Origin: Anaerobacillus sp. CMMVII
GTDB taxonomy: Bacteria > Bacillota > Bacilli > Bacillales > Anaerobacillaceae
NCBI RefSeq assembly: GCF_025377685.1
Contig: NZ_JACEHK010000008.1
Span: forward strand, 186,001-250,000
Reading direction: 5' to 3'
DNA length: 64,000 bases
Part shown: positions 1 through 64,000 of the stretch, piece by piece
How the letters are laid out: each line of letters starts with the position of its first letter
How positions within the stretch are numbered: position 1 is the stretch's first letter
Notes under the pieces: model-generated
Databases searched by the model: none
Seen by the model: the letters and a program-made list of their open reading frames with translations, nothing else
What the model was told of the DNA's origin: nothing
Made by a program: the position numbers and the translations under genes

Positions 1-422
1 CTCAAGTTTTATGGTTAGACGCTATTGAGAAGAGATATGTTGAAGAAGTAGGAACAAGTAATGTGTTTTTTAAGGTTAACGGGGAAGTCATTACGCCAGA
101 ATTAAGTGGTAGTATTCTACCAGGAATTACTAGGATGTCTGTCATTGAGATGCTTAGAAGCTGGGGGATGCCTGTAACGGAAAGAAAGATTTCGATTGAA
201 GAAATTTTTCATTATTATGATGAAGGACTTCTTGAAGAAGTTTTTAGTACAGGAACGGCAGCGGTTATTTCACCAATTGGTGAGTTAGAATGGCAAGGGC
301 GAAAAATCCACATTAATGATAAAAAAATTGGAGAGGTATCACAAAAACTTTACGTAAATCTTACTGGTATTCAAACTGGTAGAATTCCTGATTTGTACAA
401 TTGGACAGTCGAAGTGAAGTAA
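1..422 (+). CDS. ilvE: branched-chain amino acid aminotransferase, 3' part
   Basis: C-terminal 139 residues of a type II branched-chain aminotransferase; the gene begins before the window and is read in the frame starting at base 3. The enzyme is PLP-dependent, cytoplasmic, and interconverts Leu/Ile/Val and their 2-oxo acids with glutamate. Family signatures seen are YVEEVGTSNVFFK, the GSILPGITR stretch, the SWGMPVTERKISI region and the FSTGTAAVISPIG block that closes the cofactor site, followed by a normal C-terminus (GRIPDLYNWTVEV). No frame damage is visible in the part shown. An alternative name in Bacillus is ilvK; the two paralogues cannot be separated from this fragment. Confidence 0.9.
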   Translation, partial: QVLWLDAIEKRYVEEVGTSNVFFKVNGEVITPELSGSILPGITRMSVIEMLRSWGMPVTERKISIEEIFHYYDEGLLEEVFSTGTAAVISPIGELEWQGRKIHINDKKIGEVSQKLYVNLTGIQTGRIPDLYNWTVEVK

Positions 423-458
423 GGTATTTTTAACACGAGACTAGCACTTAAGCTTGAC

Positions 459-814
459 AGAAAAGCGAAATCGCCTCGACCAGCCCCGACAAGCAAATGT
501 TCTTTCAGAAAAAAGTGCGTTTTTCCACTTTTTATTGAAGGCTGTTTTTGCAAAGTTTGTTGCTTTCGTAAAAATCCCGAGTACCGGATTTTTACACATA
601 AATACTAAGATTTCACTACTTATTTAGTAATTAGTGCTCTTTTCTTACTTAATTTATTGGGTGTTATCTTTACCTATCGAATTTCCCCAATTATCTTAGG
701 GTAAAAAGCAACAAGTTTTTTTGTGCGACGAGTAACAGTAGGAGCAATGTTTTAGAAAAGAGCCTTACTGAAAGGTTATTTGAGCTCGAGGGGCTAGGCG
801 ATAAAGCTAGACAG
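459..814 (-). repeat. CTCGAG repeat (family B), reverse copy split by another repeat
   Basis: Bases 459-539 match, in reverse orientation, the right part of the repeats at 21.9 and 41.8 kb (AGCCCCGACAAGCAAATGTTC), and bases 773-814 match their left part (CTCGAGGGGCTAGG then AGCTAGACAG). The two halves are separated by a different repeat at 540-764. Together with the entry below, this accounts for nearly all of the gene-free stretch 423-933. Confidence 0.7.
540..764. repeat. family R repeat inserted in the family B repeat
   Basis: The left end GGCTGTTTTTGCAAAGTTTG and the right end TTTTAGAAAAGAGCC correspond to the ends of the R repeats at 10.4, 34.4 and 37.9 kb, but the interior (about 225 bp) is different and lacks their three-hairpin core. 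The flanks are TTATTGAA (532-539) and TTACTGAA (765-772), which look like an 8-bp target duplication with one difference. If this is right, the element moved into an existing B repeat. Confidence 0.6.
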
Positions 815-855
815 TTCTTAGTTGAACTATTATACTTTTCCTATAATTAAAAAAT

Positions 856-890
856 AGCAGCTTGGGTGAATTCCAGGCTGCTTCTGTCTT
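856..890 (+). terminator. stem-loop upstream of the molybdopterin oxidoreductase gene
   Basis: AGCAGCTTGG (856-865) pairs with CCAGGCTGCT (873-882), followed by a U-rich but not pure-U tail. It lies 45 nt before the next start codon. It could end readthrough from upstream or act as a leader hairpin; a TATAAT-like sequence lies just before it at about 841. Confidence 0.45.
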
Positions 891-933
891 GTTATCTAAG
901 GTCGTGATATCTATAGGTTAGGTGGTGTTAGGT

Positions 934-2970
934 TTGGCTTACATTAAAGAACAAAATGGAGTTTTTCCATCTGTTTGCTCATTAGATTGTCCTGATCAAT
1001 GTGGGTTGTTAGTCCACAAAAAAGACGGGAAAATTATTAAAATTGAAGGAGATCCTGATCATCCTGTAACGAAAGGGAATATATGTAATAAAGTTCGACA
1101 TATGACTCAGCGGATTTATGATCCGAAACGCCTTCAGTATCCTCTTAAACGAGTTGGGGCGAAAGGGGAAGGAAAGTTTGAGCGAATAACCTGGAAGGAA
1201 GCGCTTGAAACAATTCATACTCGTTGGACTGATTTGATCAGTACAGAAGGACCAGAAAGTATCTTACCTTACAGCTTCTATGGAAACATGGGGAAATTAA
1301 ACTCTGAAGGAATGGATCGACGTTTTTTCCATCGCTTAGGTGCAACTCTTCTCGATCGGACGATTTGTTCAGCGGCAGGGTCAAAGGGATATCGCTACAC
1401 GATGGGTGGTAGCTTTGGTACAGATCCGGAGGAAACAATCGATACGAAATTGTTTATATTCTGGGGCGTAAATGCGGTAAGCACAAATATGCACCAAGTG
1501 GCGCTAGCTGAAAAAGCACGTAAAAATGGCGCAAAAATAATTGTCATTGATGTTCATAAAAATCAAACAGGTCGCTGGGCAGATTGGTTTATACCAATAT
1601 TACCTGGAACAGACAGTGCCCTTGCACTTGGTATTATGCACATTTTATATCAAGAAAATATGGTAGATCATAGATTCCTAGAAACATATACAGTAGGTTA
1701 TGAGGAACTAAGAGAGCATGTAAAACAATATGATCCTCAAACAGTTGCTCACATCACCGGTGTTTCTGTAGAAGATATCTTTAAATTAGCTAGGATGTAC
1801 GGAACCACAACACCGGCGTTCATTCGAATTGGGAATGGAATGCAGCACCATGATAATGGAGGCATGTGTGTTCGAACCGTTGCGTGTTTACCAGCTTTAA
1901 CTGGACAATGGCTCGTTCGTGGTGGCGGTGCGATTAAAGGGAATGGTGGTTTCTTAGCCCATAATAGTGAAGCGTTGGAAAGACCCGATCTACTAGAAAA
2001 TAAACATACACGTGTAGTTAACATGAATTTAATTGGGAAAGCGTTACTAGAATTAGAACGTCCAATTCGTTCGATGTTCGTCTACAATTGCAACCCCGCA
2101 CTTGTCGCGCCTGAAGGGAACAAAGTAAGAGAAGGTTTGCTTCGAGACGACTTATTCTTAGTCGTACATGATTTATTTTTAACGGAGACAGCGAAGTATG
2201 CTGATATCGTCTTACCTGCGACTTCAGCATTTGAAAATATTGATTTTTATGCTTCATACTGGCATCATTATATGCAAATACAAGAGCCAGTCATCGAAGC
2301 ATATCAGGAAAGTAAATCAAACTCAGAAGTTTTTCGTTTACTTGCGAAAACATTTGGCTTTGAAGAAGAATGTTTCCGAGACAGGGATGAAGATCTCATT
2401 AAGCAAGCACTGGATTATCCAGAAAACTCTTGGATTGACGGCATAGACTATGAGACATTACTAGACAATAAATATGTAAAAGCGAATCGAAAAACGCTAG
2501 TAGCTGAAAAGCTTAAAACACCTAGCGGAAAAATCGAGCTTTATTCCGAGCAATTAGAGGCATTGGGACTACCTGCGCTTCCGACGTACACACCAATAGT
2601 AAAGGATAATGATCATCCTTTTTTATTTATCCCAGCACCAAATCATAATTTCCTAAATTCTACTTTTTCTAATAATGAGAAACATATTTCATTAGAGAAG
2701 GTTGCCAGATTGCATCTTAATTGTAAAGATGCAGAACGCTTAGGGATTGAAAATGGTGAGAAAGTACGAGTTTGGAATGAGCGAGGTGAATGTGAGCTTG
2801 TGGCCGCAGTCGGTGAAAATGTCCTTCAAGGAGTTGTTGTCACCCAAGGTCTGTGGGCGGATCTTCCCGATACGAAGTATTTTGTCAATGCATTAACACC
2901 TGATCGTGTAGCTGATATGGGTGGGGGAGCGACATTTTTTTCTGGTCGAGTCAGTGTTGGAAAACTGTAA
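934..2970 (+). CDS. molybdopterin oxidoreductase, YoaE-like
   Basis: Member of the DMSO-reductase superfamily, cytoplasmic, with a bis-MGD molybdenum cofactor and one [4Fe-4S] cluster. Residues 12-50 carry the cluster motif CSLDCPDQC with the fourth Cys in NICNK, followed by the RLQYPLKRVG stretch typical of the family. A Cys in DRTICSAAG near residue 145 is a candidate Mo ligand. IFWGVNAVSTN and IRIGNGMQHH are cofactor-binding regions, and the C-terminal domain starts near PFLFIPAPN. At 678 residues it has the usual length of B. subtilis YoaE-type proteins, whose substrate is unknown. TTG 934 is chosen because AGGTGG lies 8 nt before it; GTG 922 and 925 overlap that site. It stands alone and is followed by a terminator. 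Confidence 0.85.
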   Translation: MAYIKEQNGVFPSVCSLDCPDQCGLLVHKKDGKIIKIEGDPDHPVTKGNICNKVRHMTQRIYDPKRLQYPLKRVGAKGEGKFERITWKEALETIHTRWTDLISTEGPESILPYSFYGNMGKLNSEGMDRRFFHRLGATLLDRTICSAAGSKGYRYTMGGSFGTDPEETIDTKLFIFWGVNAVSTNMHQVALAEKARKNGAKIIVIDVHKNQTGRWADWFIPILPGTDSALALGIMHILYQENMVDHRFLETYTVGYEELREHVKQYDPQTVAHITGVSVEDIFKLARMYGTTTPAFIRIGNGMQHHDNGGMCVRTVACLPALTGQWLVRGGGAIKGNGGFLAHNSEALERPDLLENKHTRVVNMNLIGKALLELERPIRSMFVYNCNPALVAPEGNKVREGLLRDDLFLVVHDLFLTETAKYADIVLPATSAFENIDFYASYWHHYMQIQEPVIEAYQESKSNSEVFRLLAKTFGFEEECFRDRDEDLIKQALDYPENSWIDGIDYETLLDNKYVKANRKTLVAEKLKTPSGKIELYSEQLEALGLPALPTYTPIVKDNDHPFLFIPAPNHNFLNSTFSNNEKHISLEKVARLHLNCKDAERLGIENGEKVRVWNERGECELVAAVGENVLQGVVVTQGLWADLPDTKYFVNALTPDRVADMGGGATFFSGRVSVGKL

Positions 2971-3022
2971 AGGAAAGATTTTATTGGAAAATTGGAAAAT
3001 TTTATATATTATATAAATTAAG

Positions 3023-3061
3023 ATAAAAGTTATGGTTATTTTTATAATCATAACTTTTTCT
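3023..3061 (+). terminator. rho-independent terminator after the oxidoreductase gene
   Basis: AAAGTTATG and CATAACTTT form a stem around an AT-rich loop, followed by a short T run. It sits between the oxidoreductase stop (2970) and the next ribosome binding site. Confidence 0.7.
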
Positions 3062-3105
3062 ATTTATCAACGGTACATAATTTAATAGCCAAAAGGAGTT
3101 TTTCT

Positions 3106-6100
3106 ATGACACATGAAAATCGCAAGTCGATTTTTAATGAAGAATTGCGACACTTAAAAGAACACAATTTTATTGAGCAAAGTGATTTTGAAAAAGTAGC
3201 CGCTGCTTATGAACAGTACTATGAAGCTATTTTGGTAGAAGAAAAAGCAGAGGCAGAACGCCTGGCAGAGCGTCGCAAAGCTAGACTTGCAGAAGCTAAT
3301 CGGATTGCAGAAGAACGGATAGCTAACTTAAATTGGAAAAGGAGAAAAAGAAACTTACTCCTGAGCAAGTTAGAGAAAGAAATATTAGTTTATCATTAAC
3401 TGTAGGTGTCATTCTTCTATTAATAGGTGGCTTGGTTCTGGCTACAAGTAGTTGGGAGAAAATGAACCACCTTATGAAAGTGCTGTCGATCGGTGGAGTA
3501 TCATTACTTTTTTTTGGTATTAGCTATATTGCTGGAACATACTTAAAAATAGAGAAAACGGCATTTGCCTTCTTAACCTTAGCCTCCTTGCTTATACCTG
3601 TAACGTTTGTTGGGATTGGCTATTTCCAGCTTTTTGGCGAATGGCTTTCATTATTTGGTGAAGGTAAATACATTCTAGGCGTTATCGCAACATTGATCTG
3701 TTTTCCATTGTACACGTGGATAGCTATTCAAAATAAAAATCGCTTATTTATTTGGTTATCGTTATTTACTCTTACCGTTATGACAGGATTTGTTTTAGCT
3801 GCGTTGTATGTGCCAATTGATGTGTTTTATTTCGGAATGATCATTTACAATGGCTTATTACTAGCTGGATATCACTACTATAAATCTGATCAACGGGTAA
3901 TGAATTTCACCCAGGAATTACCGTTATTTACTCAAGCGAACCTTATTATTAGCACATTGTTAATGCTCGTATTCTTTCAAAATCATCTTTTATACAGCGT
4001 GAATATTTTACTTACGGCTGTCATGTATATTGCAATTGTCTTCGTTTATAATCGCAAGGAATTTCATATTGTCTTTTCGCTGTTATTTGTCTATGGGATG
4101 TATCAGTTATTAGAAAATACATTTTTACAACCATTAAATTATCTAGGTTTCGCCTTGATCGGGATTATTTACATTCTCCTAGAGGACCGTATTGCTGATG
4201 GGTTTTTAAAGAAGGTTTTTAGAGTTACTAGTGGTATCGTTTCTGGACTCGCGTTCCTTTATATTAGTTTTGAAGGGTTAGTTGTCCGTGCTGATGAAAA
4301 ATCCATCGTTTACTACTAGCTTATCTAGTGATTGCCATTAATTATATTTACCTAGCATTTATTACAAATCGAAAAGTATTTCAGTTTTTAGCGCCGATAT
4401 TTTTAATAGCAACAGGGTTTCAATCCTGGAATTTACTTTCTTCGGCCTTCAACTTCAAATTGTTTGAGACCTATATGTTTGCTGTAGCGGGAGTTATGTT
4501 TTTATTCCTATATGTAAAAACAACAACAAGTATTTAATACCAATTCAACATTCAAGCTTTTACGTAGCAATTGCTACAATGGCGATCACATTGTGTTCTA
4601 GTTTTATCTTTCAAAGGTATCTTGAGTTAGGATTGCTTTTCGTATTTTTTGGAGTTATTTTGTTGATGACCCACGAGGTTCACCATAAAAAAGAGTATCA
4701 GAAGATTGCAGCATGGTTATTACCCATCTCATGGCTCTTGGCTTTGCGTTCATTTTACGAAGAATATCATCTATTGGATACCTTTTATATGAATGAAGTT
4801 GGCCCGGCAGGACATGTAGCTTTAAGTTCACTCATACTGCTTGGAATAAGTTACGTACTTCGGAACTACCGCGCACGGTTATTTTTACCAATGTTTGCGA
4901 TTGCAATCAGTAGCTATACTCTTAGCCTATTAGCGATTATAACGACAAATGTACTACCTGTCTTACAATCAAGCTTTTTACTAGTTGGGACCATCGTGTA
5001 TGTGCTCTTAGTTTATCAGACAAAAAATAAGCAATTTTGGTCACTGGTGTCCATTTCAACAGCAGCGCTATTCTTGTCACTGATTGAACCGTTAAAATTA
5101 TATGAAAATTATAGCACACTCGTTGTTTCGTTATTTTTGGTTCCGGTTATACTCCTAATTATTTATGAATTTGTCGGTCGTAAGATTATTGATCTCAAGC
5201 CGTACTTCTTTTGGACTGCACATAGTTTATTAGTGATCATTATTGCGGGAGCCTTAGCTTTTCAAGCATTTTTGAATTATCAGCCACTAGCGTTCTTAAT
5301 TCCACTTGTCATATATACGTACAGTTTGTTTAAACAAAGAGAAGAATGGGGCAAGAATTTATTTTTGTATAGTGCTTTGACTCAGATTCCAATTCTTGTT
5401 TTATTATTAATAAAATACTACACAATCAATTTCGATTATGCCCAAGGGTTAGCCTTTTCTACGATTATGATTGGCGGATTATGGGGGGCAAGTCGAACGG
5501 AATGGAAGGCACGAGTTGAACTGTTTCTAATAGCAATTGGAATGGTTTCATTGGTAAGTTTTAGCATCTTACATCAGCTAGATATCATTGATGTAGGAAT
5601 GCTTGTAGTCATTGCTGCGTTTGTAATTATGCTTTTATTTAGGAGAAAATGGGAGCTTTTAACCATCCTGCCACTGTTTTTCGCAGCACTCTCCTTTTAT
5701 GGCTATTCCGTTGGACTTGAAAAACCTATGAAAATCGTTGCCTATATTGTAGTTGTAATTATCCTGCATTTGGTTGGCAAATTCAGTCACACCTATTTAT
5801 TTCTCCAGGAGGACAAAAAGTATCGGATTGATTGGTTTACTATTGTTTCGCCAGTTTTTCTATTTTATATAGATCATGCCATACTCTATAATGATCCTTT
5901 ATGGCTTAAGCTAATACCTTATCTTTTCTTCGTTTATTTACTTTATATGCAAATTGGTAGAGTGAAAGGGAGGGTATTCAAAAACATTGTCATGACAGCA
6001 ACGGCGTTATCTGTATTACTGCCATATTACTTAGTTTTAGATCATGTTAATGTCCCAGAGCTTATTGCCATGGAAGCAACGATGCTGCCGTTTATCGTCT

Positions 6101-6522
6101 TAACGATCTTTTTGAGTAAGAAAGCCTGGAGTGATTATTCAAAAGAAATGAATATCATTCAGGCAATTGTTCTCGTATTGGTAGCTGTCTTTATCGTAGG
6201 TGATGCCATCGAAAGTAATACACTCAATGATGCGATTATTGTTGGAGGATTGTCGCTCCTATCAATCATTGCCGGAATGCATTATCGTATCAAATCATAT
6301 TTCTTTGTCGGTATAGCTGTTTTATTGTTAAATGTCTTTTTACAAACAAAACCATTTTGGGGTAACTTACCATGGTGGATGTACTTAATCATTGGTGGAG
6401 CAACACTAATCGGCTTTGCTTCGTTTTATGAGTGGCAAAAGCAACGTCCAACTCGAGAAGGGAAGACGATTTTACAAGAAAAGAAAGAAAAGTTCTTAAG
6501 GTCATTTAAAGATTGGAAGTAG
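3106..6522 (+). pseudogene. very large multi-pass membrane protein, three frameshifts
   Basis: One gene of about 1,140 codons read in four pieces. It starts at ATG 3106 behind AAAAGGAG. The N-terminal 80 residues are charged and helical (MTHENRKSIFNEELRHLKEH, then an E/A/R-rich coiled stretch). The rest is an almost unbroken series of hydrophobic segments, probably more than 25 helices. Frame changes lie near 3330 (TTAAATTGG), 4315 and 4516 (A5 run). Adding one base at each restores continuous protein (AKLNxEKEKKKLTPEQ; VYY..LVIAINYIY; YVKNNNKYLIP). It resembles large Bacillaceae membrane proteins annotated with DUF2157 or SCO7613-like domains; the function is unknown. No other stops have accumulated, so the gene may be intact in the cell. 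Confidence 0.7.
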
Positions 6523-6537
6523 ACCAATTGCTTAACC

Positions 6538-6581
6538 TAAAAAGCACAAGGATTGTTTGTTCATTTCCTTGTGTTTTTTAA
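6538..6581 (+). terminator. rho-independent terminator
   Basis: GCACAAGGA pairs with TCCTTGTG around a 14-nt loop, followed by T6. It closes the large membrane-protein gene just before the next ribosome binding site. Confidence 0.8.
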
Positions 6582-6602
6582 CAGCGATGTAGGAGGGATA
6601 GA

Positions 6603-7100
6603 GTGGAAATTCGAAAGTTAAACCCAAGCGATGCAAAACAGTATGTAAAACTTAGATTAGAAGCTTTACGTATGAATCCTGAAGCATTTGGGTCAAGTTA
6701 CGAAGAAGAAAAAGATAATCCAATTGAACTGTATGAAGGAAGATTGCGCTCCGAGACGTCGTATCATTTTGGTGCTTTTGTTCATGAGCAACTTATTGGG
6801 GTTGTTTCGCTGGTAAAGGAAACAAAGCAAAAATTTAGGCACAGAGCCAACATTTTTGCGATGTACGTTACACCATCTAAGCGTGGGTGTGGAATTGGAA
6901 AGGGATTAATGCAAAGAGCGATTGAAACCGCGAAAGATCTAGATGAAGTGGAGCAACTTCATTTGTCCGTCGTCACTACGAATGAATCTGCTAGAAAACT
7001 GTATCTTTCTTTAGGTTTTAATGTATATGGATATGACAAACGTGCGCTTAATATAAATAACCTGTACTTTGATGAAGAACATATGGTGAAGTTTTTGTAA
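6603..7100 (+). CDS. GNAT family N-acetyltransferase
   Basis: 165-residue GNAT-fold enzyme that transfers acetyl from acetyl-CoA to an unknown amine. The N-terminal MEIRKLNPSDAKQYVKLR strand-helix is typical, and the acetyl-CoA loop is AMYVTPSKRGCGIGKGLM (residues about 95-112). The last third has the usual NESARKLYLSLGF. The start is GTG 6603 behind AGGAGG. It is followed 17 nt later by a small gene with its own strong ribosome binding site. The substrate cannot be read from sequence. Confidence 0.8.
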   Translation: MEIRKLNPSDAKQYVKLRLEALRMNPEAFGSSYEEEKDNPIELYEGRLRSETSYHFGAFVHEQLIGVVSLVKETKQKFRHRANIFAMYVTPSKRGCGIGKGLMQRAIETAKDLDEVEQLHLSVVTTNESARKLYLSLGFNVYGYDKRALNINNLYFDEEHMVKFL

Positions 7101-7117
7101 GAGAAAGGAGGTAGGTA

Positions 7118-7327
7118 GTGAGTACAAGTTTATTAGAGTCACATACAGAAATTGATGAGACGTTGGAGCCGAAAAAGGTAAACGTGGTTGGAACGATCTG
7201 GGGTATTATAGTAATGGGTATTTTGGCCACAGGCGATAAAATTGGCTGTATTGTTTATAAACAAAAGGGAGAATTACTAAAATGCATAGTAAACAAAAGT
7301 ACTTTGAGAGTGAGAGAGTATACTTAA
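7118..7327 (+). CDS. small protein with one membrane segment, unknown
   Basis: A GTG start at 7118 lies 6 nt behind a perfect AAAGGAGG, so translation is likely. The 69 residues have a polar N-terminus (SLLESHTEIDETLEPKKV) and one hydrophobic segment (VVGTIWGIIVMGILATG). The 3' end overlaps the next gene by 46 nt, more than is usual, so the true C-terminus may be displaced by a missed base as in several neighbours. No family is recognised. Confidence 0.4.
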   Translation: MSTSLLESHTEIDETLEPKKVNVVGTIWGIIVMGILATGDKIGCIVYKQKGELLKCIVNKSTLRVREYT

Positions 7328-7868
7328 GAACTTTTAAAACGAGTGATTTCGAAAAAATCTATCAAGCTCTATTGAATCCGAAGTTTCGAAAGCTAACCGG
7401 GACACAAACCTTTTTTTCACAAGAAGCAATCGAAAAGGCATATGAGGGCTTTAAGTCCGACAAGTCGAGATTAGACTTTGTGATTGTGTTAAAAGAAACG
7501 AATGAAGCAATTGGCGATTTAGCGTTGAATGAAATTGATTATGTAAATAATAATGGAAACATACGAATTGCTCTTTATCAGGAAGAGCATTATGGAAAAG
7601 GACTTGGAACGGAAGCATTAAATCTTATTTTAGAATATGGATTTGAGGTACTAAACTTATATAGAATTAGTCTCAATGTATTTGAATTTAATAAACGAGC
7701 GATTAAAGCCTATGAGAAATTAGGTTTGTCAAGGAAGGTGCCATCCGTGCCGAGCTCTTCTATAATGGCACATATTATGATAATTATATTATGGGTGTAT
7801 TGCGACACGAATATAAGAACCTGAGAAGACAACCTTCGTTGCTCAATAGCAACAAAGTTTACGAATAG
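7282..7868 (+). pseudogene. GNAT acetyltransferase, RimJ/RimL type, frameshifted near the end
   Basis: The N-terminal 140 residues are a normal ribosomal-protein-type acetyltransferase: SERVYLRTFKTSDFEKIY, a substrate strand with NEAIGDLALNEID, and the acetyl-CoA loop EEHYGKGLGTEALNLIL. After KAYEKLG the frame is lost at a TTT run (7725-7727). One extra T gives the expected family ending FVKEGAIRAELFYNGTYYDN followed by YIMGVLRHEY. The stop at 7868 is in the restored frame and lies in a fragment of repeat R, so the natural C-terminus may have been replaced. It is probably an intact gene apart from the single-base loss. Confidence 0.75.
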
Positions 7869-7876
7869 GGCCTTTA
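7836..7876 (-). repeat. terminal fragment of repeat R
   Basis: AGCAACAAAGTTTACGAATAGGGCC is the reverse complement of the left end of the R repeats (compare GTAAACTTTGTTGCTTTTAGG at 37.9 kb). Only the end is present. It overlaps the 3' end of the preceding acetyltransferase gene. Confidence 0.5.
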
Positions 7877-7944
7877 ACAAATTTGGTATATTTTGCATAA
7901 TTTCCTCTAATTTGTAGAAGCTAAAATTTGAGGTGAATTTAGAT

Positions 7945-8475
7945 TTGAGGCTTTTTTTAACTGTTATATCAATGCTTTTCATGGGCGTTTCGTTTACTAC
8001 ATTTTTTAGCAATGAGGAGACGACTGCTACACTTTCTCCAGAATGTCTAGAGCAAGCAAAAATCAGAGACGAATTATTTAATCAAAATATAATGGCCGAC
8101 ATTATTTCGAGCTTTGATCTAGATATCGATAATTCCTATGATAAATTTACATTAAGAGAAATTGAAGCGGCTCACCTTCTATTTGGAGGAAGGGAAAATG
8201 ATACATATATACTTTCTCTGACAAAACTTTTTAACGAGATACCAAAAAGTACAAGAGGTACTCCAAGATTATTTGTAAGACCAGAAAATGCTTATTTTCT
8301 TTATAAAGAAACAACGAATACGAATGTAATGGTTCGCTTAAAGCTCGAATATGATAGCTGGGTAGTAGTGGAGGAAAAAAAGGTATCAGGTAAGCCAATT
8401 GAGCTTGAGCAATTAAAGTGCGAAAAGGATTTTTTGAAAATGAAAAACAACAAAATGGAAACGACTGCAAGCTAG
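7945..8475 (+). CDS. secreted or membrane-anchored protein, unknown
   Basis: About 176 residues starting at TTG 7945, 9 nt behind GAGGTG. An N-terminal hydrophobic segment (LFLTVISMLFMGVSFTTFF) acts as signal peptide or anchor. The exported part has PECLEQAKIRDELFNQNIMA and a C-terminal strand-rich half (VMVRLKLEYDSWVVVEEKK). No family is recognised. A terminator hairpin overlaps the stop codon, indicating a single-gene transcript. Confidence 0.6.
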   Translation: MRLFLTVISMLFMGVSFTTFFSNEETTATLSPECLEQAKIRDELFNQNIMADIISSFDLDIDNSYDKFTLREIEAAHLLFGGRENDTYILSLTKLFNEIPKSTRGTPRLFVRPENAYFLYKETTNTNVMVRLKLEYDSWVVVEEKKVSGKPIELEQLKCEKDFLKMKNNKMETTAS

Positions 8476-8490
8476 CAGTCGTTTTTTTCT
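8458..8490 (+). terminator. rho-independent terminator
   Basis: AACGACTGC and GCAGTCGTT around AAGCTA, followed by T6. The 5' arm lies in the last codons of the preceding gene. Confidence 0.85.
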
Positions 8491-8563
8491 GTTCGATAAA
8501 GGGATATGGAGAGGTTTCTAGAATAAATTTAGGTAGAGTTTTGTTAATTTGGAGGGATACATT

Positions 8564-9544
8564 TTGAAAGCAGTGATCGTAACTAAGTTAGGCTCACCAG
8601 AAGTCATGAAGTATACGGAAGTTGAGATGCCGACGTATAGTGCAACAGAAGTGTTAATTGAAGTAAACACAACAAGTGTGAATTTTGCAGATATTAAGTC
8701 ACGTTATGGGAAAAAAGGTACCGGGAAGTTTCCGTTTATTCCGGGTCTAGACGTTGCAGGCATAGTGGTTGCGGTTGGATCTGAAGTTAAAGAAATAAAA
8801 GTAGGTCAAAGAGTGATCGCTTTTCCGTCCACTGGTTCTTACTGTGAGTTTGCCGTTGCCAACGAAAAATTAACGTTTGTCATACCAGAAAATATGAGCT
8901 TTGATGTGGCTGCAGCATGTCCAATTGTCTCGTTTCTTTCATACCAGTTACTTGCAATGGTAGCTAAAATTGAAGCAGGGGAGACGGTCCTTGTTCATGC
9001 TGCAGCTGGTGGAGTAGGGACGACGGCGATACAATTTGCAAAACTATTAGGTGCGGGGAAGGTTATTGGTACCGTAGGAAGTGAGGAGAAAATTGCTTTT
9101 GCCGAAGAGGCAGGTGCTGATCACGTCATTTGTTATGAAAAGGAAGATTTCTCGGTAGCAGTAAACGATCTTACCAATGGTCGTGGAGCAAATGTAATTT
9201 TGGACTCAATTGCTGGGCAAGTTTCAAAGAAGAGTATTGAATGCCTTGCTCACTATGGAAGGCTGGTACACTTCGGAAATTCAAGTGGCGAAGTTGGGAT
9301 GTTCAGAACAATTGACCTTCATTCAAGTTGTAGATCAATACTTGGTTTCAGCTTTGGTACAACGAGGAAAGAACGACCAGAATTGTTGAGAGAAGTATCA
9401 AAGCATGTATTTCGTTATTTGGAAGATGAAAGCGTAAAGATCAAAATCGGACACCATTTTCACATTTCCGAAGTAGCAAAAGCACATCAATTAGTAGAAC
9501 AACGTTTAAGTTGTGGAAAAATTTTATTGCATGTGAAAGAATAA
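8564..9544 (+). CDS. quinone oxidoreductase-like MDR family protein
   Basis: Zinc-free medium-chain dehydrogenase/reductase of the NADPH:quinone oxidoreductase group, 326 residues, cytoplasmic. The N-terminal catalytic domain has VNFADIKSRYG and PFIPGLDVAGIV. The Rossmann fold has the NADPH loop VHAAAGGVGTTAIQFAKLLG (about residues 140-159). The C-terminus HHFHISEVAKAHQLVEQRLS is typical of the family. TTG 8564 is chosen because GGAGGG lies 7 nt upstream; the ATG at 8549 overlaps that site. The next gene, a GNAT, starts 20 nt downstream and may be co-transcribed. Confidence 0.82.
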   Translation: MKAVIVTKLGSPEVMKYTEVEMPTYSATEVLIEVNTTSVNFADIKSRYGKKGTGKFPFIPGLDVAGIVVAVGSEVKEIKVGQRVIAFPSTGSYCEFAVANEKLTFVIPENMSFDVAAACPIVSFLSYQLLAMVAKIEAGETVLVHAAAGGVGTTAIQFAKLLGAGKVIGTVGSEEKIAFAEEAGADHVICYEKEDFSVAVNDLTNGRGANVILDSIAGQVSKKSIECLAHYGRLVHFGNSSGEVGMFRTIDLHSSCRSILGFSFGTTRKERPELLREVSKHVFRYLEDESVKIKIGHHFHISEVAKAHQLVEQRLSCGKILLHVKE

Positions 9545-9564
9545 TTAGAAGAGGGTGTAGTAGG

Positions 9565-10095
9565 ATGCTAGAGTTTTTAGAAGTGAACAAAGAGATGGAA
9601 GCGGATATCGTCGATTTTATAACGAAAGAAACATGGCCTTTCCATGGAGTTGAAAATCCGACGGAACAATCTGTTCGCGAAAAGTTTCAAAGTGGATTGT
9701 ATACAGAAAAAGGAAATCAATCATTTTGGATAGTAAAAAACGGTGAAAAAATTGGCGTACTTCGATTATTTGATTTGGAGGACCCAACCTGCCTTTTTGA
9801 CTTACGTTTTAAGGAAAGTGCTCGTGGACAAGGGCTAGGAGCAGAGGCGGTAAAGTGGTTAACAGATTACGTATTTTCGAACTATCCAGCAATGGTAAGA
9901 ATTGAAGGGCATACAAGGAATGATAATTATGCCATGCGCAAAACGTTATTTCTTAGTAGCTATGTGAAGGAAGCTTATCATCGCAAGGCTTGGCCGCAAA
10001 ATGGTAGACTATACGATTCAGTTGGTTACGCAATGACGAGAGATGACTGGGAGAGCGGTAAAGTGACTGAGATCGATGATCCATGTAGCTTTTAA
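9565..10095 (+). CDS. GNAT family N-acetyltransferase
   Basis: 176 residues from ATG 9565. The GNAT core includes KIGVLRLFDLEDPTCLFDLR (central strands) and the acetyl-CoA loop FKESARGQGLGAEAVKWL. The C-terminal AWPQNGRLYDSVGYAMTRDD is the RimJ-like tail. It directly follows the oxidoreductase gene, so the pair may be one operon. Substrate unknown. Confidence 0.78.
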   Translation: MLEFLEVNKEMEADIVDFITKETWPFHGVENPTEQSVREKFQSGLYTEKGNQSFWIVKNGEKIGVLRLFDLEDPTCLFDLRFKESARGQGLGAEAVKWLTDYVFSNYPAMVRIEGHTRNDNYAMRKTLFLSSYVKEAYHRKAWPQNGRLYDSVGYAMTRDDWESGKVTEIDDPCSF

Positions 10096-10212
10096 CCACA
10101 CACAGCTTGGTTAAGTTGCGTTAAATAACTAGAAAAAAATCAAGATTAAGTATGGAGGGGTAACGGGCTCTTTGGAGAACTATTACATATAAGTACAAAG
10201 GAGGAGAAGGCA

Positions 10213-10370
10213 TTGGAATTTTATATGATTTTGGTTGTGTTTTTTATTTTTTTGAGCATTAGTTCAGTCTTAAATATATTACTTAAGATGACAGAAAAAA
10301 ACATTGGATTGTATCATTATTAATAAGTATAGGTTTATCATTAGCGACGGTTGCGCTATTAGGTAGTTAA
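10213..10370 (+). pseudogene. small two-helix membrane protein, frameshifted
   Basis: TTG 10213 lies behind AAAGGAGGAG. The first 29 residues (MEFYMILVVFFIFLSISSVL and on to KMTEK) form one membrane helix. At a run of seven A (10295-10301) the frame breaks. One more A continues as KKHWIVSLLISIGLSLATV with a second helix and stop at 10370, giving a 52-residue protein. No family is recognised. The strong ribosome binding site and the two helices argue that it is real. Confidence 0.5.
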
Positions 10371-10459
10371 GAAGTACTAATTTATTTTTCTAAAATAGGA
10401 AACTTTATTAATGTTGAAACGTAGAATCATTGGGAGTATATTAGGGTACTAAACAAAAT

Positions 10460-10640
10460 GGCTGTTTTCGTAGAGTTTGTGGCCTTTAGTTCGTCTTTTG
10501 AGAATAAATAAGCTTTTTGGGACAAATTAATTTGTCCCAATGGCTTATTTATTCTCAAAAGCTTCACGCAAAGCGTGAAAAACCAAGCATTCGCTTGGTT
10601 ACGACCTAAAAGAATTAGCAACAATCTTTTAGAAAATAGC
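10460..10640 (+). repeat. family R repeat, copy 1 (three hairpins in a terminal stem)
   Basis: About 181 bp. After a left end GGCTGTTTTCGTAGAGTTTG come a long hairpin (TTTTGAGAATAAATAAGC ... GCTTATTTATTCTCAAAA), a short one (TTCACGCAAAGCGTGAA) and a third (AACCAAGCATTCGCTTGGTT), then ACGACCTAAAAG, which pairs with the left CTTTAGTTCGT. Copies 2 to 4 have the same order. It fills most of the gene-free interval 10371-10697. Confidence 0.85.
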
Positions 10641-10697
10641 AAAAAATAGCTAGCTACTGCAAATGGCTTAGTAATTGCAAGAAGAAGGGAGAAGAAA

Positions 10698-11600
10698 ATG
10701 ACGTTAGTATTAAACGGTATTAAAAAGAAGTTTGAGAATGACTATGCTGTTAATGATATATCTCTTCAAGTAGCACGGGGAGAAATGTTTGGGATGCTAG
10801 GGGCAAATGGAGCAGGTAAGACTACTTCCTTTCGGATGATTCTCGGGCTACTTGATCCAACAGAAGGATCTGTTACTTGGGATGGAGAACGGATCACTTA
10901 TAAACGCACTCATTTAGTCGGATATTTACCAGAAGAACGAGGGCTATTTCCGAAACTGACTGTAAAAGAACAGCTAATCTATTTAATGAGATTAAAAGGT
11001 ATGAATAAGCCTGAGATTATCAAAGAAATGCGCAATTGGCTTGAGCGCTTTCAAGTCCCAGAATATGAAAATAAGAAAGTTGAAGAACTATCCAAAGGGA
11101 ATCAACAAAAAATTCAATTTATGGCTGCAGTTTTACATAAACCGGAACTACTAATACTAGATGAGCCTTTTAGCGGACTTGACCCTGTCAATTCGGATAT
11201 GTTAAAGAAAGCGGTGCTTGACCTTCAGCGGGAAGGGACGACAATTGTTTTCTCTAGTCATCAAATGAGAAATGTAGAAGAACTATGTGAAGATCTACTT
11301 ATGTTAAAAAAGGGGAAACCGGTGCTTCATGGAAGTTTAAGAGAAATTAAACGTTCATACGGTATGAAAAGTATTAGTATCCGTGCTGATTACGACTTAG
11401 ACTTTCTAAAGGCGGTAAATGGTGTCTTATCATTGGAAAAATCCAAGGACGGCGCAACTGTGAAAGTGGAAAACGAAAAGGTGGCAGAAGATGTTTTTCG
11501 AATGATTATGGAAAAAGGTTTTGTTCGGAAGTTTGAAGTCGAAGAGCCTTCTTTACATGACATTTTCATCGATAAAGTTGGGGGTGACGCTGATGAATAA
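10698..11600 (+). CDS. ABC transporter ATP-binding protein, NatA/YhaQ type
   Basis: 300-residue ATPase of an ABC-2 exporter. Walker A is GANGAGKTT (about residue 34), the Q-loop region is GYLPEERGLFPKLTV, the signature is ELSKGNQQK, Walker B is LLILDEPFSGLD, and the switch His is in FSSHQM. The C-terminal 90 residues form the extra domain seen in YhaQ and NatA. It overlaps the permease gene by 8 nt, so the two are translationally coupled. By homology the pair exports ions or small toxic compounds; the substrate is not known here. Confidence 0.88.
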   Translation: MTLVLNGIKKKFENDYAVNDISLQVARGEMFGMLGANGAGKTTSFRMILGLLDPTEGSVTWDGERITYKRTHLVGYLPEERGLFPKLTVKEQLIYLMRLKGMNKPEIIKEMRNWLERFQVPEYENKKVEELSKGNQQKIQFMAAVLHKPELLILDEPFSGLDPVNSDMLKKAVLDLQREGTTIVFSSHQMRNVEELCEDLLMLKKGKPVLHGSLREIKRSYGMKSISIRADYDLDFLKAVNGVLSLEKSKDGATVKVENEKVAEDVFRMIMEKGFVRKFEVEEPSLHDIFIDKVGGDADE

Positions 11601-12896
11601 TTTCTGGATAACAGTCGCTCATACGGCAGGAAAAAGACTTAAATCAAAAGCCTTTATGTGGTCCACCATTATTATCTGTGTCATAGTAATTGGATTAATG
11701 AATATCGAAAACATCGTGAATGTTTTTTCAGGGAACGATGAAAAAGGTGAAAAAACGACTGTTGCAGTTGTAAGTGAAATAGAAAACTCCGAACTTGCAG
11801 AAATGCTGATTTCATTTGAAGAAAGTGAATTTGACTATCTGAAGTATACTGATGGAGACACAAATTCAGCTAAAGAAGCAGCAGAAGAGGGGACATTTGA
11901 TTTTGTACTTGCCTTATCTGGAGACATTTTACACCTAGAAGCCGAACTGTTTGGTGCAGGTACAGATTTTATGTTGGGGCAACATGTTAGAATGGATATT
12001 CAACGGATGAAGGAGACTTTAGTTACGAATGAACTTGGATTAAATCAAGAGGAACTAGCCATGATTTACAATCCAATCACATTTCGGGAATTACCTCTTA
12101 CTGAAAATGGAGAAGTGAAAACAGAGGAAAGCCATATGCAATCTTATTGGATGGTTTATGGTCTTGTATTTGCAATCTATATGATTATTATCTTATTTGG
12201 TTCGATGATTGCTACTGAGGTAGCAACAGAAAAATCCTCTAGGGTAATGGAACTTATTGTCTCAAGTGTTAACCCAGTAACACAAATGTTTGGGAAAATC
12301 ATCGGGATAGGGATTTCAGGATTCGTTAATATTTTGTGTATTGTAGCTGCGGCTATTGTTGGTTATAAGATTAGTGGTGCGGATTACCTCGACACGATGC
12401 TTCGTGACGTAATTGACTTGTCTCTGTTAGGGTATGCCATTCTGCTTATTATTTTAGGATATATTTTATACGGTGGAGTAGCAGCAATGCTAGGGGCTCT
12501 AGTAAGTCGCGCAGAAGAAGTGAACCAAGCGCTACAGCCATTAATTTTTCTGGCGATGATCGCATTTTTCATCTCAATGTTTGGCCTTAATGTACCAGAG
12601 GCAACCTTCATAAAGGTACTATCTTATATACCTTTCTTTACGCCACAGTTGTTATTCCTTCGAATGGGAATGACTACGGTACCAACTTGGGAGATTTTTG
12701 TCATTCTTAGTATTCTCATTGTTAGTGCCTTTTGATTAATGTATTGGCTGCACGCATCTATAAAGGCGGAGTGCTCATGTATGGAACGTTTTCACTTAAA
12801 GGCAGTATTAAGCAGGCCCTAAGATTAGGTAAAAAGAAATTTAATAGACATTTGTTCTTAGTTCCCCAGAATTACTTTAGGGGACTATTTTTTTAG
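11593..12896 (+). pseudogene. ABC-2 type permease, NatB/YhaP type, frameshifted near the end
   Basis: Partner of the preceding ATPase. ATG 11593 begins MNNFWITVAHTAGKRLKSKA, followed by helix 1, a large extracytoplasmic domain (about residues 50-190), and five more helices with EVATEKSSRVMELIVSSVNP, the conserved ABC-2 loop. At a run of four T (12730-12733) the frame ends early. With one more T the protein continues LINVLAARIYKGGVLMYGTF and KGSIKQALRLGKKK, the normal family C-terminus. The end is uncertain because the restored frame runs into the terminator. It is probably functional if the base loss is an error. Confidence 0.8.
12858..12894 (+). terminator. rho-independent terminator of the ABC exporter operon
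   Basis: AGTTCCCC pairs with GGGGACT around a 12-nt loop, followed by T7. Confidence 0.8.
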
Positions 12897-12921
12897 CCCG
12901 TCATCATTATTGAAGCATGGG

Positions 12922-13088
12922 TCATTGTTTTTAGGTCGTCTTTTGAGAAGAAATAAGCCGGTGGGACAAATAAATTGGTCCCACCGGCTTATTTTTTTCT
13001 CAAAAGCTTCACGCACAGCGTGAATCACCAAGCATTCGCTTGGTGATTACCTAAAAGCTAGTAGCAAAAGTCTTTTAGAAAAGAGCGT
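12922..13088 (+). repeat. family R repeat, copy 2
   Basis: Left end lost. TTAGGT (12931-12936) pairs with ACCTAA (13049-13054). Inside are hairpin 1 (TTTTGAGAAGAAATAAGCCG with its complement ending near 13005), hairpin 2 (13008-13024, TTCACGCACAGCGTGAA) and hairpin 3 (13024-13047, ATCACCAAGC/GCTTGGTGAT). Hairpins 1 and 3 differ from the other copies by paired changes that keep complementarity. It fills the gap before 13215. Confidence 0.85.
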
Positions 13089-13214
13089 TTCAAAAAAAAA
13101 ATTAACAACTATTGCCACATGTACCTAATTAGAATAAAATCTAATTAGATACATGTAAAAGTAGTGTAATGTAAATTCAAAAACATATTTAATATAATTG
13201 AAGGGGGAAATCAA

Positions 13215-13726
13215 TTGAACAGTGTTAATGATTATTTCACTAAAATTTTATCCATGGAAGATGACCTTAAACTCGTCCAAGACTTATGTGAAAGATGTAC
13301 AGATTATTATGAGCATTGTGAACAAAGACCAACACCTAGTACAGCAGCTGAAGATATATTTACGGAATTCCCCCCCGGGAAAACACTTGAAGATAAATAT
13401 GTAATTGGGATTTTAATAAAGAAAATAAATTAGTCGGATTAATAGAAGGAGTAAAAAATTACCCTGATGGTTCCTGGTTTATGGGGCTTATGTTTATCGA
13501 TCCTTTTTATCGAAATACCGGTTTAGGTGAAACCATATTTACTAACTTTAAAGATTGGGTACAAAATTCAAATTTGAAAGAGATACAATTAGGAGTTTTA
13601 ATTGAAAATAAAAAAGCATTCAAGTTTTGGAAAAAGCTCGGTTTTCAAGAGTTTAAAAGAATAGAAAATTATCAAATTGGCGATAACGAGACAACAGTTA
13701 TCGCGATGAAGTTGGAATTAATTTAA
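13215..13726 (+). pseudogene. GNAT acetyltransferase, frameshifted in the middle
   Basis: TTG 13215 lies behind AAGGGGG. The first half (DYFTKILSMEDDLKLVQDLC, then EFPPGKTLEDKYVIGI) ends early at a TTTT run (13411-13414). One extra T continues FNKENKLVGLIEGVKNYPDG and then the second half FIDPFYRNTGLGETIFTNF, the acetyl-CoA loop, and NKKAFKFWKKLGFQEF. The restored protein of about 170 residues is a complete GNAT enzyme of unknown substrate. It lies next to an R repeat. Confidence 0.75.
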
Positions 13727-13765
13727 TTCTATGAAACTGAAATCGCAGAAAAAAATCGTTAGAAA

Positions 13766-13802
13766 TAGAAAAGGCTAACGGTGAAAATAAAAGTTAGCCT
13801 TC
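13766..13802. terminator. bidirectional terminator
   Basis: AAGGCTAAC and GTTAGCCTT around a 13-nt A-rich loop, between converging genes. It serves the GNAT gene on the plus strand and the MFS gene on the minus strand. Confidence 0.75.
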
Positions 13803-14987
13803 AATTTTTTCAATTTTCCGCAGTTTCTCCATTGAAAAAATTCCTACTATCGGCCCGATGCTAAGAAAAGCAAATACCCACTCCCAGCCAACTATCGCTT
13901 GAAGAAAAGGTAGTGCCTGGATTGTGATAATTGTAATGGCAAAACCGATACACATTTGAAACGTTAACGCAGTTCCTACATATTCTACCTCAGCAAATTC
14001 GGAAACCGCTGCAGAAAATTGTGCTGAATCGGCAATTACAAAAATCCCCCAAATGAATGCAACCAAAAGAGTTAGCCAAACCATTTTTCCGAATGTAAAG
14101 CCAATCAAAAGCGCACACAAACTGCTACCTACTAGGGCAATCATTGTTAGTTGGGCTCTGCCAATTTTATCAGCGACAAAACCGCCAACAACTGAACCAA
14201 TCGCCCCGGCGACACCAATCGCGATAAATGCAGCCAGTGCACTATACCAAGGGGATATTTCTGGGGAGTTTACTAAAAAACTTGCAGTAAGAAAAGCAGG
14301 TAACCATGTCCACATCGCATAAAGCTCCCACATATGTCCGAAATAACCGTAGTTTGCTAGCATGACTGGTTTATTCTTTACGACTTTCCTAAGCAGCATA
14401 AATGAAAAGATCGTTTTCTTTGCAGTAGTTGGTGCGTCTGTAACAAAATAATGCATAATCGTTGCTGCAAAAATGGCTAAACAAGAGCTTATCATAATAA
14501 TGAATTTCCAACTTACTGTTTCTAAAAAAACGATAATAAAATGAGGTAATGCAGATCCAAGCGTTAGTGCAGCTATTAATATACCAATTGCTAAACCTCG
14601 ATTTTTCGGGAACCATTGAGCGAGTATTTTCACAGCGATAGGATAAATGCCAGCAAGTGTAAAACCTGTTAATAGTCGTAGTGAAATACCTATAAAGGCT
14701 GATCCAGAAAATAGAATGAGTAAATTAAAAAAGGCACCAGAAAGAGCAGAAACGACAAAGATTTTTCTTGGGTTAAATCGATCAGCAATCCCAAAATAGG
14801 AGCTAACCAACGCACCGACGATAAAACCTAATGGTACAGATGAAGAAACGAAAGCTTCGGTAGAATTTGATAACCCCCAGATTACCTTAAGTTCTGGGAG
14901 AATGACAGATGCACTGAACCATATTGATAGGGCAAATAATTGACTTAATGAAATCCAAAATAAAGCTTTCCAACGTCCTTGTTTCAC
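13794..14987 (-). CDS. MFS transporter
   Basis: About 397-residue major facilitator with 12 predicted helices. The loop 2-3 signature region is SYFGIADRFNPRKIF, the second-half equivalent is GGFVADKIGRAQL, and LLTGFTLAGIYPIAVKI is a typical helix 4. It is closest in feel to drug or organic-anion permeases of the CynX/NimT type, but the substrate is not evident. GTG 14987 is preferred over ATG 14993 because AGAGGTG would overlap the latter. No neighbour suggests a pathway. Confidence 0.8.
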   Translation of the reverse strand: MKQGRWKALFWISLSQLFALSIWFSASVILPELKVIWGLSNSTEAFVSSSVPLGFIVGALVSSYFGIADRFNPRKIFVVSALSGAFFNLLILFSGSAFIGISLRLLTGFTLAGIYPIAVKILAQWFPKNRGLAIGILIAALTLGSALPHFIIVFLETVSWKFIIMISSCLAIFAATIMHYFVTDAPTTAKKTIFSFMLLRKVVKNKPVMLANYGYFGHMWELYAMWTWLPAFLTASFLVNSPEISPWYSALAAFIAIGVAGAIGSVVGGFVADKIGRAQLTMIALVGSSLCALLIGFTFGKMVWLTLLVAFIWGIFVIADSAQFSAAVSEFAEVEYVGTALTFQMCIGFAITIITIQALPFLQAIVGWEWVFAFLSIGPIVGIFSMEKLRKIEKIEG

Positions 14988-15148
14988 AGTCATCCACCTC
15001 TCGCTACCATCATATCAAAATCGAGAAACAATTGTCTTCATTCTAAAAAATAGTGCCAAAAAACTGAAGGAATATGTGCTAAAATAAGTATGGGCAATTT
15101 TACCAAATTGATTTTTTTATGTATATTGTGATATATGGAGGGGTGCTA

Positions 15149-16104
15149 ATGGGAAAACGAATAGTCATTATCACTGGTGCAAATTCTGGAATAGGAAAAG
15201 CAGCAGCCATTAAGTTTGCAAAAGAAGGTTATCGTGTCATCATGGCTTGTCGCAATATTGAAAGAAGTAAAAACGCTCAGGAGGAGATTATTGCGGTCTC
15301 TAATAGTGGTCACGTTGAGTTGATGGAGCTTGATGTTTCTTCGTTTACCTCTATTCGTCATTTTTGTTCAGATTTCAAAAATAATTATGAAAAGCTAGAC
15401 ATCTTAATTCATAATGCGGCTTATTTTAACCATGGCGAGAAAACTATCAATTTAGTGATGACCAGATTGAATTAACCTTTGCAACCAATACTTTTGGACC
15501 GTTCTTAATGACACAGTTGCTCGTTGATCATCTAGCTAAATCAGAGGACCCAAGAATTTTGAACGCCTGTACGACAAATATCCGATATTTCTTTGATCCA
15601 AAACGAAAAATTGAGTTTGATAACCTGCAAGGTGAATTGAAACATACAAAGCCCTATAGTGTTTACGTTAATTATGGTAACTCGAAAATGGCCTTGTTAA
15701 TGTTAACATTTAAAATGGCAGAAGAGTTAAAGGATGTTGGGATAAAGGTGAATGCAGTACAAATTCCGGCAATTAAGATTTCTAAAGATACGTTGAAAAA
15801 ATTAACACCAATGTATCGAATGATTGCTACCGTACAAACCTTTTTCAGTGATTCGCAAGAGTCAATGGGAGATACGTATTTTCATATAACGACATCAGAA
15901 GAATTTAAAGATGTGACTGGAAAACTTATTAATGATAAACGAGAAATTGTTCGTCGTTCTCATTATGGATCGGGTGTTGGTGACGTGATAAAACAATTCC
16001 GTGACCAAGGTGTTTATCCTAGGTATGCTGATAGTCAGGAGATTATCGAGCAAGTCTGGGAGTTGAGCAAAAAATTAACAGCTAGTGAGATCATACTTTC
16101 TTAA
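15149..16104 (+). pseudogene. short-chain dehydrogenase/reductase, frameshifted
   Basis: ATG 15149 lies behind GGAGGGG. The Rossmann NAD(P) motif is ITGANSGIGKAAAIKFAKEG, followed by MACRN and LDILIHNAAYFNHG. The frame breaks in GAAAACTATC (15440-15448). One added base gives YQFSDDQIELTFATNTFGPF and joins the second piece, which has the active-site Tyr in YGNSKMALLMLTFKMA. The assembled protein is about 318 residues, long for an SDR because of a C-terminal extension (GVYPRYADSQEIIEQVWELS), as in retinol-dehydrogenase-like Bacillus SDRs. Substrate unknown. Confidence 0.78.
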
Positions 16105-16105
16105 C

Positions 16106-16138
16106 TGACGCTTAGGACATTCTGAGCGTTTTTCTTAG
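16106..16138 (+). terminator. rho-independent terminator
   Basis: GACGCTTAGGA and TTCTGAGCGTT form a short imperfect stem, followed by T-rich sequence after the SDR gene. Confidence 0.6.
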
Positions 16139-16319
16139 GTTAATAAATGAAATCTTACCAAGACGAATCCTCCAAAAAAATTTCAAAGCCATTTGGATAA
16201 ACTTGAAAATCTACAACATAGAGTAATGTTTCAATCAAAATAGGTATAATATCTCCTTTTGGAAAAATACTATAAATTGCTTTATTAATTTTATAAATTG
16301 TAAAGTGAGAGTGAGAAAT

Positions 16320-17039
16320 GTGGAAAATAAAACCAAAGTCATTTTATATGAGAGTTTGATGTTTATCTTGGTAGCATTCTCTATTGTTTTTATTTGGCTA
16401 GAAAATGACATCGTCATCCTATTAGATAAAGTTATCTGGTTTATCTTTGTATTTGATTTTTCATTTCGCTTATATAAAAGTGAGAGTAAGTGGGGCTACA
16501 TAAAAAGTAATCCATTTGATTTAATTGCTATTGTTCCTTTTGATGCAATTTTTAGGCTAGCGAGACTTGCAAGACTGTTTCGGATCATTCGGTTATTTTC
16601 GATCGGTATCCATTACCTCAAACCTTTTTATGGAATATTGAAAACGAATGGTTTGGATAAGATTATCGCTGTTACCTTTTGTTTGATATTTATCTTATCA
16701 ATTCCTATTCAGTTTTTAGAGCCAAATATTAATACTTATCAAGATGCATTGTGGTGGAGTATTGTGACAAGTACAACTGTTGGTTATGGTGATATTTCCC
16801 CACAAACAATTGGTGGGAGAATAATTGCGGTCCTTTTAATGATCTTTGGGATCGGCTTAATCGGGATGATTACAGGATCAATTGCTACATATTTTATAAA
16901 AGGTGATGAGGAAAATAATAAGATTGTTTTTTTGAAAAATGAACTAAGCAGAATCAATGAATTAACAAATAGTGATATTGATGTTTTAATTAAAACATTA
17001 GAAAGTTTTAAACATAGAGAAAGTGAGCAGGTACGATGA
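16320..17039 (+). CDS. voltage-gated-type potassium channel
   Basis: Six-helix K+ channel of about 239 residues. Helices 1-3 run to about residue 70. An S4-like segment RLARLARLFRIIRLFSIGI carries regularly spaced arginines. The pore helix and filter are SIVTSTTVGYGDISP (about residue 150), and the last helix is LLMIFGIGLIGMITGSIATY. A short cytoplasmic tail follows with no RCK domain. GTG 16320 is chosen for its spacing from GAGAGTGAG. The stop overlaps the ATG of the next small gene (ATGA), so the two are co-translated. Confidence 0.85.
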   Translation: MENKTKVILYESLMFILVAFSIVFIWLENDIVILLDKVIWFIFVFDFSFRLYKSESKWGYIKSNPFDLIAIVPFDAIFRLARLARLFRIIRLFSIGIHYLKPFYGILKTNGLDKIIAVTFCLIFILSIPIQFLEPNINTYQDALWWSIVTSTTVGYGDISPQTIGGRIIAVLLMIFGIGLIGMITGSIATYFIKGDEENNKIVFLKNELSRINELTNSDIDVLIKTLESFKHRESEQVR

Positions 17040-17322
17040 GTAACAAGGAAATCCTTGTTGCAGGCATGGTTATCTTTGTTCTTACTTTTGGCCTTGTCAT
17101 ATTTGAGGAAAAATTGAATGACAGTCAAATGGTTAAGCAATTTATTCTAATGAACAATCATGAAGAAATTATCAACGTCGAAAAGATTATCTTAAAAACA
17201 GTGGGAAAACAAAATATTATGTTGAAACAATCAATGATAATTATGAAGTGATTTATAAAAGAAACATTCTATTTTTATTTGGCAATATAGAAGAAATTAG
17301 AAGTACTAAACACAAGATATAG
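17036..17322 (+). pseudogene. small membrane protein coupled to the K+ channel, frameshifted
   Basis: The ATG overlaps the channel stop (ATGA). One N-terminal helix (ILVAGMVIFVLTFGLVIF) is followed by a polar domain. Near 17217 (AATATTATG) one T appears to be missing. Restored, the protein reads YVETINDNYEVIYKRNILFL then GNIEEIRSTKHKI and stops at 17322, about 95 residues. No family is recognised. Tight coupling suggests a partner or modulator of the channel, which is inference. Confidence 0.55.
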
Positions 17323-17324
17323 TT

Positions 17325-17358
17325 AACGGCATGTCACAATTGGACATGCCGTTTTTTT
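17325..17358. terminator. rho-independent terminator between converging genes
   Basis: AACGGCATGTC and GACATGCCGTT around ACAATTG, followed by T8. Confidence 0.9.
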
Positions 17359-17783
17359 TATATTTGACGTACAAACGCATAAGATGTTTTTTTGTATTCC
17401 ATCTTTTCTTCGTAAAATCGGTGGGCATTTTTACGTTGAAGTCCTGAGGATAGTGCGACCGAATGACAGCCTTCATCATTCGCTAATTGATGAATAAAGG
17501 ATAAAAGCTCTTCACCGTACCCTTTTGACCGTTCTGTTTCTTTAGTAACCAAATCATACACATAGATGTGCTTCAAGTTATAGAAGTTTACTAATTGTGC
17601 AATTCCCGCTAAGGCTACGATCGTTTCATTTACATACAAGGCAAACATTCGGTACCCTTTAGGAACCATGGCATTAAGCAATTGGAGATAGTCTTCTTCT
17701 GAAAGATGCGTTCGTAATTCGTGCATCACGGGATAGGCTTCTAACCATTGTTGTTCAGATGTTAATTGTTTTACAATCATCAT
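17358..17783 (-). CDS. GNAT family N-acetyltransferase
   Basis: 141 residues. The core strand VNETIVALAGIAQLVNFYN is followed by the acetyl-CoA loop KETERSKGYGEELLSFIHQL and a C-terminal HRFYEEKMEYKKTSYAFVR. The start ATG 17783 is 6 nt behind GGAGG. This is a compact GNAT of the PA4866/YkkB-like size class with unknown substrate. Confidence 0.78.
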   Translation of the reverse strand: MMIVKQLTSEQQWLEAYPVMHELRTHLSEEDYLQLLNAMVPKGYRMFALYVNETIVALAGIAQLVNFYNLKHIYVYDLVTKETERSKGYGEELLSFIHQLANDEGCHSVALSSGLQRKNAHRFYEEKMEYKKTSYAFVRQI

Positions 17784-17917
17784 TTATTCCTCCTCAAGCG
17801 TTGTATATATTCTAATTTACCGCTATATCGTTTCAGAAGAAAGGATAATTTTATCATGAGTTATAAATGGAACATTATGTTAAACTAGTACTAGTAAATA
17901 GGTAAAGGGGAGAAATG

Positions 17918-18373
17918 ATGTCTAACACTACTTTAAATAATTATAAGAAAACGATTGAGTATTTGTTGACTTTAAAAGGAGTGCCTCAAGAAACATTACT
18001 TATTCCAATACATGCAGACAAATGGTCTGTTAGAGAAATCATTGGCCATCTTTTCTACTGGGATAAGTTTATTTTAGAGCAAATGGTGCCAAAGATTTGT
18101 AAGGAGGCGAAACTCCCACCATTTCCTGATCATGATGAATACAATACAAAAGCGATAAATTACATAACGAAATTTCAAACAACTAGTGACTTAATTGATG
18201 AATTTGCTTCAACAAGAGAGACATTATGTAATAAAATTGCTTCTGTCTCACCTGAGTTTAAATTTACAATTGGAAAAGGGAAAAGACAGTTTACTACTGA
18301 CAGCTTCTTAAAAATGTTTGTAAAACATGATGTTCACCACTTGAAACAAATTCAAGAATTTTTGAAGGGATAA
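17918..18373 (+). CDS. DinB-like four-helix-bundle protein
   Basis: About 151 residues of the DinB/YfiT superfamily. These are metal-binding four-helix proteins, often thiol-dependent transferases in Bacillus. Candidate metal His residues are in IIGHLFYWDKF and in the C-terminal KHDVHHLKQIQEF. The second of two adjacent ATG codons fits the spacing from AGGGGAG better. A GNAT gene starts 5 nt after the stop, so they are likely co-transcribed. Confidence 0.8.
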   Translation: MSNTTLNNYKKTIEYLLTLKGVPQETLLIPIHADKWSVREIIGHLFYWDKFILEQMVPKICKEAKLPPFPDHDEYNTKAINYITKFQTTSDLIDEFASTRETLCNKIASVSPEFKFTIGKGKRQFTTDSFLKMFVKHDVHHLKQIQEFLKG

Positions 18374-18378
18374 TCCTT

Positions 18379-18885
18379 ATGGAAATCTTACTTGAGAGAT
18401 TAACAGAGAATAATGCTGAGAAATTGTTTCAATTTGAGCAGGAAAATCGCGTGTTTTTTGAAACGATGGTCCCAAGTCGGGGTGATGAGTATTATCTTTA
18501 CGAAACATTTCTTAATAGACATCATGAAATACTAGAAGAGCAAAAAATCGGGAGTTGCCAATTTTATTTAATAATGGACTGCACAGGTTTGATACTAGGT
18601 AGAGTGAATCTAGTAGGTATCGACCGTGAAAATGTTTCTGCCCATATAGGTTACCGTGTTGGGGAACGGTATTTAGGGAAAGGTGTGGCAAAACAGGCAG
18701 TAGCAAAAATGCTAGAAGAAGCCAAGAACCAGCAGCTACGAACAATTTATGCAAAAACAACGAGTAACAATCTTGCCTCGCAAAAAGTATTGAAAAAAAA
18801 CTCTTTTCAACTCATTTCGAAAGATCAAAAAGAAGTAGAGTTTAATGGGGAAATGATCCAATTTTTCCATTACCAATGGAAGTAA
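18379..18885 (+). CDS. GNAT acetyltransferase, RimJ type
   Basis: 168 residues. The N-terminus MEILLERLTENNAEKLFQFE is typical of ribosomal-protein-type acetyltransferases. The central strand is LILGRVNLVGIDRENVSAHI, the acetyl-CoA loop is VGERYLGKGVAKQAVAKML, and NNLASQKVLKKNSFQL completes the domain. It starts 5 nt after the DinB-like gene and ends at a bidirectional terminator. Confidence 0.82.
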   Translation: MEILLERLTENNAEKLFQFEQENRVFFETMVPSRGDEYYLYETFLNRHHEILEEQKIGSCQFYLIMDCTGLILGRVNLVGIDRENVSAHIGYRVGERYLGKGVAKQAVAKMLEEAKNQQLRTIYAKTTSNNLASQKVLKKNSFQLISKDQKEVEFNGEMIQFFHYQWK

Positions 18886-18889
18886 TGGG

Positions 18890-18934
18890 AAAGCAGTACA
18901 AGTGGTTTTTTAGCCAGTTGTACTGCTTTTTTTA
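18890..18934. terminator. bidirectional terminator
   Basis: AAAGCAGTACAA and TTGTACTGCTTT around a 14-nt loop with flanking T and A runs, between converging genes. Confidence 0.9.
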
Positions 18935-20260
18935 GATACGCTTTAACATTGTTGGGCGTAGCGTAAGGGGTATGCCGATCTTGTGGCAGACAGTTACATA
19001 GTGCATTAAGGTTAGTAAAACAACACCGGTGTTCATGCCAATAATAATTCCATGCATTTGCAAGCTTGCCATTGAGCCTAGATAATACATTAGCAAGAAG
19101 GAGATAAATGTTGACCAGACGGCGTGCATTAAGGCATCCTTAACAAGTCCTAACCCGATTAAGTACGCTTGAAGTGGAATGACAAAGTAATGAAATAAAA
19201 AGTATGGAACCAACAGCTGTAAATAAACGACAGCAGGAGAATTTTTAAAAAATAGTCCTGTTAACGGTTCTGCAAAAAAGTAAAAAATGAAGGCTGCAGG
19301 TAGGCCGTATCCGAACGTGAGCTTCATTACTTTTACAAGCAGCTGTTGCAGCTTTTGATAATCATTTTTCGCATAAGCTTCAGCAACGGTTGGGATTAAA
19401 ACGATTAATAACGAATGGGCAATAAATGCCGGGAAAAAACCAATTGAAAACGCGACGCCAGCCAGTTTTCCAAATTGAGCAGTGGCCATAGCCTCTGTAA
19501 GTCCAGCATTTACAAGGGCTGCTTTAATTAAAAATGGCTTTATGGCAAATGTAACTGAATGAAATATTCGTACGCCCGTCATCGGAAGTGAAACAGCCAA
19601 CAGTCCATTTCTAACAGTTTTTCCATCAAGGGAAGCATGATCATCATATTTCTCAGATTTTAATTGAATAAAGAACATTGTTGCCATATAAGCAAATACT
19701 ACAAATTCACTTGCAATTAAAGTACATAAAGCAACCAAGAGAGCAAGCTCGTGCTCAAATTCAAATAGTTGGTAGACGATAACAAGTAACAGTAATTGCA
19801 TCGCTCTTCGTAAAAAATTCGAAATGGCGATTTTCCCCATCTGTTGTGAACCCATAAAATAGCCTCGAAATACTGAAGAAAAGGATATAATTGGGATTAG
19901 AATATAAACGAGTAATCGCACGTATGGATGATACTGATCAAAGACAGAAATATGTGGAACGAGAATTAACGAAGCTACTAAGAAAATGATGGCTATGATC
20001 GTCGCGATCCCTAATGCTTGAAGTAACATACTGCGATGAAATCGTTTTTCCTTTTCTGCGACAAACTTTGAAATAGAAATAGGAAGCTCCATACTTGCTA
20101 GTACTGCGATTAACATAACGGTTGGTAGGATGGACATATATAATCCTAATCCTTTTTCGCCAAGCTCTCTGGCTAAGACGATATTGATCACTAATTCAAG
20201 ACTTTCTCCTATAAAAGCAGCAATTGCTAGTAATATAACTCCTCTGAAAAACAACTTCAT
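18932..20260 (-). CDS. flippase of the MOP superfamily (SpoVB/polysaccharide type)
   Basis: About 442 residues with 12-14 helices. The first helix region ESLELVINIVLARELGEKGL and the later segments RGYFMGSQQMGKIAISNFLR and AFIAHSLLIVLIPTVAEAYA are typical of polysaccharide/lipid flippases of the MviN-PST-MATE superfamily. ATG 20260 follows AGGAG at a spacing of 9. In Bacillus such proteins move lipid-linked sugars across the membrane for envelope or spore cortex synthesis; the specific cargo is not evident. Confidence 0.8.
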   Translation of the reverse strand: MKLFFRGVILLAIAAFIGESLELVINIVLARELGEKGLGLYMSILPTVMLIAVLASMELPISISKFVAEKEKRFHRSMLLQALGIATIIAIIFLVASLILVPHISVFDQYHPYVRLLVYILIPIISFSSVFRGYFMGSQQMGKIAISNFLRRAMQLLLLVIVYQLFEFEHELALLVALCTLIASEFVVFAYMATMFFIQLKSEKYDDHASLDGKTVRNGLLAVSLPMTGVRIFHSVTFAIKPFLIKAALVNAGLTEAMATAQFGKLAGVAFSIGFFPAFIAHSLLIVLIPTVAEAYAKNDYQKLQQLLVKVMKLTFGYGLPAAFIFYFFAEPLTGLFFKNSPAVVYLQLLVPYFLFHYFVIPLQAYLIGLGLVKDALMHAVWSTFISFLLMYYLGSMASLQMHGIIIGMNTGVVLLTLMHYVTVCHKIGIPLTLRPTMLKRI

Positions 20261-20348
20261 ACGACCGTCTCCTAACAAAACCAAAAGTTTACTTAAAGAG
20301 TATGAGACAAGTCTCGAGAATATGTGTGCTTGTAATATATTACCCTTA

Positions 20349-20518
20349 TGAATGAAAATTCAAATTGTTAGCTTATATTTTCAGTATTCGTCCTTGGTAT
20401 AATTATGAAATTGATATTGAACCTCTTTACCACCCTTTTTTGTGGCAACTGGTAACGGGCCATATGAAGTTACGTACACCTTTACTAAGGAAAAAGCGAC
20501 TTTGTCATTATTAAGATG
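20349..20518 (+). pseudogene. possible small basic protein of 55 residues, frameshifted
   Basis: A reading of 47 codons is open to a stop at 20518, with protein-like content: YIFSIRPWYNYEIDIEPLYH, then a basic tail LRTPLLRKKRLCHY. With one extra A at 20362-20364 it joins an ATG at 20349. No good ribosome binding site is seen, which is the main weakness. A strong terminator begins directly after the stop, which supports a transcribed gene. No family is recognised. Confidence 0.35.
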
Positions 20519-20556
20519 AAAGCATTCTCTTTGTAGGAATGCTTATTTTTTTCTGT
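20518..20556 (+). terminator. rho-independent terminator
   Basis: AAGCATTC and GAATGCTT around TCTTTGTAG, followed by ATTTTTTT. Confidence 0.85.
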
Positions 20557-20640
20557 TTAAATGGGATTAAATGGTATAATATAACTCTAAAAACAAAAGA
20601 GTTCTTGGTATTGATAACTATAGAAAGGGAACGAACGAGT

Positions 20641-20855
20641 ATGAAGAAGACGTTAATGATCCTTGTGATACTTTATTTGTTTTGGTCATTTTTATTTCCA
20701 ACTAGCTGGACGGAAGGGATCGCTGTAACTTAGGCATGAAATCTCATCATTTTGAACATAAATTTTCGGTATTATTTACGATTAGCTTTCTTATCTGGTC
20801 ACTAGTGTTATTTCTAAAAATCACTTACAAAACATGGGCGAAAAAGAATTTCTAG
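20641..20855 (+). pseudogene. small two-helix membrane protein, frameshifted
   Basis: ATG 20641 follows a GAAAGGGA site. Helix 1 is TLMILVILYLFWSFLF. The first frame stops after AVT. One extra T at 20730 continues LGMKSHHFEHKFSVLFTISF and LIWSLVLFLKITYKTW to a stop at 20855, giving a 71-residue protein with two membrane segments. Family not recognised. Confidence 0.55.
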
Positions 20856-21012
20856 TCATACCTTTTCTTCTGAAGTTGACCAACATTCTGTGTGTTAACA
20901 ATTACTTTACAAGAAAACCATACCCGATTTCCTTTAGTTGGTAAAAAGTGAAACTTCTTCATGAAGTGATCGTAAATAGAAATAACAAATTACTGAATTG
21001 GAGGAGTTAACT

Positions 21013-21218
21013 ATGAAACAAAAAGGGTGTATTAAATGCGGTGGAACTGAGGCAGCAACAAAGAAATTGCTACGACAGGAACTGGGCTATCTAAAATGTT
21101 CGACATTCAACATAATAAATTCCTAGTTGTTTATTGTAAAAATTGTGGGTATTCGGAGTTATATAATAAACAAGCGTCTACGGCTTCAAATGTTATTGAT
21201 TTCTTTTTTGGAGGATAA
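21013..21218 (+). pseudogene. zinc-ribbon nucleic-acid-binding protein (COG3478 type), frameshifted
   Basis: ATG 21013 lies behind GGAGG. It begins MKQKGCIKCGGTEAAT with the first CxxC knuckle. After a missing A at 21060-21062 it continues EIATTGTGLSKMFDIQHNKF and LVVYCKNCGYSELYN with the second CxxC knuckle, then ASNVIDFFFGG. The restored protein of 68 residues matches the short predicted nucleic-acid-binding zinc-ribbon proteins common in Firmicutes. The biological role is unknown. Confidence 0.75.
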
Positions 21219-21225
21219 AACAGTT

Positions 21226-21256
21226 GGATCTCTTCGATCGAAGAGATCTTTTCATT
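21226..21256 (+). terminator. rho-independent terminator
   Basis: GATCTCTTCGATCGAAGAGATC is a perfect hairpin with a TTTTC tail, directly after the zinc-ribbon gene. The ribosome binding site of the next gene begins at its end. Confidence 0.75.
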
Positions 21257-21271
21257 ATAGGAGGTATGTTG

Positions 21272-21886
21272 GTGGAAACGGAATTACTAAAAGTGTTTGA
21301 TGACAATCGCAATGTGATAGGAGAAGCCTCGCGAAAAGATGTTCATCATAAAGGTTATTGGCATGAAACATTTCATTGTTGGCTAACGAAAAAAGAAGCC
21401 GGAATTGATTATATTTATTTTCAACTTCGTAGTGAACAAAAGAAAGATTATCCGAACCTTTTAGACATAACAGCAGCAGGTCATTTACTAGCACATGAAA
21501 CTGTTGTCGATGGTATTAGGGAAGTAAAGGAAGAACTAGGTATAAATATTTCCTTTGATAATCTGATTCCATTAGGTGTTATTGCCTATAGTATGAGAAC
21601 TGAAGCAATTGTTGATAACGAACTAGCAAATGTATTTTTACTGAAATATAAAGGTAGTTTCAAAGAGTTTCACTTGCAAAAAGAAGAAGTATCGGGAGTT
21701 TTCAGGGCAAGGTTTTCAGAATTCAGTGATTTGATTTTTGGTAAAATAGAAGAAATTGTAGTTGAAGGTTTTATGATTGGTAAACAACCTAGCATAGTTA
21801 AGGAAGATGTTGGCATGTATCGTTTTGTGCCTCATCAGAAAGAGTTTTACCAAGAAATCATTAGATTAATTGAAAAAGAATTGTAG
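21272..21886 (+). CDS. NUDIX hydrolase, isopentenyl-diphosphate isomerase-like
   Basis: 204 residues. The NUDIX box is GHLLAHETVVDGIREVKEEL (G at about residue 70, then the REVKEELG helix), which binds metal and hydrolyses nucleoside-diphosphate-linked compounds. The N-terminus LLKVFDDNRNVIGEASRKDV with DVHHKGYWHETFHCW matches the IPP-isomerase-like branch of the superfamily. GTG 21272 fits 7-8 nt behind GGAGGT; the nearby ATG is too close. True isomerase activity is uncertain, since these Bacillus proteins are usually annotated only as NUDIX. Confidence 0.82.
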   Translation: METELLKVFDDNRNVIGEASRKDVHHKGYWHETFHCWLTKKEAGIDYIYFQLRSEQKKDYPNLLDITAAGHLLAHETVVDGIREVKEELGINISFDNLIPLGVIAYSMRTEAIVDNELANVFLLKYKGSFKEFHLQKEEVSGVFRARFSEFSDLIFGKIEEIVVEGFMIGKQPSIVKEDVGMYRFVPHQKEFYQEIIRLIEKEL

Positions 21887-21895
21887 TGTTTCTTT

Positions 21896-22143
21896 GAAAG
21901 ATAAGAATGTATAACCGTTTTGAGTAGTTATTGTCTAGCTCCAGCGCCCAGCCCCTCGAGGTCAAATAACCTGCCAGTTAAAAAGTGAAAAGGCCCACTT
22001 TTTACTGTCAGAACATTTGCTTGTCGCTGCTCCTGCGATTACTCGTCGCAAAGCAGAGAAGTACCCCGAGGAAGTTACTTGGCTACCCAAAGAAAAAGCA
22101 CACTGCGCTTTTTCCCAGGGCGCTTGCACTTTTCTTGAAAAGT
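21896..22143 (+). repeat. CTCGAG repeat (family B), copy 1
   Basis: It begins AAAGATAAGAATGTATAA, then TTGTCTAGCTCCAGCGCCCA and CCCCTCGAGGTCAAATAA. It contains a hairpin (AAAGTG...CACTTTTTA) and GAACATTTGCTTGTCG, and ends AGGGCGCTTGCACTTTTCTT. The same blocks recur at 41.7 kb and, reversed, at 0.46-0.81 kb. The ribosome binding site of the next gene starts right at its end, so part of that gene's leader comes from the repeat. Confidence 0.75.
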
Positions 22144-22157
22144 ATGAGGTGATCGCA

Positions 22158-22883
22158 GTGGCGGAATTAAAAAGATTAAATCCAATTGAAGCGGCTGAAA
22201 AATTTATTGTGAAGTATTTTCCACAATGTGATGGAGCAATTTTAGCCGGTAGTGTCGTGAAGGGTGATTGGACGCCTACTTCAGACCTTGATATTATTAT
22301 CTTTGATAAAAAACAACCTACCGCCTACCGGGAGTCGCTAGTCGAATTTGGGTGGGCGATCGAAGTATTTGTACATAATTTTCGTTCATATCAAAGTTTT
22401 TTTATAACTGATTGTGAGCGAGCAAGGCCATCATTACCGAGAATGGTTTTAGAAGGTATTAGTTTGAGAAACAACGCGATCGTAAAAAAAGCAAAAGCAG
22501 AGGCGAAAGCGCTCTTAGAAAAGGGACCAGAAAAATGGTCCCATCAGACACTAAAAACGAAACAATACTTTATCACAGATGCATTAGAGGATTTTATCGG
22601 TGTATCAAATAGAGCCGAGGAAGTTATGATTGCCAACACATTAGTTGAGTTAGCCAGTGAATTTGTATTAAGGACAAATGGTCGCTGGATAGGTGCTTCG
22701 AAATGGTTGATTCGTGAATTAAATCATTATGATGAACGATTTGCTAAGCGCTTTTTTGAAGCATTTGATGACTTTTACCGAACAGGAACCAAAGAAAAAG
22801 TTATTGAATTAGTTGACGAAGTCTTAGAACCCTATGGGGGGAGATTTTTTGCGGGCTACTCATTAGGGAAGTCACAAAAGTAG
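22158..22883 (+). CDS. nucleotidyltransferase-domain protein
   Basis: About 241 residues with the Pol-beta nucleotidyltransferase fold. The catalytic motif is GSVVKGDWTPTSDLDIIIFD (GS then DLD), followed by a helical C-terminal domain with VIELVDEVLEPYGGRFFAGY. Such proteins transfer NMP to antibiotics, proteins or RNA; the substrate is unknown. GTG 22158 behind GAGGTGAT is preferred. The frame stays open upstream into repeat B, which is probably chance. No partner antitoxin-like gene is adjacent. Confidence 0.75.
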   Translation: MAELKRLNPIEAAEKFIVKYFPQCDGAILAGSVVKGDWTPTSDLDIIIFDKKQPTAYRESLVEFGWAIEVFVHNFRSYQSFFITDCERARPSLPRMVLEGISLRNNAIVKKAKAEAKALLEKGPEKWSHQTLKTKQYFITDALEDFIGVSNRAEEVMIANTLVELASEFVLRTNGRWIGASKWLIRELNHYDERFAKRFFEAFDDFYRTGTKEKVIELVDEVLEPYGGRFFAGYSLGKSQK

Positions 22884-22924
22884 GATTGGTTTTCAAGCAT
22901 TTTCTTTTTGAATTATCGAAAAGT

Positions 22925-23026
22925 ACGCTTTGCGTGAAGCTTTTGAGAATAAATAAGCGGACAAAGAAATTTGTACCAAAAGCTTATTTTTTCTCAAAAG
23001 ACGACCTAAAAGCAACAAAGTTTACG
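22925..23026 (-). repeat. family R repeat, truncated reverse copy
   Basis: Reverse complement of the left two-thirds of an R repeat: CGTAAACTTTGTTGCTTTTA, GGTCGTC, hairpin 1 (TTTTGAGAAAAAATAAGC/GCTTATTTATTCTCAAAA) and half of hairpin 2. Hairpin 3 and the right end are missing. Confidence 0.75.
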
Positions 23027-23251
23027 ATAACAGAATAATATTAATTAATGAAGCTATTGGCCCCTGGGACCTTGATATATTACTAGATAATTTAAACGAA
23101 ACAATCTTAGAGAGAACAAGCTTTGCTAAAATAGCAAAGTGGACGTTTGTAATTATCGTAATTTTCGAAAATTAGCTACTTACAAATAGTCGAAGAATAT
23201 AGGATAATGTGAATATATAAAAGATGTATATCATAAAAGTGAGGAACAAGA

Positions 23252-24184
23252 ATGAAAAGGAACTACGATAGACTATTCGGGATTATTCTCGTACTTTCTG
23301 CCGCTATTTTTTGGGGTGTTTCAGGAACGGTTGCCCAGTATTTATTTCAAGACCATGGTGTAACTGTAGCATGGCTAGTTGTGATTAGATTACTAGTGGC
23401 TGGTGTTCTTATTTTAAGTTTTTCAGTCGTAAAGAAGGATAAAAAAGTTTGGTCAATTTGGCAACAGAATTGGTTTAGTCTACTCTGTTTTGGACTATTG
23501 GGTTTACTAGCTGTGCAGTATACATATTTTGCGGCCATTGAAGCTTCAAATGCAGCAACTGCGACATTATTACAATATTTAGCACCAGGTATGATTGTTC
23601 TTTTTGTAGCAATGAAGCTAAAGAGTTTACCGACAAGAACACAGGTATTGGGAATTATTCTTGCTTTAGTTGGAACGTTTCTCCTAGTTACACATGGCAA
23701 TTTTCGTGAGCTATCGATAACTAGCGCGGCGCTTTTCTGGGGGCTTGCATCAGCATTTGCTTTAGCATTCTATACCTTACAACCAATTAAACTATTAAAA
23801 CAGTATGGTTCTTTTGTAGTCGTCGGCTGGGGTATGATTGTGGGTGGAATTGGGATGAGCTTTATTCATCCGCCTTGGAAAGTGCAAGCTTCGTTCTCAT
23901 TATCATCCGTAATGGCGATCATCTTTGTGATTATTTTTGGAACGTTACTAGCGTTTGTTTGCTATTTAGAAAGCTTAAAGTACCTGAAAGCGACAGAGGC
24001 TAGCCTACTTGCCTGTGCTGAGCCATTATCAGCTGCTGTTTTGGCTGTCATCTGGCTCAAAGTCCCGTTTGGCATTTCTGAATGGATAGGAGCCTTCTGT
24101 ATTATGGCGACCATTGTTATTTTATCGCAAGTAAAAAAAGAGAAGCAAATTCCATCTATCATAAAGGAGCGAAAAAGAGCATGA
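23252..24184 (+). CDS. EamA/DMT family transporter
   Basis: 310 residues with ten predicted helices in two EamA repeats (about 10-145 and 155-295). Typical motifs are SAAIFWGVSGTVAQYLF and LGLLAVQYTYFAAIEASNA in the first repeat and EASLLACAEPLSAAVLAV in the second. Members export or import amino acids and related metabolites. The stop overlaps the ATG of the next gene (ATGA), a carbamoylase, suggesting that the transporter moves the substrate or product of that enzyme. Confidence 0.85.
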   Translation: MKRNYDRLFGIILVLSAAIFWGVSGTVAQYLFQDHGVTVAWLVVIRLLVAGVLILSFSVVKKDKKVWSIWQQNWFSLLCFGLLGLLAVQYTYFAAIEASNAATATLLQYLAPGMIVLFVAMKLKSLPTRTQVLGIILALVGTFLLVTHGNFRELSITSAALFWGLASAFALAFYTLQPIKLLKQYGSFVVVGWGMIVGGIGMSFIHPPWKVQASFSLSSVMAIIFVIIFGTLLAFVCYLESLKYLKATEASLLACAEPLSAAVLAVIWLKVPFGISEWIGAFCIMATIVILSQVKKEKQIPSIIKERKRA

Positions 24185-25482
24185 ATGAGTTTGCTAACAA
24201 TTTTTTCGAAAAATTAATGCAAGATTTTGACTCTAGATTAAATCATTCTGGTATTGATGGGAAACGATTAGCTAATCGTTTAGCCCTTCTTTCTGAGATT
24301 GGCGTAACAAGTGAAAATGGTTCAAATAGAATGGGGTTTTCAAAAGAAGAACGCCAAGCAAAAGAACTAGTGAAATCCTGGATGCAGGAAGCTGGTTTAG
24401 TCGTTCGAGAGGACGGAGCTGGCAATGTATTCGGTAGATTGAAAGGGAAGGACAGTACTGCTCCCGCAATCCTTTCGGGTTCACATGTTGATTCTGTTCC
24501 AAATGGCGGTCATTTTGATGGTCCGCTTGGGGTGTTAGTTGCCCTTGAAGTGGCAGAAGCATGGAACGAAACAGGGTTTCAACCAAGGAAGTCGTATGAG
24601 GTAGTTGTTTTCACGGATGAAGAAGGTGCACGCTTTAGTGGAGGATTCAGTGGCAGTGCCGCGATGATCGGTGATGTGAACGAGGAGGATCAGCTAAAGC
24701 TTAGGGATCTAAATGGGGACTCCTTTAAAACGGTAATTGAGGCAGACGGATTATCGGTTGCTGAGTATTTTAGCGCTAAACGTAATGTCAAAGAGGAAAT
24801 TGCAGCCTTTATTGAAGTTCATATTGAACAAGGAAAACAGCTAGAAAAGAAAAACCTTCCAGTTGGAGTTGTAACAGGAATTGCCGGACCGTGTTGGCTT
24901 GAGTTGTCCTTTCATGGGGAAGCAGGTCATGCAGGAAATACGCCAATGAATGACCGAAAAGATGCTTTGATTGCAGCAAGTATGTTCATTCATGAGTTAG
25001 AACGTTTTCCTAAGGAAGTAAGTCCGACGGCAGTTGCTACAGTTGGGCGTGTTCAGGTTTATCCAAATGGGATTAACGTGATTCCAGGAAAAGTAACTCT
25101 TACCGTTGATGTCCGTGATATTTTTAAGGAAACAAGAGACCTATTAGTTGAGGAAATAATCAAAATGGCCCAAGAAGTTGCTGAGCATCGAGGTGTTAGG
25201 ATAGAGGTTATTGAAAACCTTAGGATTGCTCCTGTTCTTATCCCTGTTCAAATGCAGGGGAAAATGATGAAAGCAGTTGAAGAGCACGGAGTAGAAGCTC
25301 ATTTATTACCTAGTGGTGCAGGACATGATTCAATGATTGTTGGACGGCATGTACCAACAGCGATGCTTTTTGTTAGAAGCAAGGACGGAATCAGTCACAA
25401 TCCTAAGGAGTGGTCATCATTAAATGATTGTGTAATGGCAGCTCATGTATTAAAAAGCGTTATTGAGGATTTAGCTGAATAA
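24181..25482 (+). CDS. M20 family N-carbamoyl amino acid / allantoate amidohydrolase
   Basis: 433-residue Zn-dependent amidohydrolase of the hydantoinase/carbamoylase branch of M20 peptidases (AllC/HyuC-like). Metal residues are visible: SGSHVDSVPNGGHFDGPLGV, TDEEGARFSGGFSGSAAM and EVHIEQGKQLE. The dimerisation domain has GEAGHAGNTPMNDRKDALIA, and the last His region is LLPSGAGHDSMIVG. It hydrolyses an N-carbamoyl group to release ammonia, CO2 and an amino acid. ATG 24181 follows AAAGGAGCG and overlaps the transporter stop. Which carbamoyl compound is used is not evident; no hydantoinase lies nearby. Confidence 0.87.
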   Translation: MNEFANNFFEKLMQDFDSRLNHSGIDGKRLANRLALLSEIGVTSENGSNRMGFSKEERQAKELVKSWMQEAGLVVREDGAGNVFGRLKGKDSTAPAILSGSHVDSVPNGGHFDGPLGVLVALEVAEAWNETGFQPRKSYEVVVFTDEEGARFSGGFSGSAAMIGDVNEEDQLKLRDLNGDSFKTVIEADGLSVAEYFSAKRNVKEEIAAFIEVHIEQGKQLEKKNLPVGVVTGIAGPCWLELSFHGEAGHAGNTPMNDRKDALIAASMFIHELERFPKEVSPTAVATVGRVQVYPNGINVIPGKVTLTVDVRDIFKETRDLLVEEIIKMAQEVAEHRGVRIEVIENLRIAPVLIPVQMQGKMMKAVEEHGVEAHLLPSGAGHDSMIVGRHVPTAMLFVRSKDGISHNPKEWSSLNDCVMAAHVLKSVIEDLAE

Positions 25483-25485
25483 AGA

Positions 25486-25520
25486 GAAACCCGTTTCCGT
25501 AATGAGAAACGGGTTTTCTT
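25486..25520 (+). terminator. rho-independent terminator of the transporter-carbamoylase operon
   Basis: AAACCCGTTTC and GAAACGGGTTT around CGTAATGA, followed by a T-rich end. Confidence 0.9.
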
Positions 25521-25816
25521 CAAAGAAACGATGTCTGGATTTCTCTCTTTTATATTAGGTTGCTGGCATGAACGCTACTTTAATCCAACTCCCATTAATC
25601 GGACTAATTGTTGGACCTTAGGTAAAACGGTTAAAAACTTCTTCTAACTTGTTCTATAGCTTGACGTATCTACGCCAGTAATGATCTATAGTTGAAGCCT
25701 AGTGATGAAATTTACACTGTCGGAGTTGCTCATTCTACACTTATGGGAATATTCATAAACTTCATTACTAGACTTAGTTAGCTAGACACAATGTAAATTG
25801 AGGAGTGAATTAGAAA
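25521..25816. other. gene-free stretch, no clear feature
   Basis: No coding frame is supported here. CTAGTGATGAA (about 25700) and TTCATTACTAG (about 25764) form a distant inverted repeat with one mismatch, possibly a leader structure of the next gene. A ribosome binding site (TTGAGGAGTG) precedes 25817. Confidence 0.3.
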
Positions 25817-26509
25817 ATGAGACAAATCATTGCACTTGGTGGTGGTGGCTTTTCTATGGAGCCAGATAACCCATTATTAGACTCGTACATATTAAAACAA
25901 GCAAATAAAACAAACCCTAAAGTATGCTTTATCCCTACCGCAAGTGGAGATGCCGAAAACTATATTACAAGATTTTATGACTTTTTTAATGAACAAACTT
26001 GTCAACCATCACATTTATCTTTATTCAGGCCACCGACAAGGGATTTAGAAGCCTTTGTTTTAGATAAAGATATCATCTATGTTGGTGGTGGTAACACGAA
26101 AAATTTATTGGTTTTGTGGAAAGAATGGGGTTTAGATGAAATTCTAAGGAAAGCCTGGGATCATGGAATTGTTTTAGCAGGAATAAGCGCTGGTTCAATT
26201 TGTTGGTTTGAAGAAGGAGTTACGGACTCGTATGGCGATAAACTTGAGCCATTAACATGCTTAGGTTTCCTGCAAGGAAGTAATTGTCCCCATTATGATG
26301 GTGAACTTGATAGAAGACCTGCCTATCAAAATCTTGTTGGTTCTAAACAAATACAATCTGGGATTGCTTCAGATGATGGGGTAGCCCTTCATTACATTGA
26401 GCAGGAACTAACTAAAATCGTTAGCTCAAGACCATCCGCAAAGGCGTACAGAGTTTCGATTGATAACGGTCTAAAAGAGGCTGAACTGGAAACAGAATTT
26501 TTAGGCTAG
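25817..26509 (+). CDS. pepE: peptidase E (S51 family)
   Basis: 230-residue cytoplasmic serine peptidase of the class I glutamine-amidotransferase-like fold, which releases N-terminal Asp from dipeptides. It begins RQIIALGGGGFSMEPDN, has YVGGGNTKNLLVLWKEWGLD and the nucleophile elbow GISAGSICWFEEG. The catalytic His is likely in SNCPHYDGELDRR. This matches YgaJ-type PepE of Bacillus in length and motifs. Confidence 0.88.
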   Translation: MRQIIALGGGGFSMEPDNPLLDSYILKQANKTNPKVCFIPTASGDAENYITRFYDFFNEQTCQPSHLSLFRPPTRDLEAFVLDKDIIYVGGGNTKNLLVLWKEWGLDEILRKAWDHGIVLAGISAGSICWFEEGVTDSYGDKLEPLTCLGFLQGSNCPHYDGELDRRPAYQNLVGSKQIQSGIASDDGVALHYIEQELTKIVSSRPSAKAYRVSIDNGLKEAELETEFLG

Positions 26510-26512
26510 CAG

Positions 26513-26776
26513 TATCATTACAACCAGGGCAATGAACAATTTTCAAAAGAAACTCTTTTAAAACCATATAGATGCTATACTTTGTACTCTAAAATGCAGC
26601 AGTTGCACCACGGTGTAGGAAGACTTTTGTTAGAACAAATTATTGACCAAGCCAAAGATAATTATGAAATTTTAGTGCTGCATACAGACACAGTTTCAGC
26701 TAATATTTTTAATACATCATTGGGATTTATAAAAGAAGCCAAATATCCAAACTCGTCACATTGGTTAGCCGTGTAA
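26513..26776 (+). pseudogene. remnant of a GNAT acetyltransferase
   Basis: The frame after the pepE stop encodes the acetyl-CoA half of a GNAT protein: GVGRLLLEQIIDQAKDNYEI, then HTDTVSANIFNTSLGF. The N-terminal half is missing, and the region before GVGRL is degenerate. No start codon with a ribosome binding site is seen. Unlike the other damaged genes in the window, this is a true truncation. Confidence 0.65.
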
Positions 26777-26950
26777 TACAAAACACATCCCCCATAAAAA
26801 ATAGGCCAGCAAAAAAAGTTTTTCAATGCAGTTAGGCATTTTTAGAACTTTTCTAGCTAGTCTTTTTTTTGAACAAAAGTTACAATTGACAAAATATACT
26901 AATTTGTTTTAAAATTTTAAAAAGTATAAAAACAAAAAGGGGAGTGGAGA

Positions 26951-27448
26951 GTGGCGATATTAAAAAGTGAAGTATGGATAAAGAGACTCCTAGCTAAACA
27001 ATATCGAGCGGGTATTCGGTCAAGATTTTTTGCATTTATTTACGACATGTTTTGCTTATATTTCGTCTGGGTATTTGTGGGGATATTTACTTCTGCATGG
27101 ATGGTCCTTTCATCAGACGCACCTTTAGACTATAATTTATTAGAGGTTCGGGACTACATATTACAGTACGAAGCTCATCGCTTCTATATTAATATTGGCA
27201 TCCAACTGATTGCAGTGATTTTGTATATCTTTGTATTACCAATAGCTATTCTTGAGCACCGTACGTTAGGAATGATGCTCTTAGGAATTAAGTTTTTAGA
27301 TGAGAATGCAGATGAAATTACAACAAAAGTTTTTCTGAAAAGAGAAATATTGAAGTGGATCTTGTTTCCAGGATTTTTCCTATCTTTATCAAAAGAAAAA
27401 AGATCTACTGCTGATAAGCTTTCTGGCACGTATGTGACTTATTATTAA
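26951..27448 (+). CDS. RDD family membrane protein
   Basis: 165 residues. YRAGIRSRFFAFIYDMF holds the Arg-Asp motif of the RDD domain in the first helix. Two more helices include GIQLIAVILYIFVLPIAILE and the family motif HRTLGMMLLGIKFLDE. GTG 26951 follows GGGGAGTGGAG. The RDD function is undefined; some members take part in Na+/H+ or osmotic tolerance. Confidence 0.75.
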   Translation: MAILKSEVWIKRLLAKQYRAGIRSRFFAFIYDMFCLYFVWVFVGIFTSAWMVLSSDAPLDYNLLEVRDYILQYEAHRFYINIGIQLIAVILYIFVLPIAILEHRTLGMMLLGIKFLDENADEITTKVFLKREILKWILFPGFFLSLSKEKRSTADKLSGTYVTYY

Positions 27449-27467
27449 CTAACTTACTAAGTAGAAA

Positions 27468-27513
27468 AGCAGAGCCTGTTTGTCTTTTAAATCAGAGAAC
27501 AGGCTCTTTATTT
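27468..27513 (+). terminator. rho-independent terminator
   Basis: AGAGCCTGTT and AACAGGCTCTT around a 15-nt loop, followed by TATTTCG. Confidence 0.8.
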
Positions 27514-27554
27514 CGAAAAATTTTAGAAGACACTGTTTAAAGAGGTGATTTTTA

Positions 27555-27905
27555 ATGTTACACAAAATGGGGTTATCCGAAGAGCCATTTCAATCTATTA
27601 AGTCGGGAAAGAAGATCGTTGAAGTACGTTTAAACGACGACAAAAGAAGAAAAATTGAAGTAGGCGATACGATCGAGTTTCTAAAAGTACCTGAAGAAAA
27701 AGGAACGTTAACAGCGAAGGTTTTGCAACTAAGGACGTATGATACTTTCTTGAGTATGTATAAAGATATTCCATTTAGTGACTTCGATTGTGAAGGGTGG
27801 ACGATGGAAGAAATGATCAAAGGTACATATGAAATCTATACCCCAGAACAAGAAGAGAAATGGGGTACACTGGCAATTACTTTAGAGAAGATAACATTAG
27901 ATTAA
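27555..27905 (+). CDS. ASCH domain protein
   Basis: 116 residues. The N-terminus MLHKMGLSEEPFQSIKSGKK followed by VEVRLNDDKRRKIEVGDTIE matches the ASCH (PUA-like) fold, with the conserved E-x-R and the G-D-x-I strand. KVLQLRTYDTF and the C-terminal WGTLAITLEKI complete it. ASCH proteins are small, probably RNA-binding, and some are amidohydrolases acting on modified nucleosides. ATG 27555 follows AGAGGTGATT. Confidence 0.78.
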   Translation: MLHKMGLSEEPFQSIKSGKKIVEVRLNDDKRRKIEVGDTIEFLKVPEEKGTLTAKVLQLRTYDTFLSMYKDIPFSDFDCEGWTMEEMIKGTYEIYTPEQEEKWGTLAITLEKITLD

Positions 27906-27981
27906 ACAGAGCACATTATTAGTAACATATTAATTAATATGGGGGAAAGCTACATAACTAATTGAAAAAATAGGGCAGTGG

Positions 27982-28013
27982 TGGACCTGGTTGGTAGTTA
28001 ACCAGGTTTATTT
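27982..28013 (+). terminator. terminator-like hairpin
   Basis: ACCTGGTT and AACCAGGT around GGTAGTT, followed by TTATTTATTTAT. It is about 80 nt downstream of the ASCH gene. Confidence 0.6.
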
Positions 28014-28115
28014 ATTTATCTTTAAAATTTGTCTTTTGCAAATGGTATATTGTGTTAAAATTTACTTATTCAAGTAAAAAGAGTTTAATAAGCGAAAAAT
28101 AGTATTAAAAGTAAT

Positions 28116-28291
28116 CGGACACCAGATCCGTTATTTTCAAAAAAATACATGAATTTTAGATTTGGCGGACTGAGATTCCGCTATTTGGTCATTTACTAGT
28201 GAATTTTCATAGTTTTTAGTCAAATAAGGGATCTGGAGTCCGCAAAAATTTAATATAGAGGGATTTTTCAAAAATAGCGGAATCTCTGTCC
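28116..28291. repeat. interleaved inverted repeats with CGGA-x-CCG cores
   Basis: Four related 20-21-bp units: A 28116-28136 (CGGACACCAGATCCGTTATT), B 28166-28186 (CGGACTGAGATTCCGCTATT), A' 28222-28242 and B' 28272-28291. A' is complementary to A with two differences, and B' to B with two differences. The order A-B-A'-B' gives crossing pairings. Similar GGAC/TCCG-ATTTG repeats are dispersed in several Bacillus genomes. The interval 27906-28417 holds nothing else but a terminator. Confidence 0.7.
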
Positions 28292-28417
28292 TATTTGATA
28301 GGTTAACAATTTAATATTTTTATCTTGTTGAACTATTGAAGGCAATAGTGGATCAAGCTGTTTTTGCTGTTGTGGTGCTAACTAAGCAGGGTAATTTAAG
28401 AAATTAAGGGGGTAAGA

Positions 28418-28621
28418 ATGAACAATTCAAAGTTATTTTATAACATTTTTATAGCAATAATGTCACTTTCAACACCAATAGGAATAATATATGGATTGGA
28501 CTCTTGGATACATTTTTTTAGAAATAATTCAGACTTTAAATTGTCTATGTTGGTACTACCAGTGTTTATAAGTGTTAGTATTTTTTGTTGTATTAAAGCT
28601 GAAAAGATAAAAAAGTCTTGA
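28418..28621 (+). CDS. small two-helix membrane protein, unknown
   Basis: 67 residues. ATG 28418 lies behind AAGGGGG. The two hydrophobic segments are FYNIFIAIMSLSTPIGIIY and LSMLVLPVFISVSIFCCI, joined by a polar loop (DSWIHFFRNNSDF). No family is recognised; the good ribosome binding site supports it. Confidence 0.55.
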   Translation: MNNSKLFYNIFIAIMSLSTPIGIIYGLDSWIHFFRNNSDFKLSMLVLPVFISVSIFCCIKAEKIKKS

Positions 28622-28758
28622 TATAAGACATCAAAAAAGCAGACAGTGATTCTATATAATTTTCACTAACGGGAGCTTAAGTTTAAAAGCTATTGCTACA
28701 GTTGGTGATACATATTTATTAGAATACCTTAGATTAGGCATTATAGGGGGAGTAGAAA

Positions 28759-28977
28759 ATTAGAAATATAGGAATTCTTTTAATAGGATTGTCTTTATTG
28801 TCATTAGCCATGATTTTAGTATTATCAGAAGTCATTGAAGCAATCTACCATTCAAGTAAAAATTATACTTATGGCAGGAGTTTAATTCCTTCAATTGTAT
28901 ACATTTTACTAGGTAGTGTATTTGTAATGGGGGTTACATCTTTATTTGCAGGTAAGATAATCGAGAAAAAGGATTAA
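28759..28977 (+). CDS. small two-helix membrane protein, unknown
   Basis: About 72 residues with hydrophobic segments GILLIGLSLLSLAMILVL and IVYILLGSVFVMGVTSLF. The ribosome binding site GGGGGAG (28746-28752) points to an ATT codon at 28759 (ATT AGA AAT ATA) as start, which would be rare; TTG 28789 is the next conventional start but is too far from the site. A base error at 28759-28761 is also possible. A short open frame before it (ending at 28761, AIATVGDTYLLEYLRLGII) looks like a remnant of another protein. Confidence 0.45.
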   Translation: MRNIGILLIGLSLLSLAMILVLSEVIEAIYHSSKNYTYGRSLIPSIVYILLGSVFVMGVTSLFAGKIIEKKD

Positions 28978-29059
28978 CCTTTCTTATTGAAGTAACGCAA
29001 TACCTCAATAAGAAATAGAGCTAATAATTAGACGAGATATATTAAATAGGGAAGAGGAA

Positions 29060-29644
29060 ATGTCATTGTTGAAAATACTAGTCTTGAAGAGGTTAGGTTT
29101 CATACTTTTTACCGTTCTATTTTTGTGGTTTATCATACATACTACCATCATAGTAACAGACGGATTAAGAGATGAAGTAGCGAGTGTAGATATGGCGGTA
29201 GTTCTAGGTAATACAGTAGAATTAGATGGTCAGCCATCTAATAGATTACAAGCTAGGTTAGATAAATCTGTAGAACTTTATGAAGAAGGTTACTTTAAGT
29301 ATATAATTGTAAGTGGTGGTATAGGAAAAGAAGGTTTTGATGAAGCCAAAGTAATGAAAGAATACTTAGTGAATAAAGGTATCCCCTCAGAGATAATTAT
29401 AGAAGATAGTAACGGTTACAATTCATACATGACCGCAGAAAATACTAGAGCCAAAATGAAAGAATTTAATATAGAAACTGTTATGGTAATCACACAATAC
29501 TTTCATATTACACGAACAAAATTAGCGTTTAATAAACTTGGTTTTGAAAATGTATATTCGGCACATGCAGAAATCTTTGAATATAGAGATTTTTATTCGA
29601 TAATTCGGGAATTTCCTGCTTATTACAAATACATCTTAAATTAA
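29060..29644 (+). CDS. DUF218 (YdcF/SanA-like) membrane-anchored protein
   Basis: 194 residues. An N-terminal helix (LGFILFTVLFLWFIIHTTII) anchors an extracytoplasmic DUF218 domain. Motifs are ASVDMAVVLGNTVELDGQPS, YIIVSGGIGKEGFDEAKVM, the ENTRAKMKEF helix and VITQYFHITRTKLAFNKLGF, typical of SanA/ElyC/YdcF proteins linked to envelope integrity. ATG 29060 follows GGGAAGAGGAA. A hairpin follows downstream. Confidence 0.82.
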   Translation: MSLLKILVLKRLGFILFTVLFLWFIIHTTIIVTDGLRDEVASVDMAVVLGNTVELDGQPSNRLQARLDKSVELYEEGYFKYIIVSGGIGKEGFDEAKVMKEYLVNKGIPSEIIIEDSNGYNSYMTAENTRAKMKEFNIETVMVITQYFHITRTKLAFNKLGFENVYSAHAEIFEYRDFYSIIREFPAYYKYILN

Positions 29645-29685
29645 TAACTTTTTCGTCTATAAATAGCGAGTTATACAAGTAATAT

Positions 29686-29728
29686 GATAAAAAATGCACG
29701 AAGAAGAGTTCTTCGTGCATTTTTCCAA
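29686..29728. terminator. bidirectional terminator
   Basis: AAATGCACGAAGAA and TTCTTCGTGCATTT form an almost perfect stem with a GAG loop and flanking A/T runs. It separates the DUF218 gene from the opposing amidase gene. Confidence 0.85.
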
Positions 29729-29829
29729 TTCGAATAGTAAGCAAAAAAAGTCTTCGAATTTCTTGTTTGACGGAATGTATCGAAAAATCGTCCTTAGGAA
29801 AGTGCTCTAGAGTGAGAGTGGAGTTCCAT

Positions 29830-30771
29830 CTACCCCCGTAAAGCACCATGAGGTAGAATTGCATGAACTCCTTTTACCCCATTAACGATTTGGGTGACTC
29901 GTAAATCAACAGCTACGCTTGCTAAGGCAGTCGCTTCAGCCTTACCAATTTGATAAAGTTGCTGCATCATTTCGACCATTTCGTTTAAGGCGATAGCTGT
30001 TGCCTTGTTTAAGTCTTCATCAAAACCAAAGGTGATCCATGATGTAGGGGTCTTTGCTCTTGGTAAACGAAGTTCCATGTCTTCTCTAATCGTTAGGGTG
30101 ACGTCAACAAAGTCCATTGGACATTCAATAGCAGTTCCTGAGACTTCTCCATCCCCTTGTAATGCATGACCGTCTCCAATAGAAAAAAGCGCTCCGTCAA
30201 CGGCAATCGGTAAGTAGAGTGTACTACCTTTGACTAACTCCTTACAATCAATATTACCCCCACAATAACGCGGAGGAGAGGTAATATGGACCCCTGGTTC
30301 AGCAGGAGCTACAGCTAGTAATCCCATAAATGGTTTTAGTCCGACATGAAACTGCTGCTCACCGATGTAGCAGCTTCCAGTCATTGTTTGCGCATTCAAT
30401 TCCCAGTCTAGCTGGATACGTTCGCAATTCGAAATCCCCAGCTGCTCATTTTGCCAATTGCTAATGCCACCGCCCCAATTTCGGCCATACCAACCAGGGG
30501 AAATTTCATTTAAGCGAACTTCGAGGACCATTCCTTTTTTTGCTTCTTGAATTTCAATTGGTCCAATCATTGGATGGATCCGTTTTTCTTCATTAACTCT
30601 TGATGAGTACAGTGTTCTCTCCTTACCTTTTTGTTCTGAATATCCCCATTCGATGTCAGGCGTCGTTAAATGGAGTGAGTCCCCAGAATTAATTGTTAAG
30701 GTTGGTTGATAATCTTTGCTAAAAGATCCGTGGAGATTTTTCGTTTCTAAGCTTACTTTATGTATCAACAT
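29830..30771 (-). CDS. acetamidase/formamidase family protein
   Basis: 313 residues of the FmdA_AmdA family, which hydrolyses short-chain amides to ammonia and carboxylate, probably metal-dependent and cytoplasmic. Motifs are PMIGPIEIQEAKKGMVLEVR, GLLAVAPAEPGVHITSPPRY (with the following CGGN), LYLPIAVDGALFSIGDGHAL, then QGDGEVSGTAIECPMD. ATG 30771 lies behind GGGAG. The length is normal. It is transcribed away from the msrA genes and shares their upstream region. Confidence 0.88.
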   Translation of the reverse strand: MLIHKVSLETKNLHGSFSKDYQPTLTINSGDSLHLTTPDIEWGYSEQKGKERTLYSSRVNEEKRIHPMIGPIEIQEAKKGMVLEVRLNEISPGWYGRNWGGGISNWQNEQLGISNCERIQLDWELNAQTMTGSCYIGEQQFHVGLKPFMGLLAVAPAEPGVHITSPPRYCGGNIDCKELVKGSTLYLPIAVDGALFSIGDGHALQGDGEVSGTAIECPMDFVDVTLTIREDMELRLPRAKTPTSWITFGFDEDLNKATAIALNEMVEMMQQLYQIGKAEATALASVAVDLRVTQIVNGVKGVHAILPHGALRG

Positions 30772-30953
30772 TTGACACTCCCTATTTGATAATTAGTTTC
30801 TACTATATGTTTCGCTGCAACAAATCAAATTCCTCTTTAGTATGCTAAAAGGAGAGGTGTAAGAAAATAGTTTGGTCCTTTTGGCTATTTGAAAGCTGCA
30901 ATTTTAAAAATAGTCTATACTAATAATTAATAATGAAGCTAAGGAGGAAAATG

Positions 30954-31604
30954 ATGGTCCATAAAAAAAATGTAAGCATAAAAGTCTATGAAACAGCAAC
31001 CTTTGGAATGGGGTGATTTTGGGGGCCGGATGCTCAGTTTGGGCATTTACCTGGAGTACTTAGAACACGTGTTGGCTATGCAGGTGGAACTGCGGAAAAT
31101 CCTACATACCGAAACATGGGTGATCATACGGAAACGCTCGAGATAGATTTTGATCCAACCTTACTTTCATTCGAAGAGGTTGTTAAGCTTTTTTGGAAGA
31201 GCCATAATCCTAATCGAGCAAATTACCGTGATAGACAGTATATCTCGATATTCTTCTTTCATAATGAACAGCAAAAAGAAGTGCTAATCAAGGAAAAAAG
31301 AAGATTAGAAGGCTTGAAAAATATTGAGATAGAAACAGAAATTGTCGCTTATTCAAGATTTTACCTAGCAGAAATGTACCACCAAAAGTATTATTTGAAA
31401 AGGTATCCAGATGCCGTTGAAAAGGTGTACCAATTTTACAAGTCTGAAGAAGAATTCATGAATTCTACATTGGTAGCAAGACTAAATGGCTTTGTAAAAG
31501 GGTATGGGAAGTTAGCAGATATTAGAAAGGAAGTCGAGCATTGGCATCTAAGTGAGGATGCTCGTGGAAAAGTGCTCGATGTAATTAGCAGCATTAAATG
31601 GTAG
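30954..31604 (+). CDS. msrA: peptide methionine sulfoxide reductase MsrA, candidate selenoprotein
   Basis: MsrA reduces methionine-S-sulfoxide in proteins through a catalytic Cys in a G-C-F-W-G motif. Here the frame from ATG 30954 (behind AAGGAGG) reads TATFGMG, then TGA at 31014-31016 (codon 21), then [20 protein letters not shown] and [20 protein letters not shown], and stays open to a TAG at 31602-31604. Translation upstream and downstream is fully MsrA-like, so TGA stands exactly where the catalytic Cys belongs. Selenocysteine MsrA proteins are known in some Firmicutes. A SECIS-like hairpin follows the TGA. The C-terminal 70 residues ([20 protein letters not shown]) are an extension of this subgroup. 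Alternatives are a C/T-to-A base error or a stop mutation. No sel genes lie in the window. Confidence 0.75.
31026..31054 (+). promoter_or_regulatory. SECIS-like hairpin after the msrA TGA
   Basis: Upper stem ATGCTC (31030-31035) pairs with GGGCAT (31041-31046, one G-U pair) around the loop AGTTT, which has G in second position. A lower stem CCGG (31026-31029) pairs with CCTGG (31050-31054) with a bulged T. The apical loop begins 19 nt after the TGA. Bacterial SECIS elements lie inside the coding region, with the loop about 16-37 nt after the UGA and a G early in the loop, so the geometry fits. SelB binding is inference. Confidence 0.6.
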
Positions 31605-31618
31605 GTAGGTGTAGTGAA

Positions 31619-32566
31619 ATGCAAGCAACTTTTGCTGGGGGGCGATCCTGGTACTTAGTTCCGATATTCAAAAAAAGCAGAGGTGTGATCGAAGTTCTGT
31701 CAGGCTACACGGGTGGCCATATCGAAAATCCGAGCTATAAAAATGTTCAGACAGGAACTACTGGTCATTATGAAGCTATCCAAATGGTATACGACCCTAA
31801 CGAGATTTCATATCAAGAACTCCTTAATATATATTGGAAGCAAATAAACCCAACTGATCCTAACGGGCAATTCAAAGACCGAGGGAGCCAATTCAAAACT
31901 GCGATCTTTTATCATAATGAAGAACAAAGATTGTTGGCAGAATCTTTCAAAACAATGCTCTTTGAGGCAAAACATTTTTCTGAACCGATTGTTACAGCTA
32001 TTTTGCCATTTTCAAGATTTTATCGTGCGGCGGACTATCTTCAAGATTTCTTCAGTACAAATCCGTTTCGTTATAAACTTTATGTGGAAAGATCTGGGAG
32101 AGAAAAAGGACTTAAGGAAATCTGGAAGGATCAACTACAAGATGAAGAATTGCTACAAAGGTTAACAACCCTTCAATATCAAGTGACTCAATTAAATTAC
32201 ACCGAACCGCCTTTTGAGAATAAATACTGGGATAATCAGCGTGAAGGTCTTTACGTTGACATTGTATCAGGTGAGCCTTTATTTCTTTCGGTAGATCAAT
32301 ATGACTCTGGTTGTGGATGGCCAAGCTTTACAAAGCCAATCGATGAAAAAAGTTTGAGCGAAGAGATGGACGTTAGTCATGACATGGTTAGAATTGAGGT
32401 TCGAAGCACAAAAGCAAATTCCCACTTAGGGCATGTATTTCCTGATGGACCTAAAGAACAAGGGGGATTAAGGTATTGTATTAATTCCGCAGCACTAAGG
32501 TTTATTCCAAAAGAGTCTTTAGAAAAGGAAGGGTACGGGCAATACATAAAACACTTTTCTAAATAG
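31619..32566 (+). CDS. msrB: MsrA-MsrB fusion with degenerate MsrA domain
   Basis: 315 residues from ATG 31619. The N-terminal MsrA domain (about 1-160) keeps the fold motifs [20 protein letters not shown] and [20 protein letters not shown], but the catalytic GCFWC is GRSWY, the usual V-C-S/T-G is NVQTG, and the conserved Y-H-Q-D-Y is YLQDFF. It should be inactive. The C-terminal MsrB domain (about 185-310) is intact: [10 protein letters not shown]-type [24 protein letters not shown] and the catalytic Cys in [14 protein letters not shown]. It reduces methionine-R-sulfoxide. It starts 14 nt after the candidate selenoprotein MsrA, so the pair probably forms one operon covering both sulfoxide isomers. 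Confidence 0.85.
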
Positions 32567-32633
32567 GTATTAAAGCCAGAATTTCCTGGTTGATAACAAT
32601 GGGGAAAGCGAAAAAAAAATTTTAAAAAAACAC

Positions 32634-32662
32634 TTGAAAATATTTCCTTTTGAAATTATAAT
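32634..32662 (+). promoter_or_regulatory. sigma-A promoter of the tetR gene
   Basis: TTGAAA (32634-32639) and TATAAT (32657-32662) with a 17-bp spacer. An inverted repeat that is probably the TetR operator begins 5 bp downstream. Confidence 0.8.
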
Positions 32663-32666
32663 TTAA

Positions 32667-32681
32667 TTAACCGATGGTCAA
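32667..32681. promoter_or_regulatory. TetR operator, autoregulatory copy
   Basis: TTAACCGATGGTCAA is one change per arm away from a perfect palindrome and matches the operator at 33372-33386 (TTGACCAGTGGTCAA) in the half-site GGTCAA. It lies between the -10 box and the tetR start. Confidence 0.7.
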
Positions 32682-32696
32682 TTAAAGGGGTATTCG

Positions 32697-33268
32697 ATGT
32701 CGCCACGTAAACCAGCCGCTGAAGAATTAACAAGAGATATCATTCTAAAAGAGGCAAGAACTCAGTTTATCGAAAAAGATTATCAAAAGTCTCAATGCGC
32801 ATGATTGCAAAACAGTTAGGCTGTAGCCATGGTGCACTATACTATCACTTTAAAAACAAAGCAGAATTGTTTTACGGAGTCGTTGAAGAAGATTTTACAA
32901 AGCTTAATAAGCTAGTTGAAGAGGAAGTACAAAGTTCCGAAGATGATGAAACAAAAATATTTCATATCTTTCTTCGTTTTATTGAATTTGGGTTAAATCA
33001 TCAAAGTCAGTATGAAATTATGTTCATGACTAGAAATTCAGAAGTCGATAGTTTAAATCAGCAGGCAGCTTATCAAAGTTATCAAAAGTTTGCTCATTGT
33101 GTACAGTCTTTGGCACCTAAAAAGCTTTCAATCAAAGATATCTGGGCAGCTTTTATTTCCTTACATGGATTTGTTTCCTATTACCGAGGCTATGTTGGTT
33201 GCTTTGAGGAAGCGAAACTACCTGCTGAGGGGCATGTAGAATTTGTGTTGAAAGGTTTATTAAAATGA
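32697..33268 (+). pseudogene. TetR/AcrR family regulator, frameshifted
   Basis: ATG 32697 starts MSPRKPAAEELTRDIILKEA, the first helix of a TetR DNA-binding domain. At CAAAAGTC (32785-32788) one A is missing. Restored, it reads YQKVSMRMIAKQLGCSHGAL and YYHFKNKAELFYGVV, the helix-turn-helix core, followed by a C-terminal ligand domain. The total is about 190 residues. It should repress itself and the following epimerase gene through the paired palindromes. Ligand unknown. Confidence 0.82.
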
Positions 33269-33273
33269 GTGAA

Positions 33274-33335
33274 GGTCATAATCCGAATTCATCAGCCACT
33301 TCAAGCTACGTAGTGGCTGCAAAAGGATTATGAAG
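33274..33335 (+). other. two-tier stem-loop between tetR and the epimerase gene
   Basis: CATAATCC pairs with GGATTATG (outer), and CAGCCACT with AGTGGCTG (inner) around TCAAGCTACGT. A T8 run follows about 25 nt later. It may terminate the tetR transcript before the separately regulated epimerase gene. Confidence 0.5.
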
Positions 33336-33371
33336 TTCATTTAAGTAGCATCATATTTTTTTTACTAATAA

Positions 33372-33386
33372 TTGACCAGTGGTCAA
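33372..33386. promoter_or_regulatory. TetR operator before the epimerase gene
   Basis: TTGACCAGTGGTCAA is a perfect 7+1+7 palindrome placed 2 bp before the AAAGGAGAGG ribosome binding site, matching the site upstream of tetR. Binding there should block transcription of the epimerase-like gene. Confidence 0.75.
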
Positions 33387-33401
33387 AAGGAGAGGTTCAT
33401 C

Positions 33402-34355
33402 ATGAAAAAAGCATTAGTGTTAGGAGCTTCAGGTGGTATTGGATTTGCCTTAGTAGAAGAATTAGTGGCTCGTGGGATAAATGTTGTAGCATTTGCGAGA
33501 GGGAAAGAAAAGCTTGAAGGTTTATATGGAAATCGGGTAAATGTCTCGATCGTCCCTGGAGATGCATTAGTTGAGGAAGACGTTTTTACTGCAGCTAAAG
33601 GAGTTGATGTCATTTTTCACGCAGTAAGCTTTCCTTATCAGGAGTGGGAGCAAACGCATCCGAGGTGTGTAGAAATAATGATTAAAGCAGCAAAAATATA
33701 TCAAGCAAAAATTGCCTTTGTCGATAATGTCTATGCTTATGGAAGACAGTCAGAAGTAGTAACTGAAAGCACACAAAAACAACCACATACGAAAAAAGGA
33801 AGACTACGTCTTGAAATCGAAACAACGTTAAAAAATAGCGGTATTCCTACCTTAATTGTTCATATGCCAGATGTTTATGGTCCTAACTGTGGAAATACAA
33901 TTCTTCATGAAACATTGAAAAATGTTGTCCAAAACAAAACTGCTAATTATGTCGGACCAACAAATAAAGCAAGGGAATATCTCTATTCACTCGATGGTGC
34001 GAAGGCAATGGTAGAATTGGCCTTACGAGAAGAAGCGTATAATCAGAATTGGAACATTCCTGCTGTACATCCGATTACGGGAGAGCAGTTATTAGAAATA
34101 GTTCGAAAAGAATTAGGATACAAAAAATCTTTCCGATCTATATCAAAGTCCATGATTCGCTTTATGGGTTTTTTCCAACCGTTTATGAAAGAAATGGTCG
34201 AGATGATGTATCTAACAGAAGAGCCGGTCGTGTTAAGCGGAGGAAAGTATGAAGTAGAAATTGGGCCGCTACCACAGACCCCTTATGAAGAAGGGTTAAA
34301 ATATACGATTAGCTGGATGGAAGAGAATGCGGAAAAAGTAGTATTAGTTAAATAA
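33402..34355 (+). CDS. NAD-dependent epimerase/dehydratase-like protein
   Basis: 317 residues. The extended-SDR NAD-binding motif is VLGASGGIGFALVEELVARG, then FARGKEKLEGLYGNRVNV and VIFHAVSFPYQEWE. An active-site Tyr is probable in FVDNVYAYGRQSEVV, and the C-terminal substrate domain has YLYSLDGAKAMVELAL. It belongs to the atypical/NmrA-like branch used as oxidoreductases; substrate unknown. ATG 33402 follows AAAGGAGAGG. The upstream TetR palindrome indicates induction by a small molecule, such as a toxic aldehyde or lipid; this is inference. Confidence 0.8.
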   Translation: MKKALVLGASGGIGFALVEELVARGINVVAFARGKEKLEGLYGNRVNVSIVPGDALVEEDVFTAAKGVDVIFHAVSFPYQEWEQTHPRCVEIMIKAAKIYQAKIAFVDNVYAYGRQSEVVTESTQKQPHTKKGRLRLEIETTLKNSGIPTLIVHMPDVYGPNCGNTILHETLKNVVQNKTANYVGPTNKAREYLYSLDGAKAMVELALREEAYNQNWNIPAVHPITGEQLLEIVRKELGYKKSFRSISKSMIRFMGFFQPFMKEMVEMMYLTEEPVVLSGGKYEVEIGPLPQTPYEEGLKYTISWMEENAEKVVLVK

Positions 34356-34420
34356 ACGCTTTTTAAAGTGGCAAACACGTTAGGTTTTTGCTCCTTTTTT
34401 TAGATGTACTTTTTATGAAA

Positions 34421-34602
34421 GGCTGTTTTCGTAAACGTCGTTTCTTTTAGGGTATCTTTTGAGAATAAATAAGCTTTTGGGGACAAATTTATTTGTTCCC
34501 AGAAGCTTATTTATTCTCAAAAGCTTCACGCAAAGCGTGAAGAACCAAGCATTTGCTTGGTTGCGAGCTAAAAGCTAACAGCAACAATTTTTAGAAAAAA
34601 AA
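34421..34602 (+). repeat. family R repeat, copy 3
   Basis: Full-length: left end GGCTGTTTTCGTAAACG, hairpin 1 (TTTTGAGAATAAATAAGC with complement), hairpin 2 (CTTCACGCAAAGCGTGAAG), hairpin 3 (AACCAAGCATTTGCTTGGTT), then GCGAGCTAAAAGCTAACAGC. The right end is degraded. Confidence 0.85.
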
Positions 34603-34743
34603 CTGATCTACGTTAGTGAAGTTACGAAAAACACAATTCGTCATTTACAATGTAAAATAGGTTTAGTACCATGTTAAAAAAAGGATTCGAAAGAACTTTT
34701 ACTGAATACTCCCTAATGGAGCTTACAAACTGGAGTGAAGACA

Positions 34744-35505
34744 ATGACGACAATTTCTCATTTATTTTATGATCCTTCGATAGGAAAGAAGAAGCCTGAA
34801 AGCATCATCAATAGGGCAGCAAGTTGTCCATTTTGTGGGAAAGCTGATCTTGAACAAATACTTGATGAGGAAGGACCTTTCATTTTAGTGAAAAATAAGT
34901 TTCCGACCCTACAAAATACGTATCAAACGGTATTAATCGAAACAACCTCATGCGAAGAAGAGTTTTCAAGTTATCAAAAAGAACACTTATATCACTTCTT
35001 TGATTTTGCCTTTAAACATTGGTTTGAGATGATGAATAATGGAGAGTATAAATCAGTTCTCTTATTAAAGAACTATGGTCCCTTATCAGGTGGCTCAATC
35101 CACCACTCACACTCGCAAATTGTGGGTCTAAAAGATTTGGATTACCGTGAGGCAGTAACTCTAGAGCAATTTGAAGGTATCACAATTGCGCAAAAAAGTT
35201 CCGTTATTTTTACCCTTTCTACAAAGCCTAAAATGGGATTTTACGAGTTTAATGTCATAATGGAAAATCTTGAAGATCGGAAGGTAATGGCTGACTTCAC
35301 TCAAATGGCTGTTCACTATATCTTGAACCATTTCCCGTCGAAATGTGGAAGTTACAATTTATTCTTTTATCAGATGGAGGGGAAAATACTTGTGAAAGTT
35401 ATTCCTCGCTTCGTCACATCGCCATTATTTGTGGGTTATTCTATTGCACAAGTAGCGGTAAATCTAGAGGATATTGTTGAACAAATGAAGGAGCTTTATT
35501 TTTGA
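34744..35505 (+). CDS. DUF4931 / GalT-like HIT-fold protein
   Basis: 253 residues. A zinc-site-like SCPFCGKADLEQILDEEG, the NKFPTLQNTYQTVLIETTSC strand and a histidine triad-like motif GGSIHHSHSQIVGL (about residue 118) match the galactose-1-phosphate uridylyltransferase/HIT superfamily branch annotated DUF4931 in Bacillaceae. It probably acts on a nucleotide derivative; the substrate is unknown. ATG 34744 fits GGAG better than GTG 34735. The next gene is 17 nt downstream. Confidence 0.75.
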   Translation: MTTISHLFYDPSIGKKKPESIINRAASCPFCGKADLEQILDEEGPFILVKNKFPTLQNTYQTVLIETTSCEEEFSSYQKEHLYHFFDFAFKHWFEMMNNGEYKSVLLLKNYGPLSGGSIHHSHSQIVGLKDLDYREAVTLEQFEGITIAQKSSVIFTLSTKPKMGFYEFNVIMENLEDRKVMADFTQMAVHYILNHFPSKCGSYNLFFYQMEGKILVKVIPRFVTSPLFVGYSIAQVAVNLEDIVEQMKELYF

Positions 35506-35708
35506 GCTAGTAGGAGGTAGGTATGCAAAAAATTAAAAAACAAGACATAAACCATTTATATGAAACACAAAAAGTTGTCTTGTATTGGTTATTAGGAATG
35601 ATTTATCATTTTTGGCCAGAAAACCCCCACTTCAAGGAGTTTACGAGTAAGTGGGGGATGAATGGCTATTTTTTTCACAAAACCAGAACGTACGATCTTG
35701 TTTTGTGG

Positions 35709-35714
35709 TATAAT
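35709..35714 (+). promoter_or_regulatory. extended -10 promoter of tnpB
   Basis: TATAAT preceded by TGG (TGnTATAAT pattern), 25 bp before the tnpB start codon. No good -35 box is seen. Confidence 0.5.
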
Positions 35715-35739
35715 ATGGTTAGAGAGTGAGGTGAAAAAT

Positions 35740-36912
35740 ATGGTTGTTAAGAAAGCCTATAAATATCGTATCTACCCAACAAAGTCACAACTAGAGCTCA
35801 TCAATAAAAACATGGGATGTGCGCGTTTCGTGTTTAACTTCTTCCTTGCCAAGCAAAAACAGAAAGATGCCTATTGGTACATCGTGGAAGAAATGAAGCA
35901 ATCCGGGCAGCTTCCTACAAATGCTTGGAAAGGTGAATTCTTTAAAAAATACGACTCGGTAAAAATGGTTCGTTTGTTAAAGAAACACTATCCGTTTTTA
36001 AAAGAGGTTGATAGTATTTCTCTCCAAAAATCCGTAGAAAACTTAAATAATGCGTATACTCGCTACTACAAAAAACAAGCCAACGCTCCTCGGTTTAAGT
36101 CAAAGAAGAACAAGATTCAATCGTACACCACAAAACAGACCAATGGTAACATCATGGTTTTGGAACGTTACATCAAGTTACCAAAACTCGGACTCGTTCG
36201 TTTTGCGAAAAGTCGTGAAGTGAACGGTCGAATTATAAATGCGACGATTCGGCGCAGTCCAAGTGGGAAATACTTCATTAGTATTTTAGTAGAAACAAAG
36301 GTCGAAAAACTGCCTGAAACCCATTCATCTGTCGGTGTCGATGTCGGTCTTAAAGCTTTTGCGACTCTTTCGGATGGTACTGTCTATCAAAATCCTAAAT
36401 GGTTTCATTCGCTTGAACAAAAGTTAGTAAAGGCTCAACAAATCCTTTCCAGACGAAACACCGGTTCATCCAATTGGTACAAACAACGAAAAAAGGTTGC
36501 TCTGATTCATGAAAAGATTATGAACGCTCGTACAGACTTCTTACAAAAACTTTCAACCAATCTTGTCAAAAACCACGACATCATTGGGATGGAAGATCTT
36601 TCGGTACAAAACATGGCAAAGAATAAAAACCTTGCCAAGGCCATTAGTGAAGCTTCATGGTATCAATTTCGTCAAATGCTTGAATACAAAGCAAGGTGGT
36701 ATGGCAAACAAGTAGTAGTAGTCGCTAAAAACTACCCAAGTAGTCAGCTGTGTTCGTGTTGTGGCTACAAGAATAAAGACGTGAAACATCTGGCGTTGCG
36801 TGAATGGGAATGTCCATCATGTAGGAGCTATCACCAAAGAGATGTAAACGCAGGAATGAATCTTCGTAATGAAGCATTACGATTAACTGTCGGGACGATA
36901 GGGATCGCCTAA
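35740..36912 (+). CDS. tnpB: TnpB, IS605-type RNA-guided nuclease
   Basis: 390 residues. The N-terminal OrfB helix-turn-helix is [20 protein letters not shown]. The RuvC-like motifs are intact: Asp in [18 protein letters not shown], Glu in [16 protein letters not shown], and the last Asp in [17 protein letters not shown]. The zinc finger has CSCCGYKN and ECPSC. TnpB proteins use an RNA transcribed from the 3' end of the element to cut DNA, which favours retention of the element. All catalytic residues are present and the frame is undamaged, so it is potentially active. ATG 35740 follows GTGAGGTG. Confidence 0.92.
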
Positions 36913-36995
36913 TCAACTAGATACCATTAGGTATCTTTACTTAGGAAGCCCCCACTTCAAATTTTCGTTAGAAAATTAAGTGGCGGGTAGTTCAC
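36913..36995 (+). ncRNA. putative omega-RNA scaffold / right end of the TnpB element
   Basis: Downstream of tnpB are a small hairpin (AGATACC/GGTATCT, 36919-36936) and a second one (CCCCCACTT 36949 to AAGTGGCGGG 36987, with inner AATTTTC/GAAAATT), ending GTAGTTCAC. In the IS605 group this region and the 3' end of tnpB form the guide RNA scaffold, and the bases after the right end act as guide (here TTTTCTTTTTTTC). Assigned by position and structure only. Confidence 0.5.
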
Positions 36996-37471
36996 TTTTC
37001 TTTTTTTCTTTACAACTAGCTCGAGTTTTAGCTATTCGCTGCATGAAGTATTGTATTTTCCCGTAAGGATGGCGATGTTTCTTGTTCCAATTGGGGCAAT
37101 TATTTATTTCTATTTTGCCTATAAATTTTTACGGGTGAGAGGACTAGGTCTTCCAAAGCTTAAGTCAGCGCTAAAACTAAGCTTTGTAGTAGCGACAATC
37201 CTAGTAATTTTAAGCACTACATATTATCAGTTCAATGAAGTGACAACTCATGGAGTATTAGTGATTGGCGAGAAAGTTCAACAGGACCACAAATACTATT
37301 TTTGGATTAATGAAAAAAAAAATTCAAGTTGCAATGAATGAGTATTATTTGGTAGATACGGACAAAGAGTACTGGGGGAGTTATGTGTGGAATCACTTAT
37401 CTCCTAACAAAGGGAGATTGCTTACGATTAAACCATCATAATTTAATAGTTTTTTAGGAGGGCTGACATTC

Positions 37472-37822
37472 ATGCAGATTAGATTTTGGATTTTAGCTTT
37501 TTCTTTCATAGCGTTAGTGTTATCAAGTTGCTCAAACTTAAATGATAAAGAAATGACAGATAACTATGATAATGTAAGGGAAGTTGCATGGGAATTCATT
37601 AAGGAACAAGGTTGGCATGATAGAGTTTCTGACGATTGGCAAAGTGCAAGAGTGAAACAAATAGTTGTAGATAAAAGCTATCATTTGTTTGATCAGACAT
37701 ACGAAGGAACCGAGGTGCTATCTGTATCATTTAAAGAAAAGCAGGAATTAGTCGCTAGTTTCCCTCTCATTTTGGTGGATGAACAAACTAACAAAGTAAT
37801 TGGCTACATCCCCGGAGAATAA
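37472..37822 (+). CDS. small lipoprotein, unknown
   Basis: 116 residues. A signal peptide with lipobox LVLSSC (Cys at about residue 20) indicates a lipid-anchored protein. The mature part (VREVAWEFIKEQGWHDRVSD, then VVDKSYHLFDQTYEGTEVLS and LVDEQTNKVIGYIPGE) resembles small Bacillus lipoproteins of about 100-120 residues with no known function. ATG follows GGAGG at good spacing. Confidence 0.65.
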   Translation: MQIRFWILAFSFIALVLSSCSNLNDKEMTDNYDNVREVAWEFIKEQGWHDRVSDDWQSARVKQIVVDKSYHLFDQTYEGTEVLSVSFKEKQELVASFPLILVDEQTNKVIGYIPGE

Positions 37823-37930
37823 ACTAGTGCGTTTCTTCAATATTGAGGGAGCGCTTTTTATTTAGTTCTTTTTTAAAACGGGAAATTCCCCAAAAATACT
37901 GTACATATAATAGTTCAGCTGCAGGTTTAA

Positions 37931-38111
37931 GGCTCTTTTCTTAAACTTTGTTGCTTTTAGGTCGTCTTTTGAGGAGAAATAAGCCATTGGGATAAATTTA
38001 TTAGTCCCAATGGCTTATTTATTTTCAAAAGCTCACGCACAGCGTGAAGAACCAAGCGTTCGCTTGGTTACGACCTAAAAGCTAATAGCAACAATCTTTT
38101 AGATTAGAGCG
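37931..38111 (+). repeat. family R repeat, copy 4 (best-preserved ends)
   Basis: It begins GGCTCTTTTCTTAAACTTTG, TTGCTTTTAGGTCGT and ends ACGACCTAAAAGC, TAATAGCAACAATCTTTTAG, ATTAGAGCG, so the terminal stem is more than 30 bp with interruptions. Hairpin 1 reads GCCATTGGGA/TCCCAATGGC; the equivalent in copy 2 is GCCGGTGGGA/TCCCACCGGC. The flanks AGGTTTAA (before) and ATGTTTAA (after) may be a target duplication. It fills most of the gap 37823-38201. Confidence 0.85.
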
Positions 38112-38201
38112 ATGTTTAAATTTCTTCACTGTAAAAAGGAAAAAAATGCTAAAATTATAAAGAGATTATATATAATTTAAGCTATGGGAGCGTGAGCAAA
38201 T

Positions 38202-38306
38202 TTGATCATATTTTTATTTTTCGTAGTAGGGATTTTTCTAGCTGGATTTGCAAATCGGATTAAGAAATTGGAAGAAAGAATTAAAGAATTAGAGGATCGG
38301 CAATAG
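38202..38306 (+). CDS. 34-residue membrane protein
   Basis: TTG 38202 follows GGGAGCGTGAG. One helix (IIFLFFVVGIFLAGFA) is followed by a charged amphipathic tail NRIKKLEERIKELEDRQ, which looks like a short coiled coil. This pattern is common in small Bacillus membrane proteins. Too short for family assignment. Confidence 0.55.
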   Translation: MIIFLFFVVGIFLAGFANRIKKLEERIKELEDRQ

Positions 38307-38363
38307 TATTTATTGTTTCTAAATAATATGTATTTTAATAATTAAGAAAAAGGCGGGGTATCA

Positions 38364-38930
38364 TTGTTCTCAAAACATCGCTTTGGAGGATTTGTTGTAC
38401 TATTAATGATTGTAGTTGCAACAATAATCTTTACTAAATCTAACGAAAAGGGAATAGGCTACGTATTTAATAACTTAACTAAGTTTGAAACTAGTACAAT
38501 TCCTTTTGATGAAAATATTACATTCCAATTAACTTCGGAACAGATATTACAGGGAATAGATAAGCCCATTAAAATAGCGACTATCTATAACACAGAGGTT
38601 GATATTACGGAGATCTTCGAAAGAAAGAATGGGCTTACGAACAAAACAGAGATTTTACTCACTATTCGTTTTCATCATCATTTTCAAGCTCCAGAAGGAA
38701 AAATGTTGTCTTTAATTAGGTTAAATGAAAACCATACATTCACGACGGGTTTGGTTCACGCCAAGGTCCATAATGATAAACAAGAACCGATTTCATTTGG
38801 CACTGGAGCTGATTATGATAATTCTTATCACCAATACACTTTGTATTTTGAACAGGATGAGCTAGATAATAGTAAGGAATTATTTTTTGAGATCGAGGGG
38901 TTGCATTTATTAACATATAAAGAAAAGTAA
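38364..38930 (+). CDS. membrane-anchored or secreted protein, unknown
   Basis: 188 residues from TTG 38364 behind GGCGGGG. The N-terminal segment FGGFVVLLMIVVATIIF is a signal or anchor. The rest is a strand-rich extracytoplasmic domain (ILLTIRFHHHFQAPEGKMLS, TGLVHAKVHNDKQEPISFG, YHQYTLYFEQDEL). No family is recognised. It belongs to a run of small exported proteins between 37.4 and 39.4 kb. Confidence 0.6.
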   Translation: MFSKHRFGGFVVLLMIVVATIIFTKSNEKGIGYVFNNLTKFETSTIPFDENITFQLTSEQILQGIDKPIKIATIYNTEVDITEIFERKNGLTNKTEILLTIRFHHHFQAPEGKMLSLIRLNENHTFTTGLVHAKVHNDKQEPISFGTGADYDNSYHQYTLYFEQDELDNSKELFFEIEGLHLLTYKEK

Positions 38931-39025
38931 TAAAACTGTGCGTTACAGAGATATAAATCCTAAATACCTTTGATGTATTTATGCGTGCAGGGGAAATTAC
39001 TTGGATAGTAAATAGGAGGATTTCG

Positions 39026-39424
39026 ATGACGGCGACATTAAGAATTTCCCTGTTTCTAATAGTCTTGTTTAGTTTTTCTATCGGTTGTCAAAAAGTAGAA
39101 ACAGTAAAGACTATGACATTTGAAGAGATTTATCCGGGAAATTTATCAGAAGTGTCTAAAGTAGAAATTAGGCATGGTGGTGGAGAAGTAAAGACCATCA
39201 CTGATAAAGCTACGATCACCGATTGGTTAGATAGCATAAAAGACATTTCTTTTATTCATGATGAAAATCAAGAAAAAAGAGTGGGTTATCTATTTTACGT
39301 AAAGCTGTTTGCCGGGGAAGAATTAAAGTTATACTTTGATACTTCAAGTATTAATGATTATTACTATTTGAAAAATGAACAGCTGTTAGAGAGAATATAT
39401 GCCTTGTTTAATGAAAGAAGATAA
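39026..39424 (+). CDS. small lipoprotein, unknown
   Basis: 132 residues from ATG 39026 behind AGGAGG. The lipobox is SFSIGC at about residue 23. The mature domain (MTFEEIYPGNLSEVSKVEIR, then TDKATITDWLDSIKDISF and VKLFAGEELKLYFDTSSI) resembles small Bacillus lipoproteins with a copper-amine-oxidase-N or BslA-independent fold, but no family can be named with confidence. A strong terminator follows. Confidence 0.6.
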   Translation: MTATLRISLFLIVLFSFSIGCQKVETVKTMTFEEIYPGNLSEVSKVEIRHGGGEVKTITDKATITDWLDSIKDISFIHDENQEKRVGYLFYVKLFAGEELKLYFDTSSINDYYYLKNEQLLERIYALFNERR

Positions 39425-39445
39425 GTATAAATATCACAACTAAAT

Positions 39446-39484
39446 AAAATCCCCTCTTGGATGAAGATGAGAGGGGATTTTGTC
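39446..39484 (+). terminator. rho-independent terminator
   Basis: AAAATCCCCTC and GAGGGGATTTT around TTGGATGAAGAT form a near-perfect stem after the lipoprotein gene. Confidence 0.9.
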
Positions 39485-39649
39485 TTGCTTGACTTAATTT
39501 GAAACGCGTGTAAAATATTAATCTTATTCTAGTTAGAAAGAACCATTTCTTTTTCAACTTGAATTTGGATAAACAATATGAGAAATTTACTAGCATACAA
39601 TGTTCTTTGAGGTTAAGAACCTTACAAAAAAGAGAGGTGCGTACAGCAA

Positions 39650-41674
39650 ATGAAATTACAACAGAATATGCGCCGGATCCTAATCGGGATCATCGTAGTA
39701 GTTGCTTTATTTATTGGAATAATATCGATATTTTTAGCAAAAATGGTTGCAGGTGCATATCAGATAGACCTTAGTAAACTTGAAGAACCATTACCAAAGC
39801 CAACAGTTATCATTGATAAGAATGGTGATGCTGCAGCGGAGCTATCATCGGCGCGGTTTACAACTGTACCGTTGACTAAGATCCCTGATGAATTAATACA
39901 TGCAATTGTAGCAGTGGAAGATCAACGTTTTTTTGATCATTGGGGTGTTGATGTTCGTGGAATTGTCAGGTCAGCGTGGCGAAATTTTCGTGCGGGTTCA
40001 GTTGTTGAAGGTGGTAGTACCATCACGCAACAATTAGCAAAAAATTTATTTTTTACGTCTGAACGGACATATACTCGAAAGTTGAATGAGGTTGTAACGG
40101 CTTTTCGAATCGAACGACAATATAGTAAAGAAGCAATTCTAGAATTATATTTAAATCAAATCTATTTTGGAGAAGGAACTTGGGGTATTCAGGACGCAGC
40201 GAAAACTTACTTTGGAAAAGATGTTGAAGAAATTACCGTTGCTGAGGCAGCACTATTAGCTGCTTTACCAAAAGCACCGACACATTATTCTCCGTTTCAA
40301 AATGAACAGAAAGCAAAAGAACGAAGAGATCTTGTATTATATTTGCTTTATCAGCAAAATTACTTAGATAAAGACGAATATGAAGAAGCAGTTAATCAAG
40401 CAATTGTTTTGAGAGATTGGGAGCTTGAGGGCTTAAAGGGGAAATATCCTGGCTATGTAGATTACGTTATTGAAGAAGCGATTCATAAATATGGTTTTAG
40501 CGAAGAATATATCTTAACAGGTGGCTTGCATATCTTCACTCAAATGGACCCTGAAGTTCAAAGTGCCATTGAAATAGCGTACCAAACAAATGAACTTTTC
40601 CCCGAACATACAGGTGAAGAACTCGTTCAAAGTGCAACAGTTGTCATAGATCCTTATAGTGGCGGTGTTCGTGGTCTTGTAGGATATCGGGGTAGCCATG
40701 TCTATCGTGGTTTTAATCGGGCGAGTCAGTTGAAACGTCAACCAGGATCTTCAATAAAACCTCTGGCGGTCTTTGCACCTGCGCTGGAGAATGGATATAA
40801 ACCTAATTCGATGCTTCTGGATCAGAAAGTCGATTTTAACGGCTATTCACCTAGAAATTATAATGATCGTTACCAAGGAAGAGTGACTCTTTATAATGCT
40901 TTAATTAATTCGATTAATGTTCCTGCAGTTGCATTATTAAATGAAATGGGTGTTGGAGTCGGGGTAGACTTCTTACAAAGAGCAAGTATTCCTTTACACC
41001 GTGAAGATCGAAACTTAAGTTTGGCGCTTGGTGGCTTCACCGAAGGGGTCTCGCCTTTGGATATGGCTCAAGCCTTTAGCATGTTTCCGAATTTAGGTTC
41101 CATGAAAAAAGCCCATGCGATTACGAGAATTACCTCAAATACTGGTGAAATATTACTAGAAGTAGTTGAAGAAGAAGTTCAAGTGATGAAACCCGAGAAT
41201 GCTTATACGATGACGCAAATGTTAATGGGCGTTGTCCAGGAAGGTACTGGGAGAAATGCTGCTTTAAATCGCCCAACCGCAGGGAAAACAGGAACAACAC
41301 AATTACCAAGAACGGGGGCTTTTGAAGGAGTTAATGGTACCAAAGATGCATGGTTTGTTGGATATACCCCTGAATTAGTGACTGCGGTTTGGGTTGGTTA
41401 CGACAAAATTGATCCAAACCATGTGATGCAGTCCACTGGTGGTAACTATCCTGCAAAAATCTTTCAGGCGATCATGACAAGGGCGTTGCAGAATACTGCA
41501 GTAAGTCAGTTTTCAAAACCAGCAAATTACCGCGAGGAAGTATATAAAGAAGAGAAACCAAAAAGTAACGTAAAAGAAAGAAATGAAACTAACAACAAAA
41601 AAAATAATAATAAAAAACCTGGAAAAGGGAATGACAAAGACAAAAAGCCAGGAAAAGGGAAAGGTCGAGATTAG
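39650..41674 (+). CDS. pbpG: class A penicillin-binding protein, PbpG/PBP2d-like
   Basis: 674 residues. A short cytoplasmic end and one anchor helix (LIGIIVVVALFIGIISIFLA) are followed by a GT51 transglycosylase domain (about 50-230: AIVAVEDQRFFDHWGVDVRG, GGSTITQQLAKNLFF, LELYLNQIYFGEGTWGIQDA) and a transpeptidase domain (about 320-610) with Ser in GSSIKPLAVFAPA, SIN at INSINVP, and KTG in AGKTGTTQLPR. A Lys/Asn/Gly-rich tail ends it. It polymerises and cross-links glycan strands. The size and tail fit PBP2d, which acts in germ-cell-wall synthesis during sporulation; assignment among class A PBPs is by resemblance. Confidence 0.88.
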   Translation: MKLQQNMRRILIGIIVVVALFIGIISIFLAKMVAGAYQIDLSKLEEPLPKPTVIIDKNGDAAAELSSARFTTVPLTKIPDELIHAIVAVEDQRFFDHWGVDVRGIVRSAWRNFRAGSVVEGGSTITQQLAKNLFFTSERTYTRKLNEVVTAFRIERQYSKEAILELYLNQIYFGEGTWGIQDAAKTYFGKDVEEITVAEAALLAALPKAPTHYSPFQNEQKAKERRDLVLYLLYQQNYLDKDEYEEAVNQAIVLRDWELEGLKGKYPGYVDYVIEEAIHKYGFSEEYILTGGLHIFTQMDPEVQSAIEIAYQTNELFPEHTGEELVQSATVVIDPYSGGVRGLVGYRGSHVYRGFNRASQLKRQPGSSIKPLAVFAPALENGYKPNSMLLDQKVDFNGYSPRNYNDRYQGRVTLYNALINSINVPAVALLNEMGVGVGVDFLQRASIPLHREDRNLSLALGGFTEGVSPLDMAQAFSMFPNLGSMKKAHAITRITSNTGEILLEVVEEEVQVMKPENAYTMTQMLMGVVQEGTGRNAALNRPTAGKTGTTQLPRTGAFEGVNGTKDAWFVGYTPELVTAVWVGYDKIDPNHVMQSTGGNYPAKIFQAIMTRALQNTAVSQFSKPANYREEVYKEEKPKSNVKERNETNNKKNNNKKPGKGNDKDKKPGKGKGRD

Positions 41675-41740
41675 GCGACAAGGAAAGTAAATAACTTTAT
41701 TAAAGGGCATGGATTTTCTTAGGGGAATTCATGTTTTTTT

Positions 41741-41937
41741 TAAAGATAAGAATGTATAAAATTTCAACGTAATAACTGTCTAGCTCCAAGACACATCAAT
41801 GAAGTTACTTCATTGCAGGAGCAGCCCCAGGCCCTCGAGGTCAAATGTTCTTCGAGAAAAAGAGCACACTTTTTTTCTCGAAGAACATTTGCTTGTCGGG
41901 GCTTAACAGGGCGCTTGCGCTTTTCTTATCTATGCTT
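41741..41937 (+). repeat. CTCGAG repeat (family B), copy 2
   Basis: Starts AAAGATAAGAATGTATAA like copy 1, then CTGTCTAGCTCC, an inserted hairpin (AATGAAG/CTTCATT), AGGCCCTCGAGGTCAAATG, a strong hairpin (TTCTTCGAGAAAAAG with CTTTTTTTCTCGAAGAA), CATTTGCTTGTCGGGGC and GGGCGCTTGCGCTTTTCTT. It occupies most of the gap 41675-42021. Confidence 0.8.
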
Positions 41938-42021
41938 CAAGTGCAACTAAAGGGAAAGTGGTCTAATGATCTTTATACAGTCATATATATTTAGTCATAC
42001 TAAAAAAAGGAGGTTTTTTTG

Positions 42022-42177
42022 ATGATTCCGTCAATATTAATTAAGATTGCGCTATTTATCATAGTCATCCGTTCGGGTTATGTTGCTTTCAATCTTTTAA
42101 ATAAATATCGAAGGAACCTATTGGACCTACTTTACCATGCTTCGATCTGTATTATAGCCTTATCATTTCTTCTTTAA
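42022..42177 (+). CDS. 51-residue membrane protein
   Basis: ATG 42022 lies behind AAAAGGAGG. Two hydrophobic segments (ILIKIALFIIVIRSGYVAF and ICIIALSFLL) are joined by NLLNKYRRNLLDLLYHAS. No family is recognised; the strong ribosome binding site supports it. Confidence 0.6.
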   Translation: MIPSILIKIALFIIVIRSGYVAFNLLNKYRRNLLDLLYHASICIIALSFLL

Positions 42178-42243
42178 TTGACGTGCGCACATCTTTAAGG
42201 CTTTGACATATAATAAGAAAAAGCTTTATGAGGTGCACATATT

Positions 42244-42396
42244 ATGACTAATCAGCGAGTGATTGAGGTAGTTGAAGAGTTCATACAAAAGCGTTTTAAT
42301 AAAATACTAGAAAATAATGAGCAGGAAAACTTCGATAAACTACCCGGTTTAGTGGAAGCTTTAAAGATCATAAAAGAAATGGAATTTGATAAATAG
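42244..42396 (+). CDS. 50-residue soluble protein, unknown
   Basis: ATG 42244 lies behind TGAGGTGC. The sequence is acidic and helical (VIEVVEEFIQKRFNKILENN, then LPGLVEALKIIKEMEFDK). It is followed by a terminator hairpin, consistent with a small transcribed gene. No family is recognised. Confidence 0.5.
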   Translation: MTNQRVIEVVEEFIQKRFNKILENNEQENFDKLPGLVEALKIIKEMEFDK

Positions 42397-42423
42397 CATA
42401 AATGGGGCGGGGGACGTTTTTTA

Positions 42424-42452
42424 GAGGTGCCACTAAACAGGCACCTTTTGCA
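42424..42452 (+). terminator. rho-independent terminator
   Basis: AGGTGCC and GGCACCT around ACTAAACA, followed by TTTGC. Confidence 0.7.
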
Positions 42453-42550
42453 CTAAAGATATTACATAACTTTATTAATAGAGTAGATACTAGTACTCCT
42501 TAATCAGTTTATATAGAACTAAAAAAATAATGAATGAAAAAATACTAAAT

Positions 42551-42588
42551 ATAACCTCATTGTCGTAGTCAGACAGTGAGGTTTTTTT
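42551..42588 (+). terminator. terminator hairpin
   Basis: ACCTCATTGTC and GACAGTGAGGT around GTAGTCA, followed by T7. The gene it ends is not clear; the 100 bp before it show no supported frame. Confidence 0.7.
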
Positions 42589-42644
42589 GAAGGCTTAGAA
42601 AGTTTCACCTTACTTACATAAGGAAATTATTAAGTTTGAACAAA

Positions 42645-42674
42645 AAAACACCGCGTTAATGCGGTGTTTTTGCT
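42645..42674. terminator. bidirectional terminator
   Basis: AAAACACCGC and GCGGTGTTTT around GTTAAT with flanking A and T runs, just downstream of the minus-strand lipoprotein gene. Confidence 0.9.
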
Positions 42675-42682
42675 GAGATGAT

Positions 42683-43392
42683 TTATTGAATTCCGTGGAT
42701 CATTGTTAAGAATAATTGCCCGTTTTGTTGATAGTAACTATAGGTTACCGTGCTATCTGCTTCAAGAAATTCAATAAGATCCTTTGAGCTAGCAGTTAAA
42801 CGGAATGCCATTGGATGCTTCCCTTTGCATCAATAATTTCAACAGAATTATTGTCAATTTGACCTACGAAAGTGCCTTCGATATTATTCCCAACTTCTTC
42901 AAGTGTAAATTCGATTTCTTCACTTAACCCGTCTGCTTCAAGAGCTACTGACCAGATTTCTAATGTATACGTCCCAGGTTGAAGTGTAGAGAAAGCTTCA
43001 ACATCGACATTTATCACATAGCCTTCAGTCGGTGTAAGTGTCTTTTCTATGATTTGTTGTAAAAACATTTTATCCATAGAGTATGTGTAAACGGCACTAC
43101 CACTAGCATCTTTAATTTGATATTCATATTCTTGGCTACTGCTAAAAGTTAAATCAACGTCTTTATCGGTTACGTTTTCTAGAGAGAAAGTATAGTATCC
43201 ATCTGAGAATTGTAGGTGAGTAGAAACAACATCCTTATTAATTACTACTTCATTGCCATCTTTTTCACTAGGAGTTTCGTACCCTGTTTGATCCCCACTA
43301 CCCGTTTTTTGATCAACTTCACCAGAACCACAAGCTGTTACTAATATAGTTGCTAACGCAATCGCTGATAATACTTTCCAATATTTTTTCAT
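42683..43392 (-). pseudogene. BsuPI-domain lipoprotein, frameshifted near the end
   Basis: ATG 43392 lies behind GGAGG. A signal peptide with lipobox LVTAC is followed by a low-complexity linker and a BsuPI-like (intracellular proteinase inhibitor) beta domain: DGYYTFSLENVTDKDVDLTF, SSQEYEYQIKDASGSAVYTY, and LQPGTYTLEIW. Near 42813 one base (C on the coding strand) is missing; restored, the protein continues IPMAFRLTASSKDLIEFLEA and DSTVTYSYYQQNGQLF to a stop at 42683. Exported BsuPI proteins are thought to bind proteins at the cell surface; the target is unknown. Confidence 0.75.
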
Positions 43393-43544
43393 ATTGACCG
43401 CCTCCATTAAGCTGTTAAGTTATTTGTTCAACTAGTTAGTCGACAAGTACTTTAAAAGGTTACAAGGAAATAATAATTTAACAATTCTAATTTTTTGTGG
43501 CAATATGGTAGAGAGAAGATAACTAATTTTAAAGGAGAAAAACT

Positions 43545-44996
43545 ATGCAAAACCCTAGATTACAAAAGCTTCATGACGATTGGCTGGTTGAGGCAACGAT
43601 CGATGAAATACGAGAAAAACTTGCAAGTGGAGAAGTTTCGTCAAAAGATCTCGTTTTGATGTATTTATATCGGATTGCTAATTTTGATCACATAAATTCT
43701 GTACTAGAGATTAATCCTGATGCCCTACATATTGCAGAATTTCTCGATTTAGAAAGGATGTTTAAAGGAACTAGAGGTCCGCTTCATGGTATTCCTGTTC
43801 TAGTGAAGGACAACATCGATACAAATGATAAAATGCACACAAGTGCCGGCTCGCTAGCATTACAACATTCTGTTGCCTTAAAGGATTCATTTGTGGCGAA
43901 GCAACTTCGTGACGCTGGAGCTATTATTCTTGGAAAAACGAATATGACCGAATGGGCAAACTTTATGACAACTGGGATGCCTAGTGGGTATAGTTCAAGA
44001 GGGGGCCAAGTCCTTAATCCATACGGACAGGGGACATTTGATGTTGGTGGCTCTAGTTCAGGATCAGGCGCGGCAATTGCTGCTAATTTTGCAGTAGTAG
44101 CGGTCGGTACCGAAACATCTGGTTCGATATTGAGTCCAGCGAGCCAAAATTCTTTAGTAGGTATTAAGCCTACAGTAGGCTTAGTAAGTAGATCTGGAAT
44201 CATTCCGATTGCCTTTAGTCAAGATACGGCAGGACCGATGGCTCGTACTGTAAAAGATGCAGTGTATTTACTTAATGCTTTAAACGCAGTTGACGAAGCA
44301 GATGTGATAACAAAAACAAATCCATTTGAAGACATTGATTTTACTGATTTTTTAAGTCAAAAAGATCTAACTGGTGTTCGGATTGGGATCGCACGAGAAA
44401 CCTATTTTGATTCCTTAACAGAGGGAAAATTAGAAGTTATGAATACAGCCATCAATAAATTACAAGAGTTAGGGGCAGAAGTGGTGGATGTAACGATTCC
44501 TTCGACAAAAGAGAAGTGGTCATATGATGTTCTAACATACGAATTCAAAGTGGCGCTTAATTCTTATTTAAATACATTACGACCAGGGAAAATCCACTCT
44601 TTAGCAGATGTCATTCAATTTAATCATGCTCATGGGGATAAGACATTAAAATACGGACAAAAGCTTTTAGAAGAAGCAGAGGAAACTACAGGAACATTAA
44701 CGGAAAAAGAGTATGTGAATGCAAGAGAGCATGATATCTATATGTCTACAGAACAAGGGATCGACTTTACATTGAATGAGCACAATTTAGATGCGATCGT
44801 TTTTCCGAACAATTACGGTGCAGGAATTCCAGCAAAAGCGGGCTATCCTTCCATTACCGTTCCAGCTGGGTATACAGTAGAAGGCGAGCCAGTTGGAATT
44901 ACCTTTACAAGTACAGCCTATAGTGAGCCAAGGTTAATTGAAATAGCTTTTGCTTATGAACAAGGATCGAAACTACGTAAAGCACCAGAGCTGTAA
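43545..44996 (+). CDS. amidase signature family enzyme
   Basis: 483 residues. The catalytic triad is visible: Lys in HGIPVLVKDNIDTND, the cis-Ser in VGGSSSGSGAAIAAN, and the nucleophile Ser in GTETSGSILSPASQNSLVG. The N-terminal EATIDEIREKLASGEVSSKD is typical of GatA-like amidases. A C-terminal GYPSITVPAGYTVEGEPVGI completes the fold. It is not GatA itself, since no gatB or gatC lies nearby, so it is probably a stand-alone amidase acting on small amides or peptides. Confidence 0.88.
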   Translation: MQNPRLQKLHDDWLVEATIDEIREKLASGEVSSKDLVLMYLYRIANFDHINSVLEINPDALHIAEFLDLERMFKGTRGPLHGIPVLVKDNIDTNDKMHTSAGSLALQHSVALKDSFVAKQLRDAGAIILGKTNMTEWANFMTTGMPSGYSSRGGQVLNPYGQGTFDVGGSSSGSGAAIAANFAVVAVGTETSGSILSPASQNSLVGIKPTVGLVSRSGIIPIAFSQDTAGPMARTVKDAVYLLNALNAVDEADVITKTNPFEDIDFTDFLSQKDLTGVRIGIARETYFDSLTEGKLEVMNTAINKLQELGAEVVDVTIPSTKEKWSYDVLTYEFKVALNSYLNTLRPGKIHSLADVIQFNHAHGDKTLKYGQKLLEEAEETTGTLTEKEYVNAREHDIYMSTEQGIDFTLNEHNLDAIVFPNNYGAGIPAKAGYPSITVPAGYTVEGEPVGITFTSTAYSEPRLIEIAFAYEQGSKLRKAPEL

Positions 44997-45047
44997 ATAG
45001 TAAGCATTTTTTCATAGATCATGCTATGATATAGAGTAGCTTTTTTA

Positions 45048-45071
45048 AGGGCACACGAGTGTGTCCTTTAA
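45048..45071 (+). other. short stem-loop before the channel gene
   Basis: AAGGGCACAC and GTGTGTCCTT with a GA loop, followed by TAATT. It could end the amidase transcript or lie in the leader of the next gene. Confidence 0.5.
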
Positions 45072-45093
45072 TTATTGTATAAGGGGAATTAGC

Positions 45094-45699
45094 ATGGAGT
45101 GGGAAATATTAACGATTATCGGTACAATTGCGTTTGCTCTAAGTGGCGTTATTGTGGCGATGGAAGAAGACTATGATTTAATGGGAGTATATATATTAGG
45201 GTTAGTTACTGCCTTTGGAGGAGGGGCAATTCGAAACCTATTAATAGGAGTTCCGGTTTCTGCGCTTTGGGATCAAGGCCATCTTTTTACAGTTGCATTG
45301 GTAGTGATGACGATTGCCTTTTTCTTTCCAAAGTTATGGGTAGCTCGTTGGCTAAAATGGGGGTTAATCTTTGACGCGCTTGGACTCTCCGCCTTTGCGA
45401 TTCAAGGTGCACTTTATGCCACGAATATGGGACATCCGATTAGTGCTGTCATTGTCGCTGCAGCCTTAACAGGAACAGGTGGCGGGATGCTCCGTGATGT
45501 ATTAGCAGGACGAAAACCATTATTTTTGCGAAACGAAATTTATATCGCCTGGGCAATGCTCGCAGGACTTGCAATTGGCCTTGAAGCAGTAACAGGACCA
45601 ATTGGTATTTGGATTTTATTTGGTAGTATTGTCGTATTGAGAATGCTATCAGTCTATTTAAAATGGGAGTTACCACGTAGGAGATTGAGAGTTAACTAA
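45094..45699 (+). CDS. TRIC-type cation channel / UPF0126 membrane protein
   Basis: 201 residues with seven predicted helices and two internal repeats, each with a glycine-rich kink: LVTAFGGGAIRNLLIG and ALTGTGGGMLRDVLAGRKP. That pattern is diagnostic of the YicG/YvgT family (UPF0126), related to trimeric intracellular cation channels and glycine transport. ATG 45094 follows AAGGGG. Confidence 0.85.
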   Translation: MEWEILTIIGTIAFALSGVIVAMEEDYDLMGVYILGLVTAFGGGAIRNLLIGVPVSALWDQGHLFTVALVVMTIAFFFPKLWVARWLKWGLIFDALGLSAFAIQGALYATNMGHPISAVIVAAALTGTGGGMLRDVLAGRKPLFLRNEIYIAWAMLAGLAIGLEAVTGPIGIWILFGSIVVLRMLSVYLKWELPRRRLRVN

Positions 45700-45797
45700 A
45701 AAGGAAGGGAAGCATATCAAGTCATTTATTGATATGCTTTTTTAATTTTCCTAGATTAATGAGTTATATGTTGTGATGAAAATCAAATAGCATTTAA

Positions 45798-46049
45798 TCA
45801 ATCAGTTGGCATAATTGAGACAATTTGTTGGATTCGAATAAAGAAGGGAGAATTGCCAGCCATAAGCGTAATATGGTCAAGTTTTACATCTTTTAATATC
45901 CCACGTATTGTATCTTTTGTTGTCTCTACGATAAGTTCCTTTCCAATTACAGTTTGTAATGTCTGAATGACAAATGGATCTACCATTGTTTGATATTGTG
46001 TATTTAAGTTATTACCTTGTGATCGTTGCATATCATAGCCGTAGTACAT
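45798..46049 (-). CDS. DUF2642 protein
   Basis: 83 residues from ATG 46049 behind GGAGG. The core QTMVDPFVIQTLQTVIGKEL and IVETTKDTIRGILKDVKLDH then SPFFIRIQQIVSIMP is the DUF2642 (YuzF-like, Sm-like beta) domain found in spore-formers. It is a paralogue of the gene at 46434, to which it is divergent. The role is unknown; co-location with a Mn catalase suggests a spore context. Confidence 0.8.
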   Translation of the reverse strand: MYYGYDMQRSQGNNLNTQYQTMVDPFVIQTLQTVIGKELIVETTKDTIRGILKDVKLDHITLMAGNSPFFIRIQQIVSIMPTD

Positions 46050-46433
46050 CTTTTCAAACCTCCAAACGTTGAATAGTTTCAAGGCATTATATGTTAAAAT
46101 GCCTAATCTGTTTGGGCAAAAGGTATATTTTAGGTGCCTAATCATTTTTCTACGTAAAGATTGGGGTTCATATGTAAATAAAAAAGACGTCCCTAAGGAC
46201 GTCTTTTTGCGTATTGCGGCGAGAAACTACACTCCACATAGTGTTTACCCGAAGGCGCGTAACTCGACTTATGCAAATCAGCTCATCGCTTAATTAATAT
46301 ACCATTGATCATTCGAATTTACAATGGTTATTTTTAACAGAATCTTTATTTGCCGGCAAAATAACAAATGGGAATAGTACAATCATGGATCAACATATTT
46401 TGGAAGTAAGTGTGAATAAAGGAGGTTATTTTT
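46050..46433. other. intergenic region between divergent DUF2642 genes
   Basis: Contains a hairpin AAAAGACGTCC/GGACGTCTTTT with a CTAA loop at about 46180-46208. A 28-codon open stretch after it (RIAARNYTPHSVYPKARNST) has no convincing start. Promoters for both flanking genes must lie here, but no strong -35/-10 pair was fixed. Confidence 0.35.
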
Positions 46434-46676
46434 TTGAGTAATTATCAAAACCCACAGCAATATGAACGGAATACGCCACAAATGTTCACGATGGTAGATC
46501 CTTATGTTTATCAGACTTTACTAACGATTGTCCAAAAAACAATAGTCGTTCAAACATCGGAAGGGAGTATTAGGGGTGCTTTAGTTGATGTAAAACCTGA
46601 CCATATCGTTGTAGACGTTTCAGGATCGCCCTTTTTTATCCGTACTCAATGCATCGTTTGGGTGAAACCAGAATAA
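46434..46676 (+). CDS. DUF2642 protein, paralogue
   Basis: 80 residues from TTG 46434 behind AAAGGAGG. MFTMVDPYVYQTLLTIVQKT and SIRGALVDVKPDHIVVDVSG then SPFFIRTQCIVWVKPE match the divergent gene at 45798 over the whole domain. It is 21 nt before the Mn catalase gene and probably in the same transcript. Confidence 0.8.
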   Translation: MSNYQNPQQYERNTPQMFTMVDPYVYQTLLTIVQKTIVVQTSEGSIRGALVDVKPDHIVVDVSGSPFFIRTQCIVWVKPE

Positions 46677-46697
46677 TTAAGGAGAGGGGTGAAAGTC

Positions 46698-47593
46698 TTG
46701 TTTCAACGTTTTGATAAACTTTTAATCGACCTTCCAAAACCGGAATATGCCGATCCAAATGGAGCATCAGCAGTTCAAGAGTTACTCGGTGGGAAATTTG
46801 GTGAGATGTCGACGTTAAATAATTATTTATATCAATCGAATAACTTTCGAAATAAAAAAAAATTCAAACCTTTTTATCATTTAGTTTCAAGTATCACTGC
46901 AGAAGAAATTGCACATGTCGAACTTGTTACCCACACAATCAATATCATGTTAGAGAACACAACGTTCCCAGGGGATCCAAATATTGCACCGCTGCAAAAT
47001 GCAAAGGATTTACGCTTCCATCACCATTTTATTGATACTGCACAAACTGCAAAACCAGCCGATTCTCACGGTCGACCATGGACGGGCGATAATGTGTTTA
47101 ATAGTGGCAATTTATTACTCGATTTAATCCATAACTTTTTCTTAGAGTGTGGGGCAAGAACCCATAAATGCGTGTTTATGAAATGACAGAGCATCCTACG
47201 GCTAGAATGATGATTGGATACCTTCTTGTTCGTGGTGGAGTTCATGTTGTTGCATATGCAAAAGCAATAGAAGTGATCACTGGTGTTGATATGACGAAGA
47301 TGTTACCAATTCCAAACTTAAGTAACCGAGCCTTTGAAACAGCGAGACAGTTTGAAGATGCGGGAATTCATACAAAGTTATATACGTGGAGTCCATCCGA
47401 TTTCCGTGATATAAATAAAATTTGGAAAGGAACCCATCCTGAAGACGGTAAGCCACTTGAAGTGATTATAGGTTCCCCTGAAGGTGTACCTAAACCTGAT
47501 TACGATGATCTCCCTGAAGAATTTGCTCCAGGAATATCAGCTGAAGACTACCAAGAAATAGTCAAACGGCTCATGCGCTCAGCAGGAATGTAA
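46698..47593 (+). pseudogene. manganese catalase, frameshifted
   Basis: Dimanganese catalase (ferritin-like fold) that splits H2O2. TTG 46698 lies behind AAGGAGAGGGG. Metal ligands are visible: Glu in GGKFGEMSTLNNY, Glu and His in SSITAEEIAHVELVTHTIN, Glu in NFFLECGARTHK, and His in EHPTARMMIGYLL then GGVHVVAYAK. After RTHK one A is missing (47166-47168). Adding it joins directly to MRVYEMTEHPTARM, so the 298-residue enzyme is complete. Same family as YdbD and CotJC; co-transcribed with a DUF2642 gene. Confidence 0.85.
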
Positions 47594-47599
47594 AGAAAT

Positions 47600-47640
47600 A
47601 GTAAAGGCTGCTCACGTTATTATCTGGGCAGTCTTTTTAT
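47600..47640 (+). terminator. rho-independent terminator
   Basis: AAGGCTGCTC and GGGCAGTCTT around a 13-nt loop, followed by TTTATTTTT after the catalase gene. Confidence 0.75.
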
Positions 47641-47752
47641 TTTTCCCAACGAAGCGAATTTCATGTTTCAACGAGGCAATTAATGGTTGAGTAAAATAGT
47701 TTCAGTTGCGAAAAATAAGAACTGAAGAGGACAAACAATGGGAGGTTAAACG

Positions 47753-47965
47753 ATGCCAAAAGTTGAAGTTTCATGTGCGATTTCAAACTGCACGTTTTAT
47801 GGGGAAGGAAATGTTTGTACAGCTGAAAAAATCATGGTAGAGCTAGATAACCACGCAAGGTATGATACAGAGATGTCATCTGAACTAGATGAGAAAAATC
47901 ATATTGATGAAGCTGGGGAATCCGCTGAAACCTGCTGTAAAACTTTTAAACCAAAAAGTAGATAA
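47753..47965 (+). CDS. DUF1540 small cysteine-rich protein
   Basis: 70 residues. SCAISNCTFYGEGNVCTAEK holds three of the four conserved Cys, with CC in SAETCCKTF near the end, the DUF1540 pattern thought to bind metal. ATG follows GGGAGG. The function is unknown; such proteins are common in spore-forming Firmicutes. Confidence 0.82.
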   Translation: MPKVEVSCAISNCTFYGEGNVCTAEKIMVELDNHARYDTEMSSELDEKNHIDEAGESAETCCKTFKPKSR

Positions 47966-47982
47966 TTTATGGAAACAAAAGT

Positions 47983-48034
47983 TGAACTGCACTCCAAATG
48001 TTGACCACAATCAACTGGAGGTGCAGTTTTTTTA
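47983..48034 (+). terminator. rho-independent terminator
   Basis: AACTGCACTCCA pairs with TGGAGGTGCAGTT around a long loop, followed by T7. Confidence 0.85.
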
Positions 48035-48128
48035 TTTCCTTTTATTAATCAAAATCACCCTTTTCAGCTTATTTTATAAAATATGTAGTAGACGTTTTTC
48101 TTACTTATACTGAAAAGGGAGAAATACA

Positions 48129-49592
48129 ATGTCAAAACTAGAGCGCTACTTCAAAGGATTTCGAAAAAACATAGTTGGAGTCAATGAAACCTATTTATCG
48201 CCATATGGCAAAAAGAAGATAATTTACGCTGATTGGATTGCTAGTGGACGATTGTATAAACCAATAGAACTGACGTTATTAAATACTGTAGGACCGTTTG
48301 TTGCAAACACTCATACAGAATCAAATATAACAGGTTCAACGATGACTAGAGCATACGCTGAGGCGCATGCATTGATAAAACAACATGTGAATGCTGGACC
48401 GAATAGTGACGTGATTATTACGGACGGTTTTGGCATGACAGGCGTCGTTAATAAATTGCAGCGGATGTTAGGGTTAAGGGTACCTGAGAAATATCAAGAA
48501 CGAATTTTTTTGAAGCCTGAAAATCGTCCAATCGTCATTATTACTCATATGGAACATCATTCGAACCATACTTCATGGTTAGAAACGATTGCAGATGTTG
48601 TTGTCGTTGATCCTGATGTCCATAATTTAGTTTCTCTTAAAAATCTTCGTACAGTTTTGGAAGAAAATAAACACAGAAAGTATATCATCGGTGCGTTTAC
48701 CGCTTGCTCCAATGTGACTGGAATTGAAACATCTTATCATACCATGGCCAGGATCATTCACGAATATGGAGGTGTTTGCTTTGTTGACTTTGCTTGTTCC
48801 GCACCGTATGTTCAAATTAATATGAGACCTGAAGATGAAAGGGAACACCTAGATGGGATTTACTTTTCTCCACACAAATTTTTAGGTGGTCCAGGGACGA
48901 GCGGAGTCTTAATTTTTAATAAGAACTTATACAAAAACAAAGTGCCTGATCATCCAGGTGGTGGGACAGTCAAATGGACAAATCCTTGGGGAGGTAGGAG
49001 CTATTTTTCCGAAATCGAAAGACGAGAAGACGGTGGAACACCAGGTTTTTTACAAACGATTAAAACAGCGTTATGTATTCGTTTAAAGGAACAAATGGGT
49101 GTAATGAACATACAAGAGAGGGAAAAAGAGCTTATAAAGCTTGCTTTTGATCAACTTTCTGAGATTCAGGGTTTACACATTTTGCAAGGGAATGTTCGAA
49201 AGCGTTTAGGTGTTCTATCTTTTTATATAGATGATCTCCATTATAATTTACTAACAAAACTGTTATGTGATCGTTATGGGGTCCAAGTTCGTGGGGGCTG
49301 TGCATGTGCTGGAACGTATGGTCATTATTTGTTAGGAATTTCCCCAGCGGAATCAAAGGTAATCACTGATCAGATTGAAAAAGGTGATTTATCTAAAAAA
49401 CCAGGTTGGGTAAGGCTATCGTTACACCCAACTATGACAAATGCAGAGCTTAGTTATATTACAAAAGCAATCAAAGAAATCGTTGAAAATCAGGAACATT
49501 TGGAAAAAGACTATTGCTATCAACCGACGACGAATGAATTTTACCATAAAACATTTAAGGCAAGTTTAGATATTAAAGAGTGGTTTACGTGA
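48129..49592 (+). CDS. class V PLP-dependent aminotransferase/cysteine desulfurase-like enzyme
   Basis: 487 residues of the NifS/Csd-like fold. THMEHHSNHTSWLETIADV is the PLP-ring His region, VCFVDFACSAPYVQI contains the PLP Asp, and DGIYFSPHKFLGGPGTSGVL contains the Schiff-base Lys. A C-terminal loop VQVRGGCACAGTYGHYLL carries Cys where desulfurases have their persulfide Cys. Enzymes of this group are annotated broadly as class V aminotransferases. Desulfurase or selenocysteine-lyase activity is possible but not shown. No Suf or Isc genes are adjacent. Confidence 0.82.
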   Translation: MSKLERYFKGFRKNIVGVNETYLSPYGKKKIIYADWIASGRLYKPIELTLLNTVGPFVANTHTESNITGSTMTRAYAEAHALIKQHVNAGPNSDVIITDGFGMTGVVNKLQRMLGLRVPEKYQERIFLKPENRPIVIITHMEHHSNHTSWLETIADVVVVDPDVHNLVSLKNLRTVLEENKHRKYIIGAFTACSNVTGIETSYHTMARIIHEYGGVCFVDFACSAPYVQINMRPEDEREHLDGIYFSPHKFLGGPGTSGVLIFNKNLYKNKVPDHPGGGTVKWTNPWGGRSYFSEIERREDGGTPGFLQTIKTALCIRLKEQMGVMNIQEREKELIKLAFDQLSEIQGLHILQGNVRKRLGVLSFYIDDLHYNLLTKLLCDRYGVQVRGGCACAGTYGHYLLGISPAESKVITDQIEKGDLSKKPGWVRLSLHPTMTNAELSYITKAIKEIVENQEHLEKDYCYQPTTNEFYHKTFKASLDIKEWFT

Positions 49593-49599
49593 ACGATAA

Positions 49600-49630
49600 C
49601 TAGAGCTTGGTATATCTCAAGCTCTTTTTT
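49600..49630 (+). terminator. rho-independent terminator
   Basis: AGAGCTTG and CAAGCTCT around GTATATCT, followed by T6. Confidence 0.85.
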
Positions 49631-49693
49631 GTTGGAAAAATTTAGTGCCTGTGTGTTATAATTGCAAAAATTTAAAATGAAAGGGATGGCATA

Positions 49694-50212
49694 ATGGGTC
49701 TTTATTTAACAAAACCAGCGATGGAATTTAAACAGGAATACCTTTCTTTCTATCAGGAATGGAAAGATAGTAGAGAAGAGATGATACCCTGGGTAATTCA
49801 AAAAGACCCCTCAAATTTTCAGGACATGCTGCAATTTTTAGTTAATAACGAAAAGGGGATTAATATTCCAAAAGGCTGGGTCTCGGATTCAACTTATTGG
49901 TTAATGAATCAAAGGAAAGTGGTTGGTGTTGTAAATATTCGTCATCAATTAACAGAGCATTTGCTTAATAGTGGTGGACATATCGGTTACGGTATTCGTC
50001 CATCAGAACGGAGAAAGGGCTACGCAACAGAACTATTGAGGCTAACTTTAGTAAAAGTAAAAGAACTGGGCATAGAAAAAGTGCTTGTGGTATGTAATGA
50101 GAGTAATCTAGGTTCCTTGAAAACCATCGTCAACAATGGTGGCGTCCCTGATATAGATTTTATCGAAGAGAATGGTAACATAGTCAAGCGATTTTGGATT
50201 GATTTATCTTAA
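49694..50212 (+). CDS. GNAT family N-acetyltransferase
   Basis: 172 residues. The N-terminal FKQEYLSFYQEWKDSREEMI is typical of a Bacillus GNAT subgroup with a long first helix. The acetyl-CoA loop is GYGIRPSERRKGYATELLRL, followed by VVCNESNLGSLKTIVNNGG. Substrate unknown. It lies 24 nt before the SRAP gene. Confidence 0.85.
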   Translation: MGLYLTKPAMEFKQEYLSFYQEWKDSREEMIPWVIQKDPSNFQDMLQFLVNNEKGINIPKGWVSDSTYWLMNQRKVVGVVNIRHQLTEHLLNSGGHIGYGIRPSERRKGYATELLRLTLVKVKELGIEKVLVVCNESNLGSLKTIVNNGGVPDIDFIEENGNIVKRFWIDLS

Positions 50213-50236
50213 AATAAATTCGAAAGGAAGTGCATT

Positions 50237-50890
50237 ATGTGCGGTCGATTTACCTTAACGGCTGAGAAAGATGAGATTGCAGAGCGCTATCATCTAGAAA
50301 TGGACCTTATCGGTTATGAAAAACGCTATAATATTGCTCCGAGTCAACAAATTCTAGCGATTATCCATGATGGCAGTAAACACCGAGCAGGTTATTTGAA
50401 ATGGGGATTAGTACCGCCATGGGCGAAAGATCCTGCGATTGGTCATAAGTTAATTAATGCCCGTGGAGAGACAATTACAGAAAAGCCAAGCTTTAAACAA
50501 TCGTTCAAAAAAAAGCGTTGTTTAATTGTGGCGAATGGTTTTTACGAATGGAAGCGTGATGGTAAAGCAAAAATTCCAATGTATATTACCTTTAAAGACA
50601 ACCGTTTGTTTGCCTTTGCTGGGTTATGGGAAACATTTCAAACCCCTGGTGATAAACCTTTACATACCTGTACCGTTATAACGACTGAACCCAATGAGCT
50701 TGTTCAAGATGTCCATGATCGTATGCCGGTGATCTTACAAAAACATCAGGAAGAGTTGTGGCTTGATCGGACCATGGAAGATGAACTATCTTTACAAAAG
50801 TTGATTAGACCGTTTGCAGCTGATGACATGATAAGTTACCAAGTCTCTAGTCTAGTGAATTCTCCTATAAATGAAGGAGTACAACTTTAG
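50237..50890 (+). CDS. SRAP domain protein (YedK/HMCES-like)
   Basis: 217 residues. It begins MCGRFTL with the Cys2 that becomes N-terminal and cross-links to abasic sites. INARGETITEKPSFKQSF contains the conserved Asn, GFYEWK the Glu, and DVHDRMPVIL the His. The protein shields abasic sites in single-stranded DNA as a DNA-protein cross-link and is often part of the SOS response. ATG 50237 follows AAAGGAAGTG. No LexA box was identified upstream. Confidence 0.9.
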   Translation: MCGRFTLTAEKDEIAERYHLEMDLIGYEKRYNIAPSQQILAIIHDGSKHRAGYLKWGLVPPWAKDPAIGHKLINARGETITEKPSFKQSFKKKRCLIVANGFYEWKRDGKAKIPMYITFKDNRLFAFAGLWETFQTPGDKPLHTCTVITTEPNELVQDVHDRMPVILQKHQEELWLDRTMEDELSLQKLIRPFAADDMISYQVSSLVNSPINEGVQL

Positions 50891-50923
50891 CCAAGGATGA
50901 ACCGACAACGTTATTTTAACCTA

Positions 50924-50970
50924 GATGAAAAAGCCCGGAGTAAAACTCCAGGCTATTTTCATCTAGATTT
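50924..50970. terminator. bidirectional terminator
   Basis: TAGATGAAAAAGCC and GGCTATTTTCATCTA form a long stem (inner GGAG/CTCC) between converging genes. Confidence 0.85.
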
Positions 50971-51271
50971 AAAATTCAGGCAAGTTATCTAAATTGTTTT
51001 CTTTTATTCCATCGGGTTCACTGCGTAATATATCACGGCCATACTTGTGGAACACGTCGACATGGGCAAGCTTCCCAGCTTTCGCATCATTTAATGCAGT
51101 AATATAATCGAGTTCTCGACCAGAACTTGTTTTAAAGGCAAAAAGATCACCTTCCTCGTTTTTGCGTACTGCAACGATATGCTCTTTCCCTTCCTCGTCA
51201 TGACTAACTTCCTCCACAGTGTTTTGACGATATTGGTTATATATTTGTTCAAAACGGTCGTTGTTTTCCAT
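50969..51271 (-). CDS. DUF3892 protein
   Basis: 100 residues from ATG 51271 behind AAGGAGG. A short helix is followed by a compact domain IVAVRKNEEGDLFAFKTSSG and RELDYITALNDAKAGKLAHV, ending RSEPDGIKENNLDNLPEF, the hallmark DUF3892 C-terminus. Unknown function, soluble. Confidence 0.78.
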   Translation of the reverse strand: MENNDRFEQIYNQYRQNTVEEVSHDEEGKEHIVAVRKNEEGDLFAFKTSSGRELDYITALNDAKAGKLAHVDVFHKYGRDILRSEPDGIKENNLDNLPEF

Positions 51272-51413
51272 AGTAATTCCTCCTTATCGTAATAAAAATT
51301 TCCGCATTAGCGAACTAACCTAGTTTAGGGGTTTTCTTTGTTCTTCCTGCTTTTGGTAGTTTTTTTATTTATATGAAAAGTTGAAAATTCCTTATTCCGA
51401 GCTATCTTTTGCA

Positions 51414-52535
51414 TTAATTAATGATCCCATGCTGGATAATTTCGACATCTAGCTGAATCTTAATTGGCATTGTAGAATAAATTTCCTTCCACCTTTTTTC
51501 ATTCCAAGCATGGTTGTGATAGGCGATTATTTCTCGCCCAATTCCAAAGTAATCACAGTTCGCATTTTGTAATTTTTGGATCGTTGTTGTAGCGAGGGTC
51601 GTTAACTCTTCGCCTATTTTTCGGTTTAATTTAAGGGCCGAATCCCTGTCTCCGAGGCCATCTGGTGGATATTCGAGAACATTCAGGTACAATTTTAACT
51701 GGAAATTTGCCTCTACATTATTTTCACTATGTGCCTTCACATTAAGTTTACTCGTAAAATCACTAACTTCAAATGTTATATAGTTAAGAGCCTCCAACTC
51801 TCGTTTTTCATCTGCAATTTTCACTGTAAATCTCGCCCGCTTGGCCTTTTTATTATTTAATAAATTTACCATTAAACTTTCTTCTCGATTAAGCTCACCG
51901 CTCATTTTTTTCCCATCAAACAAAGCTGTCCCAGCAATCTGTGCGAGTTCTTCTTCTTTGATATTATTTAACATAATCAACGGTAGACTAAAGTCTCTAC
52001 CTGGATCAACCATAATTGGGCAGATAAATTGAATGTTTCGTTTTGGTACTACGGAATTCACCTCAGCTCCCTTAATCAGTTCATAGAAGTAATCGCTAAT
52101 TAATGATTCACCTTCTACTTGTAAATTAATTAATTTGTTTGATAAATCTTTGGTTATTGCTATCCGAGCATTTAATGGTGCTCTAGGGTCTCTGTAATAT
52201 AAGTCAAGAATGGGATATAGATCAATTTTTGCTAGTTCTTCGTGAATAAGTAAAACCTTAATTTTTGAAGAATCAAGGATTCCTGACACTTTCGAGTCAA
52301 TATCCATCCTTGTTGCACGTAACGTATTCCCTTTACCTGTAACAATTTTTGCTTTCCCAGTACCATTAACACCAGGCTTTGAAATCGAAACCGTTCCTTC
52401 ATATTCACCATTTTTCCCTAAATCAGTACCAGCGATGAAGAGAATGTTTGTATCCTTCAATAATAATTGGTCCCAACAACCTGTAATGAAAGAAAGTGTC
52501 ACTAAAAGAATGAGTAACAACCCAAATCTTCTCAT
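51414..52535 (-). CDS. spore germination receptor subunit C, lipoprotein
   Basis: 373-residue Ger(x)C family protein. A signal peptide with lipobox SFITGCWDQ (Cys at about 20) anchors it on the outer face of the spore inner membrane. Typical regions are DTNILFIAGTDLGKNGEYEG, DSSKIKVLLIHEELAKIDLY, and AGTALFDGKKMSGELNREES in the middle domain. It starts 1 nt after the B-subunit stop. With the two genes before it, it forms a complete A-B-C germinant receptor operon. The germinant is not predictable. Confidence 0.9.
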   Translation of the reverse strand: MRRFGLLLILLVTLSFITGCWDQLLLKDTNILFIAGTDLGKNGEYEGTVSISKPGVNGTGKAKIVTGKGNTLRATRMDIDSKVSGILDSSKIKVLLIHEELAKIDLYPILDLYYRDPRAPLNARIAITKDLSNKLINLQVEGESLISDYFYELIKGAEVNSVVPKRNIQFICPIMVDPGRDFSLPLIMLNNIKEEELAQIAGTALFDGKKMSGELNREESLMVNLLNNKKAKRARFTVKIADEKRELEALNYITFEVSDFTSKLNVKAHSENNVEANFQLKLYLNVLEYPPDGLGDRDSALKLNRKIGEELTTLATTTIQKLQNANCDYFGIGREIIAYHNHAWNEKRWKEIYSTMPIKIQLDVEIIQHGIIN

Positions 52536-53639
52536 TTATACCTTCACCTTACCTTCTAATCTTCGTAATGCATACGAAAGTAGTAGTGTACCTACAGGTA
52601 AAACAATCGAAAAGATAATCCCTAGATTTCCAATATTTGTACTCCAACGGTCAATCGATAACACATTTCTGGGTATGAGCGAAAGTATACTCGCACATAT
52701 AAGGATGATTGCCACTGTTTTTGTTTGTTTTTTGATTGGGATGATTTTTGCTAGCCCCATAGCAGCAAAATAGCTATAGCTCATTAAAGAAGTGGTGACC
52801 AATATCATCCAAATTGACAGAAATACAATATCTGTTCTCTCAATAACTGTGAATGTAAAGGCATTTAACATATATAACACCGGGTGCGGAACCAGTCGTA
52901 ATTCTTCAGGGCTGAAAAAAATAGTGCATAAGAATGTTAAATAGGTATAAAACAAAGTAACAAAACCATTGGCAGCACTAGCATACAAGAGCTTTTCCTT
53001 TTCATTTCCTTTGACGAACGGGAATAGAAAAAGGACTAATTCGAAGCCCAATAGTGAAAAAATTGCTTCTTTCCCACCACTTAAGAAATTAGTGAATCCA
53101 CTATTAAAAACAGGCATAATATAACGAATGTCTACCTGTGTATACACAGGTAGGGTTAGTAGAACAATTGAAAGCAAAAAAACTGATACTAGAGTATGAA
53201 AGCGAGCAATAATTCTTAGATTTTCAATAACCAAGTAATAAACTAAAATCCCAAGCATTACCAAAAAGATCCAATTAGGCGTCTGTGGAAAGGCCCATAT
53301 ATCTATAATGGAATTAAACAAAATGAAAATTAAACTAACAACTAGAAGAAAATATATCATATAGAAACCTATAAGCAGTTTTCCAATCGATCTCCCAAAT
53401 ACCTTTGGCAAGATATCGAAAAATGAACTTGAAGGAAACCGCTTAGAAAGTTTCCAAAAAAGGAGTATTAACATTTGAATAACTACTCCTGCTAAAAGAA
53501 CAGCCATCCATGAGTCCCCTGCTGCACCTCCCGAAAAAACAGAATAGGGCATTGACAAAATACCAATACCAATTTGGGTTTGAATGATGAAAAATGTCAT
53601 CTGTAACAGTGTAATAGAGGATTTATTCTGTTCCATCAT
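52536..53639 (-). CDS. spore germination receptor subunit B, permease-like
   Basis: 367 residues with ten predicted helices of the GerB/endospore germination permease family (APC superfamily fold): QTQIGIGILSMPYSVFSGGA in the first helix region, then GGKEAIFSLLGFELVLFLFP. By analogy it contains the germinant-binding site. It is the middle gene of the operon and undamaged. Confidence 0.9.
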   Translation of the reverse strand: MMEQNKSSITLLQMTFFIIQTQIGIGILSMPYSVFSGGAAGDSWMAVLLAGVVIQMLILLFWKLSKRFPSSSFFDILPKVFGRSIGKLLIGFYMIYFLLVVSLIFILFNSIIDIWAFPQTPNWIFLVMLGILVYYLVIENLRIIARFHTLVSVFLLSIVLLTLPVYTQVDIRYIMPVFNSGFTNFLSGGKEAIFSLLGFELVLFLFPFVKGNEKEKLLYASAANGFVTLFYTYLTFLCTIFFSPEELRLVPHPVLYMLNAFTFTVIERTDIVFLSIWMILVTTSLMSYSYFAAMGLAKIIPIKKQTKTVAIILICASILSLIPRNVLSIDRWSTNIGNLGIIFSIVLPVGTLLLSYALRRLEGKVKV

Positions 53640-53672
53640 GTTTTCTCCATCCTCTAGAATTGTTATCTTGGA

Positions 53673-55104
53673 TTAATTTTTCGGTAACGTAGCCTTTGGC
53701 CGTGTTTTCATTTTCCAAATCGGGCCACGAATAACGGTATCTTTTAGGTCACTAAATTGCAGGGGAGCAAAAGGCGCAAAATAAGGCGAACCAAACGTTT
53801 CTAATTTGCATAGATGAATTAATAGTAAAATAAAACAAAACATGATGCCGAAATAACCAAAAGAAGCTGCAGCAAACATAAATGGAAAGCGAATAACTCT
53901 AAGCGAGGTATTCATTTCTGCTGAAGGAACAACAAAGGATGAGATAGCTGTAATTGCAACAACGATGATCATTATATTGAAACTAGGCCTGCCTGCACAA
54001 CAGCATCACCAATGACAAGCCCTCCGACAATACCAATGTTTGGCCAATCGGAGAAGGTAATCTTACTCCTGCTTCACGAATCAGTTCAATGGTTAGCTCC
54101 ATAATTAACGCTTCAATGATTGGCGGATATGGTACCGTGTCAATAGAGCTTTTAATCTGCATCACTAAATCGCCTGGAATTACTTCAAAATGAAAAGCAA
54201 CCGTTGCAATATAAAATGAGGGTACGAAAATAGCAATAAAAAAACTAATTGTTCGGATAATCCGATAAAAAGATCCCGAAAAAAAACGACTATTATAATC
54301 ATCTGGAGACTGATAAAACGAAAAAAAACTTACTGGAAAAACTAATGCAGTTGGACTACCATCAGCTAATAAAGTAACTCTTCCATCAATTAAATTTGCC
54401 ATTACTCGATCTGGACGTTCGGTATTTAACATTTGCGGAAATGGAGATAAAGGTTGATCCTCTAAAAACTCCTCTGCAAACCCAGGGCTAAATACCATAT
54501 CCGCAGAAATGCTCTCAATCCGCCTTTCAATTTCTTTAACAATTTCTTGATTCGTTGTTGTGTTTAGATAAACTAGTGCCAGCTTTGTATTTGTTTCTTT
54601 ACCGACCCGAAAGAATTTTACAGTCAACGCACTGTTTTGGACTTTACTTCGAATTAAATGAATATTTGATAATAGGCTTTCGTTGAAACCCTCATGCGCT
54701 CCTCTAACTACCTTTTCATTTGAAGGTTCTTCAATCGATCGCTCAAGGCGACTGGATGCAGCAAACACTATAGCCTGCGACTGCCCTTCTAAAAACAGGA
54801 CAACCTTTCCTTCTAAAAGCGCTTTTGGAAGTTCATCTAGTGTTTTTTTTAACGAAACATTACTAGCAGTGATGATTTCTAGAGGATCGTTGCTAGTCGC
54901 TAACCGAAGCTTTTCAAAAAAATTTCTTTCTAGCTTTTCATTGTCAACGAGTGTCTCTAGAAATATACAAGCTCCCTTTGTATCCTGTAAGGTAAAAGAT
55001 CTAATTAGAATGTCATCAGAGTAGTTTAACCTTTCTTGAATAAACGTAAGATTTTCATTTAACTTATTTGAAGCTGGTAATGAAGACTGGTCCATTTTCA
55101 ACAT
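53673..55104 (-). pseudogene. spore germination receptor subunit A, two frameshifts
   Basis: First gene of the operon. From ATG 55104 the N-terminal cytoplasmic domain and first helices are normal (FVPSFYIATVAFHFEVIPGD, EALIMELTIELIREAGVRLP, SPIGQT). Two single-base losses (near 54037 and 53977) then interrupt the conserved IGQTIGIVGGLVIGDAVVQA segment. Restoring both joins the last 99 residues (MIIVVAITAISSFVVPSAEM and on). The assembled protein is about 477 residues, the normal size. A true germination defect or sequence errors are both possible; errors fit the rest of the window. Confidence 0.88.
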
Positions 55105-55423
55105 CGTAACTCCTTATCTAAAACATCATTTTCCTCTCTATCCACTGATCTCTACGAAAATAATCTAATGGGAATTTTCACATAGTATCCCACAAGTGTT
55201 AAGATCTGATACAATGTCAAGAAAATAGACACTGTGAATTGGGATATTCATATTTTTTCTACCGCACTTCGCTAGGTGGTTACTATATCAAGTTAAGGGG
55301 TGTAATCCTTAAATTCCAATTTTAGAAAGGCGTCTGTTGTTGTGATTTGTTAAACTAGGTACTATGCTGTTTAATTCTGAGATAAACGTGAAATAATTTT
55401 AATAGAGAAAGGGGAGCTTTTAG
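55105..55423. other. upstream region of the ger operon, gene-free
   Basis: No coding frame is supported. On the minus strand GATACTA (about 55182) resembles a sigma-G -10 box (CATACTA), which would fit forespore expression of the ger operon, but the -35 match is weak. The plus-strand part holds the leader of the gene at 55424. Confidence 0.3.
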
Positions 55424-55702
55424 TTGCAAATCTATTTTTCACCGGAATTTATTAGTCAGAACGCGCAAGTTTTAAATATTGTTACCGATCGAAACGAGGC
55501 CATTGGTTACTTATCATTTTTAATTGAAGAAGATAAAATGTATGTTTTTAGTCACTTGCAGGAAGAAGGGGTCTGCGAAGATTATAAAGACCTTGTAAAA
55601 CCTTATCTACAAGGCTTAACAAAGATTAAACCAGACATCGAAGTAATGACGTTTTTAGCTGTTGGTGGTAAAAAAGTTGATATTGAATTAGATAAGGAGT
55701 GA
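55424..55702 (+). CDS. small soluble protein, unknown
   Basis: 92 residues from TTG 55424 behind AAAGGGGAG. Sequence FSPEFISQNAQVLNIVTDRN, then EAIGYLSFLIEEDKMYVFSH and DLVKPYLQGLTKIKPDIEVM suggests an alpha/beta fold resembling small Bacillus proteins that look like GNAT fragments, but no motif is decisive. A hairpin follows. Confidence 0.55.
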   Translation: MQIYFSPEFISQNAQVLNIVTDRNEAIGYLSFLIEEDKMYVFSHLQEEGVCEDYKDLVKPYLQGLTKIKPDIEVMTFLAVGGKKVDIELDKE

Positions 55703-55714
55703 AGGCTTCAATCG

Positions 55715-55752
55715 TAAACATTTGGACTAATGGACAATAGTCCAAATGTCTG
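55715..55752 (+). terminator. terminator-like hairpin
   Basis: CATTTGGACT and AGTCCAAATG around AATGGACAAT. The T tail is weak (GTCTGCCTTTG). Confidence 0.6.
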
Positions 55753-55824
55753 CCTTTGCATTTTTCAGTAAATTAAAAAGAATGCCCCCGAGACACTTGA
55801 TATACCTGCCTGAATGAAAAAAAT

Positions 55825-55918
55825 ACATCCTCTAGTCCTAAGAGCTTGTTTCAGTGAATACAATGTACAAGCGGTGTGTTTGTCCCGCTTACTGAACACT
55901 TTAGTGACTGGAGGATGT
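55825..55918 (+). promoter_or_regulatory. structured leader of the LysE-type exporter gene
   Basis: ACATCCTCTAGTC (55825-55837) pairs with GACTGGAGGATGT (55906-55918), 13 bp with one mismatch, and the 3' arm contains the GGAGG ribosome binding site of the next gene. CTAA/TTAG extends the stem. Inside, TTCAGT/ACTGAA (55850/55891) and GCTTGT/ACAAGC (55844/55867) give mutually exclusive or crossing pairings, plus GCGG/CCGC. Such alternatives that hide the ribosome binding site are typical of translational riboswitches. It does not match a class recognised here. Confidence 0.5.
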
Positions 55919-55924
55919 TTTATC

Positions 55925-56557
55925 ATGAGTGTTATTATTGGTTACATATTTTTAGGTCTGTCTTTAGCTGCACCAATTGGTCCTGTAAATGCAGCTCAAC
56001 TTGACCGTGGGATTAAAAATGGATTTTTTCATTCATGGCTTGTTGGACTAGGAGCAACAATCGCTGATGGAGTTTATATGCTCCTTGTCTTTTTAGGTGT
56101 TGTCCATTTCCTCGAGATCCCCTTTATGCAAACATTCCTTTGGTTATTTGGTTTCTTTGTCTTAGTTTACACAGGATTTGAGAGCATTTTGGGTGCAAAG
56201 GAAGCTGCAACTCAAGAATACCGTGATCGTGAAAAGGAAAGTTATTTTAAGTCATTTTTATCTGGATTTTTTATTTCTTTGTTCAATCCATTAACCATCC
56301 TTTTTTGGTTAGGTATTTTCGGTTCAATTTTAGCAAAAACAGTTACAACAAACGATCTTAGCACCGTACTGCTTTATACAGGAGCAATTTTTCTAGGGAT
56401 CACTGTTTGGGATATTACAATGGCGATGCTTTCGAGTAATTTACGCAGATTCCTCACTAGTAAATTCCTAGTAGCAATATCAGTATTATCAGGGATCTCG
56501 TTGATCGGATTTGGCGTATATTTTGGTATTCAAGCGGCTACTGTTTTATTTTCGTAA
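55925..56557 (+). CDS. LysE family amino-acid exporter
   Basis: 210 residues with six predicted helices. The family signature is FLGLSLAAPIGPVNAAQLDR, then GFFHSWLVGLGATIADGVYM and the central KSFLSGFFISLFNPLTILFW. It exports amino acids or similar solutes. ATG 55925 lies behind GGAGG at a spacing of 10, inside a structured leader. The 3' end overlaps by 20 nt the converging permease gene. Confidence 0.85.
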   Translation: MSVIIGYIFLGLSLAAPIGPVNAAQLDRGIKNGFFHSWLVGLGATIADGVYMLLVFLGVVHFLEIPFMQTFLWLFGFFVLVYTGFESILGAKEAATQEYRDREKESYFKSFLSGFFISLFNPLTILFWLGIFGSILAKTVTTNDLSTVLLYTGAIFLGITVWDITMAMLSSNLRRFLTSKFLVAISVLSGISLIGFGVYFGIQAATVLFS

Positions 56558-57908
56558 ATACAGAGGGCATTTTCGGTTTCTTTGGTTTTTTCCAGTGTTG
56601 TTTCATGAAGAGAGTAACGATAGCAATTATCCCAACAAAAGCGATACTAACAAAAAAACCTGGGCGACTAATTCCATGAAACAATGTACCAAAAACAGCT
56701 AACATAACTAAGGCAAATCCAAAGAAACGTTTTACATTGTCAACTGTGGTTAATTCATGGATACGTCCGTAGGAACCAATAATAAACAACCAATTATACA
56801 AGAGCATTAAGCCAGCGGCAGTAGTAATATACTCATAAATTCGACCAGGCATGATGATTGCTAAAATGATAGAAACAATGATACCGGCAGTTGTTAAAAG
56901 AATGGCATTTATAGCAATTTTATTGTTTTTGACTCTTTTAGCTAAACCTGCCGGTGCATCCTCATCTTCTGCCAAGGTTACTAAAATTCGGATGACTGCA
57001 AATAAAGAAGCGACCATTGTTGAAAAGCCAGCAATAATAAAAACACCGTTAAAGATATGAGTAACAAATGGAACGTTATAATTGGCTAAAGACGTGACAA
57101 ATGGACTGGTGTCTGTTGTAATCGTATTAACCGAAACCATAATTAAAGCTAGTCCAATTGAAGCGATATAAAGACCTGTAAGTGATAGAAGCATAACTTT
57201 TCCAGCTTTTGTTGCTTCTTTCATATCTGTCAAGCGAATAGCCAGTAGTCCTACGATTTCAATTCCACCAAATCCATAAAAACCGAAGATTAATGAAGGT
57301 AAGAAACCTCGAATTCCATTAGGGAAAATACCATCGTACGTTCTAGGAACGGTTACTTCCGCATCTGCCCCACCGAAAACACCAAATAAGGCAACAATGG
57401 CTAAGATGATGAACATAACGATAGCTGCAAGCTTTAGGACGGCCAATAAATTCTCAACTCTGTCAAACCCGCTCGGCCCTGCCAAAATAACCAGTAATCC
57501 TAAAGCTGCATATCCACTAGCAAACACCCACAAAGGAATCCCTGGAAACCAAAACCTCGTAAAAATAGATAATGCCGTCATTTGGCTGCCCATTATTAAC
57601 ATTTCAGAAAGGAAATACACCCAACCACTACTAAAACCTGCCCAGCGACCGTAAGCTTTTTTTGCGTATGTACGAAATGACCCTTTTTGCGGATCGGCAA
57701 TCATCATTTTTGCAAGTGCTTCATAAACAAAATAAGTCCCTAACCCAGCGAGAGCGTAAGATAAGAGCACCGAAAAACCGGCCATATCTATAGCAATACT
57801 GGATCCAAGAAAAAAACCTGTTCCGATTGTACATGCAACACCTAATAAAGATAATTGCCACCATTGTAATGGTTTTTCTTGCTTTTCATTAGAACTCGCC
57901 TTCAACAC
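56538..57908 (-). CDS. APC family amino-acid permease
   Basis: 456 residues with 12 predicted helices. The first helix has the APC binding motif LGVACTIGTGFFLGSSIAI. The second region is YFVYEALAKMMIADPQKGSF then RTYAKKAYGRWAGFSSGW. GFYGFGGIEIVGLLAIRL matches the helix 6 region of AapA/YbgF-type transporters in Bacillus. TTG 57908 lies behind GGGGGAG. Amino-acid specificity is not evident; an opposing LysE exporter overlaps its end. Confidence 0.85.
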   Translation of the reverse strand: MLKASSNEKQEKPLQWWQLSLLGVACTIGTGFFLGSSIAIDMAGFSVLLSYALAGLGTYFVYEALAKMMIADPQKGSFRTYAKKAYGRWAGFSSGWVYFLSEMLIMGSQMTALSIFTRFWFPGIPLWVFASGYAALGLLVILAGPSGFDRVENLLAVLKLAAIVMFIILAIVALFGVFGGADAEVTVPRTYDGIFPNGIRGFLPSLIFGFYGFGGIEIVGLLAIRLTDMKEATKAGKVMLLSLTGLYIASIGLALIMVSVNTITTDTSPFVTSLANYNVPFVTHIFNGVFIIAGFSTMVASLFAVIRILVTLAEDEDAPAGLAKRVKNNKIAINAILLTTAGIIVSIILAIIMPGRIYEYITTAAGLMLLYNWLFIIGSYGRIHELTTVDNVKRFFGFALVMLAVFGTLFHGISRPGFFVSIAFVGIIAIVTLFMKQHWKKPKKPKMPSVFTKIKQ

Positions 57909-58202
57909 AAACTCCCCCTTTTTTCATTCCTTTATTTTTCGATAAAAGTGGGGAGTTTATGTAAGACTCTTTTTGTTTTAGGCTCTTTTCATTGGTTTAC
58001 CTTCGAATGTTAGAAAAGCTGCCACTGAGACCTTGATATTTCTTGTAATTACTTACTGTTTTTAAAGCAACAAATTCCGAGAAATAAGCCTTGTTTTAAA
58101 AAATGAAAAGAAGGGACATTTTTCAATTGATGATAGAGTCGATGTCCCAAGGTCTCTGAGTCTATTCCAAAACTTGTAAGGATTTACGGGAAAATGAAAG
58201 TG
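57909..58202. repeat. degenerate repeat stretch with R-like end
   Basis: GGCTCTTTTC (about 57980) matches the left end of repeat R, and GAAAAGCTGCC nearby resembles a right end. GAGACCTTGATAT (about 58027) recurs as GGGACCTTGATAT at 23068 and GAGACACTTGATAT at 55790. GAGACCTTG also pairs with CAAGGTCTC at about 58148. GGGACAT/ATGTCCC form a further inverted pair. No gene is seen. Confidence 0.4.
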
Positions 58203-58841
58203 TTAGAAGTAGAAGTAGTGAACAGTAATTGTTGCTGAAATTGTAATCTCTCCGGGTTGAATTGGTGTTGATGCTTCTGCCTTTGCGAGCATTGTAGTTG
58301 CAAATGGTACAGGAGGTGGTGGGGTTAAAGTTTCTTCAATCTTAAAAGGGACAGGATTAAGGTTCACAGGTAAATTTGCTGTTAATGCAGTTGCTTTGGT
58401 AAAAGCATTGTTTAGCGCTAATTTTAGGGCCTCGTTATAGTAGGCTTCAGGTTGTGAAACGGTAAACTCAATATTTGTAACAGTATTTGCCCCTTGACTA
58501 ACCGCTAGGTCAACAATTTGACCGGTTTGAGCAATCTGGTTAATGGTGATCTGAAGTTGATGAGTTACTTGATAGCCTCGAAATTGTTGAACCCCATCAC
58601 GGTAATCATATAATGGCTCAATACGATAAACAACAGTTTGGATATTTTCCTGTGGAATGCCTAGTTGTGTTAAAGAAGAAATGACATTCGTCGTGATTTG
58701 TGAATTTTCTGCTTGAGCCTGTTGCAGGTTTACATTTTCCGTAATTACCCCAAGAGTAATTTTCGCTTGATTTGGAGAAACCGAAATTTTACCTTCACCC
58801 GAAACTTTTAAACACTTTGTGAAAACCTGAGGATAGTACAT
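58203..58841 (-). CDS. SIMPL (DUF541) domain protein
   Basis: 212 residues covering one SIMPL domain: LKVSGEGKISVSPNQAKITL, GVITENVNLQQAQAENSQIT, GYQVTHQLQITINQIAQTG, and AYYNEALKLALNNAFTKATA. There is no signal peptide. In bacilli these proteins are found on or near the cell surface with unknown role; other family members are oxidative-stress related. ATG 58841 lies behind AAAGGAG. Confidence 0.82.
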   Translation of the reverse strand: MYYPQVFTKCLKVSGEGKISVSPNQAKITLGVITENVNLQQAQAENSQITTNVISSLTQLGIPQENIQTVVYRIEPLYDYRDGVQQFRGYQVTHQLQITINQIAQTGQIVDLAVSQGANTVTNIEFTVSQPEAYYNEALKLALNNAFTKATALTANLPVNLNPVPFKIEETLTPPPPVPFATTMLAKAEASTPIQPGEITISATITVHYFYF

Positions 58842-59079
58842 GGAATCAACTCCTTTGTAGAGGATTTATATTAACGTATTTCTAGTGTGAAAAATTAAGA
58901 ACACCCTTCATTAAATTTACAATACGATTTGAAATATTAGGGACGAGGAAACAAGAAGTTCTGAGGACTAGTCGCATCCTTTACCATTTCAATAACCAGT
59001 ATTTTATAGGAGAAATTTGAAGAAAGTCTCTTTACCCCGGTGAGGTTATTAGGATCTATATTACAGTTATTTACAACGA

Positions 59080-59101
59080 AACAATGTTATGTTACATTGT
59101 T
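59080..59101. promoter_or_regulatory. inverted repeat upstream of yhbD
   Basis: AACAATGT and ACATTGTT, perfect 8-bp arms around TATGTT, 33 bp before the yhbD start. YhbD itself has a MerR-like helix-turn-helix at its N-terminus, so autoregulation is plausible but unproven. Confidence 0.5.
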
Positions 59102-59133
59102 ATTAACAAAATGAGTAAATGGAGGTGAACAAC

Positions 59134-59772
59134 TTGGATGAACAGTTAATATCAAAAAAAGATTTACTGAATGAAACAGGGATTTCTTATGGTCAATTAT
59201 ATCGCTGGAAACGAAAAAATTTAGTTCCTGAAGACTGGTTTATTCGAAAATCAACATTTACAGGGCAGGAAACGTTTTTTCCGAGAGAAAAAATCTTAGA
59301 ACGTATTGATAAAATCATTAATTTAAAGGATGGTTTATCCTTAGATGAATTAGCTGATATGTTTTCGGATAGTCCAACAGAGCTTACGTTATCAAAAGAT
59401 GAGTTGACAAAACGTAACATTGTTTCGAAAGTTGCGCTATCTTGCTTTTTCGAAAGTTTAGGTGAACGCAAGGAATTTTCTTTTGAATTAATACTTTATG
59501 TATATGTCCTAGACGAACTACTACAAAGTGGGGAAATCGGGTTAGTAGAAGGGAAGCAAGTCTTGCAAACATTGAAGGATCACTATTCAAAATTTGGTCA
59601 AAGAAGTTGTGAATTAGTGTTGGTCAGAAAAATGGGAATTGCAATGGTCTTTTTAATCTCTAGTAGTGAAGAGTTTTTTATTGAAGGAACCGCTAAGATT
59701 GCGGTCAGATTACCGATGAGTAAGGTGATTGAAAGTTTGAAAAAGAAAATCATTGTGGGAGGGGTGAACTAG
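59134..59772 (+). CDS. yhbD: YhbD-like protein (DUF4004) with MerR-like HTH
   Basis: 212 residues from TTG 59134 behind GGAGGTG. The N-terminal segment ISKKDLLNETGISYGQLYRW, then KRKNLVPEDWFIRKSTFTG and FPREKILERIDKIINLKDG, is a MerR-type winged HTH typical of YhbD. The C-terminus is a helical domain. It is the first gene of the yhbD-bacE-bacF operon; its stop shares the last base with the bacE GTG (TAGTG). In B. subtilis this locus is linked to flagellar assembly and motility. Confidence 0.85.
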   Translation: MDEQLISKKDLLNETGISYGQLYRWKRKNLVPEDWFIRKSTFTGQETFFPREKILERIDKIINLKDGLSLDELADMFSDSPTELTLSKDELTKRNIVSKVALSCFFESLGERKEFSFELILYVYVLDELLQSGEIGLVEGKQVLQTLKDHYSKFGQRSCELVLVRKMGIAMVFLISSSEEFFIEGTAKIAVRLPMSKVIESLKKKIIVGGVN

Positions 59773-60416
59773 TGGCGGATATTAAAATTTTTGGGGAAGG
59801 TAGCTCTAAAGGTGGTATCTTCAAAAAAGTACGGATATTTGGGCAAGGAAGAATTACCACTGATATTAACTGTGATCAAATCAAAGTGTACGGTGACGGT
59901 TCATTTTCTGGAAATGCTTCGGTAGATCAGTTTACAATGTTTGGGTCAGTTTCAATGAAGCAAAGCTTAAATGCACAAGTGGTGAAAGTATTCGGTAGTC
60001 TAGATGTAGAAGAAAGTTTGACGTGTGATAAGGCGAAAATAAAAGGTTTTGCGAATGTGATAGGTGATATCTCACTAGAAAATCTTCATGTCGTGGGTGG
60101 ATTAAAAGTGAAAGGTCTTTTAAATGCAAATCAGCTAACGATGAATTTGCAGGTAGCCAATAGTGAGATTAATGAAATCGGAGGTGAAACGATCACGATC
60201 AAAAGTAGAAGTTTAAACCCATTCAAACCTAAACACCGTCTTGACGTTAAGGTTGTTGAAGGAGACAAAATCTATTTGGAACACACGGTGGCAGCTATTG
60301 TCCGTGGCAATGAAGTGACGATTGGGCCCAATTGTGAAATTAAAAGTGTGGAATATAGTACGTCATTAAAGAAAATTTCAACATCACAAATTGATCTGGA
60401 GAAAAAAATCAACTAA
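59772..60416 (+). CDS. bacE: bactofilin BacE
   Basis: 214 residues. A right-handed beta-helix of repeated short strands (IKIFGEGSSKGGIFKKVRIF, GQGRITTDINCDQIKVYGDG, VKVFGSLDVEESLTCDKAKI) is characteristic of polymer-forming bactofilins, with a C-terminal strand tail. It forms cytoskeletal filaments; in B. subtilis the BacE/BacF pair affects flagellar basal body formation. GTG 59772 overlaps the yhbD stop and lies behind GGGAGGGGTG. Confidence 0.88.
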   Translation: MADIKIFGEGSSKGGIFKKVRIFGQGRITTDINCDQIKVYGDGSFSGNASVDQFTMFGSVSMKQSLNAQVVKVFGSLDVEESLTCDKAKIKGFANVIGDISLENLHVVGGLKVKGLLNANQLTMNLQVANSEINEIGGETITIKSRSLNPFKPKHRLDVKVVEGDKIYLEHTVAAIVRGNEVTIGPNCEIKSVEYSTSLKKISTSQIDLEKKIN

Positions 60417-60429
60417 AGAGGTGAGAGAA

Positions 60430-61158
60430 ATGGAAACTGAAAAAATAGGCGATTTGATTATTAATGGAAATGGCAGCACTGCTGGTGGAACATTTCAGAA
60501 AGTTAGACTTAATGGGAATGGCAAGGTGAACGGTGATATTGAGTGCCTTGATTTTGAAAGTAATGGTTCTAGCAAGCTAGAGGGAAAACTTATTGCAAAG
60601 AATACTGTTATTAATGGAAGTGGTAAGTTTTTAGGTGATGTAACCTCAGAGCAAATTCGCGTTCATGGAAGTTCAAAGATTGAAGGAACTTTATCTTTTA
60701 AATATTTAGAAGTGAAGGGTGCAAGTAAAGTGACTGGCGCAGTTAAAGGCGAGAAATTATTCGTAGCTGGTACTTTGTCAGTAGGTGAGGATTGCGAAGC
60801 CGAAGAAGCTAATTTTCAGGGGGGATTTACGATTGATGGTCTTCTTAATGCTGATAAGATTACTGTACGATTGCATGGTAGGTCCATAGTAAGAGAAATC
60901 GGTGGCGAAACGATTAAAGTTACCAAAGCTAGTAGTACGATACTCGGTTTAGAGAGATTTATAAAAGTACTTTCCCGTGAATTAGTTGCTGACGTCATTG
61001 AAGGTGATCTTGTAGAACTAGAATATACGAAAGCTAAAGTTGTCCGCGGGAATATCATTAAACTAGGGTTGGGTTGCGAAATTGACCTTGTTGAATATAA
61101 AGATGAATTACAAATAAATAAACAAGCAGTAGTAAAGGAAAGTATAAAAATTGATTAA
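60430..61158 (+). CDS. bacF: bactofilin BacF
   Basis: 242 residues. The same beta-helical repeat pattern as BacE: LIINGNGSTAGGTFQKVRLN, GSSKLEGKLIAKNTVINGSG, VHGSSKIEGTLSFKYLEVKG. It is a paralogue and partner of the preceding gene, 13 nt downstream, with ATG 60430 behind AGAGGTGAG. Confidence 0.88.
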   Translation: METEKIGDLIINGNGSTAGGTFQKVRLNGNGKVNGDIECLDFESNGSSKLEGKLIAKNTVINGSGKFLGDVTSEQIRVHGSSKIEGTLSFKYLEVKGASKVTGAVKGEKLFVAGTLSVGEDCEAEEANFQGGFTIDGLLNADKITVRLHGRSIVREIGGETIKVTKASSTILGLERFIKVLSRELVADVIEGDLVELEYTKAKVVRGNIIKLGLGCEIDLVEYKDELQINKQAVVKESIKID

Positions 61159-61257
61159 TTAAGGGATTGCAAGGGGGACTTTGTTGACATTTGTATTATG
61201 TATTTGTACAGTAGATTCCGAAGTCCTTTATACATATTATTAATGGAGGTTTTATTA

Positions 61258-61680
61258 ATGAGTACACCAGACATTCGTAAAGTCATAGTATTAAATGCAC
61301 CGATCCAAAAGGTTTGGAAAACGGTGGCTACTTCAGAAGGTATTCAATCTTGGTTTATGGAAAATGATTTTAAACCAGAAGAAGGATTTATATTTTCGAT
61401 CCAATCTCCTTTTGGACCAACATCTTGTAAGGTTCTAAAAGTTGATGAGCCTAATGAAGTGGTTATCACTTGGGGAGAAGCTGGATGGGTAGTATCTTTT
61501 GAGCTTAAAGAGCAAGGTGAGCAAACAGAATTTACTCTTGTGCATTCTGGATGGGGCGCTCCTGATGAGAAAGTACAAGGACCAGGTCCGGATATGACCA
61601 ATTTACAAATCCGAACAACGATGGATATGGGCTGGGATGGGATTTTAAATAACGGTCTTCGTAATGCAGTTGAGGGTTAA
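61258..61680 (+). CDS. SRPBCC (AHSA1-like) domain protein
   Basis: 140 residues from ATG 61258 behind GGAGGT. The START-like fold is visible: RKVIVLNAPIQKVWKTVATS, EGIQSWFMENDFKPEEGFIF, then EVVITWGEAGWVVSFELKEQ and TEFTLVHSGWGAPDEK. Such proteins bind hydrophobic ligands or act as Hsp90-type co-factors; the ligand is unknown. A hairpin follows. Confidence 0.82.
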   Translation: MSTPDIRKVIVLNAPIQKVWKTVATSEGIQSWFMENDFKPEEGFIFSIQSPFGPTSCKVLKVDEPNEVVITWGEAGWVVSFELKEQGEQTEFTLVHSGWGAPDEKVQGPGPDMTNLQIRTTMDMGWDGILNNGLRNAVEG

Positions 61681-61695
61681 AATTCAATAGTTCTT

Positions 61696-61733
61696 TTAAA
61701 ATGAGCTTGGACTGGTTCCAGGTTCATTTTGCA
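61696..61733 (+). terminator. rho-independent terminator
   Basis: AAAATGAGCTTGGA and TCCAGGTTCATTTT form an imperfect stem around a short loop. Confidence 0.7.
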
Positions 61734-62039
61734 TATGAGCGGAATGCTGGTGGAGGAATTGCTTGGAATGCAAAGTTTGGTCCTAGGGGTAGAGTTTTTA
61801 TAAAATGGAGTGCTAAGAATGGCTACTAGGGCACAATTTTGCAGAAGTTATAATGGAACGCTTTCTTATAAGTATGTCACTAAAGTAACCAAAATTAAAT
61901 CTATAAGTTCTTCATTATTTCGCAACTATATTTTATTGATATAGCATGGCTAGGTAATTATATTCACTTAATCTAAAAGGATTTTTAATAAATTTGACGA
62001 ATGTAAACTACTACAACAGATAGAGAAGGGGGATCAGAG
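61734..62039. other. gene-free stretch before the serine hydrolase gene
   Basis: A 30-codon open frame (NAGGGIAWNAKFGPRGRVFI) lacks a convincing start or ribosome binding site and may be a remnant. Nothing else is recognised. An AGAAGGGGG site precedes 62040. Confidence 0.3.
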
Positions 62040-63368
62040 TTGAGTTTAATAAACTGGAGTGAATTTGAAAGCTATGTAACAAGGACAATGAAACAAAATC
62101 GGATTCCGGGTTGTGCAGTGGCTGTTTCGTATAATGGCACGGTAATTTATAAAGAGGGGTTTGGTTACAGGGACATGATCACCAAAAGGCCGGTAACTCC
62201 AGAAACGATATTTGGTATTGCTTCCGTTACAAAATCCTTTACGGCATTGGCGATTATGAGACTTGAAGAAGAAGGTCTTTTATCAGTAGATGATCCTGTT
62301 ATAAACCACTTACCGGATTTTAAATTAGTGGGAGTAGAAAATATAAGTAGCATAAAAATACACCATTTACTGACTCACACCACTGGACTTGCACCGATGT
62401 TTCGGAGGGAAGAGTTACGAAAACTAAAGCATCATATTGCCTATCTGGCAGAAAAAGAATATGAACGCTTAGGTGAGCCTGGGGAGTATTTTAGTTACTG
62501 TAATGATACGTTTCTGCTTCTTGGGGCCATCATCGAAAAATACACCGGCAAGCTTTATCGCAGACATGTGACAGAGTCTATATTAAATCCTCTAAAAATG
62601 TATCGTTCTACACTAAGTATTGATGAGTTGGGAAAATATGAAAATGTCTCAATTCCATATGATCACAATAAAAAAACTGAACAGCTAGAGGAAAAACCTT
62701 GGCCGAAGCTTGGGAATTATGAAATTGGTGGAGGAATCAGATCTACTGTTTTAGATTTACTAGAATATGGACAAGTATTCTGTAATGATCATAATACTTT
62801 AGTTTCTAAAGACACTGTCCAAAAAATGTGGGAAAATCCTTTCAAAATTTCAAGGAATACATATTACGGGTACGCCCTACAGGTAACGCCGAATTATCAT
62901 GAGAAATCTACGTTAATTGAGCATGGTGGAGGGCAACCGGGGGTATCATCGCACTTTGGCTTTATACCTGAAGAAAAGCTAATCGTATCTGTACTTTGTA
63001 ACGTATCTAATGTTCCAGTGGATGAGATTTGGTTAGCTGCAGTGAACACAGCGCTTGGGCTATCAATGGACATGAAACGTTCGCTGGAGCCAACGTTTGA
63101 TATTTCACCAGAGCGGCTCCTAAAATTTTTAGGTACCTATGATTCATCTGAAGGTGGAAAAGCGGTGATTTACTTAGAAAACGGAAAGCCAATGCTAGAG
63201 GTGAATGAAGAACTATATTCGTTACGGGCAAGTGATCAAAATACCCTAGTTATTGAGCTGAATGAACGTCCAATTAGATTTTTCATAAATAATGATGAGC
63301 CAGCCTGGGGTCTTTTGCTAGGCTATCGTTTGCTTACTAGAAAAAAGAGCTGGGTGCCAGGCACCTAG
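62040..63368 (+). CDS. serine hydrolase, class C beta-lactamase-like
   Basis: 442 residues of the beta-lactamase/D-peptidase fold. Nucleophile motif SVTKSF (Ser-x-x-Lys, about residue 64), Tyr-x-Asn in FSYCNDTF, and the third motif HGG in LIEHGGGQPGVSSHFGF. No signal peptide is seen, so it is probably cytoplasmic, like many Bacillus esterase-type members. The C-terminal 110 residues form a separate beta-rich domain. TTG 62040 lies behind AAGGGGGA. The gene ends one base before a converging gene. Confidence 0.85.
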   Translation: MSLINWSEFESYVTRTMKQNRIPGCAVAVSYNGTVIYKEGFGYRDMITKRPVTPETIFGIASVTKSFTALAIMRLEEEGLLSVDDPVINHLPDFKLVGVENISSIKIHHLLTHTTGLAPMFRREELRKLKHHIAYLAEKEYERLGEPGEYFSYCNDTFLLLGAIIEKYTGKLYRRHVTESILNPLKMYRSTLSIDELGKYENVSIPYDHNKKTEQLEEKPWPKLGNYEIGGGIRSTVLDLLEYGQVFCNDHNTLVSKDTVQKMWENPFKISRNTYYGYALQVTPNYHEKSTLIEHGGGQPGVSSHFGFIPEEKLIVSVLCNVSNVPVDEIWLAAVNTALGLSMDMKRSLEPTFDISPERLLKFLGTYDSSEGGKAVIYLENGKPMLEVNEELYSLRASDQNTLVIELNERPIRFFINNDEPAWGLLLGYRLLTRKKSWVPGT

Positions 63369-63647
63369 CTACTGTTTTTCTATTAGTTCGCTAATTACGA
63401 AAGCGAGCTCTTCGTTGCCGAAAATTGATAATACGGTGAGGAGTGTTTCATCAGGGATATCCTCAGATTCACCCTTTGGAACCGTAGATTCTATTGCTTT
63501 TTTTAGAGCAGGATTTTCTAGCTGTTGGGGATATGCACGTTGATAGATACCAAGTGGGTCTAAGTCATGGTTGATGCACCATTGTGCAAAAATAAGGATC
63601 ATCATTTCTTCATCACGTTGGTAGTTTTCAATTACTTCGTTTTTCAA
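63369..63647 (-). CDS. small acidic protein, unknown
   Basis: 92 residues from TTG 63647 behind AGAGGTG. It is helical throughout (MMILIFAQWCINHDLDPLGI, then QLENPALKKAIESTVPKG and TLLTVLSIFGNEELAFVISE). No motif or membrane segment is seen. Similar small Bacillus proteins are annotated hypothetical. It is convergent with the serine hydrolase gene, with no gap. Confidence 0.6.
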   Translation of the reverse strand: MKNEVIENYQRDEEMMILIFAQWCINHDLDPLGIYQRAYPQQLENPALKKAIESTVPKGESEDIPDETLLTVLSIFGNEELAFVISELIEKQ

Positions 63648-63700
63648 TTAATTACACCTCTCTTAAGAATGATTATAATAAATTTTTGATGATAAATCTA

Positions 63701-63731
63701 TTGACTCTCACGTTACGTGATCCTTTAAACT
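63701..63731 (+). promoter_or_regulatory. MerR-type promoter with operator
   Basis: -35 TTGACT (63701-63706) and a -10-like TAAACT (63726-63731) are 19 bp apart, the long spacing typical of MerR-activated promoters. The spacer holds a perfect palindrome TCACGTTACGTGA (63708-63720). It most likely drives the adjacent merR-type gene. Confidence 0.7.
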
Positions 63732-63753
63732 GAGGTTGGAAAGGAGGAAATGC

Positions 63754-64000
63754 ATGAGAGTAAAGAAGTAGCAGACATCGTCGGGATAAGTGTGCGAACA
63801 CTTCACCATTATGATGAGATTGGATTGTTACAACCAGATGAGCTTACTGAGGCTGGATATCGCATTTATTCTGAGTCTAATTTAGCGACACTCCAGCAAA
63901 TCTTATTTTTTCGAGAGATAGGCTTCTCCTTAAAAAAAATTCGAGAGATCACCAGTAGTCCATCCTATAACCGTGTGGAAGCCTTGAATATTCAAAGAAG
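63754..64000 (+). pseudogene. MerR family regulator (Mta/TipA-like), 5' part, frameshifted
   Basis: ATG 63754 lies 7 nt behind AAGGAGG. With one A added at 63762-63764 it reads MRVKEVADIVGISVRTLHHY and DEIGLLQPDELTEAGYRIYS, the winged helix of MerR proteins, then LQQILFFREIGFSLKKIREI. In the frame as given, the only open reading starts at ATG 63750 (MHESKEVADIV), too close to the ribosome binding site. The gene runs out of the window, so the effector domain is not visible. Confidence 0.8.

Follow-up and report, generated by a model that had tools for sequence, protein, structure and literature searches.

A Predicted Selenocysteine-Containing Methionine-S-Sulfoxide Reductase in Anaerobacillus and the Occurrence of Its Orthologues in Bacillales

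Introduction

Does the TGA codon that interrupts an msrA reading frame of Anaerobacillus sp. CMMVII specify selenocysteine (Sec), or is it damage to an ordinary gene? The window, by which we mean the whole stretch of 64,000 nucleotides that was analysed (contig NZ_JACEHK010000008.1, positions 186,001 to 250,000), holds this frame at 30954–31604 on the plus strand and belongs to a genome (G000) of 4.87 Mb in 21 contigs. A preliminary description had proposed a candidate selenoprotein methionine sulfoxide reductase A (MsrA) and considered that it would be rare in a Bacillus-like genome. Sec-MsrA has been recognised as a family of selenoproteins (PMC13188914). A survey covering over 5,200 genomes does not place it among the 20 most frequent selenoprotein families of bacteria (PMC5029168). 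Its presence in clostridia, mentioned in the preliminary description, is exemplified by CoMsrA of Clostridium (Alkaliphilus) oremlandii. This 1-Sec MsrA has an activity 20-fold above that of its Cys form and is recycled by glutaredoxin, not thioredoxin, with the helical domain being required (PMC4333827).

Results

The msrA frame comprises 216 codons, and its sole interruption is the TGA at 31014–31016 (plus strand), codon 21, which occupies the catalytic position of the GCFWG motif; the terminal codon is TAG 31602–31604. A Shine-Dalgarno-like AAGGAGG (30941–30947, plus strand) is spaced 6 nt from the ATG at 30954 and 3 nt from an alternative ATG at 30951. According to Pfam, PMSR covers residues 14–150 of the read-through product (E 2.6e-39), and MsrA_helical (PF20939), described there as "Selenoprotein methionine sulfoxide reductase A, helical domain", covers residues 165–202 (E 1.9e-5) with 24.8 bits, barely above the 23.7 cut-off. 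The frame is therefore MsrA-like on either side of the TGA, as had been proposed. Sequence conservation among the aligned orthologues continues 3′ of the TGA through the final residue, W216, which is invariant. None of the 216 codons specifies Cys, and hence there is no resolving Cys, which is what defines the 1-Sec type. Elsewhere in the window TGA is an ordinary stop, ending 5 of the 35 ORFs that are 200 aa or longer, in keeping with the standard code assumed earlier. An Rfam search at the msrA locus itself gave no match, and promoter and terminator scans remained at chance level.

Among solved structures, those of CoMsrA (4lwj and 4u66) are the best matches and align over the full length (E 6e-70). 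Residue 21 pairs with the catalytic Cys16 of CoMsrA, so the TGA does lie exactly at the catalytic Cys of the family. Ten active-site or adjacent positions of CoMsrA were checked (Gly15–Gly19, Tyr47, Glu55, Tyr90, His137, and Tyr140) and all were conserved, with Phe17, Trp18, Tyr47, Glu55, Tyr90, His137, and Tyr140 corresponding to F22, W23, Y52, E60, Y96, H143, and Y146 here.

The lack of sel genes in the genome had been named as the observation that would speak against Sec, and we found SelA, SelB, SelD, and tRNA-Sec all present, clustered within about 11 kb of contig C6, so that the full Sec trait is present. The tRNA-Sec gene (8259–8351, minus strand) scored 58.6 bits, above the gathering score, and has the anticodon TCA; it is accompanied by SelB (10489–12360, 349 bits), SelD (G000:C6, 15730–16659, minus strand, 401 bits; also L065:10629-11627 and just upstream), and SelA (18062–19156, 479.8 bits). 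The SelD gene carries an in-frame TGA of its own within GKGG-U-GCK, the usual Sec/Cys site of SelD, and the genome therefore has at least two selenoprotein genes. Some relatives possess two tRNA-Sec genes, namely G003 (C1:3587722-3587814 and 3725088-3725180) and G055 (C12:159738 and 165261).

An odd tRNA-like gene was also observed 298 nt from tRNA-Sec (L065:3651-3720, equivalent to G000:C6:8650-8719; Rfam tRNA, 54.8 bits). It has good acceptor, D, and T arms and an anticodon arm shortened to a 4-bp stem and a 5-nt loop (TTCAC), and CCA is not encoded. Only two of the 199 genomes sampled from the order carry it. The copy of the congener G003 (L153:1567-1636) is 89% identical and shows compensated changes in the T-stem (GCGGG/CCCGC to GTAGG/CCTAC), so the gene looks maintained.

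A putative bacterial SECIS hairpin with a 9-bp stem was located at 31028–31048 on the plus strand, with its loop 20 nt after the UGA. Its 7-bp core stem pairs 31030–31036 with 31040–31046 around the apical loop GUU (31037–31039), and the sequence common to the Sec loci 3′ of the UGA is GAUGCYC-x-[GUU]-y-GGGCAU or a close variant of it. Across 33 distinct sequences, 93.9% of cells were paired, versus 19–42% in a control with the partner strand slid by 1–3 columns. Nineteen cells were altered on both sides versus 6.8 in shuffles, and none of 500 shuffles reached 19. Codon choice follows the pairing. At codon 7 after Sec, Arg is CGG in all 29 Sec loci that have it, and the following Phe is TTC (28; the remaining one is Tyr); after Gln (CAG) at the same codon, Phe is TTT in 14 of 18, and TTT occurs only with CAG. 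The closing pair thereby stays G-C or A-U. Where Ala becomes Gly, a C-G pair of the stem turns into G-C or G-U. Among the Cys orthologues, seven of eight form just 1–4 of the 7 core pairs, so that the hairpin is mostly lost. The loop-closing pair is an A-C mismatch in five Sec loci, one of which (G002) lacks a G at loop position 1 of the core model. Folded alone, the single sequence outperformed shuffles only to a modest degree (z about −1.5), which is unsurprising because the hairpin is so short.

How far the gene extends in the order was investigated by searching 397 sampled genomes, at E up to 1e-50, with a profile built from ten orthologues. The MsrA subfamily was found in 56 of them, and the catalytic codon, read in all 56, was TGA in 48 and TGC or TGT in 8. 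Since 48 of 56 orthologues have TGA at the catalytic codon, its position here is not a matter of chance. All 48 TGA genomes contained tRNA-Sec, in contrast to none of the 8 Cys genomes; that is, Cys replaces Sec in every orthologue from a genome without tRNA-Sec. The co-occurrence does not amount to 56 independent events, because the U/C switches on the tree are few: parsimony gives five, with good support for only a few and at least one on well-supported branches. When U/C was compared with tRNA-Sec by independent pairs, the 1–3 pairs available were too few to reach significance on their own. The TGA carriers make up about 12% of the sampled species and are spread over 20 genera. Some TGA copies look damaged, including one with a frameshift (G015), one with an extra TAA (G313), and one with a second TGA (G253). 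A scan of named genomes used a Cys-containing pattern, and the matches listed were mostly Cys homologues; the two TGA carriers among them, Alkalihalobacillus deserti and Sutcliffiella horikoshii, are both Bacillaceae. The distribution figures were thus taken from the profile search instead.

Downstream on the plus strand lies an MsrA–MsrB fusion gene (PMSR and SelR domains) at 31619–32566; its start may be 31598, and the likely start, 31619, is 15 nt past the msrA stop. The MsrB half is intact and retains RYCINSA. In the MsrA half the catalytic Cys codon is replaced by CGA (Arg) at 31643–31645 (plus strand; FAGG-R-SWY), and Cys occupies this site in all 29 closest homologues in the order. The fusion of a congener (G001, L063:932-1852) also has Arg (CGA) at this site. 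The G001 protein clusters with the intact one of G056 (SH-aLRT 98) and not with that of the window, a placement to be read cautiously given long branches on both; the loss of Cys in G001 therefore looks independent. The Cys of the fusion is retained in other Sec-MsrA genomes (G016, G056, and G223), so its loss is not obligatory. We also considered whether the CGA derives from a Sec TGA in an ancestor; this is unsupported, since the 29 nearest homologues have TGC or TGT. The genome also encodes a third, intact MsrA (G000:C8:35656-36111). Separately, the ORF at 35662–36912 appears by eye to encode a TnpB/OrfB-like protein of an IS605-type element, with paired CxxC near the C-terminus.

Discussion

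Taken together, the frame and the position of its UGA, the active-site residues, the covarying hairpin, the complete sel set, and the co-occurrence with tRNA-Sec indicate that this gene almost certainly encodes a selenoprotein methionine-S-sulfoxide reductase, with UGA 31014–31016 decoded as Sec via the SECIS hairpin. The candidate put forward earlier is thus well supported. From these sequence features we infer that Sec is inserted, that the protein contains selenium and is enzymatically active, and that it is regenerated although it has no resolving Cys. In translation, the hairpin at 31028–31048, lying within the coding sequence, would recruit Sec-tRNA-Sec and SelB, which would read the UGA as Sec. 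The selenol of the resulting 216-residue 1-Sec enzyme would attack methionine-S-sulfoxide, and the C-terminal helical domain would hold the active site as in the C. oremlandii enzyme. Regeneration would probably rely on glutaredoxin or on dimerisation, the routes reported for CoMsrA. The same chemistry as CoMsrA is our best inference.

If the TGA had arisen in a normal Cys-MsrA gene by nonsense mutation or sequencing error, leaving a pseudogene or an artefact, just one change, from TGY to TGA, would be needed at a residue that is normally Cys in this family, and the preliminary description had reported other damaged genes nearby. Such an accident is scarcely credible when TGA stands at the same codon in 48 genomes of 20 genera, when conservation runs from the TGA to the last residue, when the hairpin covaries, and when the full sel set is present. 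It is also highly improbable that a suppressor or variant tRNA inserts Cys or Trp at the UGA. In principle, UGA is known to be recoded to amino acids other than Sec, and the tRNA-like gene with TTCAC in its shortened anticodon loop adjoins tRNA-Sec; against this, that gene occurs in 2 of 199 genomes whereas TGA-MsrA occurs in 48 of 397, decoding does not normally use an anticodon loop of 5 nt, and TGA remains an ordinary stop elsewhere in the window. The presence of SelA, SelB, and SelD, and the conservation of a hairpin of the kind bound by SelB, likewise argue for Sec.

A different question is whether a readable Sec gene is much used. The cell might rely on the Cys-MsrA at G000:C8:35656-36111 while the locus begins to decay. 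The intactness of that third MsrA, the apparent inactivity of the neighbouring fused MsrA domain after loss of its catalytic Cys, and the broken orthologues of G015 and G313 fit such a course. In the genome of the window, however, the frame, the Shine-Dalgarno sequence, the hairpin, and all active-site residues of Sec-MsrA are intact, and we regard a little-used gene as very unlikely. The state of the neighbouring fusion permits a tentative suggestion, about which we are rather doubtful: Sec-MsrA may have relieved the MsrA half of the fusion from selection, and the genus may have lost the catalytic Cys twice independently (Arg, CGA), with MsrB intact. If true, the locus would be a split repair pair, the selenoenzyme serving the S-sulfoxide and the fusion the R-sulfoxide only.

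Sec-MsrA is common among Bacillus-like bacteria and is not confined to an anaerobic clostridium. The enzyme type is already known; the expectation of rarity in a Bacillus-like genome was wrong, as the carriers found across the order demonstrate. This distribution suggests an established place for Sec-MsrA in the order's selenoproteome, as opposed to a mere oddity of clostridia. Gene callers stop at the UGA or begin after it, and Sec-MsrA is therefore easily mis-annotated in these genomes. In the open-access papers searched, we found no description of Sec-MsrA as widespread in Bacillales, and no priority is claimed. Cultivable carriers such as S. horikoshii and A. deserti are suited to studying why an oxidative-repair enzyme retains selenium.

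Compared with known systems, the hairpin shows no essential difference from the bacterial SECIS model, which has a loop of 3–9 nt, a stem of 4–16 bp, G in the first two loop positions, and a distance of 16–37 nt from the UGA (PMC13188914); here the loop is 3 nt with G first, the stem 7–9 bp, and the distance 20 nt. The fusion shares PMSR and SelR, and an intact MsrB half, with bifunctional MsrA–MsrB fusions and differs in having Arg instead of the MsrA catalytic Cys. Cys-type helical-domain MsrAs of Paenibacillus, Planococcus, and haloarchaea belong to the same subfamily (among the matches listed, mostly 42–55% identity and often full length) and have TGC or TGT at the catalytic codon where TGA stands here. 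The closest counterpart is CoMsrA (PDB 4lwj, 4lwk, and 4u66; PMC4333827), with which the predicted protein shares the two-domain architecture, Sec at the catalytic position, and the absence of any other Cys. Unlike that enzyme of an anaerobic clostridium, to which 88 of 206 aligned residues (43%) are identical, it belongs to a Bacillus-like host and is followed immediately downstream by an MsrA–MsrB fusion gene.

Follow-up and report, generated by a model that had tools for sequence, protein, structure and literature searches.

In bacteria other than the one studied here, binding of SelB and Sec-tRNA-Sec to a bacterial SECIS (bSECIS) element results in UGA being read as selenocysteine (Sec) (PMC9312934). 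The published constraints on the element are a loop of 3-9 nt, a stem of 4-16 bp, a G in loop positions 1-2, a UGA-loop spacing of 16-37 nt and a minimum free energy (MFE) of -7.5 kcal/mol or lower, and the active site motif of selenoprotein MsrA is GUFWG (PMC13188914). Clostridium oremlandii naturally makes a selenoprotein MsrA (CoMsrA), 209 residues long with one Sec and no Cys, which is classed as 1-Cys type (PMC4333827).

The gene described here lies in a window of 64,000 nt from Anaerobacillus sp. CMMVII, the whole stretch of DNA that was analysed, and all coordinates are positions in that window unless another contig is named. The window MsrA comes from Bacilli and CoMsrA from Clostridia, but both proteins (for CoMsrA, 4LWJ, 4LWK, 4LWL, 4LWM and 4U66) have Sec, predicted in the window protein, in a GUFWG motif, a C-terminal helical domain and no Cys. 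The Cys-type MsrAs of Planococcus, Domibacillus, Sporosarcina and Paenibacillus are of the same family and length, with approximately 45-60% identity to the window MsrA, but have TGC or TGT in place of TGA and lack the hairpin that follows it.

The MsrA gene and its in-frame TGA

The predicted selenoprotein MsrA gene (30954-31604, + strand) encodes 216 residues when TGA is counted as Sec (residue 21), with a PMSR domain followed by a C-terminal MsrA_helical domain. A Shine-Dalgarno-like AAGGAGG (30941-30947, +), identified by direct reading of the sequence, precedes the two likely starts, ATG 30951 and ATG 30954. The frame was open apart from a single TGA at 31014-31016 (+), the putative Sec codon, which occupied the position of the catalytic Cys of MsrA in the motif GMG-U-FWG, so that the window protein has the GUFWG active site with an in-frame TGA. 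Relatives had TGA or a Cys codon at exactly this place in G-[C/U]-F-W-G.

The Pfam PMSR domain matched residues 14-150 over the cut-off (135 bits) and MsrA_helical matched residues 165-202 (24.8 bits, cut-off 23.7), while the NCBIfam msrA model scored 121 bits against a cut-off of 108. The best matches among solved structures in the PDB were those of CoMsrA: 4LWJ, 4U66 and others aligned with residues 14-215 (E about 1e-54), so that the alignment takes in the C-terminal helical domain and, for 4LWJ, runs to the end. The window MsrA has no Cys residues and thus no resolving Cys; among 45 Sec loci, no Cys was present in 19 and one Cys in 21. Judged from these features of its sequence, the protein falls into an established MsrA subfamily, the 1-Cys/Sec type that carries a C-terminal helical domain.

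The hairpin downstream of the TGA

The putative bSECIS element (31030-31046, +), delimited by comparison and by the published constraints, consists of two arms, 31030-31036 and 31040-31046, that form 7 bp and enclose an apical GUU loop (31037-31039, +). The original prediction had extended from 31026 to 31054 (+) and comprised a two-part stem, with CCGG (31026-31029) opposite CCTGG (31050-31054) and ATGCTC (31030-31035) opposite GGGCAT (31041-31046), and a 5-nt loop, AGTTT (31036-31040), 19 nt after the TGA. The segments and the position of the TGA were found exactly as described. The loop is better drawn as the 3-nt GUU, 20 nt after the TGA, closed by the 31036-31040 pair that covaries between A-U and G-C; an early G was present either way, first in GUU and second in AGUUU.

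The claim of bacterial SECIS geometry held for all of the published constraints. The loop is 3 nt, the stem has 7 conserved bp, or 9 bp here if two G-U pairs are counted, the UGA-loop spacing is 20 nt (19 nt with the 5-nt loop) and the MFE was -10.8 to -13.6 kcal/mol in three short stretches folded with RNAfold. The hairpin showed no essential difference from the bSECIS consensus (PMC13188914, Figure 2), with which it shares a 7-bp upper stem, a GUU loop with G first, the closing N1-N2 pair, a location 20 nt after UGA and inside coding sequence, and an MFE under -7.5, while its primary sequence is specific to the gene family. At gathering scores, no Rfam family matched at the hairpin; the sole Rfam match in the window was elsewhere, a BsrF sRNA (46184-46289, - strand, 78 bits against 50).

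The upper stem appeared in every one of the four stretches folded with RNAfold, but the fold of the single sequence was not exceptional relative to dinucleotide shuffles (z of -0.56 to -1.59), so that the stability relative to shuffled sequence that had been sought was not found, a result outweighed by the comparative evidence. Moreover, 16% of the synonymous variants of the window sequence folded equally well. When bSECIS-type rules were applied with a stem of at least 4 bp, about 12% of 1500 sampled window TGA triplets passed; with a stem of at least 9 bp, 15 of 2346 passed, the MsrA hairpin among them. These pass rates and the shuffle scores indicate that the hairpin by itself is only moderately unusual. 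Since the single-sequence fold was unexceptional and similar hairpins follow about 12% of TGAs, a comparison among homologues was needed and carries the case.

The homologues align without gaps 3' of the catalytic codon. Five core pairs, window positions 31031-31035 with 31041-31045, were scored in all distinct sequences. The conserved pairing that the original prediction had proposed to look for was present: 38 of the 44 distinct TGA sequences formed all five pairs, and only one pair was missing in each of the remaining six. The same pairing in Cys homologues, which it had named as evidence to the contrary, was absent, the complete core occurring in none of the 78 distinct Cys sequences. When synonymous codons were sampled according to the codon usage of the window, leaving each protein unchanged, the expected number of complete stems was 2.5 for the TGA sequences and 0.38 for the Cys sequences.

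Two alignments were examined for covariation, one of 43 TGA rows and one of 44 Cys rows, the latter chosen by hand from the 78 distinct sequences so as to thin near-copies (the full 78 were used for the count of core pairs). RNAalifold predicted the helix on the TGA alignment and no structure on the Cys alignment. In the TGA alignment 94% of the helix cells were paired, and three helix pairs had changed on both sides: 31031-31045 (U-A/C-G), 31033-31043 (C-G/G-C) and 31036-31040 (G-C/A-U, 15 sequences). On the tree, the pair state changed among the Sec rows at least 6, at least 5 and at least 10 times, respectively. The Sec and Cys forms were clustered on the MsrA tree, with a total of 1 to 4 changes; the contrast between them therefore represents few independent events and independent-pair tests are without power; independent Sec/Cys pairs, and likewise swaps of the closing pair, were too few for a sign test. 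The mean MFE z relative to synonymous variants was -1.5 in the TGA set and -1.2 in the Cys set, and the MFE was left out of the argument because the mean was negative in the Cys sequences too. In these alignments, then, conservation of the upper stem, with compensatory changes, is confined to sequences whose catalytic codon is TGA.

The lower helix fared differently. A larger two-part stem, in which CCGG and CCTGG serve as a working lower helix, is very unlikely, even though the two segments are able to pair in the window sequence. The pairing was found in 65% of the cells in TGA sequences as against 87.5% in Cys sequences, and the lower helix was absent from the RNAalifold structure. It was therefore rejected as a conserved part of the element, leaving only the upper half of the two-part stem, and the CCGG/CCTGG pairing reflects codon and protein composition.

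It is less probable still that the TGA specifies a residue other than Sec, either Trp by a change of code or Cys or a further residue by near-cognate suppression, with the hairpin a by-product of protein constraint on the motif DA[QR]FGH. The hairpin arms do encode conserved residues, and TGA is read as Trp in some bacteria. However, several observations speak against this reading, 1) the 38 complete stems far exceed the 2.5 expected under synonymous sampling, 2) one of the compensatory changes, in step with a change of the partner base, replaces Ala by Gly at Sec+6 and so alters the protein, so that protein constraint is no explanation of the stem, 3) the Cys homologues retain parts of the motif without the stem and 4) relatives have Cys at the catalytic position and the Sec machinery is present.

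Sec machinery and occurrence in the order

The genome of the window strain has SelB (349 bits, cut-off 242), SelA (556 bits) and tRNA-Sec (58.6 bits, gathering score 47; anticodon tca according to ARAGORN), which together span no more than 11 kb on contig C6. Among these genes lies another (L008:15625-16677 on C6, - strand), which, judged from its sequence, probably encodes SelD, that has one in-frame TGA and a hairpin of its own, GGTCC-TGA-GGACC, with the loop 17 nt after the TGA. This SelD-like gene is likely to be a second selenoprotein gene in the genome. CoMsrA is reportedly reduced by a selenoprotein glutaredoxin, according to the title of a report by Kim et al. in 2011, whereas none of the three glutaredoxin matches in the window genome has a TGA.

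An MsrA of the window kind (E of 1e-40 or better) was found in 52 of 397 genomes of the order. In 43 of the 52, drawn from several families, the match contained one TGA; in the other nine it contained none. Every one of the 43 TGA-bearing genomes had a SelB match over the cut-off, whereas the nine with a Cys-type MsrA had none and in this respect are unlike the window genome; the genomes are related, so this count overstates independence, but the association is without exception. The catalytic codon was TGA, TGC or TGT in the loci of most of the matched genomes and in those of Planococcus, Domibacillus, Sporosarcina, Paenibacillus, Alkalibacterium and Haloarcula.

An alternative is that the TGA arose by an inactivating nonsense mutation or a sequencing error, that the hairpin is a product of chance and that the gene is a pseudogene or starts at 31116. 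This agrees with the standard ORF listing (start 31116, 162 aa) and the unexceptional single-sequence fold, but is already refuted by the presence of a TGA in 43 genomes from several families, in which the protein is conserved both before and after it, by the unbroken association with SelB and by the compensatory changes that conserve the hairpin.

The hairpin at 31030-31046 is thus almost certainly a bacterial SECIS element that makes the UGA at 31014-31016 a Sec codon in a 1-Cys/Sec MsrA. The direct basis for this assignment is sequence, conservation, covariation and the Sec machinery with its co-occurrence; the binding of SelB, the insertion of Sec and the activity of the enzyme are drawn from established knowledge. 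The SECIS reading of the original prediction is borne out by conservation confined to TGA sequences, by the compensatory changes and by the presence of SelA, SelB, tRNA-Sec and the TGA-bearing SelD-like gene. By analogy with the known systems, SelB carrying Sec-tRNA-Sec would bind the mRNA hairpin, the UGA would be decoded as selenocysteine and not as a stop, and the product would be a methionine-S-sulfoxide reductase A that carries Sec at its catalytic position and repairs oxidised methionine. The locus adds a new and well-supported case to a mechanism and an enzyme family that are both already known.

The neighbouring MsrAB fusion and wider significance

An MsrAB fusion gene (31619-32566, +) lies directly 3' of the Sec-MsrA gene. 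At the place of GGCFWCMV in its 29 best relatives, its MsrA half reads GGRSWYLV and is therefore without the catalytic Cys. Mean identity to the relatives was 55% for the MsrA half and 69% for the MsrB half, compared with 79% and 77% among the relatives themselves. At locus L033 (genome G313) the gene order is also Sec-MsrA followed by an MsrAB fusion, the MsrA half of which is altered too (GGCFWYMI); the two fusions are 50% identical in the MsrA half against 71% in the other. An ordinary second MsrA, with AGGCFWCMV (209 bits), is present elsewhere in the window strain's own genome (L019, C8:35656-36111). Further downstream in the window are a DUF4931 protein with both domains (34735-35505, +) and an ORF of 416 aa (35662-36912, +) that, on our own reading, presumably resembles a TnpB-type transposon protein.

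The Sec-MsrA may conceivably now perform the MsrA function of the fusion that adjoins it in the operon, the MsrA half of which lacks the catalytic Cys and is more diverged than the MsrB half, although we consider this tentative and rather doubtful. If true, a selenoenzyme would make up for the activity that a half-dead bifunctional MsrAB lacks.

At the locus itself, a full predicted selenoprotein replaces what the standard ORF listing shows as a 162-aa fragment. The TGA and Cys orthologues provide a clean data set on what a bSECIS element needs, namely the upper stem and the loop, and no lower stem. Finally, the Sec-MsrA with its putative SECIS element occurs widely within one order of Bacilli, where it tracks SelB without exception among the genomes tested.
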